Assembly: GCA_956465555.1 (NCBI GenBank)
Contig: OY101122.1
Coordinates: 879,001-943,000, forward strand
From: Nitzschia sp. pyKryTriq1
Taxonomy: Eukaryota > Bacillariophyta > Bacillariophyceae > Bacillariales > Bacillariaceae
Length of the DNA: 64,000 nucleotides
Reading direction: 5' to 3'
Positions 1 through 64,000 of the stretch are shown one piece after another (within the stretch, counting starts at the first letter, position 1; each line of letters begins with the position of its first letter). The notes beneath the pieces are model-generated. The model was not told where the DNA came from, ran no database searches, and saw nothing but the letters and a program-made list of their open reading frames with translations. A program made the translations under genes and the position numbers.

Positions 1-1
1 G

Positions 2-844
2 GAAGAAGAGGCAGACGACGACGATGACGGCCCTCCGGGATTAGAAGGAGGAACCGCCGCGGCCGGGGGGGCTGCTGGAACCGCTTCAGAACCAGTCTTG
101 AGCATTCAAGCTGTCAGCAATTTAGATTCACTGTATGGGTTGCGGGAGATAGGGAGAGAAGCGTTGTGCTGGCAACTGGCCTCTGCCAAACCAGGAAACG
201 GCGTGGAGCAAATTCGAGATCAATCGACCGACACGTACTGGCAGAGTGATGGCGTCAGCCAGCCGCATTGGATTCAAGTGCACTTTGCTCGACGAGTCGC
301 TATCTCCCATGTATGTCTGTACTTGGACTACAACTTGGACGAGTCATACACGCCGAAACAATTGAGGATCGACGTCGGCTCGACAACGCACGACTTGGTC
401 CCTGCCATTTATCCTGCCAATACACTCATCGAGCTGAATGAACCAGTGGGCTGGTGCATCATCCCTCTCACTGCTCCACCGGATCCTCTCGATGACGATG
501 ACGAAGAAGATGAGGAGGACGAGAATGACGATGGAGCCGAGGAACAAAAGTCCAAACGCATACATCGTTTGGTACGCACCCACATGATTCAAATATCCGT
601 CATTTCTATGCACCAGAATGGCCGAGATACGCATATTCGACAAGTGCAATTATATGGACCACGGACAAATTCTATGATTCCAGGAGGGGGCACGTCATCC
701 TTTTCACATGCCGCAGACGCTCCCACCGAGGGAGAAGATGCTGCCATGGTGGTGCAGCAGCACTCGTCCCAGTGGAACAAGCCAAGTAGTTTGCGGCAAG
801 ACTTTGCCACCAGCGCCATGAGTCAATTTTCAGTCATTCGATAA
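2..844 (+). CDS. APC10: Anaphase-promoting complex subunit 10 (APC10/DOC1), 5'-truncated by window edge
   Basis: Substrate-recruiting subunit of the APC/C ubiquitin ligase, which with CDC20/CDH1 coactivators recognises D-box degrons; nuclear/cytosolic. The frame is open from base 2, so the start lies outside the window; the visible N-terminal part is acidic then Gly/Ala-rich. The DOC domain follows, with family-typical segments REIGREA, ETYWQSDG-like TYWQSDG, QPHWIQVHF, LYLDYNLDESYTP and the late block HMIQISV...HQNGRDTHIRQVQLY. The protein ends in Ile-Arg, the IR tail known in the family for docking on APC3/CDC27. Oddities: about 30 acidic/basic residues are inserted in the DOC jellyroll between PLTAPP and RTHMIQ, and there is a roughly 50-residue Ser-rich extension before the IR tail. 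Downstream neighbour converges 202 bp away. Identity is secure; N-terminal structure unknown. Confidence 0.95.
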   Translation, partial: EEEADDDDDGPPGLEGGTAAAGGAAGTASEPVLSIQAVSNLDSLYGLREIGREALCWQLASAKPGNGVEQIRDQSTDTYWQSDGVSQPHWIQVHFARRVAISHVCLYLDYNLDESYTPKQLRIDVGSTTHDLVPAIYPANTLIELNEPVGWCIIPLTAPPDPLDDDDEEDEEDENDDGAEEQKSKRIHRLVRTHMIQISVISMHQNGRDTHIRQVQLYGPRTNSMIPGGGTSSFSHAADAPTEGEDAAMVVQQHSSQWNKPSSLRQDFATSAMSQFSVIR

Positions 845-1046
845 AGAATACCGACACGGTATCTACTCTAGACGTGACTCGAGCACTTTCAGTTTTGACC
901 CGTGTATCGATGAAAGCGAATGAATAGCAGGCCACTCTACAGAAGTACATTTATGTAACAGAGCTCGCTCTCTAGCTAGAGTATTGGCACTCGTCGAGCA
1001 ACTAGTCTACGAGTACAGGAAATGGATACACAGTTCTGCTGGTAGC

Positions 1047-3132
1047 TCATGGTGCGTCTTGACCGTGTTCCATCGTATCTGGCGCTTCTTTTTCTGCAGG
1101 CACGGCTTTTGGTTTTGATGTCTCCTCATCGTCATGATGATGATCATCGTGATGATCTCTGTCGTCGTCCTCCTCATTTTCATTTTCGCCGTCAGATTCA
1201 ATCATGTCAACAGAAATGCGATCCGTAGAACCGGTCGCTGCTTCCTTAGTAGCGGCTTCAAGAGCATTGCAACGCCCCAAGCCACAAATAAACAAGATTG
1301 AAGGAAAGCTGAAGCTCACGATAGCAAGGTTGGCCCCGAAAAAGTCACCATCATCACCATTCTCAATGGCAACGTTCGCCACCGGCATGAGACACAAATT
1401 AACGGCTCCTCCAAACCCGGCTAGGACTCCCGCCGCCTTTCCAATCACGTTCCCACTGACCAGTATCGGCAAAAAACTGAATGAGACCCCAAACAGAAAT
1501 GCCCGATAAAAGGAAAATATAAAGAAGCCAACAATTTGAACGTTCAAATTGTCCGAGGCGAGTTTGACCACTTGAAAGCCAATTGCCAGAACATTGACTA
1601 TTTGCAATGTCAAGGTCCAGCCAAGATTGAGAATCGACCAGTCGATGAAAGGTCCACCCAAGATTGAGATGGGAGTCATGAGCGTAAAAATAGTCAAGTA
1701 GATGTGGTCGTCATCACCAAGACCTGCCAAAAAGTCTCTTTGAGTGATGAGATTCCAGTTGCACGCGGCCATGTTCAAACCAAAAAAGATACACAAACAC
1801 ATAAAGGGTGCTGACATTAATTGCTCCCGAGGTTTCCGGTCCGCAACGCAAACATACGAAGAGGGAGTCTCGGGTGCAACCTCTCCGTCTACCTTGTTCA
1901 AACCACTCGTTCCTTGGTTATCGTCTTGGCGAGCATCGTTCTTGGCGGTGTTGGTTACGGCGACGTTCTTCTCCTTCTTCATGTCACCGGAAGATGCCAA
2001 CGACACAGCGCAGAAATGTCGGCTCATCCGCAAATCGCGAGTTGACCCCCCGAGATAGCTTGATAGTGCTTTCACCGAGTGTGCTGAGAAATTATTCTTC
2101 AAACACTCCTCCAGATCCACAGAGCTGGAAATCAACTCTAGACGAGAGTAACGCGTGGACGGGGCATGCATTGTGCTTGCTCGGATGCCGCCTGCTGATG
2201 GTACGGCGACATACCAAAGGTAGATAGAAATGGAATAGAGAATGATGGCAATAGCCAGGTATCCACCCAAAATAGAAGGGGTAGAAGCGTCTGTCCCCTC
2301 CTGGATACCCCAAAGGGCCAAGTATGTGATGCTCCCTGCATCAAACACAGTATTCAGAACGAAGATGACTCTCGAAACTGTGTGTCCCTCGAAATAGAGA
2401 CCCAACTGGACCACGTTTAACATGGCAACCCAAGTCTGCAGACCTACGACAACAAATCCGACATAAAGCAACGCGTCCCATAACATTGCCGTAGCCAAAA
2501 TGATAAGTGACAGGCCAGTGACACCCAGTATTGCTTGTGCATAAGCTGATTTTTTCTCGCCGAACCTATCGACCAGCATGCCCAAGAAAGGCGAAGTCAA
2601 CTGCATTCCTGGAATAAGGAGGCCGATCTTGACCAGCATAGCTGTTTGTTCACTGCAGATGACACCATTTTCTTGTTCTTCCTGGGTGCATTCTTTAGAA
2701 AAGGATCCATTGGTTTCCAACTAAGAAATATGAACAAAAAGCAAAAACACAGGTGAATAAGACCTGCCATCGTTTTCTGCTTCTTGCACGATGATGATCA
2801 TGTTCCCCCTTGTCACGTACCATCAACTGCATCGGACCCCACCCCAAAGCGGCGCCCACGAAAAGAAACATAGTGATCGCATTGATAACGAATAGAGCAT
2901 GGCGCTGACGGCTTTGCTTCTGCAGGGAGCGTTCCGACACGCGCTTTCTGAGGGCAAGTGGATGGCTTCCCCGTTTCTTTGGCTGCTTGACCACCCCCGT
3001 CTTTCCTTTGCCTTCTTCTGCTGCTTCTGCTGGAATGAATGTTCCCATGATTGCTTCGATGTATTGGGGTATGTTGAATCGCAATCGGAAATAGAAAGGC
3101 GGTGCTTTGGTTTTTGGTCCAATACCCAACAA
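1047..3132 (-). CDS. Major facilitator superfamily transporter, SLC43-like, two exons
   Basis: Multipass solute transporter resembling the SLC43 (LAT3/EEG1) branch, whose animal members move neutral amino acids or nucleobases; substrate here unknown. Exons 3132-2821 and 2720-1047 are joined across a 100-bp intron (2721-2820; donor GTACGTG, acceptor TTCTTAG). The join restores GWGPMQLMLETNG, matching the first-helix/loop pattern of the family, followed by GMLVDRFGEKK, the MFS motif A between TM2 and TM3. About twelve hydrophobic segments are visible, with a long hydrophilic central loop after TM6 (about residues 280-380) and a His/Asp-rich cytoplasmic tail. The first in-frame ATG is at 3132 (about 661 residues); a second at 3048 (MGTFIPAE) is equally plausible and would give about 633. 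The N-terminus is basic and lacks a clear signal peptide. Confidence 0.85.
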
Positions 3133-4210
3133 GAAAATGAACTCTCATTTCTTCCTCCATTCATCCATTTTCACCTGCAAATGGATGCGCGCTCAGAACT
3201 CAGAACCACTCAGCACCAACAACTTTTTTCAGCGAAGCAACTGTTGCATGCAGGATTGGATAGGGTTCTTCCTTCATTCTTTTCGACTGTGTGAAGCCAA
3301 TTTAGCGCTATCAAAACTGCGTTTGCTTATGTATACGCCTTTTGGGGGCTACAACATTCCGATGAGTATTACACGCTGTTTATGTTAAAAAAAAAACATA
3401 GTAATTATTTTAATTGTTAGACTAATAGCGCGGATTTAAATTGTTATGTAGAGTAGGCTATTATTAACGCCAATCCGATCGCCCCCCCTTCGATACCCCG
3501 GCCACGTAGGGAGCGTAGTGTAAGCTTTTTACAAAAAGAGCACATTATCGACTAAAATATCTCGATCTGGACAGAATAAATGAAATAAAAGTGTAAGCGG
3601 ATGCAATAAAAGTGTAAGCGCAGTGTCAAAACTAAACATTATCAGTCAAAACTCAATATTATGAGTGAAAATGGGCATGAATGCTTCAATTTTACGAAAA
3701 GTGCCCTTTGTTTTGGCGCTCTCAATTGTGTCGAGCGGAATGCTGCCGCCGATCACCAAACAACACGGATTAGCCAAACCACCAATGCTGTCTACTTCAA
3801 CAGCCAAATATACTCTACTCTGCGAATACTCTACTCTTCCTTACCGGTACAGAACCCAGCAAAGCGTAGTTCAGTACCAGGTACAAGTTCTGGTACTGTG
3901 CTCTTGCAGTAATGGTTGGCACAGTCGAGAGAACTGGGCGGGGCCGGAAGAAGAATGAAACCTACCATCGGCGAACGAACAATGAAATCCAACGAGATGG
4001 AGACCGTGCGCAGCACCAGCTTCAACAAAGGCGAAACCACAATTTTTTTGCTCCTCGTGTGCGTACTGTAACGCCACAGCCCGTACAGCAACACCAAGTG
4101 CAAGCAAATATTGCACAACAACACCAAGTGGAAATAAATATGCAGCCTGTACAACAACCTACCAATGATCCGCTTCCCGGTGTAAATTCCTACGTACCCG
4201 GGGGTAAGCC

Positions 4211-4330
4211 GTTTTTTCGAGGCCCCCCGAGGCCCCTATACACAAGGGCACTCAGAGCGTAGAGTCTTCGTAGCTCGTACTCTCGAAGGGGTTTTTTCGG
4301 GGCCCCCCGAGGCCCCTATAGGGGCCTCGG
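4211..4330. repeat. 30-bp direct repeat pair plus 24-bp perfect palindrome
   Basis: Two copies of a 30-bp G/C-rich word beginning GTTTTTTCG lie at 4211-4240 and 4291-4320 and differ by one base. The end of the second copy joins its own reverse complement, giving a perfect 24-bp palindrome at 4307-4330 with half-site CCGAGGCCCCTA. It could form a cruciform or an RNA stem if transcribed. Confidence 0.85.
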
Positions 4331-4480
4331 TACGTACTATAGATCTCGAGAGTCGAGAGAGAGCGTCCGAGGACAGTACTGGTACGGTACAGTACCAAGT
4401 AGCTACCGGTGGTACCGGTAGCTTTCTACCATTTATGATGAAATTATGTTAGAATTAGTGCTAGAGATTAGACATCCGGT

Positions 4481-4504
4481 CTCTCTCTCTCTCTCTCTCT
4501 CTCT
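4481..4504. repeat. CT dinucleotide microsatellite
   Basis: About twelve CT units, followed by an interrupted CTCTCT tail to about 4514 and by AGAGAGAG near 4530 that could pair with it. Confidence 0.9.
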
Positions 4505-4697
4505 ACTCTCTCTAAAGTAAAGATAGACAGAGAGAGTGTGTGCGTTGTGAGCACTGTATGCCATGTAGCTAAGAGATATTACGAGATTGTGATAGACGAG
4601 GAAAGGTCTCCTAATCATCTCTACAGATGGTACTTCCTTCAGCCTTGCGCGCCGTCTTCTGCTAGTCTAGAATCCTGTAGCTGTGACCTGAGTTGTA

Positions 4698-6515
4698 CTA
4701 CGTCTGTCTTCCTGAGACGTAGCCATGGTAAATGAGAAATTTGGCAACATGCCAATCTTGTGGAGAAACTATTAGCTGAATTTCTTGGGAAGGTAGCGCC
4801 TTCGTTGGCCCTTCGCCAGTTGAGACGCCTTCAAGTTCTGTGTAGAGCCTGTTCACAAATTGTTCGTCCGAATCATAGAATATAACCCGAACTGCACTCT
4901 GATGCATATCGTTTCCGGCGTAGTTTACGTTCAACACAAAGACATTATGTGATCCTTCGCTTCCACGGCCTGTTTTGCCAATACTGTAAAAATCTGTCAT
5001 TTCATCCATCCGGTGAAGAACAGCCAGAGGATTTCGTTGAAAAACTACTTCAGCTCCCTCCTCGAAACCGACGTCCCAGTCATCAGAGTACCTCTCGGCG
5101 AATTCTCGAGGGTTGATTACTTCGTCCTCTTCATTTGAAATCTCCTCGTCTTCGTTCGCTCCTGTTGGCTCCTCGGCGTCTTCGTGGTCATCGTCGCTTC
5201 CTCCTTCTTCTCTTTCTTGACCTTCACCATCCAGAGCCTCTGTATCTTCGTCGTCGCTATTGTCGTCATGTATTCCACGAAAGAGAGGTGCATGTTGCAA
5301 GACTGGTGGGATGATAGACTCCGCATTTGAGAGTTGTTGCAGAAATGTTGGTAGCTCTTTGAGCAATCCATTTAAATCCTGCACCATGTTCGTGGCACTA
5401 TTGTGAAGCACTGGTTGTCGCCACTGGGGAAATCGCAATAGCAAATGTTGCATGGCTTGACCCACAACTGTGGCATAGTTGCTGGCCATGAGGGATACGT
5501 TGATTGAAACTCCGGGTACAATCGTCTCAACCTTGTGCCACATACCTGCCGGGAAGTAAAAGACATCACCGGGTTTGACGTCAATCGATACCACCTTTCC
5601 CGTTGCATTGACACCAGCTTCTGGATGTCCGAAACGGAACTTTCGATCAAACAGGTGAGCAGCCTTCAGCTGCGACTCGACAGCCTCAGGCGCAGCATAA
5701 TGGGGGGTACAACCACGGATTGGATCCCTTATTGTACCTTGCTGGATCGTCCACCTTTTAATTCCAGACAATTGGATTGTGAAATTCTCCTGAAAATCAT
5801 AATGCCAGTTGGTTATATGACCAGGCGTAGATATAAAAGTTTCGACTTCCCCTCGAGCCAGAGATATCACCGATTCTCCAGAAGGGTCGTATTGTCCACA
5901 ACCCAGCCCGGTGGCGCGCAGGAGACTCGACACCAAACTTTGTTCCACCTTGGGTGGAGCCCTACAGTATGTTGCATGACCTGCCGTCTTGTGAAGCGCG
6001 ATTGCCGTTTCCACATCAGAAATCTCAACGCTCTGAATCAAGTCTTCTTTGCTACCTGTTACTTTGCGGTCATTCTTCTTCGGTTTGTTGCTGGTAGAAG
6101 CATTGTCGTCGTCATGTCGTCGTCTCAACCACAAGAAAATGTTGTCAGAACTCGTTTCCCGGAGAATAGAACGAGCGTCAAGATTGTACATTTCTCGGCA
6201 GATTTCTGCGACACGTGTGCATGCATGGATCTCATCGAATCCATTCTGGCAGGTGATGTGGACTGCACGTTGACGGAGAGATTGCTTCAAAAAAGTGGAT
6301 CCCTTCATAGGGTAGAGCAGCGTATCCAAGTCAGGATTCAAGGGTATATTGGGAATCGATTTGTCACCATGCTTGTAGTCAATATACTGGACCAAGACGG
6401 GAGAAGAATCATCTTCCGATGAGGAAGATTGAGCATCGTTACTTCGGTTCTTCTTTGCTTTTGGCTTGGAGGAGTCCGTAGCTTGTCGTTTTCCGTCCTT
6501 CTTCATTGTTGTCAT
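4698..6515 (-). CDS. JmjC/cupin 2-oxoglutarate oxygenase, ROX (NO66/MINA53/YcfD) type
   Basis: Fe(II)/2-oxoglutarate-dependent oxygenase of the cupin_4/JmjC class whose characterised members hydroxylate ribosomal proteins; other family members act on chromatin, so the substrate is open. Single exon, about 605 residues from the first in-frame ATG (6515; a second ATG at 6506). The metal-binding HxD lies in NWHYDFQENF at about residues 237-246, followed by QLSGIKRW; the distal histidine is in GDVFYFPAGMWHKVET near residue 327. A basic Ser/Lys-rich N-terminus looks nuclear or nucleolar. The C-terminal third holds a strongly acidic Glu/Asp stretch (about residues 420-470), then a short folded-looking tail. 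The next gene is divergent over 533 bp. Confidence 0.85.
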   Translation of the reverse strand: MTTMKKDGKRQATDSSKPKAKKNRSNDAQSSSSEDDSSPVLVQYIDYKHGDKSIPNIPLNPDLDTLLYPMKGSTFLKQSLRQRAVHITCQNGFDEIHACTRVAEICREMYNLDARSILRETSSDNIFLWLRRRHDDDNASTSNKPKKNDRKVTGSKEDLIQSVEISDVETAIALHKTAGHATYCRAPPKVEQSLVSSLLRATGLGCGQYDPSGESVISLARGEVETFISTPGHITNWHYDFQENFTIQLSGIKRWTIQQGTIRDPIRGCTPHYAAPEAVESQLKAAHLFDRKFRFGHPEAGVNATGKVVSIDVKPGDVFYFPAGMWHKVETIVPGVSINVSLMASNYATVVGQAMQHLLLRFPQWRQPVLHNSATNMVQDLNGLLKELPTFLQQLSNAESIIPPVLQHAPLFRGIHDDNSDDEDTEALDGEGQEREEGGSDDDHEDAEEPTGANEDEEISNEEDEVINPREFAERYSDDWDVGFEEGAEVVFQRNPLAVLHRMDEMTDFYSIGKTGRGSEGSHNVFVLNVNYAGNDMHQSAVRVIFYDSDEQFVNRLYTELEGVSTGEGPTKALPSQEIQLIVSPQDWHVAKFLIYHGYVSGRQT

Positions 6516-7048
6516 TGTTGCGTCTTTTGAAATCACGTTTGTCTTTTCACTGCCTTCGATCGCAGATCGCAGAGGTTTTAGTAGACTTGCTCTCGACCGT
6601 CAAGGTAGTAACTAAATTAGACAGTGCACTTTTTCGCTACGCATCTCGCATCTCCATCATCCTGAGAATCATCATCATCAACATCAATCATCATCCGGAT
6701 TTATTCGGTGGCAGAAAATGAGGGCCCCGCATGCCCCATCGGCTTTCGCGCGTGCGCGCAAGAGATTTTGTTCGTCTTTGACGCGCGTATTCTTCATCAT
6801 CTTGAAAATACCCGAACCCTCTCTCGCGTCACGATCGCGTGAAGAACATTTCGAAGGTCTTAGAGCGTCAACCGAAAGACCAGAGGACTTCAAGCAAGAG
6901 AGGAAGCATGATGTATGATGTGTGATGTGTCGAAAGTTCAATGGATAATGCTTCACCTTCTCATACTATTTCCAGATAGCTTTCTACAACGCAACACACA
7001 ACCAACCAACACCACATTCAAGTCTTATATTTATTCATAAAACACATC
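6516..7048. other. Divergent 5' region between JmjC and barstar-like genes
   Basis: 533 bp shared by two outward-facing genes. It contains a tandem ATCGCAG word (6559-6574) about 45 bp above the JmjC ATG, a Asp/His-codon-like ATCATC run near 6655-6695, a GCGC-rich stretch (6750-6790) and an AT-rich TATATTTATT segment (7026-7035) just upstream of the + strand ATG. No gene seen. Confidence 0.5.
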
Positions 7049-7330
7049 ATGCCATCAGTCAAGAAGATTTGCAAGATCGACGGAGAGAAGGTTCATACCA
7101 CAGAGGAACTCCTCAAAGTGATCCAACAAGAGGTGGCGACCGAGGAACACAAATCAGGTTCGTTGACGGACATCCTTAACACTTCCGGTGGAATTGACAT
7201 AGTCTGGCAAAATGCAGACATTTCGGCCGAGAAGCTTGGAAAAGATTTCGAAAAGATAGTGGAAACGATTCGAGATCATGGGCCGGATGGGGCTCGCCCA
7301 ACGGATAATGTTCACTTGTTCTTGAACTAG
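7049..7330 (+). CDS. Small barstar-like protein (tentative)
   Basis: A 93-residue single-exon frame with a clean ATG. The beginning, KKICKIDGEKVHTTEELLKV, and the end, VWQNADISAEKLGKDFEKIV, have the spacing of the first beta-strand/helix and the final strand/helix of barstar-like proteins (PF01337), which fold as three parallel strands with helices and in bacteria bind a barnase-type ribonuclease. The central helix motif normally carrying Y/F-G-x-N-x-D-A-L is missing or replaced by SLTDILNTSGG, so the assignment is weak. No nuclease partner is adjacent: flanks are a JmjC gene and a heat shock factor. Could equally be a lineage-specific small cytosolic protein. The coding sequence itself looks genuine: no low complexity and a balanced charge pattern. 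Confidence 0.6.
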   Translation: MPSVKKICKIDGEKVHTTEELLKVIQQEVATEEHKSGSLTDILNTSGGIDIVWQNADISAEKLGKDFEKIVETIRDHGPDGARPTDNVHLFLN

Positions 7331-7733
7331 GCCAGGGGGCAGGGCTTGGATTTGACGACAATGTGCGATGCCATGGATACGATCAGAATGGACTCGTTAC
7401 AGAGGAACAGGAAGCGCCTTTAGGCATTGACTTCGGAGTGGCGACGATTTGCGATATCAAGGTTACGAGGCAAACAGACAGTCCCTCAGTCAGTTTAGGC
7501 TCGTTGCGGAGAGGAGTCATTAGCAGCTCGAATAAGTATTTGTGAAGCTTTAATGTACAATATGAGATCGGGATGTGATAATATGGAATGATATTGTAGA
7601 GTGCGAAGTAGCGACTGTATTTGATACACCGGGAAGACTGGTGCATTTGAGTTCTATAAATGTTCTATGTTCTTAAAAATGGCCCCGAGGGGAGACTGAC
7701 ATTGCATTGCCTCCGTCCACTTCAAAACTACCA
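7331..7733. other. Convergent spacer, no gene seen
   Basis: 403 bp between two 3' ends. A short in-frame continuation exists downstream of the barstar-like stop, but without a motif. Probably the two 3' untranslated regions. Confidence 0.5.
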
Positions 7734-9413
7734 TCACTGGATGGTTTGTGGTTGAGGATGCGCAGAGGGAACCACGTATTGCGGCATCCTTGCATGTTGC
7801 TGCTTCATATGCACTACTTGCTGATGTTGTTGTTGTTGTTGGTAGTGGTTAGAATTTTGGCCTTGCAGAGGTTGAGCTTGAGGTACCATCATGCATTGGT
7901 ATTGCTGAGGGGGCATTTGCTGTTGCACAGGAGCTACCTGCTGCTGCTGTTGCCCGTTGACGTTTCCTCCGTTGTTGTTGCCGTTTGGTGGAAACGAAGC
8001 CAGGGCTTGTCCGAATATCTCCCGAAAGTTCGTGTTGCTCAGAGCTGTTGCTGCTGCAAACCCAGCAGCAAATTGAGCAGCGGCGGCCGAGTTTCCCTGG
8101 AAGGCCGCAGGCATGAGCACAGACATCGGGTTAAGGGGAGAGGCCAAAGTTGTGTCTTCATAAGTCAGACTTGGGGTGACCACCACGTGGTTCTGTTGTG
8201 TGCCAGGCGCAGGAGCAGCGCCATACGCAGTTATTGGGGCTGGAGCTTGAGACTGGGAAGGCATGTAAGCACTCTGCGGCAGGAAAGTCTGCTCGTTCTG
8301 CGTTTGATGTTGCTGGTGGTTCTCCTGTTGTGTTGGTGCGTAGCTTGTGTTGTTGATGCTCTGATTGTCCATCATAGCCATCCCATTCGGGTATCCCTGA
8401 GAAGGACGATAGTGGCAAGCTTCGGAGTAGGTAGTACCAGGAGCAGCATGTTGCGGGGCCGACATCGAAGCCATGATCGGACTGCTGCTCGTATTAGGCA
8501 CCACATGGCCTGCGGTACTTGGGGACGAGTTCACATGCTTCGAAAGGTTGCCAAGACAGATGGGCATTCGAGCTTTGGGTCCACCTTGAAGGGTACATTG
8601 GAGCAAGATGCTCTCATCCTGCGCTCTCTCAGGAACAGGCTTTTCTTCCGAGATCTTGAAAAGATCAGGCTCGTGCTCGGGGTCGGTGGCCTGCTTCTCA
8701 GAAACACCAGGCCTCTTCATCACCTTGCACAGGTGAGGTAGACCACGTAGGAACATCTCGTGGTAATACGAATTGCGGTCCCGCCCTTGTGTGATCCTGC
8801 GAAAGCCCCAGCCGTTCGCTTGGCGGATAAAAGAAGAGTACTTGGCGTGCTCGAAATATGTTGGGATCACCTTCACTTCAAACTCCCGTGGCTTTAGAAC
8901 TCTCCAGGAACGCCCATGCGGATTCCACGCCACAACATCCGCGAGATCAGCGCGACTCAAGATGCTATGCATCTTTGCAGGAAAGTTTGGCACTCTCCCT
9001 GGGCTGGTAAGCGGAACGAGTGGATCAGGGTCGGGGAGGGAGGAGAAGTCTCGATAACAAAAGTAGGGATATGGCTTCACGGTACGAGCCGAATCAGGAT
9101 CAGAACTGGGGGTACCTTCTCGTGTGATGGCGGTGGCATCAGGAAGGACGTGAGGGGTGCTGCTGCTGTATTCTGAAACGAGAGGCTGCTCGTCCTCTTC
9201 GTTTGGTCCTGTTGCAGCACCGCCCCGCGCCATTTTCGAAGGTCGGTCTGGACTTTCTTCTTCTGCTCGTTCTCTCTTGTGTGGGTCCGATGCAAGCGCA
9301 GCCACTGCGGAGGCAGCAGCCTGCTCTTCCGTGCTCAGAGAGAGATCCATGATTCCCAACGGGCTCGAAGAAAATAGTTGATGGGTGTAGTTAGAATTCA
9401 AAATTGTGAGCAT
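7734..9413 (-). CDS. Heat shock factor-type transcription factor, glutamine-rich
   Basis: Nuclear DNA-binding protein of the HSF family, which is strongly expanded in diatoms. The winged-helix DNA-binding domain lies at about residues 143-234: FPAKMHSILSR, VVAWNPHGRSWRV, IPTYFEHAKYSSFIRQANGWGFRR. This keeps the family core (F-P-x-K/K-L, I/V-x-W, F-x-H-x-x-x-S-S-F-x-R-Q-x-N-x-W/Y-G-F) with the diatom-type Ala for Leu in RQ-L-N. The N-terminus is acidic with a short KRERAEEE basic patch; the C-terminal 300 residues are Gln/Asn/Pro-rich, consistent with a transactivation region. No obvious long HR-A/B leucine repeat follows the domain. First ATG is 9413; a more downstream ATG at 9350 (MDLSLSTEE) looks more natural and would remove 21 residues. 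Single exon. Confidence 0.9.
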   Translation of the reverse strand: MLTILNSNYTHQLFSSSPLGIMDLSLSTEEQAAASAVAALASDPHKRERAEEESPDRPSKMARGGAATGPNEEDEQPLVSEYSSSTPHVLPDATAITREGTPSSDPDSARTVKPYPYFCYRDFSSLPDPDPLVPLTSPGRVPNFPAKMHSILSRADLADVVAWNPHGRSWRVLKPREFEVKVIPTYFEHAKYSSFIRQANGWGFRRITQGRDRNSYYHEMFLRGLPHLCKVMKRPGVSEKQATDPEHEPDLFKISEEKPVPERAQDESILLQCTLQGGPKARMPICLGNLSKHVNSSPSTAGHVVPNTSSSPIMASMSAPQHAAPGTTYSEACHYRPSQGYPNGMAMMDNQSINNTSYAPTQQENHQQHQTQNEQTFLPQSAYMPSQSQAPAPITAYGAAPAPGTQQNHVVVTPSLTYEDTTLASPLNPMSVLMPAAFQGNSAAAAQFAAGFAAATALSNTNFREIFGQALASFPPNGNNNGGNVNGQQQQQVAPVQQQMPPQQYQCMMVPQAQPLQGQNSNHYQQQQQHQQVVHMKQQHARMPQYVVPSAHPQPQTIQ

Positions 9414-10922
9414 TATTGGTAATTGTGATGGCTGCTCCTGGAAGGTGAAGACGGTGACCTTGCCCAAAAATCGTTGTTATGTTCAATATGTGTTTGGTTT
9501 CCAGGGGCAAACAGTTAACAAAAGATGGAGAGGAGAGACAGTTCGACGTCAAACCGTGATGATGGACGGATAAAGAATGGATGAGGTGGGAAACAGCGAG
9601 AAGAAAGCATACCATTCCTGACGTGTCTCATTGTGGGGCATATAAGCAAATTCGGAGAAGCAAACATGATGAATAAACGAATAAAGCGAAGTGGTCATGA
9701 TGTGCTGTCTTGTTTGCAAAATCAGAATACTCGTCTTCAATGAAGGCACTAATATATTATTGGAAACGTTGACCTTTCTCGATGGGAGCCAATAGAAAGC
9801 TTTCAGGAAGTCAAGCTTAAATCTTGTGCTAGTCCTTGGCTTCTGCCAATAATCACAGAATGTCAAGAATTTGAATACCGGATTACTTTCGTCGCTGTAC
9901 GTATGTAAGCATTTCGTCATCATGCGGAAAGTTCGTCTAATTGGATGATTTGATTCGCTATCAAACGTCAGCATGGGAATCCTCACGACGTCACGGTTTC
10001 CAATTCTTTCCTACTGATGTACGAGTAGATGTACCGTACCTGGTACCACACTCATGCTGTACATGGTACAGTACCGGTACAGCGTTTTCCTTACTCGCAA
10101 TAAAATCAGTGAAAAACGCACACGATTGGTACGATTTGTGCCAAACGCGCGCTGGCCATCCATGGCGCGCCACATTTACTCTACCGGTACTACTGGTGGT
10201 CGGCCAGACAGGTACTATATAAGACTCAATATAGTACCTATTATAGTACCCATCAATGTCTTTGCATTCCTTTTCTTTTCAAATGACGATGATGCGATTG
10301 TCATGCATTCATGAAGCCTACGTGAGCCAAATCATAGGTGCATAGCATGGGAATAATTATTGTGGTCTCTTGTCGTTCGTAAATGACAGGGTATCCACGC
10401 ATCATCTTTTGGTGCGGGCAAGCAAATTGTGAGAAAAAAAGACTGGCGGAGGTTTGAACGACGAGACTCTGCGCGCGGGTTAGACACTGCCCACGTCGTT
10501 CAAAAATTCGTTCTGATGGATTCGTTTGACTGAAAAAATACGTCTAGTTGATTAATTGGACCACGGACTTGTCCAAATTTTTTTTTCGCACGCCCACGCT
10601 ATTGAACGACGGGCCCCGTTTCGTCAAGGAAGGACAGCAGCGGCTCCATACTCGTACTGACCATCATCATCGCTGGCGCAGCAGAGAGCGGACTCCGTTT
10701 CTATTGTTTGATCTATGTACTTCTTCTTTCACCTCGTACTATTCTTGTTTGCTTGCGAGTGAGTACGCATACGTACAAGTACAGCCAATTGATGTTTAGA
10801 GACGGGGCAACTTGGCTGGACTTGTGACAAGAAAGGCATGGAACGATTTCTCTGATCCATGTTGGAAACAAACAAGCGATATCATCATTTCTTGTGACAA
10901 CAGTGCATCTCGTTTCGAGGCC
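9414..10922. other. Divergent 5' region with GTAC palindromes
   Basis: 1.5 kb between heat shock factor 1 and the beta-propeller-like gene. A dense cluster of GGTACC/GTACCGGTAC words runs from 10029 to 10082 and again at 10183-10250. A - strand frame at 9549-9986 is open but has neither family match nor compositional support. The + frame of the next gene is open 111 bp upstream of its first ATG (to a TTG at 10812), so a spliced or upstream start is possible. Confidence 0.5.
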
Positions 10923-13592
10923 ATGAGTCGTCGTAGAATCCACTATCAGATTGGAGCGCCAGCATTGATTCATTGTGAGAAAATTGACGAGCAATCGTCG
11001 TTCCTTCAAGTTCCTGGTCACAAGTATCCACGACATGACGCGGGAAAAGTAGGAGAGCTCATTCAACGGCGGAACAGGCTTGGGACACGATGGTACTATC
11101 CCTTCGAAGAAACACCCGACAGCAAAAGGCGGAAAAAGAAGCGAGGGCACAAACATACCAAGCCAGATTACACTGAACCCATCTACAGTCAACGGTTAAA
11201 GGAAAGTCGATCCGCTCTCCTGGCACACGCTGACGTTTATCGGGAACTCAGTACCCGCCACATTTTGAAAACTTATGCTTCGTACGATCGACCTTGTGGT
11301 TCAGTCAATTTAGCCAAGAATATTTTTACTACAGATGCCAATCGAGAACCAAAGCTCGAAATGAGGCAAAAGCATTTTACCAGAAAATTGAGTTTACAGC
11401 GTCGAAACAACTCGGACCCTGCATATCTTGCGCCCTTTGGCCATGAGGCACTTGATTACGAAAAGTGTTATGATACGACGCACCCAAAGAAGCATGATTT
11501 CAACGTTGACAAGAGCAAAACTTGTTTGGGACCGAGACCATGGCAAGGAAACTGCTTGCTCTGCCTACCATGTCCTTGCCCAAACTGTCGGTCCGAACCT
11601 AGCTGGTGTCTATTTCATCCGAAAGGTTTTTTGATGGACACTCTTTGCGTTTCCAACCTAATTCCACCCTATGGGAAGGATAATGCCGGTCACATTTTTA
11701 CTGTTTCAGCGTGGCACAAAAATGACCGGAAGAAAGATACCGTAGCGGCGGCTCGGCGCTTTTTTCCGAATGAGCTCTGCTTGGACGAAACGATTGTGGA
11801 AATACAGCAAAGTGGCACGTGGGATTTCGATCACCCGAGTTGCATTTTTGTCGTCCGCACAGCGACCCACATCTCTGTTATCAACGTCTCACTATCGAAA
11901 CCAGATCTTTCCATGCATGATACGATGAGGTCGAAGAGCGATATTGACGACAAGACATGTTGGGGCAACTACATGTTAAAGGAGCATACCCGACTTGATC
12001 TACGATCTCTACTCAGCTCGGTTCCATCCTATAGACCCGTTTCCTTGGCTTGTCACCCAAAATACGGCGACGATTACACCTCCGCCAGGTTTGCTTTTCT
12101 GAGCTACTCCGACCACAATGGAGATCAAAATGTCATCCACCAATTCACAGTCGATGGTGCACACGAAGATCCCACTCCTCACCATATCTCATCACTACGC
12201 TATATTTCATCGATTGATTTTACCAGAACGCATCCCATGTGTCTTTGGTGCGCAGCCTCCTCGTATGTCAGACCCACCTTGGTATCCGAGGTTTACTTTA
12301 GGAAGCATTACCCCTTGGGATTCGGAACCTCGCTATATTCTGTGGATCTACGAAGTAATTCTTCTGTCTTTCAATGGAGTCCTAGTGCTCAAGAAATGAA
12401 ACCAGAAGGTCTCTACTCTATCACTGGTATACTCACAGATTGGGATCGCGATCATACTGTATGGGTTACGTCCAAGTCGGCAGGCAAAACATGGGAAGTC
12501 GATAGTAGAATGCCTTGTCAAGCCGTCAATTCGTGGTCCATTTCTTCTGACTGCGACGTCGATTCCATTTCCTTTCAACAAAGAGGGCCTTATGGGGACG
12601 CTGCTCTCCTAAGCAAGATACGAGAATATTCTGACGGTCGTGTTGGAACTGATTCGAATATGATTTTGAATATGGATACGGCACCCGCATCCTTTGGATT
12701 TGAACTTTTGCAGCGCCCCTGGTGCAAGCCGCGATTTCAAACAGAAAGTTTAGAATGTGTTTCCATTCCGAACTTGGAAAGCTACAACTTGTCAAGCAGC
12801 ATCGCCACGAGCTCTGTTTTCGCCATGCCGGAGAGGGATGAGGACTTGTTTTGTTGTGGGTTGGCCGGTTTCCGTACTCCATTGAATGACTTTGTGACAG
12901 ATGAGGACGCAATGCCCGGAGTCTTTCGGAACAGCGAGGATTCCACTGTTCTCTGCACCATTTCCTTGAACAACAAGGGGGATATGTTCTGCCATTCACT
13001 GCTGGAAACTTCACGAGAGGTATTGGACTGCAAATCGTTTCCTGGGCTGCCGGCTGGTACGGCCGCCATTCCTCTTCCGAAGGAGCTTGATGGAAGAACC
13101 AAGAATACTGAACACAAGTGCTGGAAACCAACAGGTGGAATGAATTTGAAGGTCTTTTGGACTAATCAATATCCAACCCCCCGGGATTCCTTACTTCATA
13201 TCAAGGCCACGACCTCGAAACGAATCCATCTGCCTACGAAGGATGCTACCGATCACTTGTCGTACCAAGCTGGAAACAGCGAAGAGCCCTACCAGGTGAA
13301 GATGCCTACCAGTTCGGGAATTCAAATCGCTGCTCGGTCTGGTTCCGAGTTTGTCAATGCTGATGGAGTTCCACTGGTCATCCCCAAAAAATCGGCTGAC
13401 AAAGCATTTGCCACCCAGCTCAAATTTAGAACCCCAATCACGGACCAAGAGGAGGAGTCAAAACGTGATGATATTATTGGTGACGCACCGTCGGAGCGCC
13501 GATCTGACCTTACTTCGACATTGGTCAAGAAGGTAGCGAACACGTGGGAACTTTGGGAAAAATTAGACGACGACTCGAGCTCGGAGGAGTAG
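10923..13592 (+). CDS. Large orphan protein, beta-propeller-like; faint resemblance to Pol I factor TAF1C/RRN6
   Basis: A single-exon protein of 889 residues counted from the first ATG in the open frame. I do not recognise it firmly. After a basic N-terminus (RRKKKRGHKH near residue 70) there is a Cys-rich patch, CLLCLPCPCPNC at about 200. The middle (about 275-600) alternates short beta-like strings with Trp/Asp turns, for example IFVVRTATHISVINV, FAFLSYSDHNGD, LTDWDRDHTVWVTS. That is reminiscent of degenerate WD/beta-propellers such as those in TAF1C or RRN6 of the Pol I SL1/core factor. The C-terminus is disordered and ends in an acidic Asp/Ser/Glu tail. Neighbours give no clue. Real gene: likely; function: speculative. 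Confidence 0.75.
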   Translation: MSRRRIHYQIGAPALIHCEKIDEQSSFLQVPGHKYPRHDAGKVGELIQRRNRLGTRWYYPFEETPDSKRRKKKRGHKHTKPDYTEPIYSQRLKESRSALLAHADVYRELSTRHILKTYASYDRPCGSVNLAKNIFTTDANREPKLEMRQKHFTRKLSLQRRNNSDPAYLAPFGHEALDYEKCYDTTHPKKHDFNVDKSKTCLGPRPWQGNCLLCLPCPCPNCRSEPSWCLFHPKGFLMDTLCVSNLIPPYGKDNAGHIFTVSAWHKNDRKKDTVAAARRFFPNELCLDETIVEIQQSGTWDFDHPSCIFVVRTATHISVINVSLSKPDLSMHDTMRSKSDIDDKTCWGNYMLKEHTRLDLRSLLSSVPSYRPVSLACHPKYGDDYTSARFAFLSYSDHNGDQNVIHQFTVDGAHEDPTPHHISSLRYISSIDFTRTHPMCLWCAASSYVRPTLVSEVYFRKHYPLGFGTSLYSVDLRSNSSVFQWSPSAQEMKPEGLYSITGILTDWDRDHTVWVTSKSAGKTWEVDSRMPCQAVNSWSISSDCDVDSISFQQRGPYGDAALLSKIREYSDGRVGTDSNMILNMDTAPASFGFELLQRPWCKPRFQTESLECVSIPNLESYNLSSSIATSSVFAMPERDEDLFCCGLAGFRTPLNDFVTDEDAMPGVFRNSEDSTVLCTISLNNKGDMFCHSLLETSREVLDCKSFPGLPAGTAAIPLPKELDGRTKNTEHKCWKPTGGMNLKVFWTNQYPTPRDSLLHIKATTSKRIHLPTKDATDHLSYQAGNSEEPYQVKMPTSSGIQIAARSGSEFVNADGVPLVIPKKSADKAFATQLKFRTPITDQEEESKRDDIIGDAPSERRSDLTSTLVKKVANTWELWEKLDDDSSSEE

Positions 13593-13691
13593 TAATATCG
13601 CACTCAGTCTATTATTTCAGCTAATTTTTAATTGTAAGTATAAAGTATTTATCTCCTCCTGTTTACGTATACTGTAGTAAAAAACTGTTGT

Positions 13692-16211
13692 TTACTCGGA
13701 CGATGCCTCTTCGCTCGCAGCCGCAATGGAAAGACATGTTGCCGCAAGTTCGATACTTCGCTTCACGTGAGCAATCGAATAACGATTGTCCAACCCCAGA
13801 ACGTATTGCAACAATTCGAGTCGCAGACAAGGGCTGTGCATCCGCTGCACCATCTCATAAATCGCTCGCAAAAATCGAATATCACTGAAATCGGTTTGCA
13901 CTGTAGCTTCTCGCAATTGCTTGGCAAAATTCGTACGATTGGTAATTGCCTTTTTGCTCACAAAGGCCATAAAGCTGCTATTGTTGTCAGTGGCAATTTG
14001 AAGGTCGTCTTGAGCTGCGCGTTGGTCCCGCCAGGATGCCAATCGAAAGGCCATGGACTGCTCGCCATATTCTACCCACTCTTCCACAGCCAGGAAACTC
14101 TCCTCGGTTCTCTTTTTCGCACTCCCATCTTGCATGGCTTTCAATACCTGTGCCGCTCCCAAGACAGCCAAGAGCCCATCCGAGTTAGTGGCACTTCGCA
14201 ACCGATCCGTATCCAAGGGCGGTGGCGGGGGTGGCGGGGGTAGACGACTGTTTCTCGTGGTTACCGTGCCTTCGGTACCCGCTTGGCGTTTCAAAAGCAT
14301 GGTCTCGGAATCGAGAGATTTCTTTCGAATCAGCAATTTGCCATTGTGCCCGTGATCATCGGTAATCTCATCTACGACAGCCTTTTCCGTTTCCGCCTGG
14401 TGACCTTCCGACGCCACGAGGGAATACAAAATTAACAATTGCCGCGAGGTATAGTAATCACCGGAACGAACGGCTGAAGCCAATCCTTCATTAACGATAT
14501 CTTGCAGTCGATGCGCTTCTTCGCCATTTTTCTTTGTGATGCTATCACGCTTGTCTTGATTCATGGCGTCCTTCAATATTTGTGCAATGCTATCGTCCGT
14601 CGCACCAAAGCCCCCGGCCAATCGAACACATTCTTCGGGAGTCAGGGTTTGACGAATGCCCTCGTCCAGATCAATCAGCTCTTCCACTTTGGTTTCCAAG
14701 AAGGATTGATCAGTGTCGTCAATGGTTGTTTTATGTGCGATCATGGGATTCTGAAAGGGGTTGAGATTCTTTGCTGCGATTTTCAAAAGATCTGTTTGTA
14801 ATTTCTCAGTCAAGACTCGAATGCCTTTGTCGGGGGTCATATACAACAAGGGAATCCCCTGAATGTGTGGTTCTCCGAGAACATGGGAAAGACGCGCCCG
14901 TGTTCTCAACAAGGAAATCAAGTGACCGAAGGTGGCGGTCCGCACAAACAAGGCGACGGGCAAACCGACGCCCTTATCGAGAGAACGACCCCTTTGTTCG
15001 AGATCGTTGCGTGGCTTTCCTGTGGCACAGTCCTTTCCATCGACCAGTCGTCCCGGTCCTCCGACGCGAACAAAGACTTCATTGTAAGGAACCGTGTTGA
15101 GTCCTCCTTTCAAGAGCCGGCCCGCGATCATGTATTCCGTTTTCGTGACATAATCGTTGTTGTATTCTCGGAGTGTTTTCAAGGACACCAAAGCCTCCTT
15201 TCGTCCATTGATCAACTCTCCTCGGGAGTCAATGTTAAATTCAGTCTTGGCCGAGTAACCACTGGGCCAGCCCCATGTTCTCGTCCTTTCAACCGCCGCT
15301 GTTTCTTCCTCCCCGCTGGGATATTCGGGAAGAGCAAAGACGACCCCGGTCGTATAATTGGATGGATTGCCAAAACATCGCATTTTGTGGCCTCCCGAGG
15401 GCAAGAGCGATGTGGAGGTGACGAAACTATTAAAGGGATAGTCTTCGTTATTATCACCTTGAGGAGCAATATCGTTGTGATCGTCGTGGTAGCGGCCTCG
15501 GGGTGGCTGTGCTGTTTTGAAACGATGCAAGAAACTGGTCCACTCGGTGTTCTTGATCGTTTTGACGACCGCTCGCTGGGTTTCCAACAAGTGGACTACC
15601 TCTTTTTCAGCAGTTGTCCATTGATTGCCCGTGTGTTCGCGATCAGATACCCAGAGGCGACCAAACTCGTCGCTGGGGCCCAGTTGGAGGTGGGGAAGAG
15701 GCACAATGTTGGGTTGAAAGCCTTCGATTTCGACGCTGAGAGGAGCAGAAGACTGTCCGTCTGGAATAGTACCCAGAGCACCTCCAAAGAGGTTGGACAT
15801 TTCGTTCCATTCCGAGGCGAGATCTTGGGAAATTTCCTTTTCTCGTTCCGAGGAAACATGCTGGTTCTGATAAATCGAGCTGCTGCCTTCCTTCTCCTCC
15901 TCGTTCTCTCTCTTCTGTTTATCCTCGGCTTCAGCGGCTCGTCGAAGATGATCGCGAAAGACGATACTTCTCGCCGATTCGTGATATACTAGAACGGGAG
16001 GAGGCAAGTCCCCATCGTGGTGATGATGGTGATGATGACTGCTTCGGCTGCGGTGTCGGTGGTGTTTCCCCTTGTGGTGTTCGGGATGACTGTCATCCGA
16101 GTGTTCCGAGGAGGCAGACCCTACGGAAACGCTAGATGACTTCGTAGACATGACCGAGTGGACGTGTTTCAATGATACGGGGACACCAGAAAGAGTGGGA
16201 TTCGGAGGCAT
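13692..16211 (-). CDS. Conserved-looking orphan protein with polyHis and polyPro tracts
   Basis: No family recognised. From the first in-frame ATG (16211) the protein is 839 residues, but the same frame is open without an ATG up to about 16620, where it includes a hydrophobic segment FATLAVLSFLS (16434-16402). A spliced upstream exon is therefore likely; an ATG at 16705 opens a different frame (MRMKKKNQ, Ser/Asn-rich) that could feed it through an undetected intron. Visible features: a Ser/His-rich N-terminus with a seven-His run, a charged segment with RRAAEAEDKQKRENEEEKE, a mixed central half with folded character (VALFVRTATFGHLISLLRTRARLSH), an eight-proline run at about residue 663 and a helical C-terminus. 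It converges 99 bp from the preceding gene. Confidence 0.65.
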   Translation of the reverse strand: MPPNPTLSGVPVSLKHVHSVMSTKSSSVSVGSASSEHSDDSHPEHHKGKHHRHRSRSSHHHHHHHDGDLPPPVLVYHESARSIVFRDHLRRAAEAEDKQKRENEEEKEGSSSIYQNQHVSSEREKEISQDLASEWNEMSNLFGGALGTIPDGQSSAPLSVEIEGFQPNIVPLPHLQLGPSDEFGRLWVSDREHTGNQWTTAEKEVVHLLETQRAVVKTIKNTEWTSFLHRFKTAQPPRGRYHDDHNDIAPQGDNNEDYPFNSFVTSTSLLPSGGHKMRCFGNPSNYTTGVVFALPEYPSGEEETAAVERTRTWGWPSGYSAKTEFNIDSRGELINGRKEALVSLKTLREYNNDYVTKTEYMIAGRLLKGGLNTVPYNEVFVRVGGPGRLVDGKDCATGKPRNDLEQRGRSLDKGVGLPVALFVRTATFGHLISLLRTRARLSHVLGEPHIQGIPLLYMTPDKGIRVLTEKLQTDLLKIAAKNLNPFQNPMIAHKTTIDDTDQSFLETKVEELIDLDEGIRQTLTPEECVRLAGGFGATDDSIAQILKDAMNQDKRDSITKKNGEEAHRLQDIVNEGLASAVRSGDYYTSRQLLILYSLVASEGHQAETEKAVVDEITDDHGHNGKLLIRKKSLDSETMLLKRQAGTEGTVTTRNSRLPPPPPPPPLDTDRLRSATNSDGLLAVLGAAQVLKAMQDGSAKKRTEESFLAVEEWVEYGEQSMAFRLASWRDQRAAQDDLQIATDNNSSFMAFVSKKAITNRTNFAKQLREATVQTDFSDIRFLRAIYEMVQRMHSPCLRLELLQYVLGLDNRYSIAHVKRSIELAATCLSIAAASEEASSE

Positions 16212-17124
16212 GGTGTCGTGACTGTCGTCGGGGTTGTGAATGCTGCTGCTGATACGACCGGCGAGGTTGCTAGTGTAGCCGCGGAGGGATGAGAGGAGGG
16301 AAGCGTCACTGTTTGTACTCGTACTTGGAGTGTCAGGAAAGATGAGCCTGCGGATCCCGTGAGGTCCTGTATAGCGGCAATATCGCTCGACTTCTTCGTA
16401 TGACAAGAAGGATAAGACGGCAAGTGTTGCAAAAGCCGTTCCAGTCGAATGCGAATCCAATAACTCCCTCCACTCGGATGAGAAAAAACCTGTTTCTGCC
16501 GTGGTGTACTGTTGTTGTTGTTGTTGTTGTTGTTGTTGGATGGAGGAGCAGGTGGACTCCTGCTGGTTGCTGTTGTTGTCGCTGCTATTGGCTGAGGGAT
16601 GTTGCTCTGGTGGTTGTGGCTATGTATGTCGTTGTTGGATGGCTGTTGATGAAGAGCCGAAGATTCAGATGATGATGATGATTGATTCTTCTTCTTCATC
16701 CGCATTCATGACGTTTTGCCGGCTGTTGGCTGAAGGTTTGATGCATGCATGAAATCCCGCGGCGACGAGGAACGCAACGGAAGAACAAATTCTTCTTCCT
16801 TGCTTTCGCTCGGCGAAGAAGTTTTTACATAAGGGAACGAACCAAATGCTGACACGCTGCGACATTCGTGACATCATCAATATTGAGAACCCATTTACAG
16901 AACGTGTACCAGGTACCGGTATCACCACCCGGCCTCCGGCCTACTGGTAGCTCCGGCCTACCGGTACGTACTTGTACTGTGGACTACCGGGGTATGGTAA
17001 ACCAGTAAATGGTGCTGTACGTACTGTACTGGTGGTGTATTCAATGAGAACCACCTATGTGAAAACCACGATGAAAACCATGATTCAATCGATTCAAATT
17101 CAAACAAATGCGCGCTCGCTCTCG
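16212..17124. other. Low-complexity 5' region with CAA/GTT repeat and GTAC/CCGG words
   Basis: Contains a GTT triplet run (16511-16538), which reads as polyGln or polyAsn on the - strand, and a cluster of TCCGGCCTA, GGTACC and TACCGGTAC words at 16905-17035. It may hold the missing 5' exon of the neighbouring orphan (see that entry). Confidence 0.45.
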
Positions 17125-17581
17125 TAAATTCCTATACATGTTTGTAAGGCAACAAGCGATCCGGACACAATGTACTGGCACGAGGCCATGAAACAAGACG
17201 ATCGCCAGGAATTCAAAGCAGCCATGCAAAAGGAGTGGGACGACCAGCTACAGAACGGGAACTTCACTGTAATCCCCAAATCTCAACTCCCAAAAGGGGC
17301 ACTGGTCTTACCTGATGCGGAGAAAACGCGACATCAAGACTCGAGCCATCAAAAAGTACAAGGCAAGACTCAACATCGATGGGTCACGAATGAAACACGG
17401 ATTGCATTATGACAAACACCTGAATTGCCGTCTGCACTTCTTCCGTTCATACACGGATGGCCCGAGTCCCGAGATCACTATTCACAAGATCGACACCCTG
17501 GATCAACCGGCAGACTTCTTGACCAAGCCACTCAACGAAGACTTATTCAACAGTCACCGGCTAACAATTATGGGGCGGTAA
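17125..17581 (+). mobile_element. Ty1/copia retrotransposon remnant (reverse transcriptase start fused to RNase H end)
   Basis: Degenerate pol fragment. The frame from about 17125 reads DPDTMYWHEAMKQDDRQEF then AAMQKEWDDQ and IPKSQLPKGALVL, the entry block of copia reverse transcriptases. A frameshift near 17310 moves to the frame MRRKRDIKTRAIKKYKARLN...GSRMKHGLHYD. Directly after this, without the catalytic YVDD region, comes LHFFRSY then EITIHKIDTLDQPADFLTKPL and HRLTIMGR, the last segment of copia RNase H. So the element carries one frameshift and a large internal deletion and is inactive. The capsid and integrase are not present in the window. Confidence 0.85.
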
Positions 17582-17610
17582 AAGTCAACTGGTCGACTCA
17601 AGCACATCGA

Positions 17611-17950
17611 AAGAGGGAGTGTACGAATAATGGAGTTTGGTTCGTACGTCGTCAGTGGAGAACCCGACGGACGACCACCGAATTCGATGCATTCTCACGA
17701 CTCAAGTGCACGTCTGAAAACTACCAACGATTGATTCCTCATTTTACGAGGAATCTAGTACCCAAAACTCTGAGGGTTTCGAAGATGGTAAAAGAGCTCC
17801 AAAGCTACCCTTCGAAACCCGAACTCTCGAATGAAGAAAGTACAAATGTACAAGTAGATGATGAGCAAAACAAGCTCACAATATTATAAAACTAAAGAAC
17901 TTACAGTTCATCAAAATCCACCTATTTACTACGCCCAAATAGTAGGCTCA
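17611..17950 (+). repeat. Candidate polypurine tract and 3' LTR remnant of the copia element
   Basis: A purine run AAGAGGGAG (17611-17619) sits 30 bp after the RNase H stop and is followed by TG, the usual layout of a polypurine tract and LTR start. The first bases form an inverted repeat, GTACGAA (17621-17627) with TTCGTAC (17641-17647). The right LTR end was not identified and no 5' LTR copy was seen, so this is tentative. Confidence 0.4.
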
Positions 17951-18217
17951 TAACCCACTATTTCTACACCCCTCTGGGGAAAATTTTGGGATTGAAGGGG
18001 CGACTGACAAGTGGTACCAGTACTGGTAGTGCCTCGCTCATCCGCACTGCCGCATACGGTACTTGTAGATACTGTAGCATCGCAGATCGCATCATTTATT
18101 ATTATTTTCTCACTTTCTCACTTTCGAGTAGGAGCATTGAACTTCACCTTCCACCTCTCCCACATAGTACACTTAACTCCACCGAACATCCTAGTAGAGA
18201 CCCCCAACAGCAATACC

Positions 18218-18226
18218 ATGAGATGA
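18218..18226 (+). promoter_or_regulatory. Minimal upstream ORF overlapping the main start codon
   Basis: ATG-AGA-TGA at 18218-18226 overlaps the main ATG (18223) as ATGA. If the first ATG is in the mRNA leader, ribosomes would terminate exactly on the main start, a layout known to permit reinitiation or to repress. Function is an inference. Confidence 0.4.
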
Positions 18227-20250
18227 GACAGCACAACAGTGGGACAGATGATGGACGACAATGTTGGAGAACGGCTCGAGAACGAGAGCGCTTGAGAGCT
18301 CGGTTTCACATTCGTGAACGCGTGGCAAACGAAGACAAAACGACGCAACAGGCGGACGAGACAATCCAACACGGTATATCTGTCTTTAGCGATCCGCCCT
18401 CAATAACCATACTCCAGAATTATATTACATACATTAAGTCAGGGGATCGGTCCAAATTCTCGTTATCGCAATTGGATCGACACTTTGAGCTTGTATCTTC
18501 CAGGATTCCAAGATCACTTCTCGAGACGACGCGTCCAGGCGATGTCTTGTCCCTGCAAGACCATTCCCTTCAACTGTGCACTGCTTGGTTTGGAGTGGAC
18601 TACTCCCGAGATCTTGAGCTATACATGGATTCCCTTGCGACGTTCACGCTGATGGAGTATGCTGGCTGGATGGGCAAGTTCAGCATTGTGGGGGCTCTTC
18701 TCTTGGCCGGCGTTAATCCATGCACATCAGGAGGTCGACTGAAACAGCAATATCGCGAGGGCGAGGATTGGTCAGTTGCCATGGGAGGCAGAATAAACAA
18801 GCGATTCTTTGACTGTTTTCCACTGTTGTTATCGACCTATATTGTTAAGCGAGTTGTCGAGCTGAGACGAGATGTCTGGGTGCACCACCAGAACGAATTG
18901 ATCGATCGGAACTGCGACTGTTGTGAACGCCGAATCGTAGACGAGAGCTTACTATTCCGATGGTGCCATCACCACATTTGTGAGGCCTGTTTTTGGAATG
19001 ACCTCTTGGAGCACGTTGATCGTCGTGGCGATTTCAAAGATGTGATTGTGTGTCCATCCTGTGGCAGGGGCGATGATGATAGCTCAAAGGAAGATTTGAT
19101 GTTGCGGGACTCAGAAGAATTCAAAATGAATATGCCACCCAGAGAAAAAGGACAGAGGTCTCTGGTCAAGTTCGAGGCCCTCCCAGTGGATCGGCAAGCC
19201 TTAAAAGCCTCCTGTGGTAAAAAGAAGAAAAAACCGACTGAACGGGACCAGTGGGCACCCTCCTGGAACGATGCAGTCTTGCCGTCCTTGGGGTCGACAC
19301 AAAGCGTTCGCCAGGACAAATTCTTTTCCTTTGTTGAACGAAACTCGTTTCACTTTGTACGAGGCTGTCTCTATGCCGGAGTAGAAGTTGATTGGACCAA
19401 TGAGTATGGTCAGACCGCCCTATACATCTGTGCATGGCGTGGGTATGATGAAACGGCTCGCTTATTGCTTGAGTTTGGTGCCAATCCCAACATTGCTGCT
19501 AATGATGGCTCGTCGCCTTTCGGAGTGGCTGTATTGCTGCGCCATGAGAGTGTACAGGAGCTTATGGAAGAATACGGGTGCATCATTGATGAATCAAAAT
19601 CATTTCCATCCAGGAGTAATATATTTCCCACGGATTCGTCTTGGGAAATACCAGGAGTGGTATCGACTCTGATTCCTCCGGCCACTGAACACCCAGGTGC
19701 GGGATCCTATACTGTGGACGAGGCTTTGTCGACCATACAGATTGAGTGGCTTTTGTCGCTTCACGGAAGGATCCATGTAAACACCACGCAAAAGAAAAAG
19801 GCGGGACTCTGTTCCCAACGCTCGTACTTTTGTGATTCATCAGAACAAATCAACCGCAGTCTCCAGGGTGCCATTGTAAATGCGGGGCTTGTTTCTGAAA
19901 GGGCCCATGTTCAAGTATTTGCTCACATGAGATTTCTAGACTACTCCATTGCTGGGACGACCTTGAATCCACATGTTGACATTTGTCGAGCGGATCCAAT
20001 CTCGGGCAGACGGAGTACTCATACCTTTATTCTCTATCTGACGGATTGTCTACAGGGAGGAGAAACTTCGTTGTTGGGAGACGTCTCGGGGGAAAGGCGA
20101 TCCCAAATCTTGGCTTGTGTGTCCCCGAAACAAGGAAGGCTCCTTCTGTTTCCCCATGCTTGTCCTCACGAAGGCAATGAAGTCCGCGATGTTCCGAAAA
20201 TTCTGCTTCGTGGAGAAGTATTTCTTGCTGAAACAGGTTGTGTGATATGA
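18223..20250 (+). CDS. Ankyrin-repeat / RING-like / 2OG-Fe(II) oxygenase fusion protein
   Basis: Multidomain protein of 675 residues, single exon. From the N-terminus: a helical region; a RING-like zinc site at about residues 231-281 (CDCCERR, WCHHHICEAC, CPSC), spacing compatible with an E3 ligase-type finger; two ankyrin repeats at about 365-450 (NEYGQTALYICAWRGYDE, LLLEFGANPNIAANDG); and a C-terminal prolyl-4-hydroxylase-like 2-oxoglutarate domain with HxD in NPHVDICRAD near 580, the GGET turn, a distal His in FPHACPHEGNEV and a basic residue after it. Such a combination suggests an oxygenase whose targets are chosen by the ankyrin/RING parts, but no characterised homologue is known to me. 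The frame is open upstream but has no earlier ATG. The ATG is overlapped by the stop of a three-codon upstream ORF (18218-18226). Confidence 0.85.
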   Translation: MRQHNSGTDDGRQCWRTARERERLRARFHIRERVANEDKTTQQADETIQHGISVFSDPPSITILQNYITYIKSGDRSKFSLSQLDRHFELVSSRIPRSLLETTRPGDVLSLQDHSLQLCTAWFGVDYSRDLELYMDSLATFTLMEYAGWMGKFSIVGALLLAGVNPCTSGGRLKQQYREGEDWSVAMGGRINKRFFDCFPLLLSTYIVKRVVELRRDVWVHHQNELIDRNCDCCERRIVDESLLFRWCHHHICEACFWNDLLEHVDRRGDFKDVIVCPSCGRGDDDSSKEDLMLRDSEEFKMNMPPREKGQRSLVKFEALPVDRQALKASCGKKKKKPTERDQWAPSWNDAVLPSLGSTQSVRQDKFFSFVERNSFHFVRGCLYAGVEVDWTNEYGQTALYICAWRGYDETARLLLEFGANPNIAANDGSSPFGVAVLLRHESVQELMEEYGCIIDESKSFPSRSNIFPTDSSWEIPGVVSTLIPPATEHPGAGSYTVDEALSTIQIEWLLSLHGRIHVNTTQKKKAGLCSQRSYFCDSSEQINRSLQGAIVNAGLVSERAHVQVFAHMRFLDYSIAGTTLNPHVDICRADPISGRRSTHTFILYLTDCLQGGETSLLGDVSGERRSQILACVSPKQGRLLLFPHACPHEGNEVRDVPKILLRGEVFLAETGCVI

Positions 20251-20333
20251 GTGAACTATACGATCTACAATAGGTCAGCTAAATGTGTAGCGCTAGTTTG
20301 GCTATTAGAACAACACTGTTCGACTCGATTCTT

Positions 20334-23231
20334 TTAGGACGCTTGGGCATAGCAGGTGTCAGATGGGTCGATTTGAAAGGGGCCACAATACTCGAGCATT
20401 TTGTAGGCCAGTACGACCATGACAAATGTAGAGATGACGTCTTGAAGGGCGGTCTCTATCAGCCCTTTCCATTTTTCGGCGCTGAGTTCAAAGAAAAAGC
20501 CAAAGAAGAGAGGAGGCAAAGCGCCGCTTAATCCAGCAGCAATCATACTTATTCCTTGAGCAATCATGATTGAGAATCCAAACAATGCATTGAAACCACT
20601 CATCGTAAATGCCACCAAACCCAGAAGAGTTCCTGTCACCAGCCCCAAGTATGCAGCGGTGCCTATTTCCTGCAACAACCAAGGCATACAGTTTTTCCTG
20701 GTGATCTGGCCGTTAGATATGCCGTGGGCAGTCAGCGTACTCGTCTGCAGCCCCACGTTACCAGAAATGGCGCTGCACAACGGAAGCAGGGCCATCAGCA
20801 TGTAATACGTGGATCGACCCAGCAAGGAACATAGCCGATCACTTCCACCCGCTATCATCAACACCACCGGCACTTCCACCAAAAAAGTTGCCGCAAGGGC
20901 CAATATACGTTCCGGGAAGGCTCTGTATAGCAGAGAACTTTGCATGTACTTTTCTCGGGTATCTTGTTTTGGTGCTTCCGTGGCACTGACGCTAGGAGCT
21001 TCTTTGAGATTCGCCTTTGTCGTGCTAGCACGAGAGTTAGTCACAATCTCACTTGGGATATCTGGCATCAGTGGCTCGGCTTCCGAGGATAACTGTTCCT
21101 GAAGTCGCATTTCATGTTGATTTAACCCGTTTGATTTTCTTGCAACGTTACTCGCTGTCCCGTAATTAGGAGGTGATCGCGTTCGGGGTGGGAGTTCGTC
21201 TACGGTTCGTGGTCGAAACGGCGATGGCTCCATACTTAGCCTACTTCCTGGAGACCACAGGCGATCCGGGCTCGCGTCTTGAATACGAGCAAACTGGGAC
21301 GTGGAAGGTGATACAGGTGCATCCTTATCATAGTCAAAACCTTCAACGTCAAAATCCAGCAACTTGTCCGGCATGGACATGACACGTCGAACAGGGCTTT
21401 TGGATGAGCGGGCGTCTCTACGGAATTGTGCCGCCTGTTGAGCACTGATCATGCCAGGTCGAATCTGGCGATTTACGATACCTGCATTCAGTGTTGCCAA
21501 ATCCGATAGATCATCGGGGCCCTCGTCTATGTATGGGATGGACGGGCCCATCTGGAGGGCCGGATCATGGGCATCAGCGTTTGAACTTGGAGCATCAGCA
21601 AGAGGAGATAGAAGAGTATCTTCGTGACCAAGTTCACTAGGAGGATTGGCAGTGACACTGACGCCGCCTCCATCGCTTGAAGCACCTAGGTTCGAGGTGA
21701 CCGAAGCATTCTCTAGTTCATCGATACTCCGACGGTCATCGGCATTCTCTGACACGGTAGGCTGGGCACTATGGTTACCACTGAGAATGGATGCCGATTC
21801 CATCGCTGTGGTGGGTGTACCTTGACTCAAGGTTGTCCCTCCGGTATGGTCAATTCCTGGACCACCAAAATCCGATACGAGCTCCGCCACGAAGGAAGAC
21901 GCCGACAAGTCGTCACGTTCCGAAGGAGGTGCGTTCTGCTGACTGACCTCCTCGATGGCCTCCAATTCTTCGATTTCTGCTTGGGTCAAACCAAGTACGC
22001 GAGGTTGGTCAATAGTAGGACTCTCTGGTGGCAATATGTCCACTGTTTGTTCCATCGGTGACGGTTGAATGTGGTCGCCATCGACAGTCAATTCCGGTGT
22101 GGGCATGTCTGGCGGTGGACCAAGATCTGAAATACGAGTCACCTCCGAGGTGACGCAGTCCATGGACGCGCTTGCGAGATAGGATGCACCATCCCTTGGC
22201 GTGTTGATTCCTGTAGACGTGTCTCCGTTGTAGTCATCACCTGGGGTGTCGTCAAAGTCTTTTCGAGAGACAGAGCGAGAGGGGGTTGCCACCTGTTCTG
22301 GAATGGACTCTCCACCTACCGAAGACTGACCTAGTCGCGGACTATCCGGTCTGGGAGAATGTGGTGGATCCATATCGAATGACACACTACGATCCACATT
22401 AGACGGCCGGTGGTCGATACTGGCCTCATGCGACGAGGCAGGCTCTACGACTACTGGCTCTTGCAAAAATCGTTCCATGACGACACCCTGATTCTGCGTG
22501 TCTCGTTTACTGCTTGTGATAGGGTCACGTACCGTATCCTCCTCCATGATAGTTCCTTGTTCTTGTAGAAACCTCTCCATGGGGTAGTTCATCTGTTTGT
22601 GCTGATCGTCCTCCAGCAGAACATCCACGGGTCCAACAATGCTGCCTTCACCAACAGTCCCAGCAACACTGCCATTCTCCCGCATCGAGTTGTGATCTTC
22701 ATCGCCCTCGTGATCCTCATCCTCTTCTACGAGGCTCTCTTCGTGCCCATTTCGCAGGGCGAACTGCCGTTTGAGCCTGGCGCGTTCCGTCTCCACTCGC
22801 CGTTGACGTTCTCGCTCCACCAACTTTTCTTTGAGTGTGGGTTCCTCTCGATGTGGCGGTGCGACAGCGAGACCCTCGTCTACCGCAACAGTGGTAACAC
22901 TACCAGTGGTCGCCGCTGAAGCCGCCACAGCTACCGACGCTGCGTGCTCGCCATCGTCGTCCAGGACGGACGAAGGAGTTCGATGAATCGTTTCATCGGT
23001 ACCCACCACCTGTCGACTCCAGTCATCCATCATGTCCTCACCAGGCGGATGATTGCTCGACGACGAATCATCGTGATCGCCCTCCATTACGAGGGACGTC
23101 GTTGTGGATAAGCGCCCTCGCTCGCTAGCATCCGTTTCGACATGTCGACTCCACGCGTCATCCTCGATCAGACTGTCATTGAAGTGCTCAGCTCGTTCCG
23201 GGGACACTGGAACCAGAGATGAGTGATCCAT
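20334..23231 (-). CDS. MgtE/SLC41-type divalent cation transporter with a very long acidic N-terminus
   Basis: 965 residues from ATG 23231 (one codon after a GTG). The C-terminal ~190 residues form an MgtE integral-membrane domain (PF01769): about five hydrophobic helices with ALLPLCSAISGNVGLQTSTLTAHGIS, the conserved family signature around the N-x-G-x-Q motif, and SGALPPLFFGFFF near the end. MgtE and SLC41 proteins conduct or exchange Mg2+. Unlike bacterial MgtE there is no visible CBS pair; instead about 780 residues of mostly disordered, Asp/Glu/Ser/Pro-rich sequence precede the membrane part, with an RERQRRVETERARLKRQ coiled-coil-like segment near residue 140. Only one MgtE domain is present, whereas animal SLC41 has two, so dimerisation is expected. 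The membrane and cation specificity cannot be told from sequence. Confidence 0.85.
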   Translation of the reverse strand: MDHSSLVPVSPERAEHFNDSLIEDDAWSRHVETDASERGRLSTTTSLVMEGDHDDSSSSNHPPGEDMMDDWSRQVVGTDETIHRTPSSVLDDDGEHAASVAVAASAATTGSVTTVAVDEGLAVAPPHREEPTLKEKLVERERQRRVETERARLKRQFALRNGHEESLVEEDEDHEGDEDHNSMRENGSVAGTVGEGSIVGPVDVLLEDDQHKQMNYPMERFLQEQGTIMEEDTVRDPITSSKRDTQNQGVVMERFLQEPVVVEPASSHEASIDHRPSNVDRSVSFDMDPPHSPRPDSPRLGQSSVGGESIPEQVATPSRSVSRKDFDDTPGDDYNGDTSTGINTPRDGASYLASASMDCVTSEVTRISDLGPPPDMPTPELTVDGDHIQPSPMEQTVDILPPESPTIDQPRVLGLTQAEIEELEAIEEVSQQNAPPSERDDLSASSFVAELVSDFGGPGIDHTGGTTLSQGTPTTAMESASILSGNHSAQPTVSENADDRRSIDELENASVTSNLGASSDGGGVSVTANPPSELGHEDTLLSPLADAPSSNADAHDPALQMGPSIPYIDEGPDDLSDLATLNAGIVNRQIRPGMISAQQAAQFRRDARSSKSPVRRVMSMPDKLLDFDVEGFDYDKDAPVSPSTSQFARIQDASPDRLWSPGSRLSMEPSPFRPRTVDELPPRTRSPPNYGTASNVARKSNGLNQHEMRLQEQLSSEAEPLMPDIPSEIVTNSRASTTKANLKEAPSVSATEAPKQDTREKYMQSSLLYRAFPERILALAATFLVEVPVVLMIAGGSDRLCSLLGRSTYYMLMALLPLCSAISGNVGLQTSTLTAHGISNGQITRKNCMPWLLQEIGTAAYLGLVTGTLLGLVAFTMSGFNALFGFSIMIAQGISMIAAGLSGALPPLFFGFFFELSAEKWKGLIETALQDVISTFVMVVLAYKMLEYCGPFQIDPSDTCYAQAS

Positions 23232-23908
23232 CACGAATTCAAGCGATCTACTGAATGTTTGCTATACAGACAGAGCAAGTACTGAACGTGGAAGTGGGAG
23301 CTGCTTGTATGGACACAACTGAAGTAGTCAGATGCTAACTGCACAAAGATATGTTGAATATGAATAGAATAGGAGCTACAGTAGACAGTATGCAGGATAC
23401 TACGAGTACTTGCATGTGGTGCTTGTCTCCTGTCTCCTGTTTCCGTCCTCTCCTCTCTCCATCTCGCCACTTTTCGCCATGCATGATGTTGTTCCGCCTC
23501 TTCTCTCACGCTCTTCTCGCGCTACGACTAGCTCTGCGCGCGGGATATATGGCGAAGAGGAAAACCTCATCGCCGCGTTGCGTGTGTCAGGGGGTCAGGC
23601 GGGCAAAACGAAGCTCGTAGAGCTCGTGATCGCATTGGTCCATCTTCGTGCCAGAGCGAGCGAGCGGAGCGGGGCCGAGGGCGGGCGGCGGGCGCGCGTG
23701 CTGGTAGAATATCTTCGACTACAACGACTCCCAAATCCTCCAATCCTCCAAGAAGCAATAATGAAAATCTCCTCCTCCAAACTCAAACCCTCTATTCCCG
23801 GTACACAAGTCCAAAGTCTTGGCTTTTTAATTTTTGCTGTCAATCAAAGTCTTCCACCCTCTGATCGTATGTCTATATTCGAGACTGAATGTATTGATTT
23901 ATCTGACA
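23232..23908. other. Divergent 5' region, no gene seen
   Basis: 677 bp between the MgtE-like and D-ribulose kinase starts. It contains a GCGAGCGAGCGGAGCGGGGCCGAG GC-rich patch split across 23655-23690 and no clear repeats or RNA genes. Confidence 0.5.
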
Positions 23909-25579
23909 ATGTCACGTCAATCTGAAAAGAGGTCCTTGACACCGCTTGTAGCTCATTTGGTTGTTTGGCTTTGGAGCATCCGTGTCACTTGCGGCATGGT
24001 GGTGGACAGTAGCCATTCTCGTAGTCGCTTTGTGGGATTTGACCTTGGGTACGTAGTCTATGTATGATATAGACCTGCTTGTTGGTCAATCGATATCTAT
24101 ATTTCTTTTGCCTCTCATGCTCGATCGATCATCGTTTTGATATCTTGTTTGGACAGAACTTCGGGTGCGAGAATTTCGGTAATTGAACCTGTCGAGCCAA
24201 TAATCGATAATGAGGATGGCGGCAATGATAAAAACAACAACAGCTACAAGGAAGTATACACTCAAGCTTTAACTTGGGATGGAAAGGGCATTGGGACCTA
24301 CGATGATGCCGATGCTTGGGTGACAGCAGTGGAAACCTTGTTGGCAGGTGCGTCGAAGCACCTGGGGGGCTTGGAGTCGATTCAATCGATCTGTGTTTCA
24401 GGGACATCAGCGAGTTGTGTCATGGTAGACCGGCAAACCCAACAAGTTACTCGATCTGCACGGATGTACAATTACGATATATTGGTAGGGGCTGGTGAAG
24501 ATGCCGCCAAAGAAAAAGCTGCGAGGGAAGCATTGGAGCTGTTGGAACGCCACGCACCACCCAGGCATACTGCCCGAGCCCGCACGGGATCCCTTGCCAA
24601 ATTATTAGCATGGGCGAAGGAGGTGCCATTGACCGAAAACGAGGTGCTCTGTCATCAATCTGACTATATATCTATGCGGTTACTTTCTCAGACGACACCT
24701 GTAAAGAGCGATTGGCACAACTGCCTCAAATTGGGATTCGATGTGCGACAAAGAGTATGGCCCGAGTGGTTGGTGACTTGTTTGCAGGACGCTGGTGTAT
24801 CCAATCCTGTAGAAGACGGACTCGGTGTGATTCCATTACAAGTCGGCTCGCCAGGAGCGCCCATGGGAACCATCGACAGTGGTGTGGCGGCACGATTAGG
24901 ACTTGGCCCAGATACGGTTGTGGTCGGAGGGACGACAGACTCAAACGCTGCCTTTTTTGCGGCCGCGGGAACAACTCCGTCGTATGGAACATCAGTGACG
25001 TCTCTTGGGAGCACACTTGCCATGAAGCAACTTTCTCCTACGTATGTCGAAGACGTGGACCGTGGAGTCTATAGTCACCGATTCCCGAACTTTGAAAATC
25101 CCGAAGAAGAAGCGTGGCTAGTAGGTGGAGCTAGCAACGTCGGGTGCGTGATACTTCGCGAGCTCGACTTCAGTAACGAGGAACTCATGGACATGAGTAT
25201 GCAGATAGATCCGATGCAAGACAGCCCTTTCACATATTATCCGCTGACGAAAGTGGGAGAACGCTTTCCTATCGCAGATTCAGAGAAGAAACCCGTTCTA
25301 GAGCCGGTTCCAGAGAGTCGCAAGGAATACCTCCACGGCCTCTTACAGTCTATCGGCGACGTGGAACGGGAGGGGTTTTCAGTTCTACAAGATCTCGGAG
25401 CTCCTCCCCCAACGGTTGTGTGGACGTGCGGAGGTGGGTCGAAGAACGAAATGTGGAGTCGCCTGCGAGAACGGCGCCTGTCAGAACGGTTTCTTGGTTC
25501 AGATATCAAAGTAAAAAAAGCCGATTGCACTGAAGCGAGTTTTGGCGCGGCACTACTTGCCGCCGCAACATTTCACTAG
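23909..25579 (+). CDS. FGGY-family D-ribulose kinase, plant/cyanobacterial XK-1 type
   Basis: Phosphorylates D-ribulose (family knowledge from the plant plastid enzyme formerly called XK-1 and its cyanobacterial homologue); salvages ribulose into the pentose phosphate/Calvin pool. Exons 23909-24048 and 24157-25579 join across a 108-bp intron (donor GTACGTAG, acceptor GGACAG), rebuilding the FGGY nucleotide-site start VGFDLGTSGAR. 520 residues. Further landmarks: GTSASCVMVD, TGSLAKLLAWAKEVP, HQSDYISMRLL, the catalytic-loop VVVGGTTDSNAAF with its Asp, TSLGSTLAMK, WLVGGASNVG, YYPLTKVGERFPIAD and the C-terminal TCGGGSKNEMW and TEASFGAALLA. The first 30 residues are hydrophobic/basic (LVAHLVVWLWSIRV), a possible targeting leader, but no clear diatom plastid ASAFAP motif is visible. 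Confidence 0.9.
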
Positions 25580-25635
25580 ACTAGTGCGTTGATTCATCTA
25601 ATGTGAATCATCTAATGAGAGAATGATCTTACAGA

Positions 25636-26733
25636 CTACGAATCTATTCCCACCGCAGGAAATGATCGCGCGTGAACAGCCCTTAAGGCTTGAGCAAGCT
25701 CCACCTGGCCCGGCCGGCCCAGGTGCAGCCTTGCACAGAGGGAAATATAAGCATCATCACTAATAAGTGAAAATCCGTTTGGCAAAGAGTTCTGTATGAT
25801 CGTCAAGTCACATTCGTCCAAAGATGCTTTCAGCATCGACCACCCGTTTCTGCCACAAAGTTCTGGAAGATCCAACAAAGTCAGCCCACAGTCAATAGGT
25901 GGAACCACCATCGCTGCTTTGGAGCGATCATGAGGAACATCAACCACTATTGCGTATTGGAGAGGACGATACCGAATATCGACCGAGCTGGCATTGACAT
26001 ACAAGGTCTCACCATCAAAGGTGGTACCAAAACCCTCGTGAATATGACCAAAAATGTTAACGCGGGGCTTCACTCGCTGCTGGATTTCCTGCAAAAGGTC
26101 GTAACATCCCACATTTCCCGCTTTCGGAACAAAGTCTCCTCGCCCTAGTGGCGGACCGTGCGTTATTAAAATATCAGTTGATGGAGGGATATCCCGCCAC
26201 TTTTCCAGAATAGTGGGACCTCGATCCAACATGAATGCCCAGCCGCAAAATTCCGGTGTCCAGGGAGAGCCATACAACTCAAGTCCCGAGGATGTCGTAT
26301 AAGCAGAATCTTGCAGATATATACAATTCTTTCTGATCGCCTTCACAGCTTCGTCAGTTGCATCCACGTTCCGTTCACTCTTCAAATAGTGCGCTTGATG
26401 CAAGATCCTATCATGATTCCCGGCAATGGCAACTATTTCCGTAAAGGAATTGGATAGCCCCCCAAAGTAGTCGCTTATATCTTGAATTGCCCGAAGCTCG
26501 CCATGCATCGAGAAATCACCGGCATGGACCAGGACATCACCAGGGGGCAAGTGAGACACTTCACGGTGACGACTGTGAGTGTCACTTATGCAGACAAGGC
26601 GAGTGCAGTCCGGGGGCTTGACATTGGCCGATTTCACAGGTATTTGAAAAACTTGTTGGTCCTTGATGGAATGCCATACATCACTGAGACTTGCATCGGC
26701 AATGATGCTCTCGAAATCCGAGTCGGGTTCCAT
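25636..26733 (-). CDS. Metallophosphoesterase, MPPED1/2 (239AB)-like
   Basis: Calcineurin-like dimetal phosphodiesterase of about 365 residues; animal MPPED proteins hydrolyse cyclic nucleotides weakly, and the true substrate is unknown here. All five motif blocks are present in order: VCISDTHSRH (D-x-H), LVHAGDFSMHG (GD), VAIAGNHDRI (GNHD), ILITHGPPLGRGD (H) and NIFGHIHEGFG (GHxH), spread over about residues 50-245. ELYGSPWTP is characteristic of the MPPED branch. The C-terminal 90 residues are a lineage-specific helical tail. First in-frame ATG at 26733; the frame is open slightly further, so a 5' exon cannot be excluded. It converges on the D-ribulose kinase with only 56 bp between stops. 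Confidence 0.88.
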   Translation of the reverse strand: MEPDSDFESIIADASLSDVWHSIKDQQVFQIPVKSANVKPPDCTRLVCISDTHSRHREVSHLPPGDVLVHAGDFSMHGELRAIQDISDYFGGLSNSFTEIVAIAGNHDRILHQAHYLKSERNVDATDEAVKAIRKNCIYLQDSAYTTSSGLELYGSPWTPEFCGWAFMLDRGPTILEKWRDIPPSTDILITHGPPLGRGDFVPKAGNVGCYDLLQEIQQRVKPRVNIFGHIHEGFGTTFDGETLYVNASSVDIRYRPLQYAIVVDVPHDRSKAAMVVPPIDCGLTLLDLPELCGRNGWSMLKASLDECDLTIIQNSLPNGFSLISDDAYISLCARLHLGRPGQVELAQALRAVHARSFPAVGIDS

Positions 26734-28123
26734 AGAAATGCTTTTATCCTCCACATCCCGCGAGACGTGGGATGATTGTTCACTTCCAACATTTCATGAG
26801 CCCAACGAGGATGAGGATGGGGATTCCTCGTCGCAGCTTGGCGCTAGTCCAAAACTTCGACATTTTGATTGTTCGAATCTTTTCTGTGCCGAACAGTATC
26901 AAGTATGTTGGGAATGAATTGTAAGGCTCGACTGGCTCGACCAGAGACGGTTGACGGACAGCCCGTGAGAGTCCGGAGCACCACAAACCTCATCCTCGTG
27001 GGCCCCTCGGAGGATCAGTAGAGTAAGAATGATAGACTCACTCTTTACATCTCCTGACGATTAACATCTTTCTTGCTTTACCTCTGCTTTTATCACTCCT
27101 ACCATGTCTTCTGAGACCTTTTATGACTCAAACGGTTCCCTTTTCGTGGCAGCACACCAGCCACTGCAGTAGCGGGACCGTTACTCCTAGTGGCCCCACC
27201 TTTGATGTGGAGGAGCTCCAGCTCTTGTTAGCCTTGATTGGCCCCAAGATGACTGATGTGGGGGACAGCTTGGCTTCTGAGCTTCGAGCTGTCCTCCTGC
27301 TCTGTCGCTCTGATTTCTCAAATTTGGACCTAGGTCTGACTTTGGGAGGTCCAAGGTTGGAAAACCGAAAACCAAATTTCCATATCTTGGACATGCTAAT
27401 AACTGGTCTTATTCTTGGTGATATTGATGTCAATAGATGATACTGGTACGTACTAATACTTGTATTAGTCCACTCATCACCAAAACCATCATAACACAAC
27501 TCGAAGGCATGTTGCTTCTCTTCATTCAAGGGGCGAGCCGGTCAGCATGTGGCATGCGGCATCCGCCCGTGACCACACACAAGAAGCACGACCGAACATA
27601 AAGGCTATTGCTCGTTTGCAAACTTTACTTAGAAATACACACTCGAAACTCGCCCAAAATATCATTCAGGGACGTATATCATATGGAATCAGTTGTTATT
27701 TACCAACAGGTCGAACGGAAATGTATTAATATGCCCGTTTCTAGCGAGGGCCTATGAAATGAAATGGGATGATGTGCATGGAATTTTTCGCTACGCGTTG
27801 GCACGAACACAGGATGAAAACTCATGCATTGGTTTTCGTCGACCACCGCGTGGAGCCCAGCAACCAAACTCACGGTCGGTCGTCGGCTGTTTCGTGTTTC
27901 GTGTTTTGTTTCGTCAAAATAGGAGGTTTCATCCTCTCACCTTCCGTACCGGTACTACAGTAGGACCAATCCGTAGATTGGGTCACCCCACGGCACACAA
28001 CGCCATTATCTACCAGGTTCAATTTTTGGAAGTGCGCATACCTTCAACTTCCTCACACTGCTGCAACAAGGAAAGATCAACGGAGGCTCATAGTTTGCTG
28101 TTGACAAAATTAAAATTGAAACA
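26734..28123. other. Long divergent 5' region, no gene seen
   Basis: 1.39 kb between the metallophosphoesterase and the secreted GPI-type protein. Several small frames exist on both strands (27123-27440 +, 27128-27529 -) but lack motifs, and they overlap each other antisense. CCGTACCGGTACTAC occurs at 27945-27959. Confidence 0.45.
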
Positions 28124-29650
28124 ATGAAAATCGCTCAGATCGCCCTCGCCTTCTTGACCTCGGCAGTATTCTTCGAGCCGACAGATGCTCAATTCTGTGT
28201 GGAAAACATTGAGGAGATATACACCGCAGAAGACAGTGTAACCGATACATCACGCCGACGAACTTATGTTCTATGTCCTCGGCGGATCTTCGAAATTGGA
28301 ACTTTGGATCACAACTTTGATTTGAATGGAGCGAATGTGAATCCTCCTTTGCCGATTCGAAGGTGAGTTACTCTATGAATCGCAGGGCCCAACTGGTATG
28401 TTAGCTCAATTTCGTCGTGGCAACCTCACCTTAAACCCATGTACCATATTCAGCAATATGACGATCCGTTGCGGGGATACTGGTCTTCGAGATAATTTAT
28501 GCTGGGTTGCTGAAGGAGATTTGCATGTAGACGCTACGCCCTTTCGAGGGATCTCTGACGAGACCGTGGAAGGTGTTAGGATGGAGGGAATCGTCTTTAT
28601 TGGAGCTCGCCAGTACTCTACATGGGCGACCAAGCCGGGAGATATTACGTATTCGGATTGCGAATGGAAGGTGCGTAAGAATGGAAATCCGACATCTTGT
28701 ATTACTTCAACCTTTTGAAATGCTCTAATTTTTGGCTCTTTCTCGTACCAGGATTTCACCAATTCTACCGTTCCCATCATGTTGGATTTCTTTGATGGAG
28801 GCTCTTCGCAACTTTCTGTAACGTTTGATAATTGCGACTTTCACGTAAGTGGACGACGATAGGAAAGCAGTCTGAGTTCGTCGTCAATACATTTTGCCCT
28901 CACTTGAAAATTATGATTACAGGACAATCGTTATTTTGGGATCGGGTCGCACTCATCGCTCATCTACGCCAACGGGCCACAAAATGCAATAACACTAAAA
29001 GACACAAGATTCGACGACAACGACATGGTCCACAACAACACCCTGGTATGTCCAAAAGTCGCTCTACTAGCTCTGGAAACACACCCGTATCTCTCGAAAA
29101 CTCACACAAAGTCTTCGTCTTCGACCTGCAGTCCACTACAAATAGTTTTATCATTGAGACTCTGGGACCTTTGACTATGGAGAAAACATGCTTCAGGAAC
29201 AACGCAGTTGGTGTTTCGAATGTGGCCGTTTTTGGAAGTTCTTTCAGCAATAAAGAGAATTTCGCAACAAACAGCACGGGGGATTTGTGTGAATTTGCGT
29301 CTGTGTTTGAGAATCTACAACAGTTTGATTCGTTTTCTCCTCTATGTGTGAGCACGGGGAGCAACGTTTGCCTCGCTGGTGCAACTTCCGCACCTACCAC
29401 CACCCCCAGCGCGGCACCCTCAGCCAGTCCTACCGAAGTACCGAGTGCCTCCCCGACTGGGCAACCCACCCTTAGCCCAGCCCCTACGATTGTTGGTACG
29501 ACACCGTCTCCAACTGTCCAACCAACTAATTTCCAACCCCCCATTGGTTTTGCGTTTCCAACCGAGCCGCCTGCGTCGAGCAGTGGAGCTTCTTGGATCC
29601 GGGTGAGCGGTGTCTCTACACTTTTGGCTGGGGCTCTATTGTTCCTATAG
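28124..29650 (+). CDS. Secreted, probably GPI-anchored surface protein, five exons
   Basis: Extracellular protein of 396 residues. Exons 28124-28362, 28454-28670, 28752-28844, 28923-29045 and 29132-29650; the four introns are 78-91 bp with GTGAGT, GTGCGT, GTAAGT and GTATGT donors, and every join keeps the frame. An N-terminal signal peptide (MKIAQIALAFLTSAVFFEPTDA) precedes a Cys-containing domain with NMTIRCGDTG, a series of short strand/Asn-turn units (FDNCDFHDNRYFGIGS, ITLKDTRFDDNDM, KTCFRNNAV) suggestive of a right-handed beta-helix, then a Ser/Thr/Pro/Ala stalk (TTTPSAAPSASPTEVPS), and finally a hydrophobic C-terminal segment VSGVSTLLAGALLFL ending the protein, as in GPI-attachment signals. 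Beta-helix class is inference; I know no named homologue. Confidence 0.8.
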
Positions 29651-31089
29651 AAGATCGAACGAACAGCGCCGAATCATATTGTGGGGATGGCGCGTTTGGC
29701 TGGAAGCTGAACTGCTGTTGTCAGACTTTAGACCGACCGCGTTATCATCTTACGGCGTCGTCGCGCGTCTCGTTGGATGCTCCTCTGTTGCTACAGTGCC
29801 GGTACTTGTACGAGACGTGTTGCCGCTTTTCCAACTATTGAGAAGTATAATTATGATAGAAGCTCGTGTATCACCAGAATCTTTCCCTTTTCATATTAGA
29901 GGAGAAGTCACTCTCTCACCGCTACCGGTTGCTGAAGTCTATTACCCCTACTCTAGATTAGGATAAGTCTCTAGAGAGATAGCACTGTACTCGCACCGGG
30001 TAGTCTACTAGTAGAGAGTAGAGAGAGTACCCCTCGCTCTCTACTAGAGTAGTAGAGAGAGATAGTAGGTAGCTACTTTTTTCCTCCTAGTAAGACAACG
30101 CTACATTTCATCGGTCCATAGGACTGTCCGCAATGTCCGAGCGAGTTGAGGGTTGGTTGGCGCTCCTCGCGGCAGTATGTGATACCGGTTGGTATGCATA
30201 CTGACTGAGTGTTCGAATGAATCAATCAATAATCTCGGCATTGTTGTATGAAAATGAATGTCGTATGTATGTCGTAATTTGCATAAACAATCCCTGCTTC
30301 GGTGGCACGCGCGCCGGCCTTTCTCGCCAACCACGCTGTTGGTCTTTGCCGAAAAAGACCGGATTCGATGCCATGCCGCGCTGCCGCAGTTGTTTTGTGT
30401 TTGATCTTGGTTTGATCGCTCTCGCGGCGGGCTCGCTCAACAACATCATTCTTCATTCAACATGTGCTACATACAAGTACGCGCACCTGTACCAGGTACC
30501 GTACGCTGTTGTTGTACCGGTACCAGGTACTCGTACAGTGTACGGGGGTACCCTCTACGGTACCGCTATGTACTGCAGCGTACCTGTACGATGATTTACA
30601 GTACCGGTACAGAGGTGTGCGTTACTCGTACTTTCACCGCACCGGCGGTCCTTCGTGCTCGCTGTCGCTGTCCATCAGATTGAACACCAGAGATAGATAG
30701 AGGCATCGCATCCTGCCTGTCGGCCCTCTACCGTACTACATTCAACAATACAAGTACCGGTATTGTTGTTTCTGTTGACCGCAGGAGCGGATTTGGTCCA
30801 AGTCTCCAAGCTCATCCTACGTAGTTGAATTCAAGGATAGAGGAAACTGCAGTTGAAATACCACACACACACACACATCCGACATTGTTTGAACAAGCGT
30901 TGAAAAACACTACACTTCGCGGGTCATCATTAGTTGTTGTTGCTTCCATTGCAGTACAAGGGTCCTGCCAGCGGTCAATTGATCTAGGTAGCATTTGATT
31001 ATTTTTGTGGTTTAGCGCCAGTGTTGCATCCAATCTTTCGGTTGGGCACTTGTACTGGTAGAGTATAAAAGATCAGTGTGCCTTGAGGA
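29651..31089. other. Intergenic region rich in two palindromic word families
   Basis: 1.44 kb 5' of the SRPK gene. CTCTCTAGTAGAGAG-type words fill 29970-30075; GTACC/GGTACC/TACCGGTAC words fill 30485-30610 and 30750-30760; a CA microsatellite lies at 30861-30875. TATAAAA occurs at 31064-31070, only 20 bp from the ATG used for SRPK. No gene seen. Confidence 0.6.
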
Positions 31090-34383
<3,294 letters not shown>

Positions 34384-34543
34384 GGGCCGGTCAAGAAACT
34401 TTATCATGAAGGAAATCCAGCGTCCAGCTCGATGTCTCGGTTGCAATTATCAGCCCTAAAACATACTGAGTAGATAGACAATCATATATTCTGCTAGGTG
34501 GCCCGAGATTATTTGATTAATATTTAGTCTAATTTGTACTTTC

Positions 34544-35886
34544 TTACAATTTGTCGCGATGCAAAATGGCGCTCCCGTGTTCCTCGTATTCAGCTCTAGA
34601 CACCCACATAGACTTGAAGGTTGCGAGACTTGCAAGAATAGATCCCCCAACAAAGGTTGAATTGATGCGGTCCGGAGGGGCAGAGATCCGTATTTTCGTG
34701 TGCGCAGGGGCCCGAGATCGAAGTTCGTGAAGCAAGCGATCTCCAAATCCTGGGCAGAGAGTCGACCCTCCAGCCAAAACTATTTGTGAGAAAAGCGTTG
34801 ATCTTAAATCAATGTCGCTTTTCATGATAGAGTTGACTAAAATGTCGGCAACACCAGCCTCTTCGGAGCCAATCAGAGATGGGTCAAACAAAACATTGGG
34901 CGCCTGGTATCTCTCCGACGACAGATTAAAGGTCTGCCCATCCGGTAGGGTGTATGGTGTCCTAGAATCCTTCTCTGCGGAATCGTCCGTGATCGGAGTT
35001 CGGGTCAAGTAGCAAGATTCTTCCTTCATTCTCTTGACTAGATCTAGCTCTGCAGTGGTTGTAAAGGTAAGACCTGACTTACGGAGTAGCAATTGCATCT
35101 GACGCGTCACATCACGCCCAGCGACATCACTTCGTGTAACGGAATGAGGGAGAGCGAAACCCTCATAAACTGGTACTGCGTGGGAAACTCCTTCACCGAC
35201 ATCCAGTACGACACCGGTCGTTCTGCCCGATGCGTACAGACTAAGCACAGCGGGTGGGGCAAGAAAGAGAGCAGGAGCCCGAAACGTCTCGAAAAAGATT
35301 TCGGCAATTTTGTCGCGGTTTTGACGCGGGTTAAGAGGAGCCTCTGTCATCAAGACAGGGTGATCTTCTGCACGCACATTAAGATTTGCTTTCGAGTAAA
35401 CGTGCTACAAACCGAGGCAAGTAAGCAACAACCAAGTTCACTCTAACCTCGAAAAGCAACTCCAATTTTCCGACTTACCTCCCATAGGCTCTCCATGGCA
35501 TCCCACCCCCCATCGACGACATGACCCTTATCCATGGGATACTCCAAAAGAAATGCCCCCCTGTGCTCATCAAGTTTCTGGCCGACAAACACAGAAGAGG
35601 GGCCAGAGAGACTTTGCTCTGCCTCCAACGCGCCACCCGGCATGATACGCATATGCTTTGCTCGGCCCACTTTCGTTCCAATCACCACCTAGTAGAAGCA
35701 GAGAACGATAATGAGAACACTGCCATCTTCAAGTCGATAGGGGCGTGGTATCCGACGTACCTTTGGCTTCGAGCTGCCCGCAAACCCCGCCTTTAAGCTA
35801 GCGGTTCCAGCATCAATGACGACGGGCTGGTTCAAAAGCAACGAAGCGCCCGCGTCGCCTTCGACAGGTGTCTCTTCAGAAGTCAT
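34544..35886 (-). CDS. ARP1: Actin-related protein 1 (centractin), dynactin filament subunit, three exons
   Basis: 398 residues. Exons 35886-35761, 35688-35479 and 35404-34544; introns 72 and 74 bp (donors GTACGT and GTAAGT; acceptors CTACTAG and TTTGTAG). Joins rebuild the actin fold landmarks PVVIDAGTASLKAGFAG, IMPGG, DKGHVVDGGWDAMESLWE, HVYSKANLNVRAEDHPVLMTEAPLNP and GVVLDVGEGVSHAVPVYEG. The C-terminus is closest to ARP1: LVNSIMKSDIDLRSTLF, IRISAPPDRINSTFVGGSILASL and WVSRAEYEEHG, where conventional actin has SGGTTM and a KCF end. ARP1 forms the short filament of dynactin, the cytoplasmic dynein cofactor. It converges on SRPK with 160 bp between stops. Main alternative is a divergent conventional actin, which the C-terminal block argues against. 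Confidence 0.88.
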
Positions 35887-36550
35887 GATGCCAACGAAGA
35901 GTGAAGCTCAGCTTGAAAGGATGTGGAGCCTGCTGCTTGAGTACGGTATGACCACTGGGCCAATTGAATTTAATGATAGGAGTAGCCACAAGCAACAGCC
36001 TTTGCTTGCATCATGGATCATGGATCATGGGGGGTCTGCTCGTAGCGCGGCTTTTGCCATTGCCGCCATGCATGTCATGTGGATTGATTGTTGGCATTCG
36101 CACAACAGCGCGCGGCGGGGCGGTGTAGAGTGCGTACTGTACGGTACCTGGTACCAGGTACTGTGTACGGTGCGCATGGCGGGTGGTGCCATTGCCCTGG
36201 TATTGGTGCGCCGTACAGGTAACTGGTACACGGTACCTCGTGCACAAGTACCGGCACGCGAAATGACGACAGCAAAAAAAATAATGTGGATGCATCGGCC
36301 GGCAGCAGTAACGCCGGCCGCCCACGGGTGCGCCGACGACTCATACGACCACTGGGACCTAATGGACGACTCCTCCTCTCCTCCCTCCCTCCTGCTCTTG
36401 TTCTTTTATTCCGCACCCGCACCTTTCCACACACTCCTCACTCCTCGCTCCAACGTCCAACGTTTCTCGTCGTCCATTGTCCATTCCATTTTGTAGTGAT
36501 ACAAGCGTATTCTACCACTCCACCCGTATACAAGTACGGAATCGCCCAAA
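35887..36550. other. Divergent 5' region with GTAC palindromes
   Basis: 664 bp between ARP1 and the PAP2 gene. GTACGGTACCTGGTACCAGG-type words occur at 36139-36170 and 36218-36260. A doubled CGTCCAA word (36449-36462) lies about 90 bp above the PAP2 ATG. No gene seen. Confidence 0.5.
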
Positions 36551-37555
36551 ATGGACGATTACCCGGAAGAAACTCTCAAATTGCGAGTCCAACGAACTGT
36601 TTCCCTCGGGGATAGCTCGCTGAGCGGCGTTAGCAGCAGCACCAATGGTGGAACAAGTGAGAATATCCAGGCCATGGTCCGTTCTACGTCCATGTGGGTC
36701 CTTTTCGGTCTATGCGGATGGTATTTCCCCAAATATTTAGTTTCCGTGGACGATTCCATCGTTTCCAAGACACCGCCATATCAAGTCACTGCTGCGGGGG
36801 ACGTGATACTGGATTTTGCTCTCAATGAAAAGGTGGTGGACCCAGTGATTGTTTCAGGTGATTCTTTGGTGGAACAAGTATGTGACTATCTTTGAATTTC
36901 ATTTCTCACTTCTAAAATTCCAACCACTCAACCAATAGGCGAATTACTCAAGATGACGGGCGTGTATCTTCCATTTTTCATTACAGTGTTGCATTCTTTT
37001 CTGTCATCTCGTCGGTCGCATAAATCGATGTGTTTGTTGGAGGTACTCACGGTGATTGCAAGTTTTTCCATGGCAATTGGTCTGTCGGAAGGGACAACGC
37101 AATTACTGAAACTTTGGGTTCAACGACGGAGACCGAATTTCTATGACCTTTGCGGATTCAATACCAAAACGCTTCAGTGCACAGCGACCAAGGCCCTCAT
37201 CCAGGAGGCGAATTTCAGTTTTCCGTCGGGTCATTCGAGCATGTCTTGCTGTGGCATGACCTTTCTGGTGTGGTACTTTCTAGGAAAAGTCAAGAGCCAA
37301 CGACGTTGGATGACTTTTCTTATAGCAGTGGTGCCATGGGGTTGGTCCATTTTTGTCGCAGGCTCGCGACTGGTGGACAAGTGGCATCATCCGTCTGATG
37401 TCGTTGCAGGCTTGGGATTGGGATTCGCGACTTGCACGTTATCCTATCATACATGGTATTCACCCATGTGGTCAACCTCGGCCGGTATCCCACGGCCAAT
37501 GTCAGATGAGCTAGATCCGAGTGGCAACACTAAACTCGCTTCCTTCAACGAATAA
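36551..37555 (+). CDS. PAP2-family phosphatidate/lipid phosphatase, two exons
   Basis: Integral-membrane lipid phosphatase. All three catalytic blocks are present: KLWVQRRRP (C1), PSGHSS (C2) and SRLVDKWHHPSDVVAG (C3), with the nucleophilic His in C3. Six hydrophobic segments are visible. Preferred exons are 36551-36857 and 36939-37555 (307 residues): donor CAG/GTGATT and the first downstream acceptor CAATAG, giving VSGELLKMTGVYLP. This keeps the 14-residue spacing from the V-S/P turn to the P of TM3 that I recall in plant and yeast homologues. An alternative uses the stronger donor GTATGT at 36878 with acceptor CTCAAG ending at 36952, giving LVEQMTGVYLP. The simple pairing of GTATGT with CAATAG would stop the frame, so this junction needs transcript support. 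Confidence 0.88.
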
Positions 37556-37625
37556 AGTAAAGGCAATCATTGACAACGCACCCCAATGGTATGGTATTAC
37601 ACAAGGAGTCAAGTCCAGCATAGTT

Positions 37626-39617
37626 CTAGTCATCCTCGTCGTCGTCGTCGTCGCTAAAGGCTGCAAGGTCCATGTTACCAAAGTTGCAAGCGTCAAACAT
37701 GGAAGTTGTCTCAGCCGACTTCGTGCCAATACCCCCTGCTTCATCTGAGTCTGCGTCTTTGTCGCTGTCTTCCGATTCGCGCGGTGGCTCTGTCGAGAGC
37801 AGTCTCTCTGTTGTTTCGGATAGTTCAGCGCGCTCGACTCCTTGCCGGAGACGATTCTCAGTGTTACCGTCGTCGTCATCACTCCGGTCGTCCTCATCCA
37901 GCATCGAGTTCCAATATGATGAATTCTGAGACGAAGCTTTCCATGCAGTGGCCATTGGTGACATTTGACTTTTGGAACGTCGCGGCCGCCGTTCCAATTG
38001 TGTCTCGGCAGCGTCGCCATTTTCTTCATTTATTTGCGTCTTCTCAACCAAAACTTCTTGTTCCTGCCTCGATCGAACAGGCTTCTCACTACGAGTGGTA
38101 TCCTGTGGCTCCCTGATCTTGCTAGCTTCCAAGGAGGGCAACTGTACAATATCTTGACTGGTGGCAGCTGTCAGCTGAGTGGAACTTGCACCATCATAAT
38201 TACTTGTTCCACGGTTCGCATTCAAAGAAGTCGTGGGCAAACAAGTCTCTTCGGTAACTTCTTCCAGCCTCGGTCGGCTCCAACTATTGTGAGTAAAGTC
38301 CTGAGTCGCCGGTCGTGAACTCAACTGAGACTGAGACACGGCCAAGCTGCATGAGTGTTGTCGTGACGAAGGTAAAATAGCGGATGTTGCATTCCAAAGT
38401 CCTCCAACTGAATGACGTCCTCGTGGTTCAAATTGTTCCTCGTCCTCCTCGGAATCATCATTTGCATTCTCTGGATGATTTGTGGGTGTAGGAAGATGTG
38501 AGCCTTCCATTTGCTCTTCGAAATTGCCCCCAAATCCGTTTCGCCGAGGATTTCTACTAATTGAGTCGTACTCTTTCTCTTCGTCGGGCGGACCGTCCTC
38601 TTCTTCTTCATCCTCCTCCTCCATGTCGGCACTTCCACTGGCACTCGCCGATGATGATTCTTCCGAGGGAGTATGTATTAACGGCAAGGCCTTGCGTCGT
38701 TCCATCCAATCCAAAAACTGACGCTGTCGCCTGGGCGTATCCGTTTCTTCCTGTTGATTCTTCTGCTGCTGCTCAGGGGTCCAAACTTTTTCAATCGCCG
38801 AACCCCCAATAAGCAGCATGCGTTCCAGTCGTTCTTCTTCGTCATGGTCATCGTCGTCATCGTCGTCTTGTCGTTCTAACAATACCATACCGAACTGACG
38901 GAGCCGCCAGACGACTCCCGGTCGAATAATACTGGATTCGAGGGGTTGCTGCAGCTGTTGTTGCACCAAACTCGGTTCCACCCAGGCTTTGATCGCCGCC
39001 CCCGTTTCATCCTTCAATTCGACGGTCCAAATGTTGTGATGAATATGTGATTCCACCGTGGACACCAAAACCAACAGCGATGTTTCGGCATTGCTGCTGC
39101 TGCTGCTGCTATTACTAGAAAGACCAAATTGATCGTGGTCACCTCGTTGAATTTCCAACAGTAGTACAAAGTTGGGTGGCATGTGGGGGCGCAGTTGTCG
39201 ATATCGTTCCAAAGGCTTCGTCATGCTGGGTGGAAGGTACGGAGTGATCAAATTCAACTCTTGTAGCATGCTGGACCACGCCGGCGAAAAGCTCATGTCC
39301 GCGGCGGCCAAGGACGACGGCGATTTGCCTTGTTGTTGATGACGATGATGATGATGATGATGATGATTAGGGGAGGAGGATTGCGAATGCTGCCGTGAGG
39401 AGGGTGGGGCCCAGGCATTCTCTGCTGCTGCTGTCGTCGTCGTCAGTGAAGCTTCGTGTTGGCTACGCTTGCGGCTGCTGGAACCTGTCGCATTGGTCGA
39501 AGAACTTCCGCCGCCGCCGCCAGCGGCTTGTTTGTTCAATTGTTGTTGGCTCTGAAACCAGATTCCACAAGGGCCCGGTGGCATGTGGCGTTTGCGGTGG
39601 TTGGTAGCTTTTCTCAT
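37626..39617 (-). CDS. HROB-like OB-fold protein (MCM8-MCM9 partner family)
   Basis: 663 residues, single exon, clean ATG. The region at about residues 12-295 resembles the conserved domain of HROB (C17orf53/MCM8IP): a short PGPCGIWF element, then after a Ser/His-rich linker FSPAWSSMLQELNL, PPNFVLLLEIQR, a beta-rich core LLVLVSTVESHIHHNIWTVELKDETGAAIKAWV, GVVWRLRQFGMVLLER and MLLIGGSAIEKVW. The order (P-G-P-x-G, W-x-x-M-L-x-E-L, OB strands, G-x-x-W/L-x-L-x-x, L-x-x-x-x-x-x-x-K/Q-V/W) is that of the family. HROB loads and activates the MCM8-MCM9 helicase in homologous recombination and interstrand crosslink repair. The rest is acidic, Ser/Glu-rich and disordered, ending in an Asp-rich tail. 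Identification is by pattern memory only; an unrelated OB-fold protein is the alternative. Confidence 0.7.
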   Translation of the reverse strand: MRKATNHRKRHMPPGPCGIWFQSQQQLNKQAAGGGGGSSSTNATGSSSRKRSQHEASLTTTTAAAENAWAPPSSRQHSQSSSPNHHHHHHHRHQQQGKSPSSLAAADMSFSPAWSSMLQELNLITPYLPPSMTKPLERYRQLRPHMPPNFVLLLEIQRGDHDQFGLSSNSSSSSSNAETSLLVLVSTVESHIHHNIWTVELKDETGAAIKAWVEPSLVQQQLQQPLESSIIRPGVVWRLRQFGMVLLERQDDDDDDDHDEEERLERMLLIGGSAIEKVWTPEQQQKNQQEETDTPRRQRQFLDWMERRKALPLIHTPSEESSSASASGSADMEEEDEEEEDGPPDEEKEYDSISRNPRRNGFGGNFEEQMEGSHLPTPTNHPENANDDSEEDEEQFEPRGRHSVGGLWNATSAILPSSRQHSCSLAVSQSQLSSRPATQDFTHNSWSRPRLEEVTEETCLPTTSLNANRGTSNYDGASSTQLTAATSQDIVQLPSLEASKIREPQDTTRSEKPVRSRQEQEVLVEKTQINEENGDAAETQLERRPRRSKSQMSPMATAWKASSQNSSYWNSMLDEDDRSDDDDGNTENRLRQGVERAELSETTERLLSTEPPRESEDSDKDADSDEAGGIGTKSAETTSMFDACNFGNMDLAAFSDDDDDEDD

Positions 39618-40338
39618 GGTTGCTTTGTAATACTGAAGTCTATATTGGAGACGAATGGTGCTTGCGGAGCAATCAGGGGAGGCGTGAGGCGTACTGGTAC
39701 TCTACTCGTACCGGTACTGTAGGGTGTTACCGTTAGGTGGTGTGGGTTGTTAGGTTGTGGCGGCGATCATCCCATTTTTATGAGCGTGTTGTTGGTTCAA
39801 CCTGTTTTTTTTTCCTCCCGCCACCGCGCACCGCAGCGCATCGTCGCATCATCATCTTCGCGCCAAAATCTTGCAACACGGGGATGATGGATTTTCCGAC
39901 TTTGGTCGTGCCAATCATACGCGCTTCGATGCATGTGCGCACTGCTGCCCAGCAAGCAGACGGAGACTAGAGACGCGCCAAACTCACATTCCCAGACAAA
40001 CGAACTGTGATGACCAACAACACACATGCAACAACAGAAATGAATGAAGAAAAGTGCAACTGCGAGCCGAGCGAGCGTCGCCGAAACTGCCAATCGTGTG
40101 CCAACCAACAACCAATACACACACAGAAAAAGCTCAAATGAGCGAGCTACACACCGGTACGTACGTTCTTACTGTAGACTATTACGGTAGCGAGAGGAGA
40201 GGTGGGAAGTGCACGACGACAACTATTTCTCCCTCTGGTGGTCACAATTATTGCATCCGTTAGATGCCAGCAGCAACAACAACAACAAGCCAACCTCTTT
40301 TAGACTCTTTTTCATGACACAAAAATCAAATACCAATA
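39618..40338. other. Divergent 5' region, no gene seen
   Basis: 721 bp between the HROB-like gene and the membrane orphan. Contains CTCGTACCGGTACTGTAG at 39704-39721 and TTGTTG/CAACAA triplet stretches near 40264-40285. Confidence 0.5.
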
Positions 40339-41445
40339 ATGGAGCAGCCACTTTATGACGATGATCACGCCGAGCAGAATGGAACTGGTGCCCTGCCGGG
40401 CCTACGAGTACCGGAACGACCACAATCGATGAACGAGCAGGATGATAATATCAGTTTCTCTGCTGAATCGCAGCAGTCTCACACGCCACGCACCAAAGTC
40501 TCGCTCCCCGATATTGACGACAATTCCATGAATGCCGTCTTTACCTATATTGACTTTTATCAGAAAAATCTCGCGTGGTCCTTCATAAGCGACTCTTTCT
40601 TTCTTGTTGGGGGTATTTTGTACGTTGTCCTTTCCATTGTTGATTGGTGCGAGAGTCATGAACAACAGTCGCCGTTGTCGGAAAATCGTCGAACCATCCT
40701 CGAAACCATCGCTCCTTTGGCCTACGTGTTCAACAGTGCCATTGATATTCAATGGTCTCGTCATGAGCAGCGCCTTCGGAAAAAGAAAACCCAACTGCAA
40801 CATCAGTTTTTGCAACGGCAGCTGCAGCAAGAAGAAGACGCAGTGAGGACCGAAGCGTTCATTCGAGAAATCCAAGACGTTGCTGCGTCTCACATGGAAT
40901 GGATCTGCCGGTATGCCGCCCATCGACGAACGCTTCTAGCGGCTGTTACTTTCGGGATCGCCGCCATTTTGGATTTCTTGGACCTGTTTATCGATTCGGA
41001 CATTTGTGGCGCCTTGTCGGTGCACGCGTATCTTGTCAGTGCCATCGTATGCGTATCGGGAGAGCGTGATCGACCATGGTTTACTCGCATCAAAACCATC
41101 CTCAATAGCTCTTACTCCCAACCAGAACAAGACCAGTATCAGGAACAAGAACACCAACAGGATCAAAGACGGAAAGGAACGATTGTTTCACCAACTATCA
41201 TCAAGAAATTGAATATTTGGAACAGCGGGGAGATACTGGAAGATGCCGGGGACCTGCTGTTCTTAATTGGTAGTCTTCTTGATGCTACACTGTTGGATCT
41301 CGGGTTGGAGCACCCATTTTTGGCCATTGTATCCTCGCTGCTGTGGTTAATGGATGCCTGTTTATACTTGCTGGCCGATTTTGTCATGTCCAAGAGAGAG
41401 CGGAATCCAAACGCTCTACTTGATGAGTCCTTCGTGTTCGTGTAA
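40339..41445 (+). CDS. Multipass membrane orphan protein
   Basis: 368 residues, one exon, family not recognised. A polar N-terminus of about 80 residues precedes several hydrophobic helices: LAWSFISDSFFLVGGILYVVLSIV, ETIAPLAYVFNSAI, LLAAVTFGIAAILDFLDLFI, ALSVHAYLVSAIVCV, ILEDAGDLLFLIGSLLDATLL and LAIVSSLLWLMDACLYLLADFVM. Two of these carry similar patterns, (D/S)xxFLxGxxLxxxL, suggesting an internal duplication. A charged coiled-coil-like loop (QFLQRQLQQEEDAVRTEAFIREI) separates helices 2 and 3, and a Gln/Glu/Asp-rich loop separates helices 4 and 5. Cellular membrane and function unknown. The preceding gene is divergent; the following gene is on the same strand 1.1 kb away. Confidence 0.8.
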   Translation: MEQPLYDDDHAEQNGTGALPGLRVPERPQSMNEQDDNISFSAESQQSHTPRTKVSLPDIDDNSMNAVFTYIDFYQKNLAWSFISDSFFLVGGILYVVLSIVDWCESHEQQSPLSENRRTILETIAPLAYVFNSAIDIQWSRHEQRLRKKKTQLQHQFLQRQLQQEEDAVRTEAFIREIQDVAASHMEWICRYAAHRRTLLAAVTFGIAAILDFLDLFIDSDICGALSVHAYLVSAIVCVSGERDRPWFTRIKTILNSSYSQPEQDQYQEQEHQQDQRRKGTIVSPTIIKKLNIWNSGEILEDAGDLLFLIGSLLDATLLDLGLEHPFLAIVSSLLWLMDACLYLLADFVMSKRERNPNALLDESFVFV

Positions 41446-42591
41446 CAACAAGAACAAAGAAGTTGCTTCCCTTCTTGGATGAGAAACGGATGCAACAGTG
41501 TACTGTTCTTCAGATGTATCGTTTTTCATCGCGGCGGCTCTTGTGAGCTATGAGATGGGGATAGAATGAAGCAACCTAGTAGAGCTCTCTAGAAGTGTGT
41601 CTGTACAGTAGTCTCTCCCTTCTCCATCTAGCATTACTACAAAAACAGCGTAGAATAACGTCAGCCCGACTCTAGTTCAAGACTATCTTGGCCAGCTGAT
41701 TCTTCTCTTCTGCACTAGAGAATAGGGTGGAGAAATCTTGCGTGAAATCAGGCCTGCCCATGAGTAGAGATCATCGCAGCAACTTTACCTCAAACTGTTA
41801 GGACTCCTCTGAACTCATTCTGTACTTGCCTCAAAATCATTATTTTGTGAAGTCTTGGTGGGTCTATTGGCAAAATAGGAGAGTGGGATAGCTCTCTACT
41901 AGCTCTACTAGAGAGAGTGCACCTGGTACCAGGGTACGGTACATACCGGTAGGTCCATATTCGGGTATCAAAGCAAATACTGTAGACAGTACGCAGACAG
42001 TAGACTAACGGTATTACCGCGATACATGTGGTGGAGAGCCAGCAGGGAGGAGAGAGTGAGTGGGGATTGAGTGAGTCGTGAGGAGTCAGTCGTCGTCGTC
42101 GTCATCGTCATCGTCTGAGCTCGGATATGTGTTTAGGTCCCTCTACTACTCTAGTAGTAGAGTAGATGTACTCTGTACCAGTACTGCATGTAGTTGGATT
42201 GAAGTCGTCCGTTCGTCGTAGTTGTTTTGACAATCGAAGAAGTCGCATCGCAGAAAATAAGGATAGACTATTCATTCGTACCATCGCATACCGGTATGCG
42301 ATAGACCCAGAAACCAGAGTGACGAGTGACGATAGATTTACTCGTACCGGTACGAATACAGTACCAGGTACTGGTACCTCGTACAGTACCAGGTACCGCA
42401 GTTCGTACCTGTAGACGACTCGTACCCCGGTCGGTCGTAGTCATGTATCGTCATGGCGACTACCGATGGAGATGAAAGAGGAAAACAAAAACGAAAGCAT
42501 TCATTCATTCTTACCAGTACAAGTACCGCTGTCGATCGCAGAAGCGTCCTGCTTTTCGATCGCTGACTGAAAGTCTCCTTTAAAGCTAGCA
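41446..42591. other. Repeat-rich intergenic region upstream of alpha/beta hydrolase
   Basis: 1.15 kb. It holds CTCTCTAGTAGAG-type words (41575-41600, 41888-41915, 42138-42165), GTACC/TACCGGT clusters (41919-41952, 42340-42420), a GTC triplet run (42088-42113) and a 20-bp perfect palindrome (42283-42302). ATCGCAG words lie at 42247 and 42535. No gene seen. Confidence 0.6.
42283..42302. repeat. 20-bp perfect palindrome centred on ACCGGT
   Basis: Half-site ATCGCATACC repeated as its reverse complement with no spacer. It lies about 290 bp upstream of the alpha/beta hydrolase ATG and is the longest exact member of the TACCGGTA word family seen here. Confidence 0.9.
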
Positions 42592-43875
42592 ATGAATCGT
42601 CATCGTTTTGGGGTACAAAGTCACCTGTTGGCGGCAGTCATCCTTCTTCTTTGGCTCCCGTTGTCGCAGTCGTATTCTCCCCCCGTCCCACCAAAGATCA
42701 GTCCAGCGACCAACCTACCCAACAAACTGTACACGTGGAGAGGTCAGCAGATCCGATATCAACAGGCTGGTCCTTCTTCAGGTAAACCTGTAGTTCTTGT
42801 CCATGGGCTCTTTGTGAACAGTGACCATTGGAGAAAAACAATTCAAAGTTTGTCCGAGGAAGGATACAATGTTCATGCACTGGACCTCTGGGGCTACGGA
42901 TACTCCTCCAAGCCCCCCTTCGACTCCCCCGAAGCCCAAGCAGTCAATGGTGAAAATGGTAGATTCGAAGACTCTCCTGGGGTTCTCTCTCAGATAGAAC
43001 TTGGAACTGCTGATGGCAAGGGAAGTCGAATCCGAGATATCGAGTTGCGTCATCCTGTCGGTTCCCCTTACAATTTCTTCACCTGGAGCGAACTCATCTC
43101 AGACTTTTGCCAGCAAGTCGTCCGGAAGCAGGACATCACTTTAGTATCCAACTCCATCGGGACCAGTTCTGTACTTCAGGCGGTGATTGATAAACCCGAA
43201 TTGTATTCAGGTGTGTGCATAGTCACACCAAACTTCCGGGAGCTCCATAGTGCCGAAGTCCCTTTTTCCAAAGTGGCCATGCCACTCATTCGTCAAGTCC
43301 AAAAGGCGTTGCGAGAAAAGGGACAGCCTTTGTTTGATGCTCTTGCTAATCCAGAAACTGTCAAGCAAATCCTCAAGGAGCCTTATAAACGTCAAGAGGC
43401 CGTCGATGATACGCTTGTCCAAGTACTCCTGGATCCTCTCCTGTTAGAAGGAGCCAGCAACGTTGTCTTTGATACGTTGTCGTATAGTGCAGGTCCCTTG
43501 CCAGAACAACAGCTCGCTGTCTTTCCGGAGAACAAACCAGTTTGGATCTGTTACGGAAAGAAGGATCCGTGGACGCCAGCCGCCAGGGTAGATGCGCTAC
43601 TACGAAAGCCGGCGGTAGAAAAGGTGGTAGGGTTTGATGGAGTCGGTCATTGGTAAGTGACTAGTTTTTGACTCCTCTACCTATATCGATAGGACAAAGA
43701 TTCTGTGATGATCCCACTACCTCTAACTCTATCGCATCCCTCCTCCAGTCCTCACGATGAAGCTCCCGAGCTTGTCAACCCCTTTTTGCTCGAGTTCTTG
43801 GAGACCAGAACTACGAAGCAAACTGCGAAACCTACCGGTATGGACTTGCGATCAATTTTTGGTGGAATATTTTGA
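42592..43875 (+). CDS. Secretory or organelle-targeted alpha/beta hydrolase, two exons
   Basis: 395 residues. Exons 42592-43652 and 43749-43875, intron 96 bp (donor GTAAGT, acceptor CTCCAG); the join completes GVGHCPHDEAPELVNP, the catalytic-His loop. An N-terminal hydrophobic leader (LLAAVILLLWLPLSQS) predicts signal-peptide cleavage before YSPP; a plastid bipartite leader is possible but lacks a clear ASAFAP. Core landmarks: VVLVHGLFVNSDHW oxyanion region, LDLWGYGYS, nucleophile elbow LVSNSIGTSS with catalytic Ser, and the acid GKKDPWTP. The pattern is typical of plastid-related algal/plant hydrolases such as pheophytinase- or dehalogenase-like enzymes; the substrate is unknown. A 50-residue insertion between LDLWGYGYSSKPPF and the HP/FFTW segment is unusual and forms an extended cap entry. 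Confidence 0.88.
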
Positions 43876-43965
43876 GCTTGATGGAGAACCAGTACCAGGT
43901 AATCCTCGTTCAGGCGCCGTTGGCGTCTTTCAATTGTAAAAGCTAGCTAGCACGTTCTCGTATCG

Positions 43966-44688
43966 CTATAGAAAAAATAGTCGTGCCATAGCACCTCCTG
44001 CACTAGCGAGATAGTCTGGATTTCGATCCGCCAAGTGCTCAATACCAACGAGTCGCGCACCACGGAGCAGATATAATTCTGCTTCCTCTGAGAGCTCTAG
44101 CTCCACAAACTCCTTCGCTAATTTTTTCCAACCCTCTTCGGCATCCCGATAGGTGCCAACTCCGACCACTGAATGCCCTGACCGTGGAATACCAGTGGCA
44201 ATGGCTTGAACGGCCTCAAAGGATCCAGGATCGTTAGATCGAAGAATATCCAGCTGTTCGCTTCCCGACGAGGTTTCGATGCACTTTTTCACCCAGTCGC
44301 AGAGCCCTATTAGGGACGCGATTGCCTGTGGTTGCTCCCCATTCTCGCCGGCATCTTGGATTGCCTTGTCGACGAGTGGTGGGCATACGTCTTTCATGGT
44401 GAATCCATGCAGGGATCGCGCTCCGAAAATCATGTTTCGGTGGGCCAACAAGGCGGCCGCGGGGAGGGAGACATCCAATTTGGCGTCTTCCGGTGTCGTA
44501 TTGGGAGGAAGCAAGAGATATTCGCGAGAGCCATAACCAGAATCACCTCTTCTATGAACCTTATAATATTTTCGGATGTAGTCGAGATCCACTGGCTGGG
44601 AAGAGAAACATCTTTGTACTACCGTTACTAGTGTCGACGGGTTTCGGATTCCACCGAATTTTTGGCATGAAATGAACAACTTGGACAT
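43966..44688 (-). CDS. Orphan protein with a mitochondrial-type leader
   Basis: 240 residues from the first in-frame ATG (44688). The N-terminus MSKLFISCQKFGG...VVQRCFSSQ is basic and amphipathic with an R-C-F-S-S cleavage-like motif, as in mitochondrial presequences. The remainder is alpha-helical in character (FGARSLHGFTMKDVCPPLVDKAI, LIGLCDWVKKCIE, EEGWKKLAKEFVELELSEEAELYLLRGARL) and could be a helical-repeat fold. The helices LAKEFVELELSEEAELYLLRGA suggest one SEL1/TPR-like hairpin, but no family is certain. It converges on the alpha/beta hydrolase with 90 bp between stops. Confidence 0.75.
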   Translation of the reverse strand: MSKLFISCQKFGGIRNPSTLVTVVQRCFSSQPVDLDYIRKYYKVHRRGDSGYGSREYLLLPPNTTPEDAKLDVSLPAAALLAHRNMIFGARSLHGFTMKDVCPPLVDKAIQDAGENGEQPQAIASLIGLCDWVKKCIETSSGSEQLDILRSNDPGSFEAVQAIATGIPRSGHSVVGVGTYRDAEEGWKKLAKEFVELELSEEAELYLLRGARLVGIEHLADRNPDYLASAGGAMARLFFL

Positions 44689-45319
44689 GGAGTTTGCGTA
44701 CTCGTTGGGGAGACGTTGAGCGTTGCGTCGGGAACCTATACTACGCTTCGCCACGGCGTTTCTTATCCAATGAAGAGCACTTCAGAGATACTGTACGAGG
44801 ATAGGAGATGGAAGACCCAATAAGAGGCTGCTGCGATGCTGGCGGGGATGGGTTGTTGGTTGTTGGTGGTTGTTGGTTGTCGGCGAAGAGAAAGTGCGGC
44901 GCCAAGGCGCAAAATTAATCCAACGAAGAAGATCCAGAATCCGCAAAGATGTTGCGCGCATCGGTCGTCGGTTGTTGCTCAAGCTCAAGCTCAAAGCTGT
45001 GGTCGGTGGTCGAACTTGGATGATTCGAATGAATCAATTAATCCAAGACTGGAAGGGGATGATCCTCGATCAAACCGTGTACCAGGTACCTGTATGATAC
45101 GTACTGTAGATTTCGCTAATAGTGTTTTCTACGCATGAGCAGTCGCAGTCCAAAGTCTGCCGAGCGAGCTCACGAAATCGCAAGAAGTTTCGAATTTGTA
45201 TTCTTTTCTCATTACTTTGTTCATATATTTGCATCGAGAACCATCAGCTTGGTCCTCTTCTTTCACTACGAGTACACCTGCTGTCGCAAGAAGGTACACC
45301 TACTACAGGAAACGGAAGT
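44689..45319. other. Divergent 5' region, no gene seen
   Basis: 631 bp. Contains a GGTTGTTGGTTG-type tract (44851-44880), AAGCTCAAGCTCAAGCT tandem (44979-44995) and GTACCAGGTACC (45078-45089). Confidence 0.5.
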
Positions 45320-47665
45320 ATGAGTCATCAGGTACTTGGTTCGTGTCGTCCAAAGTATGGCTCCCAGCACGAAGAGAGCGGGTACGGTGACGATTCTTCG
45401 GAAGCGACCGCCCTGGCGGTTGGCGATCGCAATCCGAAGGGCCTGGCTACACCTCAAAGCTGCATTCAAAAGTTTCACGAGCACGCGACCTCAAATGGTG
45501 ATCCTGATTGCAAGCTCTCCTCATGTTCTGACACTGATCCCATCACGGATCGAGCCGTCGGGAGCAAGATCCAGCTCCCGAACGAGAGCATCGATGCCAA
45601 AGTTGTAGCTCCCCCCAATTCACCCACGATCAGCCACAGCTCTGCAGCGACTGTTCATCATTGTAATACCATGGCTTCGTTGAGGAAAGCGGCTCGATCT
45701 TTGGATGGGATATCGGCGAAGGAACAGCCGAAAGAAGCAAAGGTACGTAGAATTTCCCCAATCGTGTTTCAACACATTGGCTAATCATCTCACATTGTTG
45801 GCGCCCCAAGAAAACTTCCTCCGGTCTATTCCAAAGGGATTGCACCATCGCTCGTCAGTCCGAGTCGACAAATGAATTGCAAGAAAAGACGTTGCCTTCT
45901 GCTATCCCCAAGCAGACCAAGAAAGTGTTCGATCCCAGTCTTGTCATCGAGGAGTCTTCGGGTGGACTTCGTCGATCGGCAAGATTGGATGCACACCGAG
46001 GCTCTTGTTTGGACGTGCAACGATCTCATTTGAATGTGTCCGATGCAAAGGAACGAAGGGAGGAAGATCCGCGGGTCCTCGCGATTCTTGAGCTGCAGGA
46101 TGGTGTCATGCTTCGCGTGTTTTCGGGGGACGATAGTCGTGAGGGTCCGGTCTCGAACGTCGCGAAAGGCTCTGATATTGGAAAAACACAAAACACGAAG
46201 AAGCCATTTCCAGTCTTGGTGCGCAATATGATCAATGAGGAGGATCACGGAGGTCGTTCCATCATGAGGTGGGAACACGGTGGTGCCGCCTTTAGCGTTG
46301 ACTCAAGCCACCCGGATCTGCCTTCCCTTCTCGCCGGTTACTTTCAGTCCCAACAATTTTCATCTTTTTGCCGACAGTGAGTCAGACTCTGTAGCACTTC
46401 GTTTGAATATACCCGCGTGCGTGCAAGGCAAGAGACTCACGTTGCCGCAATGTGTCTTTGTTGTGCAGGTTGTATGCGTATGGTTGGAGAAAGTCCAAGT
46501 ACAGTCACAAGGGAACGTCAAAGTAAGCAACACAGTGCCCGCTTGGCTTGTTGCGCCTTGTAGCGCATCTCTAATTCTTCGTTCCTTGCGCAGATACAAT
46601 GGCATGTTTTGGAATCGGCTTTTTCACCGTGATAAATCAGACGAGGAGCTGTCAAAAATATACCGTGGCTTCCGATCATCACCTCCTGTATTGACCCGTC
46701 CAAGCCCCACGCCGCCGCAGAAAGCCAGGAGAGTCTCAGCTAGATTGAACACCATCTCACAAGAATGTCATGACAGGAGCTCGCAGAAAAAACTCCCAAC
46801 CACCCCGTCGCCGAACGCGTCAGTCGGTGTTGGTGGAGCCATTGCTGACATGCTTCCTTGTCTGAGCAATACACCGATTCCTGTCAAAGAAATTGCTGTG
46901 GAAGCGAAAGAGGATATCTCACCTATCAAGCTTCATTCTTTCGAAAAGGAACGATTTGACACGCAACTTGATTCGCCGATGAATGGTGTTGGGATGCTCA
47001 CACCAAGTGGTGAAAGAATCTTGAGTAAGGATCCAATGATGATTCTTCATTCGACTGAGAGTACTCCTTCGGCAACACAATGGGAAAAGTTCTCACACCT
47101 GAATTGTTTTACAACCAAACGAGAACTTGATGACATCTCGGACCTATCCACCGAAGCACCCATTCGAGCAAGCGAGATTTTTCGAACTCCCTCGACATAT
47201 CTTTGCGATCTATCAGTATTTCCTCTGGGCAGCTTGGGTTTGCACACGATCCAGCCAAGTAGCTCCAAAAGGGATTGGGCTTCCTCAGCTGCGAAGGGCT
47301 TTCAGGAGGGCTTCACACCGATCGTCCAGGCACTGGACCAAGCTTTCAAAGCCGCCGATCCGCAGTTTAATACTACGAGTACCCCAGATCAAGAACCTCC
47401 AACCAAGAAAGTTTTCTCCAGTAAGGCATCAGACGAAACCAGTTCCAGCACAAACTCTATTCTTCATGGGAGTTGTACGCAGTTCAGTCCCCTTGTACCA
47501 AAATTCAATCACTCGGGTTCGTCCGTCCTCCTCCCAGAAGTCCATTCTCGTGCCAAGCAGCATTCCCCTGCTCCATGGACTGGTGACGATCCGACGGCGA
47601 TATCACGGTTTTCTGGCCCCTCGCGTCATCAAAATCTTCGGCATCCACCTGCACATCTCCACTGA
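45320..47665 (+). CDS. Second heat shock factor-type transcription factor, four exons
   Basis: 704 residues. Exons 45320-45742, 45811-46376, 46469-46522 and 46594-47665; introns 68, 92 and 71 bp, all GT-AG. Two introns interrupt the DNA-binding domain, which once joined reads PFPVLVRNMI, IMRWEHGGAAFSV, LAGYFQSQQFSSFCRQLYAYGWRKSKYSHKG and YNGMFWNRLF at about residues 270-360. It keeps the HSF core (F-P-x-x-L, I-x-W, F-x-V, F-x-S-F-x-R-Q-L-x-x-Y-G-W/F-R-K) and the aromatic wing end. The N-terminal 260 residues and C-terminal 340 residues are Ser/Thr/Pro-rich and appear disordered, with no obvious HR-A/B repeat. Its domain differs strongly from the HSF at 7.7-9.4 kb, so the two are not a recent tandem duplicate. 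Confidence 0.87.
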
Positions 47666-47971
47666 AGAGATTTTCGTTGCACGAGTGCCCGCTTCATCCT
47701 CTGATAGCTCAGAAACATCCAAGGAACAGGTGCAAAGCAGTTGTCTTCAGCTTCGAACATATTTTGTCTAGTAAACTGTGGTATAACTTGCGGCTTCCAA
47801 TCTTTTCTACTCATTTTTGCTCGAACGTAAAGGATGGCTGGCTGGCGTGTATGAAAATCTGGAGTCAGATCTCGCCGTTGTAACTAACTGCGTTTGTTAC
47901 ACCTTCCGCACAATCATTCCCTGGGACAAAGTACTACTGTACATCGATCTAGCAATCTCGGATCAATCAAC
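47666..47971. other. Convergent spacer, no gene seen
   Basis: 306 bp between the stops of heat shock factor 2 and the sulfotransferase; AT-richer than flanking coding DNA, presumably 3' untranslated regions. Confidence 0.5.
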
Positions 47972-50345
47972 TCAGAACTCGTCATGTGAGTCTGCCTGAG
48001 TTTCTGATCGAAGGGCATATTCTGAAACTGTCGTTTTCAGGTTGTAGTTTACCTGGTCCCCAATCAATTTCACAAGAGGCTGCAGGTGATCTTCATATTT
48101 CCGCCACGCTTGAAGACTATCGGTGTAAATGCCCTTCCGAACTTGTGTTGTAGACAAAGTGTTGACAGCCTGCTTTTTCTTATGAAAGTCGAGAATCTCA
48201 TCGTGCCATTCTAGCCCCGTAGCATCGATTACCGCTCTGGAGACACCCGGCATGTCGCGGACCATGTCTTCGTATCGAATGTGCTTCACACGGCCAGGCA
48301 ACACGCGGTCCCAATGTTCCATGACGTCCCGATATCCATGATAGAGTTCAGCAAGACTGTCAAACGAAGACGTATAGTCCAACGGACCTGGAGGAAATTC
48401 ATGCTTGTAGGCAGAAAAGATCGTATCCATCGGCTCTCGCGCTACGTGAAGAATTAGTGCATTCGGAAAAAGCATATGAATGAAACCGACGTCTGTGGCA
48501 ACAGCGAAAACAGAAGTTAAAAGTCGGCTCTCTCATGAAAGTCTTGATTTCAATACCGCGAGAAAGCGACTTACTGTAGTAATTTGTCAACATTTTGTCC
48601 ACGTATTTTCGCGGCTTGGGGCGACCAGCGGCTCGATCTTCGTTCGAAGCGACCATGTCCCAGCGCTTTTCCATCTCAGACACAACTCCATCGGCTAATC
48701 TTTCAATCTCGTCCTTTAGTGCATTTTGATCTCCGCTCATACTTGTTTGCACGATTTTGTTACGAATTTCGTCAAGTTGCCCGTTGAAGACCGAGTTTTC
48801 TCCTGTTCCAACAATTTCCGGATGAGCATCAAGGATTCGTTCCAGCAAAGTTGAACCACTGCGCACAAATCCAATGATGAAAATAGGGGTATCACTCGTA
48901 CTCCCGACGTCGGGCCAGAAGCCCGCGTGGAAAATTTGCTTGGTGGCTTGAATTTTCTGTGCTTCAAATCCGGCATTCCATGGTGGAAGGCTCTTCATTT
49001 TGAATTTATATGCATTGGTCAAGCTGCTCCATGCAGCATCGGTGTCTTTTGTCTTGGCGTCGTGGTAGATGAACAGAACATGATACAGCCTAGCCAGGGA
49101 AGTTCCCACCAATGCTTGTCCTCCTGGATGCTGTATCGTATCATGTTGACTCTGAAGTACCGGGATAAGTTCCTCCAGGCTTCGAATCATAGGATCCCAG
49201 CCTCGTGTCGACGACCCCTCTTTAGCTTGAAGAACTCTTGCCAGGCCCGTAAACGCATCCATGAATCTTCTCTTGGAATCTCTTTCAATGACCGTTTCAA
49301 AATCTGTGGCGGCTTCTTGATATCTCCCCAAGATAATCAACGAGGAGCCTCGAGCTGAAACGGCGTCAAGGTAGAGAGGTTCAATCTTGATTGCCTCAGT
49401 GTACGATGCGACAGCCTTTTCAAACATGTTGCTCATAAAGTATACTTTGCCAAGAGCTGTGTGGAGGGCGCAAATAATTCCATCTATGCTTCTCGCGGTG
49501 TAGTCTAGAGTGATCTCTTCGTTGACATCCACAATACCTGACAGAGCTCTGTTCGTTTCTTCACCAGCATCTATTGTCTTTTGGCGCTTCTGTAACGCCA
49601 ATTTCAATGCATGCTGGTACGTAGTAATGGCTTCTTCCTGCATTGAGCCACCATCGTGATATTGCACATCATACATCCTGAGTCCATCGGCAAACCGCAT
49701 GGCGTTGATGAGATTTGAAGTATCAGACTGCATAAAGCAAAATGGTCAGGTGCACATGACAACAATGAGGAAAGAAAAGAGAAAGTCTCAATCGCGACTT
49801 ACCTGATACTCCTGCCGGAACTGATCTATCTGCCGAAGCAATTCCAATCGGGCAGGATCACTGGATGCACCTCGGGCAGGTGTTGGAGTAGCCTTCTGTG
49901 CTTCCTTTGCCTCGGAATTGCTCTGTTGCGGTCGTTCTTCACGGCGGGTTTTCTCTTTAGCTTTCACACTGGGAGGGATATATGTTGAAGAAAAGTCCAG
50001 CCGTCGACGCTCGATCGTCTTGACGACCTCTTGATAACTGAAGGGTTTGTTGGACAAAAACGCGGAGGACGATCCATCCGGCGAAGTGTGCGGCGAGGAC
50101 TTGGAGGAAGATGTTTCATCAACGATCGGGGGAGCAGCTGCCTTCTTCGGGGCCGCTTGCTCACCTCCGTCAAAGCTCAATGAGACCGGGCGCGACTGAT
50201 GGGGCAAAAAGGCAGGACCCGTGTCGACTGCGAAACGGGTCAAAATGGCAATGCAAAGCATTGGCAAAATCCAAAAGATCCCAACGGACAGCGGCACCGA
50301 GTTCGAGTCAACTGGGTCACTTTCCTTCTGCTTTGACCTCTCCAT
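47972..50345 (-). CDS. TPR-containing sulfotransferase, type II membrane protein, three exons
   Basis: Golgi-type sulfotransferase of 738 residues that should transfer sulfate from PAPS to a protein or glycan. Exons 50345-49803, 49727-48575 and 48492-47972; introns 75 and 82 bp (donors GTAAGTCG both; acceptors TTATGCAG and TGCCACAG). The second join gives NYYNVGFIHMLFPNALILHVAREPMDT, the 3'-phosphate-binding block. Architecture: short cytosolic tail, signal anchor (LSVGIFWILPMLCIAILTRFAV, about 18-40), a disordered stem, TPR-like helices with ALGKVYFMSNMFEKAVASYTEAIKIEP (about 270-300), then the sulfotransferase domain with the 5'-phosphosulfate loop FVRSGSTLLERILDAHPEI. The combination resembles bacterial and algal TPR-sulfotransferases and, more distantly, tyrosylprotein sulfotransferases. 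The acceptor is unknown; sulfated cell-wall polysaccharides or proteins would fit a diatom. Confidence 0.88.
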
Positions 50346-51047
50346 TTTCGATTTCCTTTGCGGGCGAAGGATCTATGGTAGATGATGAATGAAGGCAAGT
50401 GGGAGTTTGTTGGATTGATGTTAACCGATAGTGCATTGGATGTTTCAAGTATCACACGCAAAACTGGCACCCGCGGCCGCGGCCGCGGCACTGACGATGC
50501 GGGACATAGAGTTCTGGTACCTGGTACCGGTAGCACAAAAAAGGCGTCACGTCGCGTGCGGACCGAGGAGAATCATCTTCCTGTCTACAACGGACAGACG
50601 CGAGTCCCATATCCCCGCCCATCCGCGAACGACTTGACGACATCTATCGGAAGACGCTCCGAGCTCCGAGGTGTCGAGCAAGAGGTAATATGGCAAGCCC
50701 TGGGCCCTGGGGTGGACCTAACGTCTGTCCATCTATCAATACCACCAGGTAATAGTGCAATTTTCAGATGATGGCAAAACATCTAACCTTTCGTGAAAAG
50801 CAACCTTTGTGCAGCGAATCGTAATGAACCAACTCTTATCTTCAGAGTGTGCAGTCGATAACGACTAGTTGTTCCAGCAGCCCCTCAATGGTGACTTGGA
50901 ACCCAGACATCCCCCCCTCGCTTCCGTGTAAGGTGTAGACAGGTCTCACCACCGCCAACATCTGTTCATAGACCACAGACCAGTGTACTACTAGTGCTAG
51001 GAAAATAATATCGATGTATTTTTTCTTCGTATAGCCTAGTTGATTGC
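50346..51047. other. Intergenic region with (GCGGCC)n and GTAC words
   Basis: 702 bp between the sulfotransferase 5' end and the 3' end of bS18m. It includes a GCGGCC repeat with overlapping NotI sites (50471-50488), GGTACCTGGTACCGGTAGC (50516-50533) and a doubled ACTACTAGT word (50860s, 50986). No gene seen. Confidence 0.5.
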
Positions 51048-52199
51048 TTATTTCTGTGAAGACTGACTTGATTGCACTACCAATCCCCGCCTTTTGAGTT
51101 CCTTCTCCCATTCCCGATCTTCGTGGATATCTTCTTCGTGAATATGCCCATGTGTCTCTATCACAAATTGACCAGCCGTGGGGAGCAAACCCAAGGCGCG
51201 AGCTCGCTTGATGAGCTTGGAAATTTTTCGTTGATCCTTCGCCCCCAGCCTCGACTGAACCCGATTCATGATCTGACCAGTCGGTGTAATGTAGCGCCGC
51301 AATAGTGCAAGGTTATTATGATGCAGCAATTCCCTTGGGAGTTTCTTGGCCTGACGTCGATTGACAAGCTTGGTAGGACTCAAATCACTGGGAAGCAAGT
51401 CAGAGAATGGGTCGTCGTCCTTGGTGTCATCCATGAAGCGAACTGCTCGGGATGACATCCATTTGTCGTTCAAATATTCATTATCTGCATAACCATCCAA
51501 AAGCGAGGCGCGTTCGCTGGAGGGTTCAACTGGAATATCGTCCTCGTCGATATCCATCTCGTATTCTTCCTTCATGTGTTTCTGGAAGGCCTTGAACTCG
51601 GCGGGACTCAGAGGCTTTGAGAACCCAGTTTTATCGACATGGCCGTCCTCACCATCTTCTAGTTTGGGTTTCATAGATTGAGCTTCCACACTACGACCCA
51701 GCGTGTTCAAACCCATATTGTCTTGTCGGATTCTCCTTGCCAGTTCGGATAGCTTCTTCGGGGCGCCTGTTTCGTCCTCCTCCTCGGAAAGATCCCAGTC
51801 GTCAAAGACCTTTTGCAAAAGATACTCCTGTTCCTCTACGGGGTCCATCTTCAGAAGCTTTTTCTGCTCTTGGGTGAATTCTTTTTCTTCCTCGCCAGTG
51901 AATTTGCCGGTCATCGGATCTCGCTTGTATTTCGGGGGCAGTTTAGTGCCCAGGTTTCCAGGCTCTGTTCCGCCTTCAAAATTAAGGCCGAACGGATCGT
52001 CATCATGGTCCAATTTTGGCGTACCATTCTTATCATTGCCTTCCTTTCCGCTGAAGTATCTTTGAGCTGCAAAACGAGATGAATAGACACTAGTAGTAGA
52101 TGCATGAGGAGCCCGGCAAGCGTCGCCACCGAGTTGTGCTATTCGAGCCCTGGCCAAGCGGACGCCGGGGGAGACTAATACTGCCCTCAGCGAGTACAT
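51048..52199 (-). CDS. Mitochondrial small-subunit ribosomal protein bS18m with long N-terminal extension
   Basis: 383 residues, one exon. The ribosomal core sits near the C-terminus (about 290-345): NNLALLRRYITPTGQIMNRVQSRLGAKDQRKISKLIKRARALGLLP, split here as the family blocks LLRRYITPTGQI and KDQRKISKLIKRARALGLLP, matching bacterial S18. bS18 binds the platform of the small subunit next to bS6. An Arg/Ala-rich leader with RFAAQRYFSG looks like a mitochondrial presequence. Between leader and core lie about 230 charged residues, a much longer extension than the roughly 75-residue bacterial protein, and a short tail follows. The first ATG (52199) is consistent with the leader. A plastid version is less likely because S18 is usually plastid-encoded in diatoms. 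Confidence 0.88.
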   Translation of the reverse strand: MYSLRAVLVSPGVRLARARIAQLGGDACRAPHASTTSVYSSRFAAQRYFSGKEGNDKNGTPKLDHDDDPFGLNFEGGTEPGNLGTKLPPKYKRDPMTGKFTGEEEKEFTQEQKKLLKMDPVEEQEYLLQKVFDDWDLSEEEDETGAPKKLSELARRIRQDNMGLNTLGRSVEAQSMKPKLEDGEDGHVDKTGFSKPLSPAEFKAFQKHMKEEYEMDIDEDDIPVEPSSERASLLDGYADNEYLNDKWMSSRAVRFMDDTKDDDPFSDLLPSDLSPTKLVNRRQAKKLPRELLHHNNLALLRRYITPTGQIMNRVQSRLGAKDQRKISKLIKRARALGLLPTAGQFVIETHGHIHEEDIHEDREWEKELKRRGLVVQSSQSSQK

Positions 52200-52947
52200 C
52201 GCGGAAGATTGGATTTGATGGGTGCGAGGGGAACCGGATGATTGAAGAGGGTGGCTTCTAGACTAGTTTAGGTTCTCGCACAGTAGCATCAACTGATGAT
52301 CAAGAATCCCATGGTCGGTGGTCAGTGGTCTACAGCAGCCATTACCCGTACCATGTACTTCTAGTACCGGTAGACTACCAGTACAGTAAACAGTTAGTAG
52401 AGGGTCTACCTATGTACCTAATGCAATACCAATACTTGATACTCTGTACACGCCGGTACGAGTACGAGTACGAGTACAGTACGTGCGGTGTGTGGGTCGG
52501 GCGGCGTGCCGCCGCGTTAACTCAAATGTAAGACGTACGAAGGTTGTACGAAACAAGACTTTCTGTCTGTCCGTTGTCAGGTTCTTGTTTCGAACAAACC
52601 CAATATCTGCTAATCTTACGAAAAGAAGTCTGTACTTGTACCGGTAGTCTCTACCTGTACTACTACTCTAGAGTAGTCTCTCTCTCTAGAGTAGAGAGAT
52701 CTCTCTACCAGAGAGAGAGTAGCAAGAAGTAGAGAAGTAGACTACAAATTCTTACGGATTTCCCCAGTCTAGAGAGACGAGCGCTTTGGTAGAAAGTTGA
52801 TCTCATCCATGGCGTTCGCCCATTCGAACATGGCCGAAGAGATCCCCCTGAAATTTGCGACAAAAGTTTGGTTTCTGGAGAGTGAAGTATGAAACAAGAA
52901 AAGAATGAAGTGTACTATTCTGGAGTAATATCTTCTTACTCGTATGG
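52200..52947. other. Intergenic region dense in GTAC and CTCTCTAGAGAG words
   Basis: 748 bp between bS18m and CASP. A GTACGA tandem (52456-52478), a 21-bp word shared exactly with 55550-55570 (52364-52384), TACCGGTAG at 52639-52647 and CTCTAGAGTAGAGAG-type words at 52665-52740. No gene seen. Confidence 0.6.
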
Positions 52948-55413
52948 TCAAGTGCCCGATTGTACCCCGCCACTCAGATCTTGCATAACTTGTTCCGGTG
53001 ACTTGTCCGTGATGGGCGGCAGATGACTGAGATGCTCGTTCACAGCGATTCCGCAACCTGTGGCGTTGTGAGACCAATGATATGTGGTTGAAAAGACTAG
53101 AATGTGCAGGGCCAGAACATAAAAGAAGAGGAAGGTTCGCATCTCTTTGGTACCCAATACCGTCTTGGCAACGACAAAAACGGTTCGTTCCATAGGCGAC
53201 ATTTCTTTCAGTCTTCGTTGGCGTTCCGATCGGCCGAATTGTCGGAAAGGATCGACCGTTGCTTCGTACCGCTGTTCGAGGGCTTCCAAGTCCAAGTCCC
53301 GTGAGTTGCTACGGTTGTAGGCACCACTGCCAGGTCTGCTGCTATTGCTGTAGCTTTGCAGGTAGCGCATCTTTTCAAACAGTTTGGTGTTGTCGGTCTT
53401 CAGTGATTCAGCCGCATCGACTTGGGCTTGAAGTTCCATCTTAAAACTGTCACGCTCGGCTTCCAATGCTTCGCACCTTGCTCGGAGTCTATCCCTTTGT
53501 GCCATGATGATCGTCGCGACTGAATGATCATCGGCCGCTTTCTCCGCAGCACTGACCGAAGGAGGTTCACTGGGCTGAGGATGTGGTGCTGGTTCCGGTG
53601 CCTCGGGGTCAAGAACATGTTCCAATGCTGAAGGATCAGATTGTGCAATCGCTGGCAATGACGACTTTTTGGAGGAGGGCTTGCTAGGCGAAGTAGACGA
53701 GGTGATAGCTCTGTCCAGGTCTCGTTCCAACGCAGTAATCGTGCTTTCAGCTTCCGCCTTTCCTTTTTCCAGTGAAGCAATTTGCTCGCGAAGTCGGCCG
53801 GCTTCTTCCTGTGTTTCTGTTCTTCCATTCCTCTCTTTAACGAGCTCAGCTTCCACTCGTCGCAACTTCGCCACTAACACCGATTCTAGATCCTTTTCCT
53901 CGTCTTCGTTTCCGCCAGTCATCTCCGGGTCGCGAGTGTCCAGGTCTGGATCATCTGCGTTGTATTCCAAGCGCTTGAGAATTCTGAGCTCCCGTTTCAT
54001 ACTGTCGACCAGCGATTGAGAAGGAGCTGCGGCCAGTTGCGCTTCAAGAGATGTCAGGTTCCCCTTCAGCGTGACGATTTCGCGTTCCAGGACGTCGATC
54101 GTAGTTTCTAGATCCCTTCTCTCCACAGAAATCGCTTCATCCTTATACGCAAGCTCTTCACGAAGGCTGTTGACGGTATGGGATAATTCACCGACTTCTG
54201 CTTCAAATGCCTTGCGCTCGCTCAAGAGATCCGCAATGGGGATGCCACCTGCGCTCGGAGCTAAACTTACACCAGCAGGAGCATTTCCTTCTAGCGCTGC
54301 TGCCTTCAACCGTAATTCATCACGTTCACGTGTGGCTTGATATAGACTCAATCGGATACGTTCTGCGTCGTCTACTAAAATACGGCGTTGGGCTTCCCAG
54401 GCTGCCTCGCGCTCTCCAGCTCCTTCGTTGGCTTCCAACAAATGCGCTTGCGTTGCCTGCCGACCCGCCATTTCCGCCTTGAGTTGCAGTTCTAGGCTCT
54501 GAACTCGGCGTTCCATGGCTGCTTCCCTTTCTAGAGCTTCGGCAGTTCGACGGCCCTCTGTTTCGGCTAGCTCCTGCTTGGCTTTCTCCAAATTCGAATG
54601 AAATGCTTCTTGGCCTCCCTGCTGCAACTCCTGAATCCGAGCTTCCAACCTGCGAATCGTAATATCCTGGTTTTTCAATGACCGAAACTCTACTTCGTAT
54701 TCTGCAACTTCCTTGCGAAGCTGCAAAAGTTCTTCCTGTTCGGCCTTGGAGAATCCCGAGGACGAGGAGTCTTTGGGCGGTTCCACTTGTTGCTGCTGCT
54801 GCTGCTGCTGCTGGATCTTTCTATCCAGAGAGGCGTTTTCCTTCTGAAGGTCCTCCACGGACTCTTGCAAGCGGTTGAGTTGAGCTTGTTGGTTATGAAT
54901 GTGTTCCAAGGCTGTCATCAGGACTACTGAGGGATCAGGGATATCGCCTAGAGACTGCGTGAGTGCGCTAAAGGCACTTTCAGAAGACTTGCACCGGCGC
55001 GTCAAGTTATCAATTTCCTCTGAAAAGAAAGGGAAGAAGCCCATTAGAGACAAAAATAGGTCGCACTCGTTAGAGCCCCCAGCTGCCGTCTTCTTACCTT
55101 GGTATGATTTCACTGTGACTCGACAGTTCTTGGCCAGAGCTTCGATCGCCTTGACGGTAGCCGCCGCATTCTCTTCGGTGTTGGCAGCGTTCAAGTTCGT
55201 TCCGGCTGTCTCAATTGTCTTGACAGATTTTTTGAATTGCTTTGTATTCTCCGCGAGCTGTTTCCGAGCTGTCATGGACTGTTCGCGAGCTTCTTTGTTT
55301 TGGACAGCGACAGTTTCCCATTGCTTAGCTTTGCCATCCCAGTCAAAGTTAGCCCAATTTTGCGATGCGACTTGCAGCGAAGACACGAGCAATGCCTCTG
55401 GATCCTTTGCCAT
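52948..55413 (-). CDS. Golgi coiled-coil protein CASP (CUX1/CASP family), two exons
   Basis: C-terminally anchored Golgi golgin acting in intra-Golgi/COPI tethering. Exons 55413-55098 and 55019-52948 give 795 residues; the 78-bp intron (donor GTAAGAAG, acceptor TTTTCAG) is a multiple of three without a stop, so unspliced translation would add 26 residues (GKKTAAGGS...). Splicing restores KSYQEEIDNLTRRCK, the conserved early CASP block. Nearly the whole protein is heptad coiled coil with a polyGln break. The C-terminus carries the family signature: LEQRYEATVDPFRQFGRSERQRR, MSPMERTVFVVAKTVL and a single transmembrane anchor FLFFYVLALHILVF followed by TTYHWSH, where animal and plant CASP have an invariant Tyr/His pair. 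The lumenal tail is longer than usual (about 40 residues). Confidence 0.94.
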   Translation of the reverse strand: MAKDPEALLVSSLQVASQNWANFDWDGKAKQWETVAVQNKEAREQSMTARKQLAENTKQFKKSVKTIETAGTNLNAANTEENAAATVKAIEALAKNCRVTVKSYQGKKTAAGGSNECDLFLSLMGFFPFFSEEIDNLTRRCKSSESAFSALTQSLGDIPDPSVVLMTALEHIHNQQAQLNRLQESVEDLQKENASLDRKIQQQQQQQQQVEPPKDSSSSGFSKAEQEELLQLRKEVAEYEVEFRSLKNQDITIRRLEARIQELQQGGQEAFHSNLEKAKQELAETEGRRTAEALEREAAMERRVQSLELQLKAEMAGRQATQAHLLEANEGAGEREAAWEAQRRILVDDAERIRLSLYQATRERDELRLKAAALEGNAPAGVSLAPSAGGIPIADLLSERKAFEAEVGELSHTVNSLREELAYKDEAISVERRDLETTIDVLEREIVTLKGNLTSLEAQLAAAPSQSLVDSMKRELRILKRLEYNADDPDLDTRDPEMTGGNEDEEKDLESVLVAKLRRVEAELVKERNGRTETQEEAGRLREQIASLEKGKAEAESTITALERDLDRAITSSTSPSKPSSKKSSLPAIAQSDPSALEHVLDPEAPEPAPHPQPSEPPSVSAAEKAADDHSVATIIMAQRDRLRARCEALEAERDSFKMELQAQVDAAESLKTDNTKLFEKMRYLQSYSNSSRPGSGAYNRSNSRDLDLEALEQRYEATVDPFRQFGRSERQRRLKEMSPMERTVFVVAKTVLGTKEMRTFLFFYVLALHILVFSTTYHWSHNATGCGIAVNEHLSHLPPITDKSPEQVMQDLSGGVQSGT

Positions 55414-55941
55414 GGTGGATTGCTAAAATCGGAGGTTTCTCCTCTGCTTTTGTAGTATCTACTATTATTAGTCTAAGAGACTGAGAGGACAAGATAGAGA
55501 CGATGACGACGACTCGTCAAACAAAACAACAATCAATGCTGGAGTACTTGTACCGGTAGACTACCAGTACCTGGTACTATTACGAATGAGAATAGACATC
55601 GCAGTGTTGGGCGTTGGGCGAAAATTCCGTGCTGGAAGGCAACTTGATTTCCGCGCCGCCTGATGAGCGCTGAAAAAATATTTTTAGGTTATTATTTCTT
55701 TCACACGATAGCACTACTAGTAATTGTTATCATTTCACGCGATAGCACTAGTAGTAGAAATCTTTCACGCGATAGCACTACGGCCATACGGTACAGCTAT
55801 GATCATCGGTGAAACTACTGTACGTGCTTTTCATCTGCATTAGTTGTTTGACAGTCATCGTGGTGATTGTGCGCATGTACAGTAGTAAAAGTAAGCAAGT
55901 CTCTTGACAGTAGAGAGGAGTCTACTTTGACTTCGACAATA
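55414..55941. promoter_or_regulatory. Divergent 5' region with three copies of an 18-bp element
   Basis: 528 bp between CASP and prolyl 4-hydroxylase. TTTCACRCGATAGCACTA occurs at 55699-55716, 55733-55750 and 55763-55780 in the same orientation, 162-243 bp upstream of the hydroxylase ATG. A GTACCGGTAG word cluster lies at 55550-55580. The repeated element is a candidate factor-binding site; no gene seen. Confidence 0.6.
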
Positions 55942-57459
55942 ATGAAGCTAGTGGTTCTACTTGGGCTACTGTTCCCCTTCTGCCTTCTCCGGGCAGAGGA
56001 GGAAACCCTCACCTGCTCATGGTCGGGCGATGAACTTGATCCAGCTCTCAAAGAAATGACTTTCGACGTCGGCGATGGCCCGCAGACGTTTCTGGCGTAT
56101 GTGGAGCCCGATATTGCGTCCTTTTACAGGGGAAATCCGCCCGCTTCTACCAAGGTGGTTCCAAAGTTCAACGGATTAGCTGGCAAGTTCATCAATATGA
56201 GCAACAAGCGGTTGAATTTTTACTGGGAAAGCTACGCGGGCGGGAGCGTTTCTTTGATGAGGCAGTACACGCCTTTTTCCAGCGGCGGGACGGGGACCTT
56301 TCCGACCCATCGCTTCTTCTTCACACCAGAAGGTGGTGATACCAAGACAGAGCGTTTGATTGAGTTTGTGGTCAAGGATTACCCAGAGAATATTTACGTG
56401 TATGATCCCTATTTGGTCGACGGAGACGAAGCGGCCACTGAAGCGAATCTACAGCAGTCTCTCACAGAGGAAGAACGACGGATGTACGACCAGTGGAAGA
56501 AAACTTTGCTTTTCAACGAACAGTATCGAAATTTCACTGGACGTAGCTATCTTTCCAATTACTTGAGAGAGCCGAGCAAGCATTTCATGTGGCCTGCTGA
56601 GTATTTTGGTCAAGAGCACTGGGTGACCACCCGCGAAACTCATTTTGAAACGCTCCCAACCTTGGAGGAGGTGGAGCCCATCATGAGCACAGGGCAGGAT
56701 AGAATCTTGAGGGAGGACGACCCACGTATATTGCAAGAATATCGTGTCAAAGATACGGCCGTGATGAATATGACGCTTCGGGTACTTTCGTGTGCACCAC
56801 GAGTGTTTGAAATCCCAAACTTTCTCAGCCCCGCTGAGGTACAACATATCTTGGAGCTTGCCGGTGGTATTGAGCTCAGCGAAAGTTTAACGGGTGATGC
56901 TGCAGGTAAAGTCAAAGAATCCAACTCTCCAGACGAAACCAGTCGCCGAAAGACCCGAACCAGTTTCAATTCCTGGGTACCGCGAGAACGCAGTGTAGTG
57001 GTGGACGCCATTTATCGCAGATCTGCCGACCTCATTCGAATCGACGAATCACTCTTGAGATCTCGTGCAAAGACGGAATACCCTGACATGCCAACGAAAA
57101 AAACGATAGCCGAAAGTCTTCAACTCGTGCATTATGCTCACGCTCAGGAATACACCGCTCATCATGATTTTGGGTACACCGGGATTGATGACCCGCACAG
57201 TGGTGCTCGCTACTTGACGCTGCTGTTCTATTTGAATGATGGTATGAAGGGAGGTGAGACATCCTTTCCTCGTTGGGTCAATGCCGAGACCTTTCGCTCT
57301 CTCAGTGTCACCCCAGAGGCTGGCAAGGCAGTTCTCTTTTATTCACAACTTCCCGACGGCAACATGGATGACTTTTCGCAACACGCCGCGGAACCAATCA
57401 AGAATGGAGAGAAATGGCTGATCAACCTTTGGGTGTGGGATCCCGTATACGAATTGTAA
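55942..57459 (+). CDS. Secretory prolyl 4-hydroxylase with an unassigned N-terminal beta domain
   Basis: 505 residues, one exon. A signal peptide (MKLVVLLGLLFPFCLLRA) starts at ATG 55942 and directs the protein to the ER. The C-terminal 210 residues form the 2OG-Fe(II) P4H domain: FEIPNFLSPAEVQHIL, TSFNSWVPRERS, LQLVHYAHAQEYTAHHDFGY with HxD in HHD, RYLTLLFYLNDGMKGGETSFP, and the distal His and Lys of SQHAAEPIKNGEKWLINLWVWD. It hydroxylates prolines of secreted glycoproteins (family knowledge). The N-terminal half (about residues 30-160) reads like a small beta-sandwich, with FINMSNKRLNFYWESYAGGSVSLMRQY and THRFFFTPEGG resembling the beta-domain of VHL-type proteins; this is weak. The middle is helical and charged. 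Three repeated elements lie upstream. Confidence 0.9.
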   Translation: MKLVVLLGLLFPFCLLRAEEETLTCSWSGDELDPALKEMTFDVGDGPQTFLAYVEPDIASFYRGNPPASTKVVPKFNGLAGKFINMSNKRLNFYWESYAGGSVSLMRQYTPFSSGGTGTFPTHRFFFTPEGGDTKTERLIEFVVKDYPENIYVYDPYLVDGDEAATEANLQQSLTEEERRMYDQWKKTLLFNEQYRNFTGRSYLSNYLREPSKHFMWPAEYFGQEHWVTTRETHFETLPTLEEVEPIMSTGQDRILREDDPRILQEYRVKDTAVMNMTLRVLSCAPRVFEIPNFLSPAEVQHILELAGGIELSESLTGDAAGKVKESNSPDETSRRKTRTSFNSWVPRERSVVVDAIYRRSADLIRIDESLLRSRAKTEYPDMPTKKTIAESLQLVHYAHAQEYTAHHDFGYTGIDDPHSGARYLTLLFYLNDGMKGGETSFPRWVNAETFRSLSVTPEAGKAVLFYSQLPDGNMDDFSQHAAEPIKNGEKWLINLWVWDPVYEL

Positions 57460-57487
57460 AAATTGATGAGATAATCTGGATAATGTG

Positions 57488-57508
57488 CTGTACTGTACTG
57501 TACTGTAC
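57488..57508. repeat. TGTAC pentanucleotide tandem in the convergent spacer
   Basis: Four units of CTGTA lie between the prolyl hydroxylase stop and the ABC transporter stop (71-bp spacer). Confidence 0.8.
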
Positions 57509-57530
57509 ATGGATTAGCAAGTTTCGTAAG

Positions 57531-60500
57531 CTATGTGGGTAGGCTTCCCACTGGAACGGCTTCCGCCGCCTTCCCACCCTTCATTTTGTTGCGTCTATCG
57601 GCATCAACTAGCTGTCGAAGCTCTCCGTTGCGAGACTTTAGAAGTTCGGAGGGTGCCCCATATTCCAACAGTTTTCCATCTCCTAGTACTGCTATCCTGT
57701 CGTATCCCAACACGGTATCCAATCTATGGGCTACTGTGATTACAGACACACCCTTTTCGACGAATTCTCTTCGAATAGTAGCTTGGACCTCTAGATCAGT
57801 AGTGGCATCGACACTAGAAGTGGCCTCATCCATGACCAAAATCTTGCTTTTTCTCAGTAGAGCCCGCGCCAAACATATAAGTTGTCTCTGTCCTTGACTC
57901 AAGTTGTTGCCTCCTTCGCTGATGGGGCTAGCGAGTCCTTCCGACTCGCGGAACTGTTTCGCCAGCTCGGGCGAAGCTGCCTCCAATGCCTCCCACATAT
58001 CCTCCTCGGAAGCCTTGCCTGTCGCATCCAGATTGTATCCAATTGTTCCAGCAAACAATACAGGATCTTGCGGAATAATAGATAAGCTTTCGCGCAGAGT
58101 CTGCATGGAAACTGAACGAATGTCGATGCCATCAATCTCGACACTTCCTCCGTTTTCGATTTCGACAATCCGGAATAGCGTCAAAAGCAACGAGCTCTTT
58201 CCCGAACCTGTCCTGCCAACTACACCCAAAGTACTACCAGGCGGTACTCGAATGGTCACTTCTTTCAACACGAGTGGAGAGGAAGGATTGTACCGCATGG
58301 ACACATTCTTAAACAGAACACCCCCCTTCCATGGCCAGCCATCGGCCTTGAGAGCGCCATCGTTGAGTGGTGCAACCTTTAACTTTGGTTTATCGGTGCT
58401 CGGAAAGGAGACAGCAAGGGCTTCCCCGACGCCTTTCAACTCCCTAGGCATTTTGGATTTGTGGCTGCCTGGAGCATTTAATATGTCAGCTTCCTCTGAA
58501 TCCAAGTCCGTGAGTTCCCGGACCCTCATGACACTCATCATATGACTTTCAAGCATTGTCAGATTCCTCACCGCCCAGGCCATGAGTCCTGTAATGGCCA
58601 GAGATTGGGTCAACCCCCATCCCGCAGAACCAGGTTGGAGCTTTCCCGCCCGGGAAAGGACCACAGAGGCAATTGCTGCGAAGAATACCATGGAGTTTCC
58701 AAGAAATTCCAAGGACACGGAGAGCCACCGGTCTAGTGCTTTAATAGTGGAGAAAACTGAAAGATTCTTGTCGGATAATTTGCGGTGTTGCCTCGACCAC
58801 ATAGAAATTGCACCTGGAATAGAGCGGATAACTTCTGTCCCCCGAAGTGCTTCTCCGAAATGAGTAAAAATGGGTGACCTCGTCTTCGTCTCACTCCGCT
58901 TCAGATCACGAGCTGCAGGTCGGAATCGTTTCATCGTTCTAAAGTACAATGAACCAGCGAATATCATTGGAACCATCATGACAGGTGTGATTGCACCTGC
59001 GAGCGCCAAAACCGAAGATCCAATTTGAAGAGCGCAGAAGAGTACCGACGCAAGACTGTCGGGAAGAGCTCTATCGACAGTTCCAATCTCCTTTCCAAAT
59101 CGAGACAAGATCTGACCACTTGGTGTAGAGTCGAAGAATGACATGGGGGCTTGGAAAACAGAATTCACCATACGGTCGTGATAGAACGTAGATGCTCTCG
59201 CCCCAACCAGCATGGTCAAGTAACTTCGAAGCCATAAGAAGACAGAAACCACACCAGCAGCATAGACAAGAGACTGCAAGTATGTTCCACCCAGAGCTGC
59301 GGCCATTGTATCTCCACGCGCCAGGTCGGTCCACTTTGCCACTGTATACTGCTGAAGGAATTGAGCACCATTGGCTGTGACGAAAGCTAGTACCATTGCA
59401 CCCATCAAAAAGGGACTGCGGACAGCTTTCAGGTACCCAATGTACGTCGAGAAAGGCACCGCCTCTGTCGACATACTATCATCCGTAGAGAGGAACGCTG
59501 TTCCTGCATCCTCTGATCCCTTCTCTGCCATATCCTCACTCTTTTTTAGTGTATTTGAGTGACGTTCTGCTTCTTCATCACCTTCTACGGCTTCTAACAT
59601 AGTGCTCATAACTCGATCGGCCATCGAATCGGGATAATTTCTGCAGTCGATCTCCGTTTCTGGGTCCGCATGGGCACTATCAATGCATGTTGCATTCACT
59701 TTGTATCCACCCGCAATTCGAATCATATCAGGTGGTTGTAGTGGAGTTTCAATCAGATCTACGTCGCCTTGTGCAGAGAGCATGTTCGGATTTTCTGTGC
59801 GAACAAATGAGACCGAAGGCTCCTGTCGAACGTCTACCTCTAAGTCAGAGTAGCTTTGAAGTTTATGTCCTCGCCTCAGCAGCGCATCGTAGGTGCCCGT
59901 GTCAATAATGGTTGAGCAAGTGGAAGCAGAAATGGAAGGTTTTCGTCCTTGTGTGGGGCCCATTAGAATGACCTTGTCACATCGTCTGGGGATGGATGGG
60001 TCGTTAGTTACAATAATGGCAGCAGCCTGGGAATCTTTAAATCGCTTTGTGATACGTTCAAATACGAGAGATCCGACAGTTGCATCAAGCGCCGCCAAGC
60101 AATCATCCAGAAGAAAAACCTTAGTCTCGTCGTCAGAGTAGAGAGCCCTTGCCAAAGCAACCCGGGCTCGTTGTCCACCAGAGAGACCAGAGCCTCCTTC
60201 CCCGACGTCAGTGGAGTCACTCAGTACTCCAGTTTTTGGATCCATATCTTTGTCCAAACCAGCATCGTAGATTGCTGAGCGATATCGATCTTCATCGTAC
60301 TCCCGCCCGAAAACAATAGCATCGCGTATTGAACCTTTTGGGAGCCAAGCCTCCTGAGAGCAGTAGGCGACTTTGCCGTGCATTGTTACTGAGGGTCTAT
60401 CGATACCCGAATCGCTCCCCGAATCCATCGCGGTGCGGTCAACTACCATTCGCGGTACTGGGGCGAGTTCACCGAGGAGAGCCTTGATAAGAGCACTCTT

Positions 60501-62295
60501 CCCACTTCCGACTGAGCCCATTACCGCAACTATCTCGCCGGGGTTCACCTCCATATTGACGTTGCAAAGCGCGGGTGCTTCTGGGGCAGATACTTCCCCA
60601 TCCTTTATTGGTTCCTCTGATGTCGACCACAGGAAATTTCCGTTCTTCAAATCCACGCTACCACCGTTGGTGGGTGGGACTGTCTCCACATATTGTACCA
60701 ATTCTTCGGACGTGAGGTATGAGGAAATTCGACGCAATGAATTCTTTCCATTTGCCAAAGCATCTATCAGCATGGGATAAAAGAAAAGTGGAAAACGAAG
60801 TTGATTGAACAAAGAAATAGCCGTGAAGATAGTACTGGCAACGATAGGTCTTCCTGTTTTGGCGTACGCAGTCAATGTGACTACAAGGACCAAAGCTGGC
60901 ACAGCATTGGATACTGCAGAATTGATGGCTCGAATTATGCCGCGAGTCTTATGACGATTGAGTTCGTCAGTTCGATGGCCCCGAATGTCATTTGCGAATT
61001 GTTCCTCCCAACCTTGCACTTTCAACAGCTTCATGTTACTTATGGACTCTGTCGTTCGTTTTGTTCGGGCATCTCGAGCTTCGTTTTCAGCTCTAGATAG
61101 TTTGTCCAGAATGCGTAGAGTGATACTATTGAGTGGAATGACCGTCAAAAGAACGGCAAGGCCGTACGACACGCTTGGACCAAGATATTTATACAGCAAC
61201 GAGGTGTAGATAGCAATCTGTGAAATCGGTGAGAAAAATAGTGCTGTTGTTGACAAAGCCAGCCAAGCATCAAATCTGGAGCCTTACCTGTAGGGGACCA
61301 TCCCAGATGGTATGTACTTGCATGGCAGCACTTTCAATGATAGATGCGTCCGATTGCATCAAGTTGATAACGCCTCCAGAGCCAAGCGCCTTCTTTTCTT
61401 CGCTTCCTGCTTGCTTTGTCAAAACGCCACTCCCACCCTCGGGAAGGCGCAAGCTTTTGTCAAAAATTAGACCCTCGAGCGATCCCCTCGTTTTCGTCGA
61501 CATATTTACGACATTATGAAAGAATTGGTTTTCTGTTACCATCTTCAAAGTCAGAACAGAAAGCAACATGAAAGCGGCTGAGAAAGCTTTGGATGCTGGA
61601 ACAGAATTACCTGCCTCAATACTTCGCAGTAACCTTGAAACAAGAATTGCTGGGAAAGCCTGCACACCAGTGTTCAATAATCTCAAGAAAAACGTCAAAA
61701 TCAGCATCCCACGCTGCTGTTTCACAAGAGCTTTTAGCAACAATATTGATTGAGATTTTTTGACACTATCAGCGCCTTTCTCGCGTTGTTCTTCGATTTT
61801 CTTATGCGCTTTTCTCCTAACTTGATCGTACACAGTCGCAAGACTATCGACAGAATGGTCCATCCTTAGGCTGTCTGCTACGTCAAAGGAATCTTCCTCT
61901 GTCAAAGTTCGCTTGGAGGCAAGTTCCAAAAGCGGAGATACGTACGCGAAAATCAGTCTGGAAGGAATCGTCGCTTTACTTTCTCCACCCTTCCAGCTTC
62001 CGTCTTTCTTCCCGCTTGTCGGTCTTAAGCTGGAGACAAACTGTCCTATCCGAGACCTTGGGGCAGCTCCTGATGGCGACGTAGCTGCACTTTCCGCGAT
62101 CGCCGTTTTTGCCGCGTATGAGCGCGGTTTTTGAAACATATGATTTAGCGCATTCAATGTTTGCCGAGAATGCTGAAATTTCTGTGCACTGCTGACATCT
62201 GGAGCACTTCCAAACGCAAAGGGCGAGACCACCCCAATTACTGCAAGAGCCAGTAAGAACATTATTCCAATCTGATGATTTCGTTTCAACCTCAT
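57531..62295 (-). CDS. ABCC-subfamily (MRP-type) ABC transporter, two exons
   Basis: Full-length ABC exporter of 1,564 residues for organic anions, conjugates or metals; vacuolar or plasma membrane. Exons 62295-61288 and 61217-57531, intron 69 bp (donor GTAAGG, acceptor TTCACAG) giving WDGPLQIAIYTSLLYKYLG. Two repeats of membrane domain plus nucleotide-binding domain: NBD1 Walker A GSVGSGKSALI (about 570), signature LSGGQRARVALARAL, Walker B VFLLDDCLAALD with Asp in place of Glu as in many MRPs; NBD2 Walker A GRTGSGKSSLLL (about 1,358), signature LSQGQRQLICLARAL and canonical Walker B ILVMDEATSSVD. The N-terminus begins with one hydrophobic helix (GIMFLLALAVIGVV), perhaps a signal/targeting segment; a full TMD0 of five helices is absent, so it is a short-type ABCC. 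Confidence 0.95.
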
Positions 62296-62960
62296 ATTTC
62301 TTCCTTCAATCTCTGAGTGATGCTGTAGGTTCGTTCTCGATTAGGTCATCCAAGGCCCAGACACATAGTTATGAGTGAAGAAGGTGGGAACGACTCCTGG
62401 TCAAATGGACCCAATGTTGTTGGTCGTCAGTCGGGTCGGTGGGAAATGAATGATGAATGAGTGAGTCGTCTGTCGTGATTGACGTGGCTGACACGACAAA
62501 AACACTCATTCTCTTCAATTCCGCGCGAAGATCCGCTTCACGCAGGCTTCGCGGTTTTCTCGCTCATTGGGTGCTTCGCCTCCAACAGTCGACACGTGTC
62601 ACAATTAGTATCGGTTGGAGGCTAGACCGAAGATTGACTACAGTATGGACAGACAGACAGACAGACAGACAGAAATACTGTAGGAAGAATCTTGCGCAAG
62701 AGGCGCGCGAATTCTTTTCTGGCAAATCATTGCTAATATTCAAAAACGGATATTTCAATGCTTGTATGTGCTTCAGTTCAGCGAGCACATGATCGGCGAT
62801 CGCTCATTTTTTGGCGGTCACAACTTGCCGTTTTTGGTTTTTGGTGTTTTTGATGTTCTTCTGCCGCCATCTCGACGACATCGAAACGAAAGCAGTTTGA
62901 TCCACGTGGGTGAAAGAAGTTGTTAGTTTGAGTTAGTTAGTTGATCTTGCATTTATCACC
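62296..62960. other. Divergent 5' region with an ACAG microsatellite
   Basis: 665 bp between the ABCC and AAA ATPase starts. It contains an (ACAG)n run at 62648-62672, GAATGA/TGAATGAGTGAGT near 62448-62466 and an AG/TTAGTT tandem just above the AAA ATG (62930-62942). No gene seen. Confidence 0.55.
62648..62672. repeat. (ACAG)n microsatellite
   Basis: About six units of GACA/ACAG. Confidence 0.9.
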
Positions 62961-64000
62961 ATGAGGAGAAAAGTCAAGTTTCAGGGAGTCCTTGCGGATG
63001 AAATGGCAGACGACACCTCATCTGTGGGCTTGAATAGTCTGATGGCGGGGCGGTCAGGACACTCGAGAAACCAAAGTCGACGGGTCCAAGAGGAGCAAGA
63101 ACAAGGCATATCAGTGTTCTCCGATAGCCAGGATGACGGTATGGAAGAAGACGGTTCTACAGATTTTACCCTGACTTCACTCGGAAACAGTAGGAAACTG
63201 TATGGACGATCGAAGGATCGAGGGTTCCTCAAACAAGCGTATCAACGGATATGGGATGCTGAACCTGGCTCGAAGCCTTCTGTCCAGCTGGCCCTTATTT
63301 CGGGATCAGCAGGATGCGGAAAAACAGCTTTAGCCATGTCATTACGACAGGTTGCCGTGGAAGATGGGGGGTTCTTTTTACATGGGAAATTTGATCAGAT
63401 GCAAAGTGCTGAACTGTACAGTGCTTTTGTATCCGCATTCACAGAACTGGTGGAAAATGTGGTGCAAAGGGGGGCTGGTCCTGTTCGTTCCATGAGGAAA
63501 GCCATTCAAAATGCAGTTCACATTGAGCAGCGAATATTGACAGACATGATTCCTGCTCTAGAGAAAATTCTCGGACAGCAAAAGAAAGACGTCGTCAAGG
63601 AGTTCCGACAGAGCTCGGATGAAGTGAGCTGCTTCAAATTTGTCTTTCGAATGTTCGTCCGGGCTATCTCCTCTCCCGAGTATCCCATTGTTCTCCTATT
63701 GGATGACCTCCACTTTGCTGATGAGGCTTCTTTGGATCTCCTACAAGCGCTGGTGACCGATACATCTAACCATGGAATCTTGTTTGTTGGTACCTATCGC
63801 CAAGACAAAGTTACCGACGGAAGGATCAAGGATTTCTTGAAGAAGGACAATGCTCTTCATGTTACTGAAATTCCCCTTGAGCATCTTCCTCCACGCGCGG
63901 TTGATGAAATGGTGGCTGAGATTTTCTCAGTTGTACATGCTAGTCAAATCAAGCCCTTGACGGATATCATCTTCCGACAAACACACGGCAATGTGTTCTA
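62961..64000 (+). CDS. AAA_16-type P-loop ATPase, 3'-truncated by window edge
   Basis: Starts at a clean ATG (MRRKVKFQGV) and stays open to the last base, at least 346 residues. After a disordered acidic N-terminus of about 75 residues comes an ORC/AAA_16-type ATPase module: KLYGRSKDR start box, Walker A LISGSAGCGKTAL (about 108-120), Walker B IVLLLDDLHFADEASLDLL (about 240), sensor-like ILFVGTYR and the helical ITEIPLEHLPP segment. Such ATPases head large multi-domain signalling proteins in diatoms (with histidine-kinase-, cyclase- or TPR-like tails), but the decisive C-terminus lies outside the window. An ORC-related or STAND regulator is the alternative. Confidence 0.85.
   Translation, partial: MRRKVKFQGVLADEMADDTSSVGLNSLMAGRSGHSRNQSRRVQEEQEQGISVFSDSQDDGMEEDGSTDFTLTSLGNSRKLYGRSKDRGFLKQAYQRIWDAEPGSKPSVQLALISGSAGCGKTALAMSLRQVAVEDGGFFLHGKFDQMQSAELYSAFVSAFTELVENVVQRGAGPVRSMRKAIQNAVHIEQRILTDMIPALEKILGQQKKDVVKEFRQSSDEVSCFKFVFRMFVRAISSPEYPIVLLLDDLHFADEASLDLLQALVTDTSNHGILFVGTYRQDKVTDGRIKDFLKKDNALHVTEIPLEHLPPRAVDEMVAEIFSVVHASQIKPLTDIIFRQTHGNVF

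Follow-up and report, generated by a model that had tools for sequence, protein, structure and literature searches.

A candidate HROB homologue with an interrupted OB-type core in the diatom Nitzschia sp. pyKryTriq1

The gene described here lies on the minus strand of a 64,000-nucleotide stretch of contig OY101122.1 (positions 879,001 to 943,000) from the diatom Nitzschia sp. pyKryTriq1, referred to below as the window. Its features are collected in Table 1. The frame runs for 691 amino acids from stop to stop and ends on a stop codon at the end of the annotated gene. When the six frames were compared, bias over all codons, a measure that takes in amino-acid make-up, was highest in the annotated frame (0.155, against 0.034 or less in the other five), whereas synonymous codon bias alone did not discriminate (0.023 versus up to 0.050 in the others). 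The gene is flanked by a PAP2-family gene (36896-37552, plus strand) and by an open reading frame without a Pfam match (40339-41442, plus strand). Elsewhere in the window, an open reading frame at 48402-49733 (minus strand) encodes TPR repeats and, after them, a sulfotransferase-family domain, and two long frames, at 10923-13589 (plus strand, 889 aa) and 13695-16211 (minus strand, 839 aa), have no Pfam match at E 0.001.

Table 1. Features of the HROB-like gene and its protein, in window coordinates
Feature	Residues	Position	Strand	Remarks
HROB-like gene		37626..39617	minus	Single open frame, 663 aa plus stop (translation; codon bias)
PGPCGIW, candidate MCM8-binding element	14-20	39558..39578	minus	Likened to human HROB 396-413 (human letters approximate)
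Low-complexity spacer	31-100	39318..39527	minus	Gly/Ser/His/Gln runs
W-x-x-M-x-x-x-L-x-L element	114-123	39249..39278	minus	Upstream of OB core; region helical in one low-confidence model
Ser-rich loop	166-176	39090..39122	minus	
HROB/DUF4539 OB-type core (candidate)	180-279	38781..39080	minus	PF15072 positions 6 to 82-85 of 85 once insertions are excised
Insertion 1 in core, LQQPLE	222-227	38937..38954	minus	As cut in the best versions
Insertion 2 in core, acidic, QDDDDDDDHDEEER	250-263	38829..38870	minus	
Long acidic C-terminal tail	280-663	37629..38780	minus	Ends AFSDDDDDEDD

The assembly that contains the window measures 40.65 Mb in 20 contigs and gave eight silicon-transporter matches, at least 153 matches to the HSF DNA-binding domain and 72 to chlorophyll-binding proteins, some of the last being exons of one gene; silicon transporters together with an HSF expansion are a diatom signature. 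Several HSF and chlorophyll-binding matches at about 4.23-4.33 Mb of contig C1 are paired, with equal scores and near-equal spacing, with others at about 3.09-3.20 Mb of contig C3, as if a segment of about 100 kb were present twice, through duplication or through assembly.

A preliminary description of this DNA had singled out a PGPxG element, a W-x-x-M-L-x-E-L stretch and a core motif, set in an otherwise low-complexity protein, and all of these are present in the translation: PGPCGI occupies residues 14-19, WSSMLQEL residues 114-121 and LLIGGSAIEKVW residues 268-279, the rest of the protein being low-complexity tracts of Ser, His, Gln and Asp/Glu. The PGPCGIW stretch resembles the MCM8-binding region of human HROB, the human letters compared being approximate, and the W-x-x-M-x-x-x-L-x-L element matches the human stretch that precedes the OB domain. 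The order PGPxGI, W..M and then OB core is also the order in human HROB. Shuffling of the protein produced PGPxG[ILVM] in 81 of 100,000 copies, W..M...L.L in 136 of 100,000 and PGPxG[ILVM] with a later W..M in 13 of 100,000, figures that overstate the surprise since the motifs were chosen after the sequence had been seen; W..M alone is frequent (25,704 of 100,000 shuffles) and has a second copy at residue 569. The human MCM8-binding element has been placed at HROB 396-413, a stretch containing L405, in PMC7290032 and PMC11055865, whereas the diatom module begins at residue 14.

The OB-type core was compared with Pfam (24,736 families) by hmmscan. HROB was found with none of the 13 unedited queries, which comprised the whole protein, three native stretches and nine shorter native pieces (seven of them touching the core), 11 of the 13 including the core in part or in full. 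Once the insertions were cut out, PF15072 (HROB, formerly DUF4539) became the best-scoring family in 10 of 14 edited versions, made in three batches in which it was found in 1 of 3, 6 of 8 and 3 of 3. The HROB-like assignment of the preliminary description is upheld by the profile after excision, while the unedited protein gives it no such match. The best edited version reached 31.0 bits (E 2.6e-7, profile positions 6-85 of 85) and the next 29.9 bits; the curated cut-off of 30.8 was passed by the first alone, by a margin of 0.2 bits. Removal of the acidic run alone gave 18.4 bits, and removal of just five residues from the first insertion (QPLES) gave 18.1 bits. The four edited versions in which PF15072 was missed include one that was X-masked and one with three extra leading residues, so that whether the profile is detected turns on how the sequence is edited and on the HMMER filters, the match sitting near the filter limit.

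The excisions were chosen by eye, which raises the question of whether the PF15072 match is a product of guided editing and the gene encodes an unrelated disordered, low-complexity protein, as the lack of an HROB match for the unedited sequence might suggest. Cuts placed by a script, guided by the approximate human sequence, fall elsewhere than the by-eye cuts and yield a poorer version, in which PF15072 is still the best match (14.8 bits, E 0.028), and the single-cut versions match HROB too. HROB was found in none of nine copies of an excised version (eight shuffled, one reversed) and in none of seven script-cut decoys (five shuffles and two windows of other open reading frames, all high pairwise scorers), that is in 0 of 16 decoys, against E-values down to 2.6e-7 over all the Pfam families for the diatom sequence.

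Direct comparison with the approximate human HROB domain is less telling. The unedited core gave a pairwise score of 34, reached in 189 of 2,000 shuffles, and one excised version gave 46, reached in 1 of 5,000. When two cuts were left free, the native core scored 62, a value equalled or exceeded in 8 of 1,500 shuffles and in 5 of 764 windows of other open reading frames within the 64 kb. Free cutting by itself brings high chance scores (shuffle mean 44.7, maximum 73), which speaks for an effect of excision, and these tests are only mildly significant, leaving the similarity to the approximate human domain marginal. As pairwise similarity is weak, the case for membership of the HROB family is made by the profile match together with the motifs that lie beyond the Pfam domain. 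With the decoy results set beside the chance scores, we regard an excision artefact on an unrelated protein as highly improbable.

The insertions themselves are in frame, and the DNA of the second contains no GT dinucleotide, which excludes an intron with a GT donor. Both appear to be parts of the diatom core without a counterpart in the approximate human HROB domain. A PF15072 profile search of the whole genome gave no match, as insertions within the core predict. With the core as query, the genome returned the core itself and three weaker matches, whose alignments consist largely of Ser and Asp runs and which were not accepted as relatives; relatives sought in viral contigs gave none.

A different OB-fold protein, one that binds single-stranded DNA or acts at telomeres or in replication (RPA-, SPATA22-, SHLD2- or CST-like), could share with HROB a generic OB pattern only. 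The marginal pairwise similarity leaves room for such a protein, as does the outcome of structure prediction. Two single-sequence AlphaFold models of native pieces were of very low confidence (mean pLDDT 41.7 and 39.1), the first with helices at residues 112-127 and 130-145 (pLDDT about 50-60 there) followed by strands, the second with five strands, a short helix standing between the third and the fourth. The elements of each model fit part of the HROB OB region, but at such low confidence they count for little, and the 193 Foldseek matches to the second model include none at E 0.001 or less. The 'OB-type beta core' proposed earlier is backed by the profile on edited sequence and finds no support in structure prediction, no confident fold having been obtained. 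OB proteins with disordered flanks are moreover described as a recurrent type in PMC11377751, and SPATA22, SHLD2, SPIDR and RPA share with the diatom protein a putative OB domain and such flanks.

Against another OB-fold identity, no other OB-fold family appeared among the Pfam matches of any query, native or edited, from the HROB-like protein, in which respect it differs from SPATA22, SHLD2, SPIDR and RPA; in addition, the PGPxGI and W..M elements, which lie outside the OB domain, would be left unexplained. The approximate human HROB domain, used as a positive control, scored 111 bits on PF15072, indicating that the tool works and that the human sequence used is close to the true one, and itself also listed the tRNA_anti-codon OB family weakly. 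Weak listings of Herpes_UL32 (E 0.018 to 0.24) and SH3-A_UBE2O (E 0.54) were taken as chance or composition. Three PDB chains matched the core at E 0.28 to 1.4, which we put down to its acidic run or to chance, and the same search with the approximate human domain returned no HROB chain. Overall, an OB-fold protein of another family seems an unlikely identity for this gene.

HROB activates the MCM8-MCM9 DNA-repair helicase, and both partners are encoded in the same genome, a point that the preliminary description had proposed to check. A PF00493 search gave 16 matches, 14 of which make up eight MCM loci; the other two (26.3 and 24 bits) were rejected as MCMs, lying by inspection in Mg-chelatase-like proteins. 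In PDB searches, the best matches of the locus at C1:1392033-1394765 were MCM8 chains (409.9 bits), the next protein scoring 287.8; this locus also carries the winged-helix domain of MCM8 at 32.2 bits, above the cut-off of 26. The MCM9 locus, C1:2568235-2570935, which was read as two exons by inspection, scored 329.4 bits on its first exon, against 226.3 for the next protein. The remaining six loci are MCM2-7 by inspection only, and the MCM6-like one (C9:2041500-2048500) contains a long stretch of N. As far as its two exons show, MCM9 ends shortly past the AAA-lid domain and so would lack the long C-terminal extension seen in the human protein; it has an insertion of about 70 residues directly before the Walker A region. 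Neither a better match to an unrelated OB-fold family nor a lack of MCM8 and MCM9, the two results named beforehand as speaking against HROB, was encountered.

Contacts of the OB domain with MCM9 and of the tail with MCM8 are mapped in PMC11055865. The human MCM8 contact L387 aligns with diatom I428, keeping an apolar residue, and the MCM9 contact M45 aligns with F77 (numbered from the Met; residue 78 of the query), also apolar, although the alignment there is insignificant (-2.3 bits). On the HROB side, aligned by hand to the approximate human letters, F553 aligns with V245 and L405 with W20, the diatom residues differing from the human ones but remaining apolar.

The ends of the protein are charged differently from those of human HROB, in which RPA is contacted through N-terminal acidic motifs. 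The diatom protein has no acidic N-terminus (residues 1-60 hold nine K/R and one D/E) and instead has a long acidic C-terminal tail (87 D/E versus 39 K/R in residues 281-663), which is possibly an RPA-binding tail. This arrangement could also be read as that of a true HROB homologue that has exchanged its role with MCM8-MCM9 for a different one, such as in ordinary replication, a reading in line with the absence of acidic RPA motifs from its N-terminus and with the association of human HROB with replisome components noted in PMC11675949. The presence of both MCM8 and MCM9 in the genome, and of a PGPxGI element like that assigned to MCM8 binding, argues against such a change of role, to which we give a low probability.

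Taken as a whole, these observations make it very probable that the diatom gene is an HROB homologue, a judgement which includes the case of a homologue with another job, and it is most likely a missed, insertion-ridden diatom HROB orthologue. With HROB (MCM8IP, C17orf53) it shares a PF15072 core after excision, PGPxGI and W..M elements upstream in the order of the human protein, low-complexity flanks with acidic patches, and a genome that holds MCM8 and MCM9; the insertions within the OB core set it apart. As an HROB orthologue, the protein would most likely bind MCM8 through its N-terminal PGPxGI element, and its HROB-type OB domain would dock on the MCM9 N-terminal domain; acting together, element and domain would stimulate MCM8-MCM9 helicase activity in homologous recombination after the RAD51 step and in the repair of crosslinks. 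Its acidic C-terminal tail may contact RPA.

One study reported the co-occurrence of MCM8IP, MCM8 and MCM9, its sampling covering opisthokonts, amoebozoa and green plants (PMC7290032). A 2024 survey using BlastP, PSI-BLAST, HMMER, Ensembl, NCBI and Pfam reports HROB homologues in all main eukaryotic groups and states that its search of red algae and diatoms met with no success (PMC11675949). The earlier suggestion of an HROB outside animals and plants therefore gains a candidate here but is not new as such, given homologues across eukaryotes; the new element is that the candidate comes from diatoms, a group named there as lacking HROB. Literature searches for HROB or C17orf53 in diatoms, Phaeodactylum and stramenopiles yielded, judged by titles, no description of a diatom HROB. 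The two helicase subunits were already known in diatoms, according to PMC4647503 and PMC2667178, and in the former MCM8 and MCM9 appeared upregulated in Seminavis robusta meiosis, and DMC1 and HOP2 are reported missing from diatoms.

A diatom HROB was probably overlooked because insertions break up its OB core, and insertions inside a domain may thus be a reason for which HROB orthologues are missed. The 2024 survey counts diatoms as HROB-less and infers repeated loss (PMC11675949), and the present candidate, in a diatom that retains MCM8 and MCM9, would remove one such mismatch. More broadly, diatoms may never have lost HROB, which low-complexity insertions would hide by interrupting its OB core; the losses reported for diatoms, and perhaps for other groups, would then be search artefacts; we put this forward tentatively, as a proposal with a real chance of being right though the balance lies somewhat against it. 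Since diatoms are reported to lack DMC1 and HOP2 and to keep MCM8 and MCM9 (PMC4647503), HROB-MCM8-MCM9 would under that proposal be a main helper of a RAD51-only meiotic recombination. With a candidate gene in hand, the MCM8-MCM9-HROB axis becomes testable in a lineage reported to be without DMC1.
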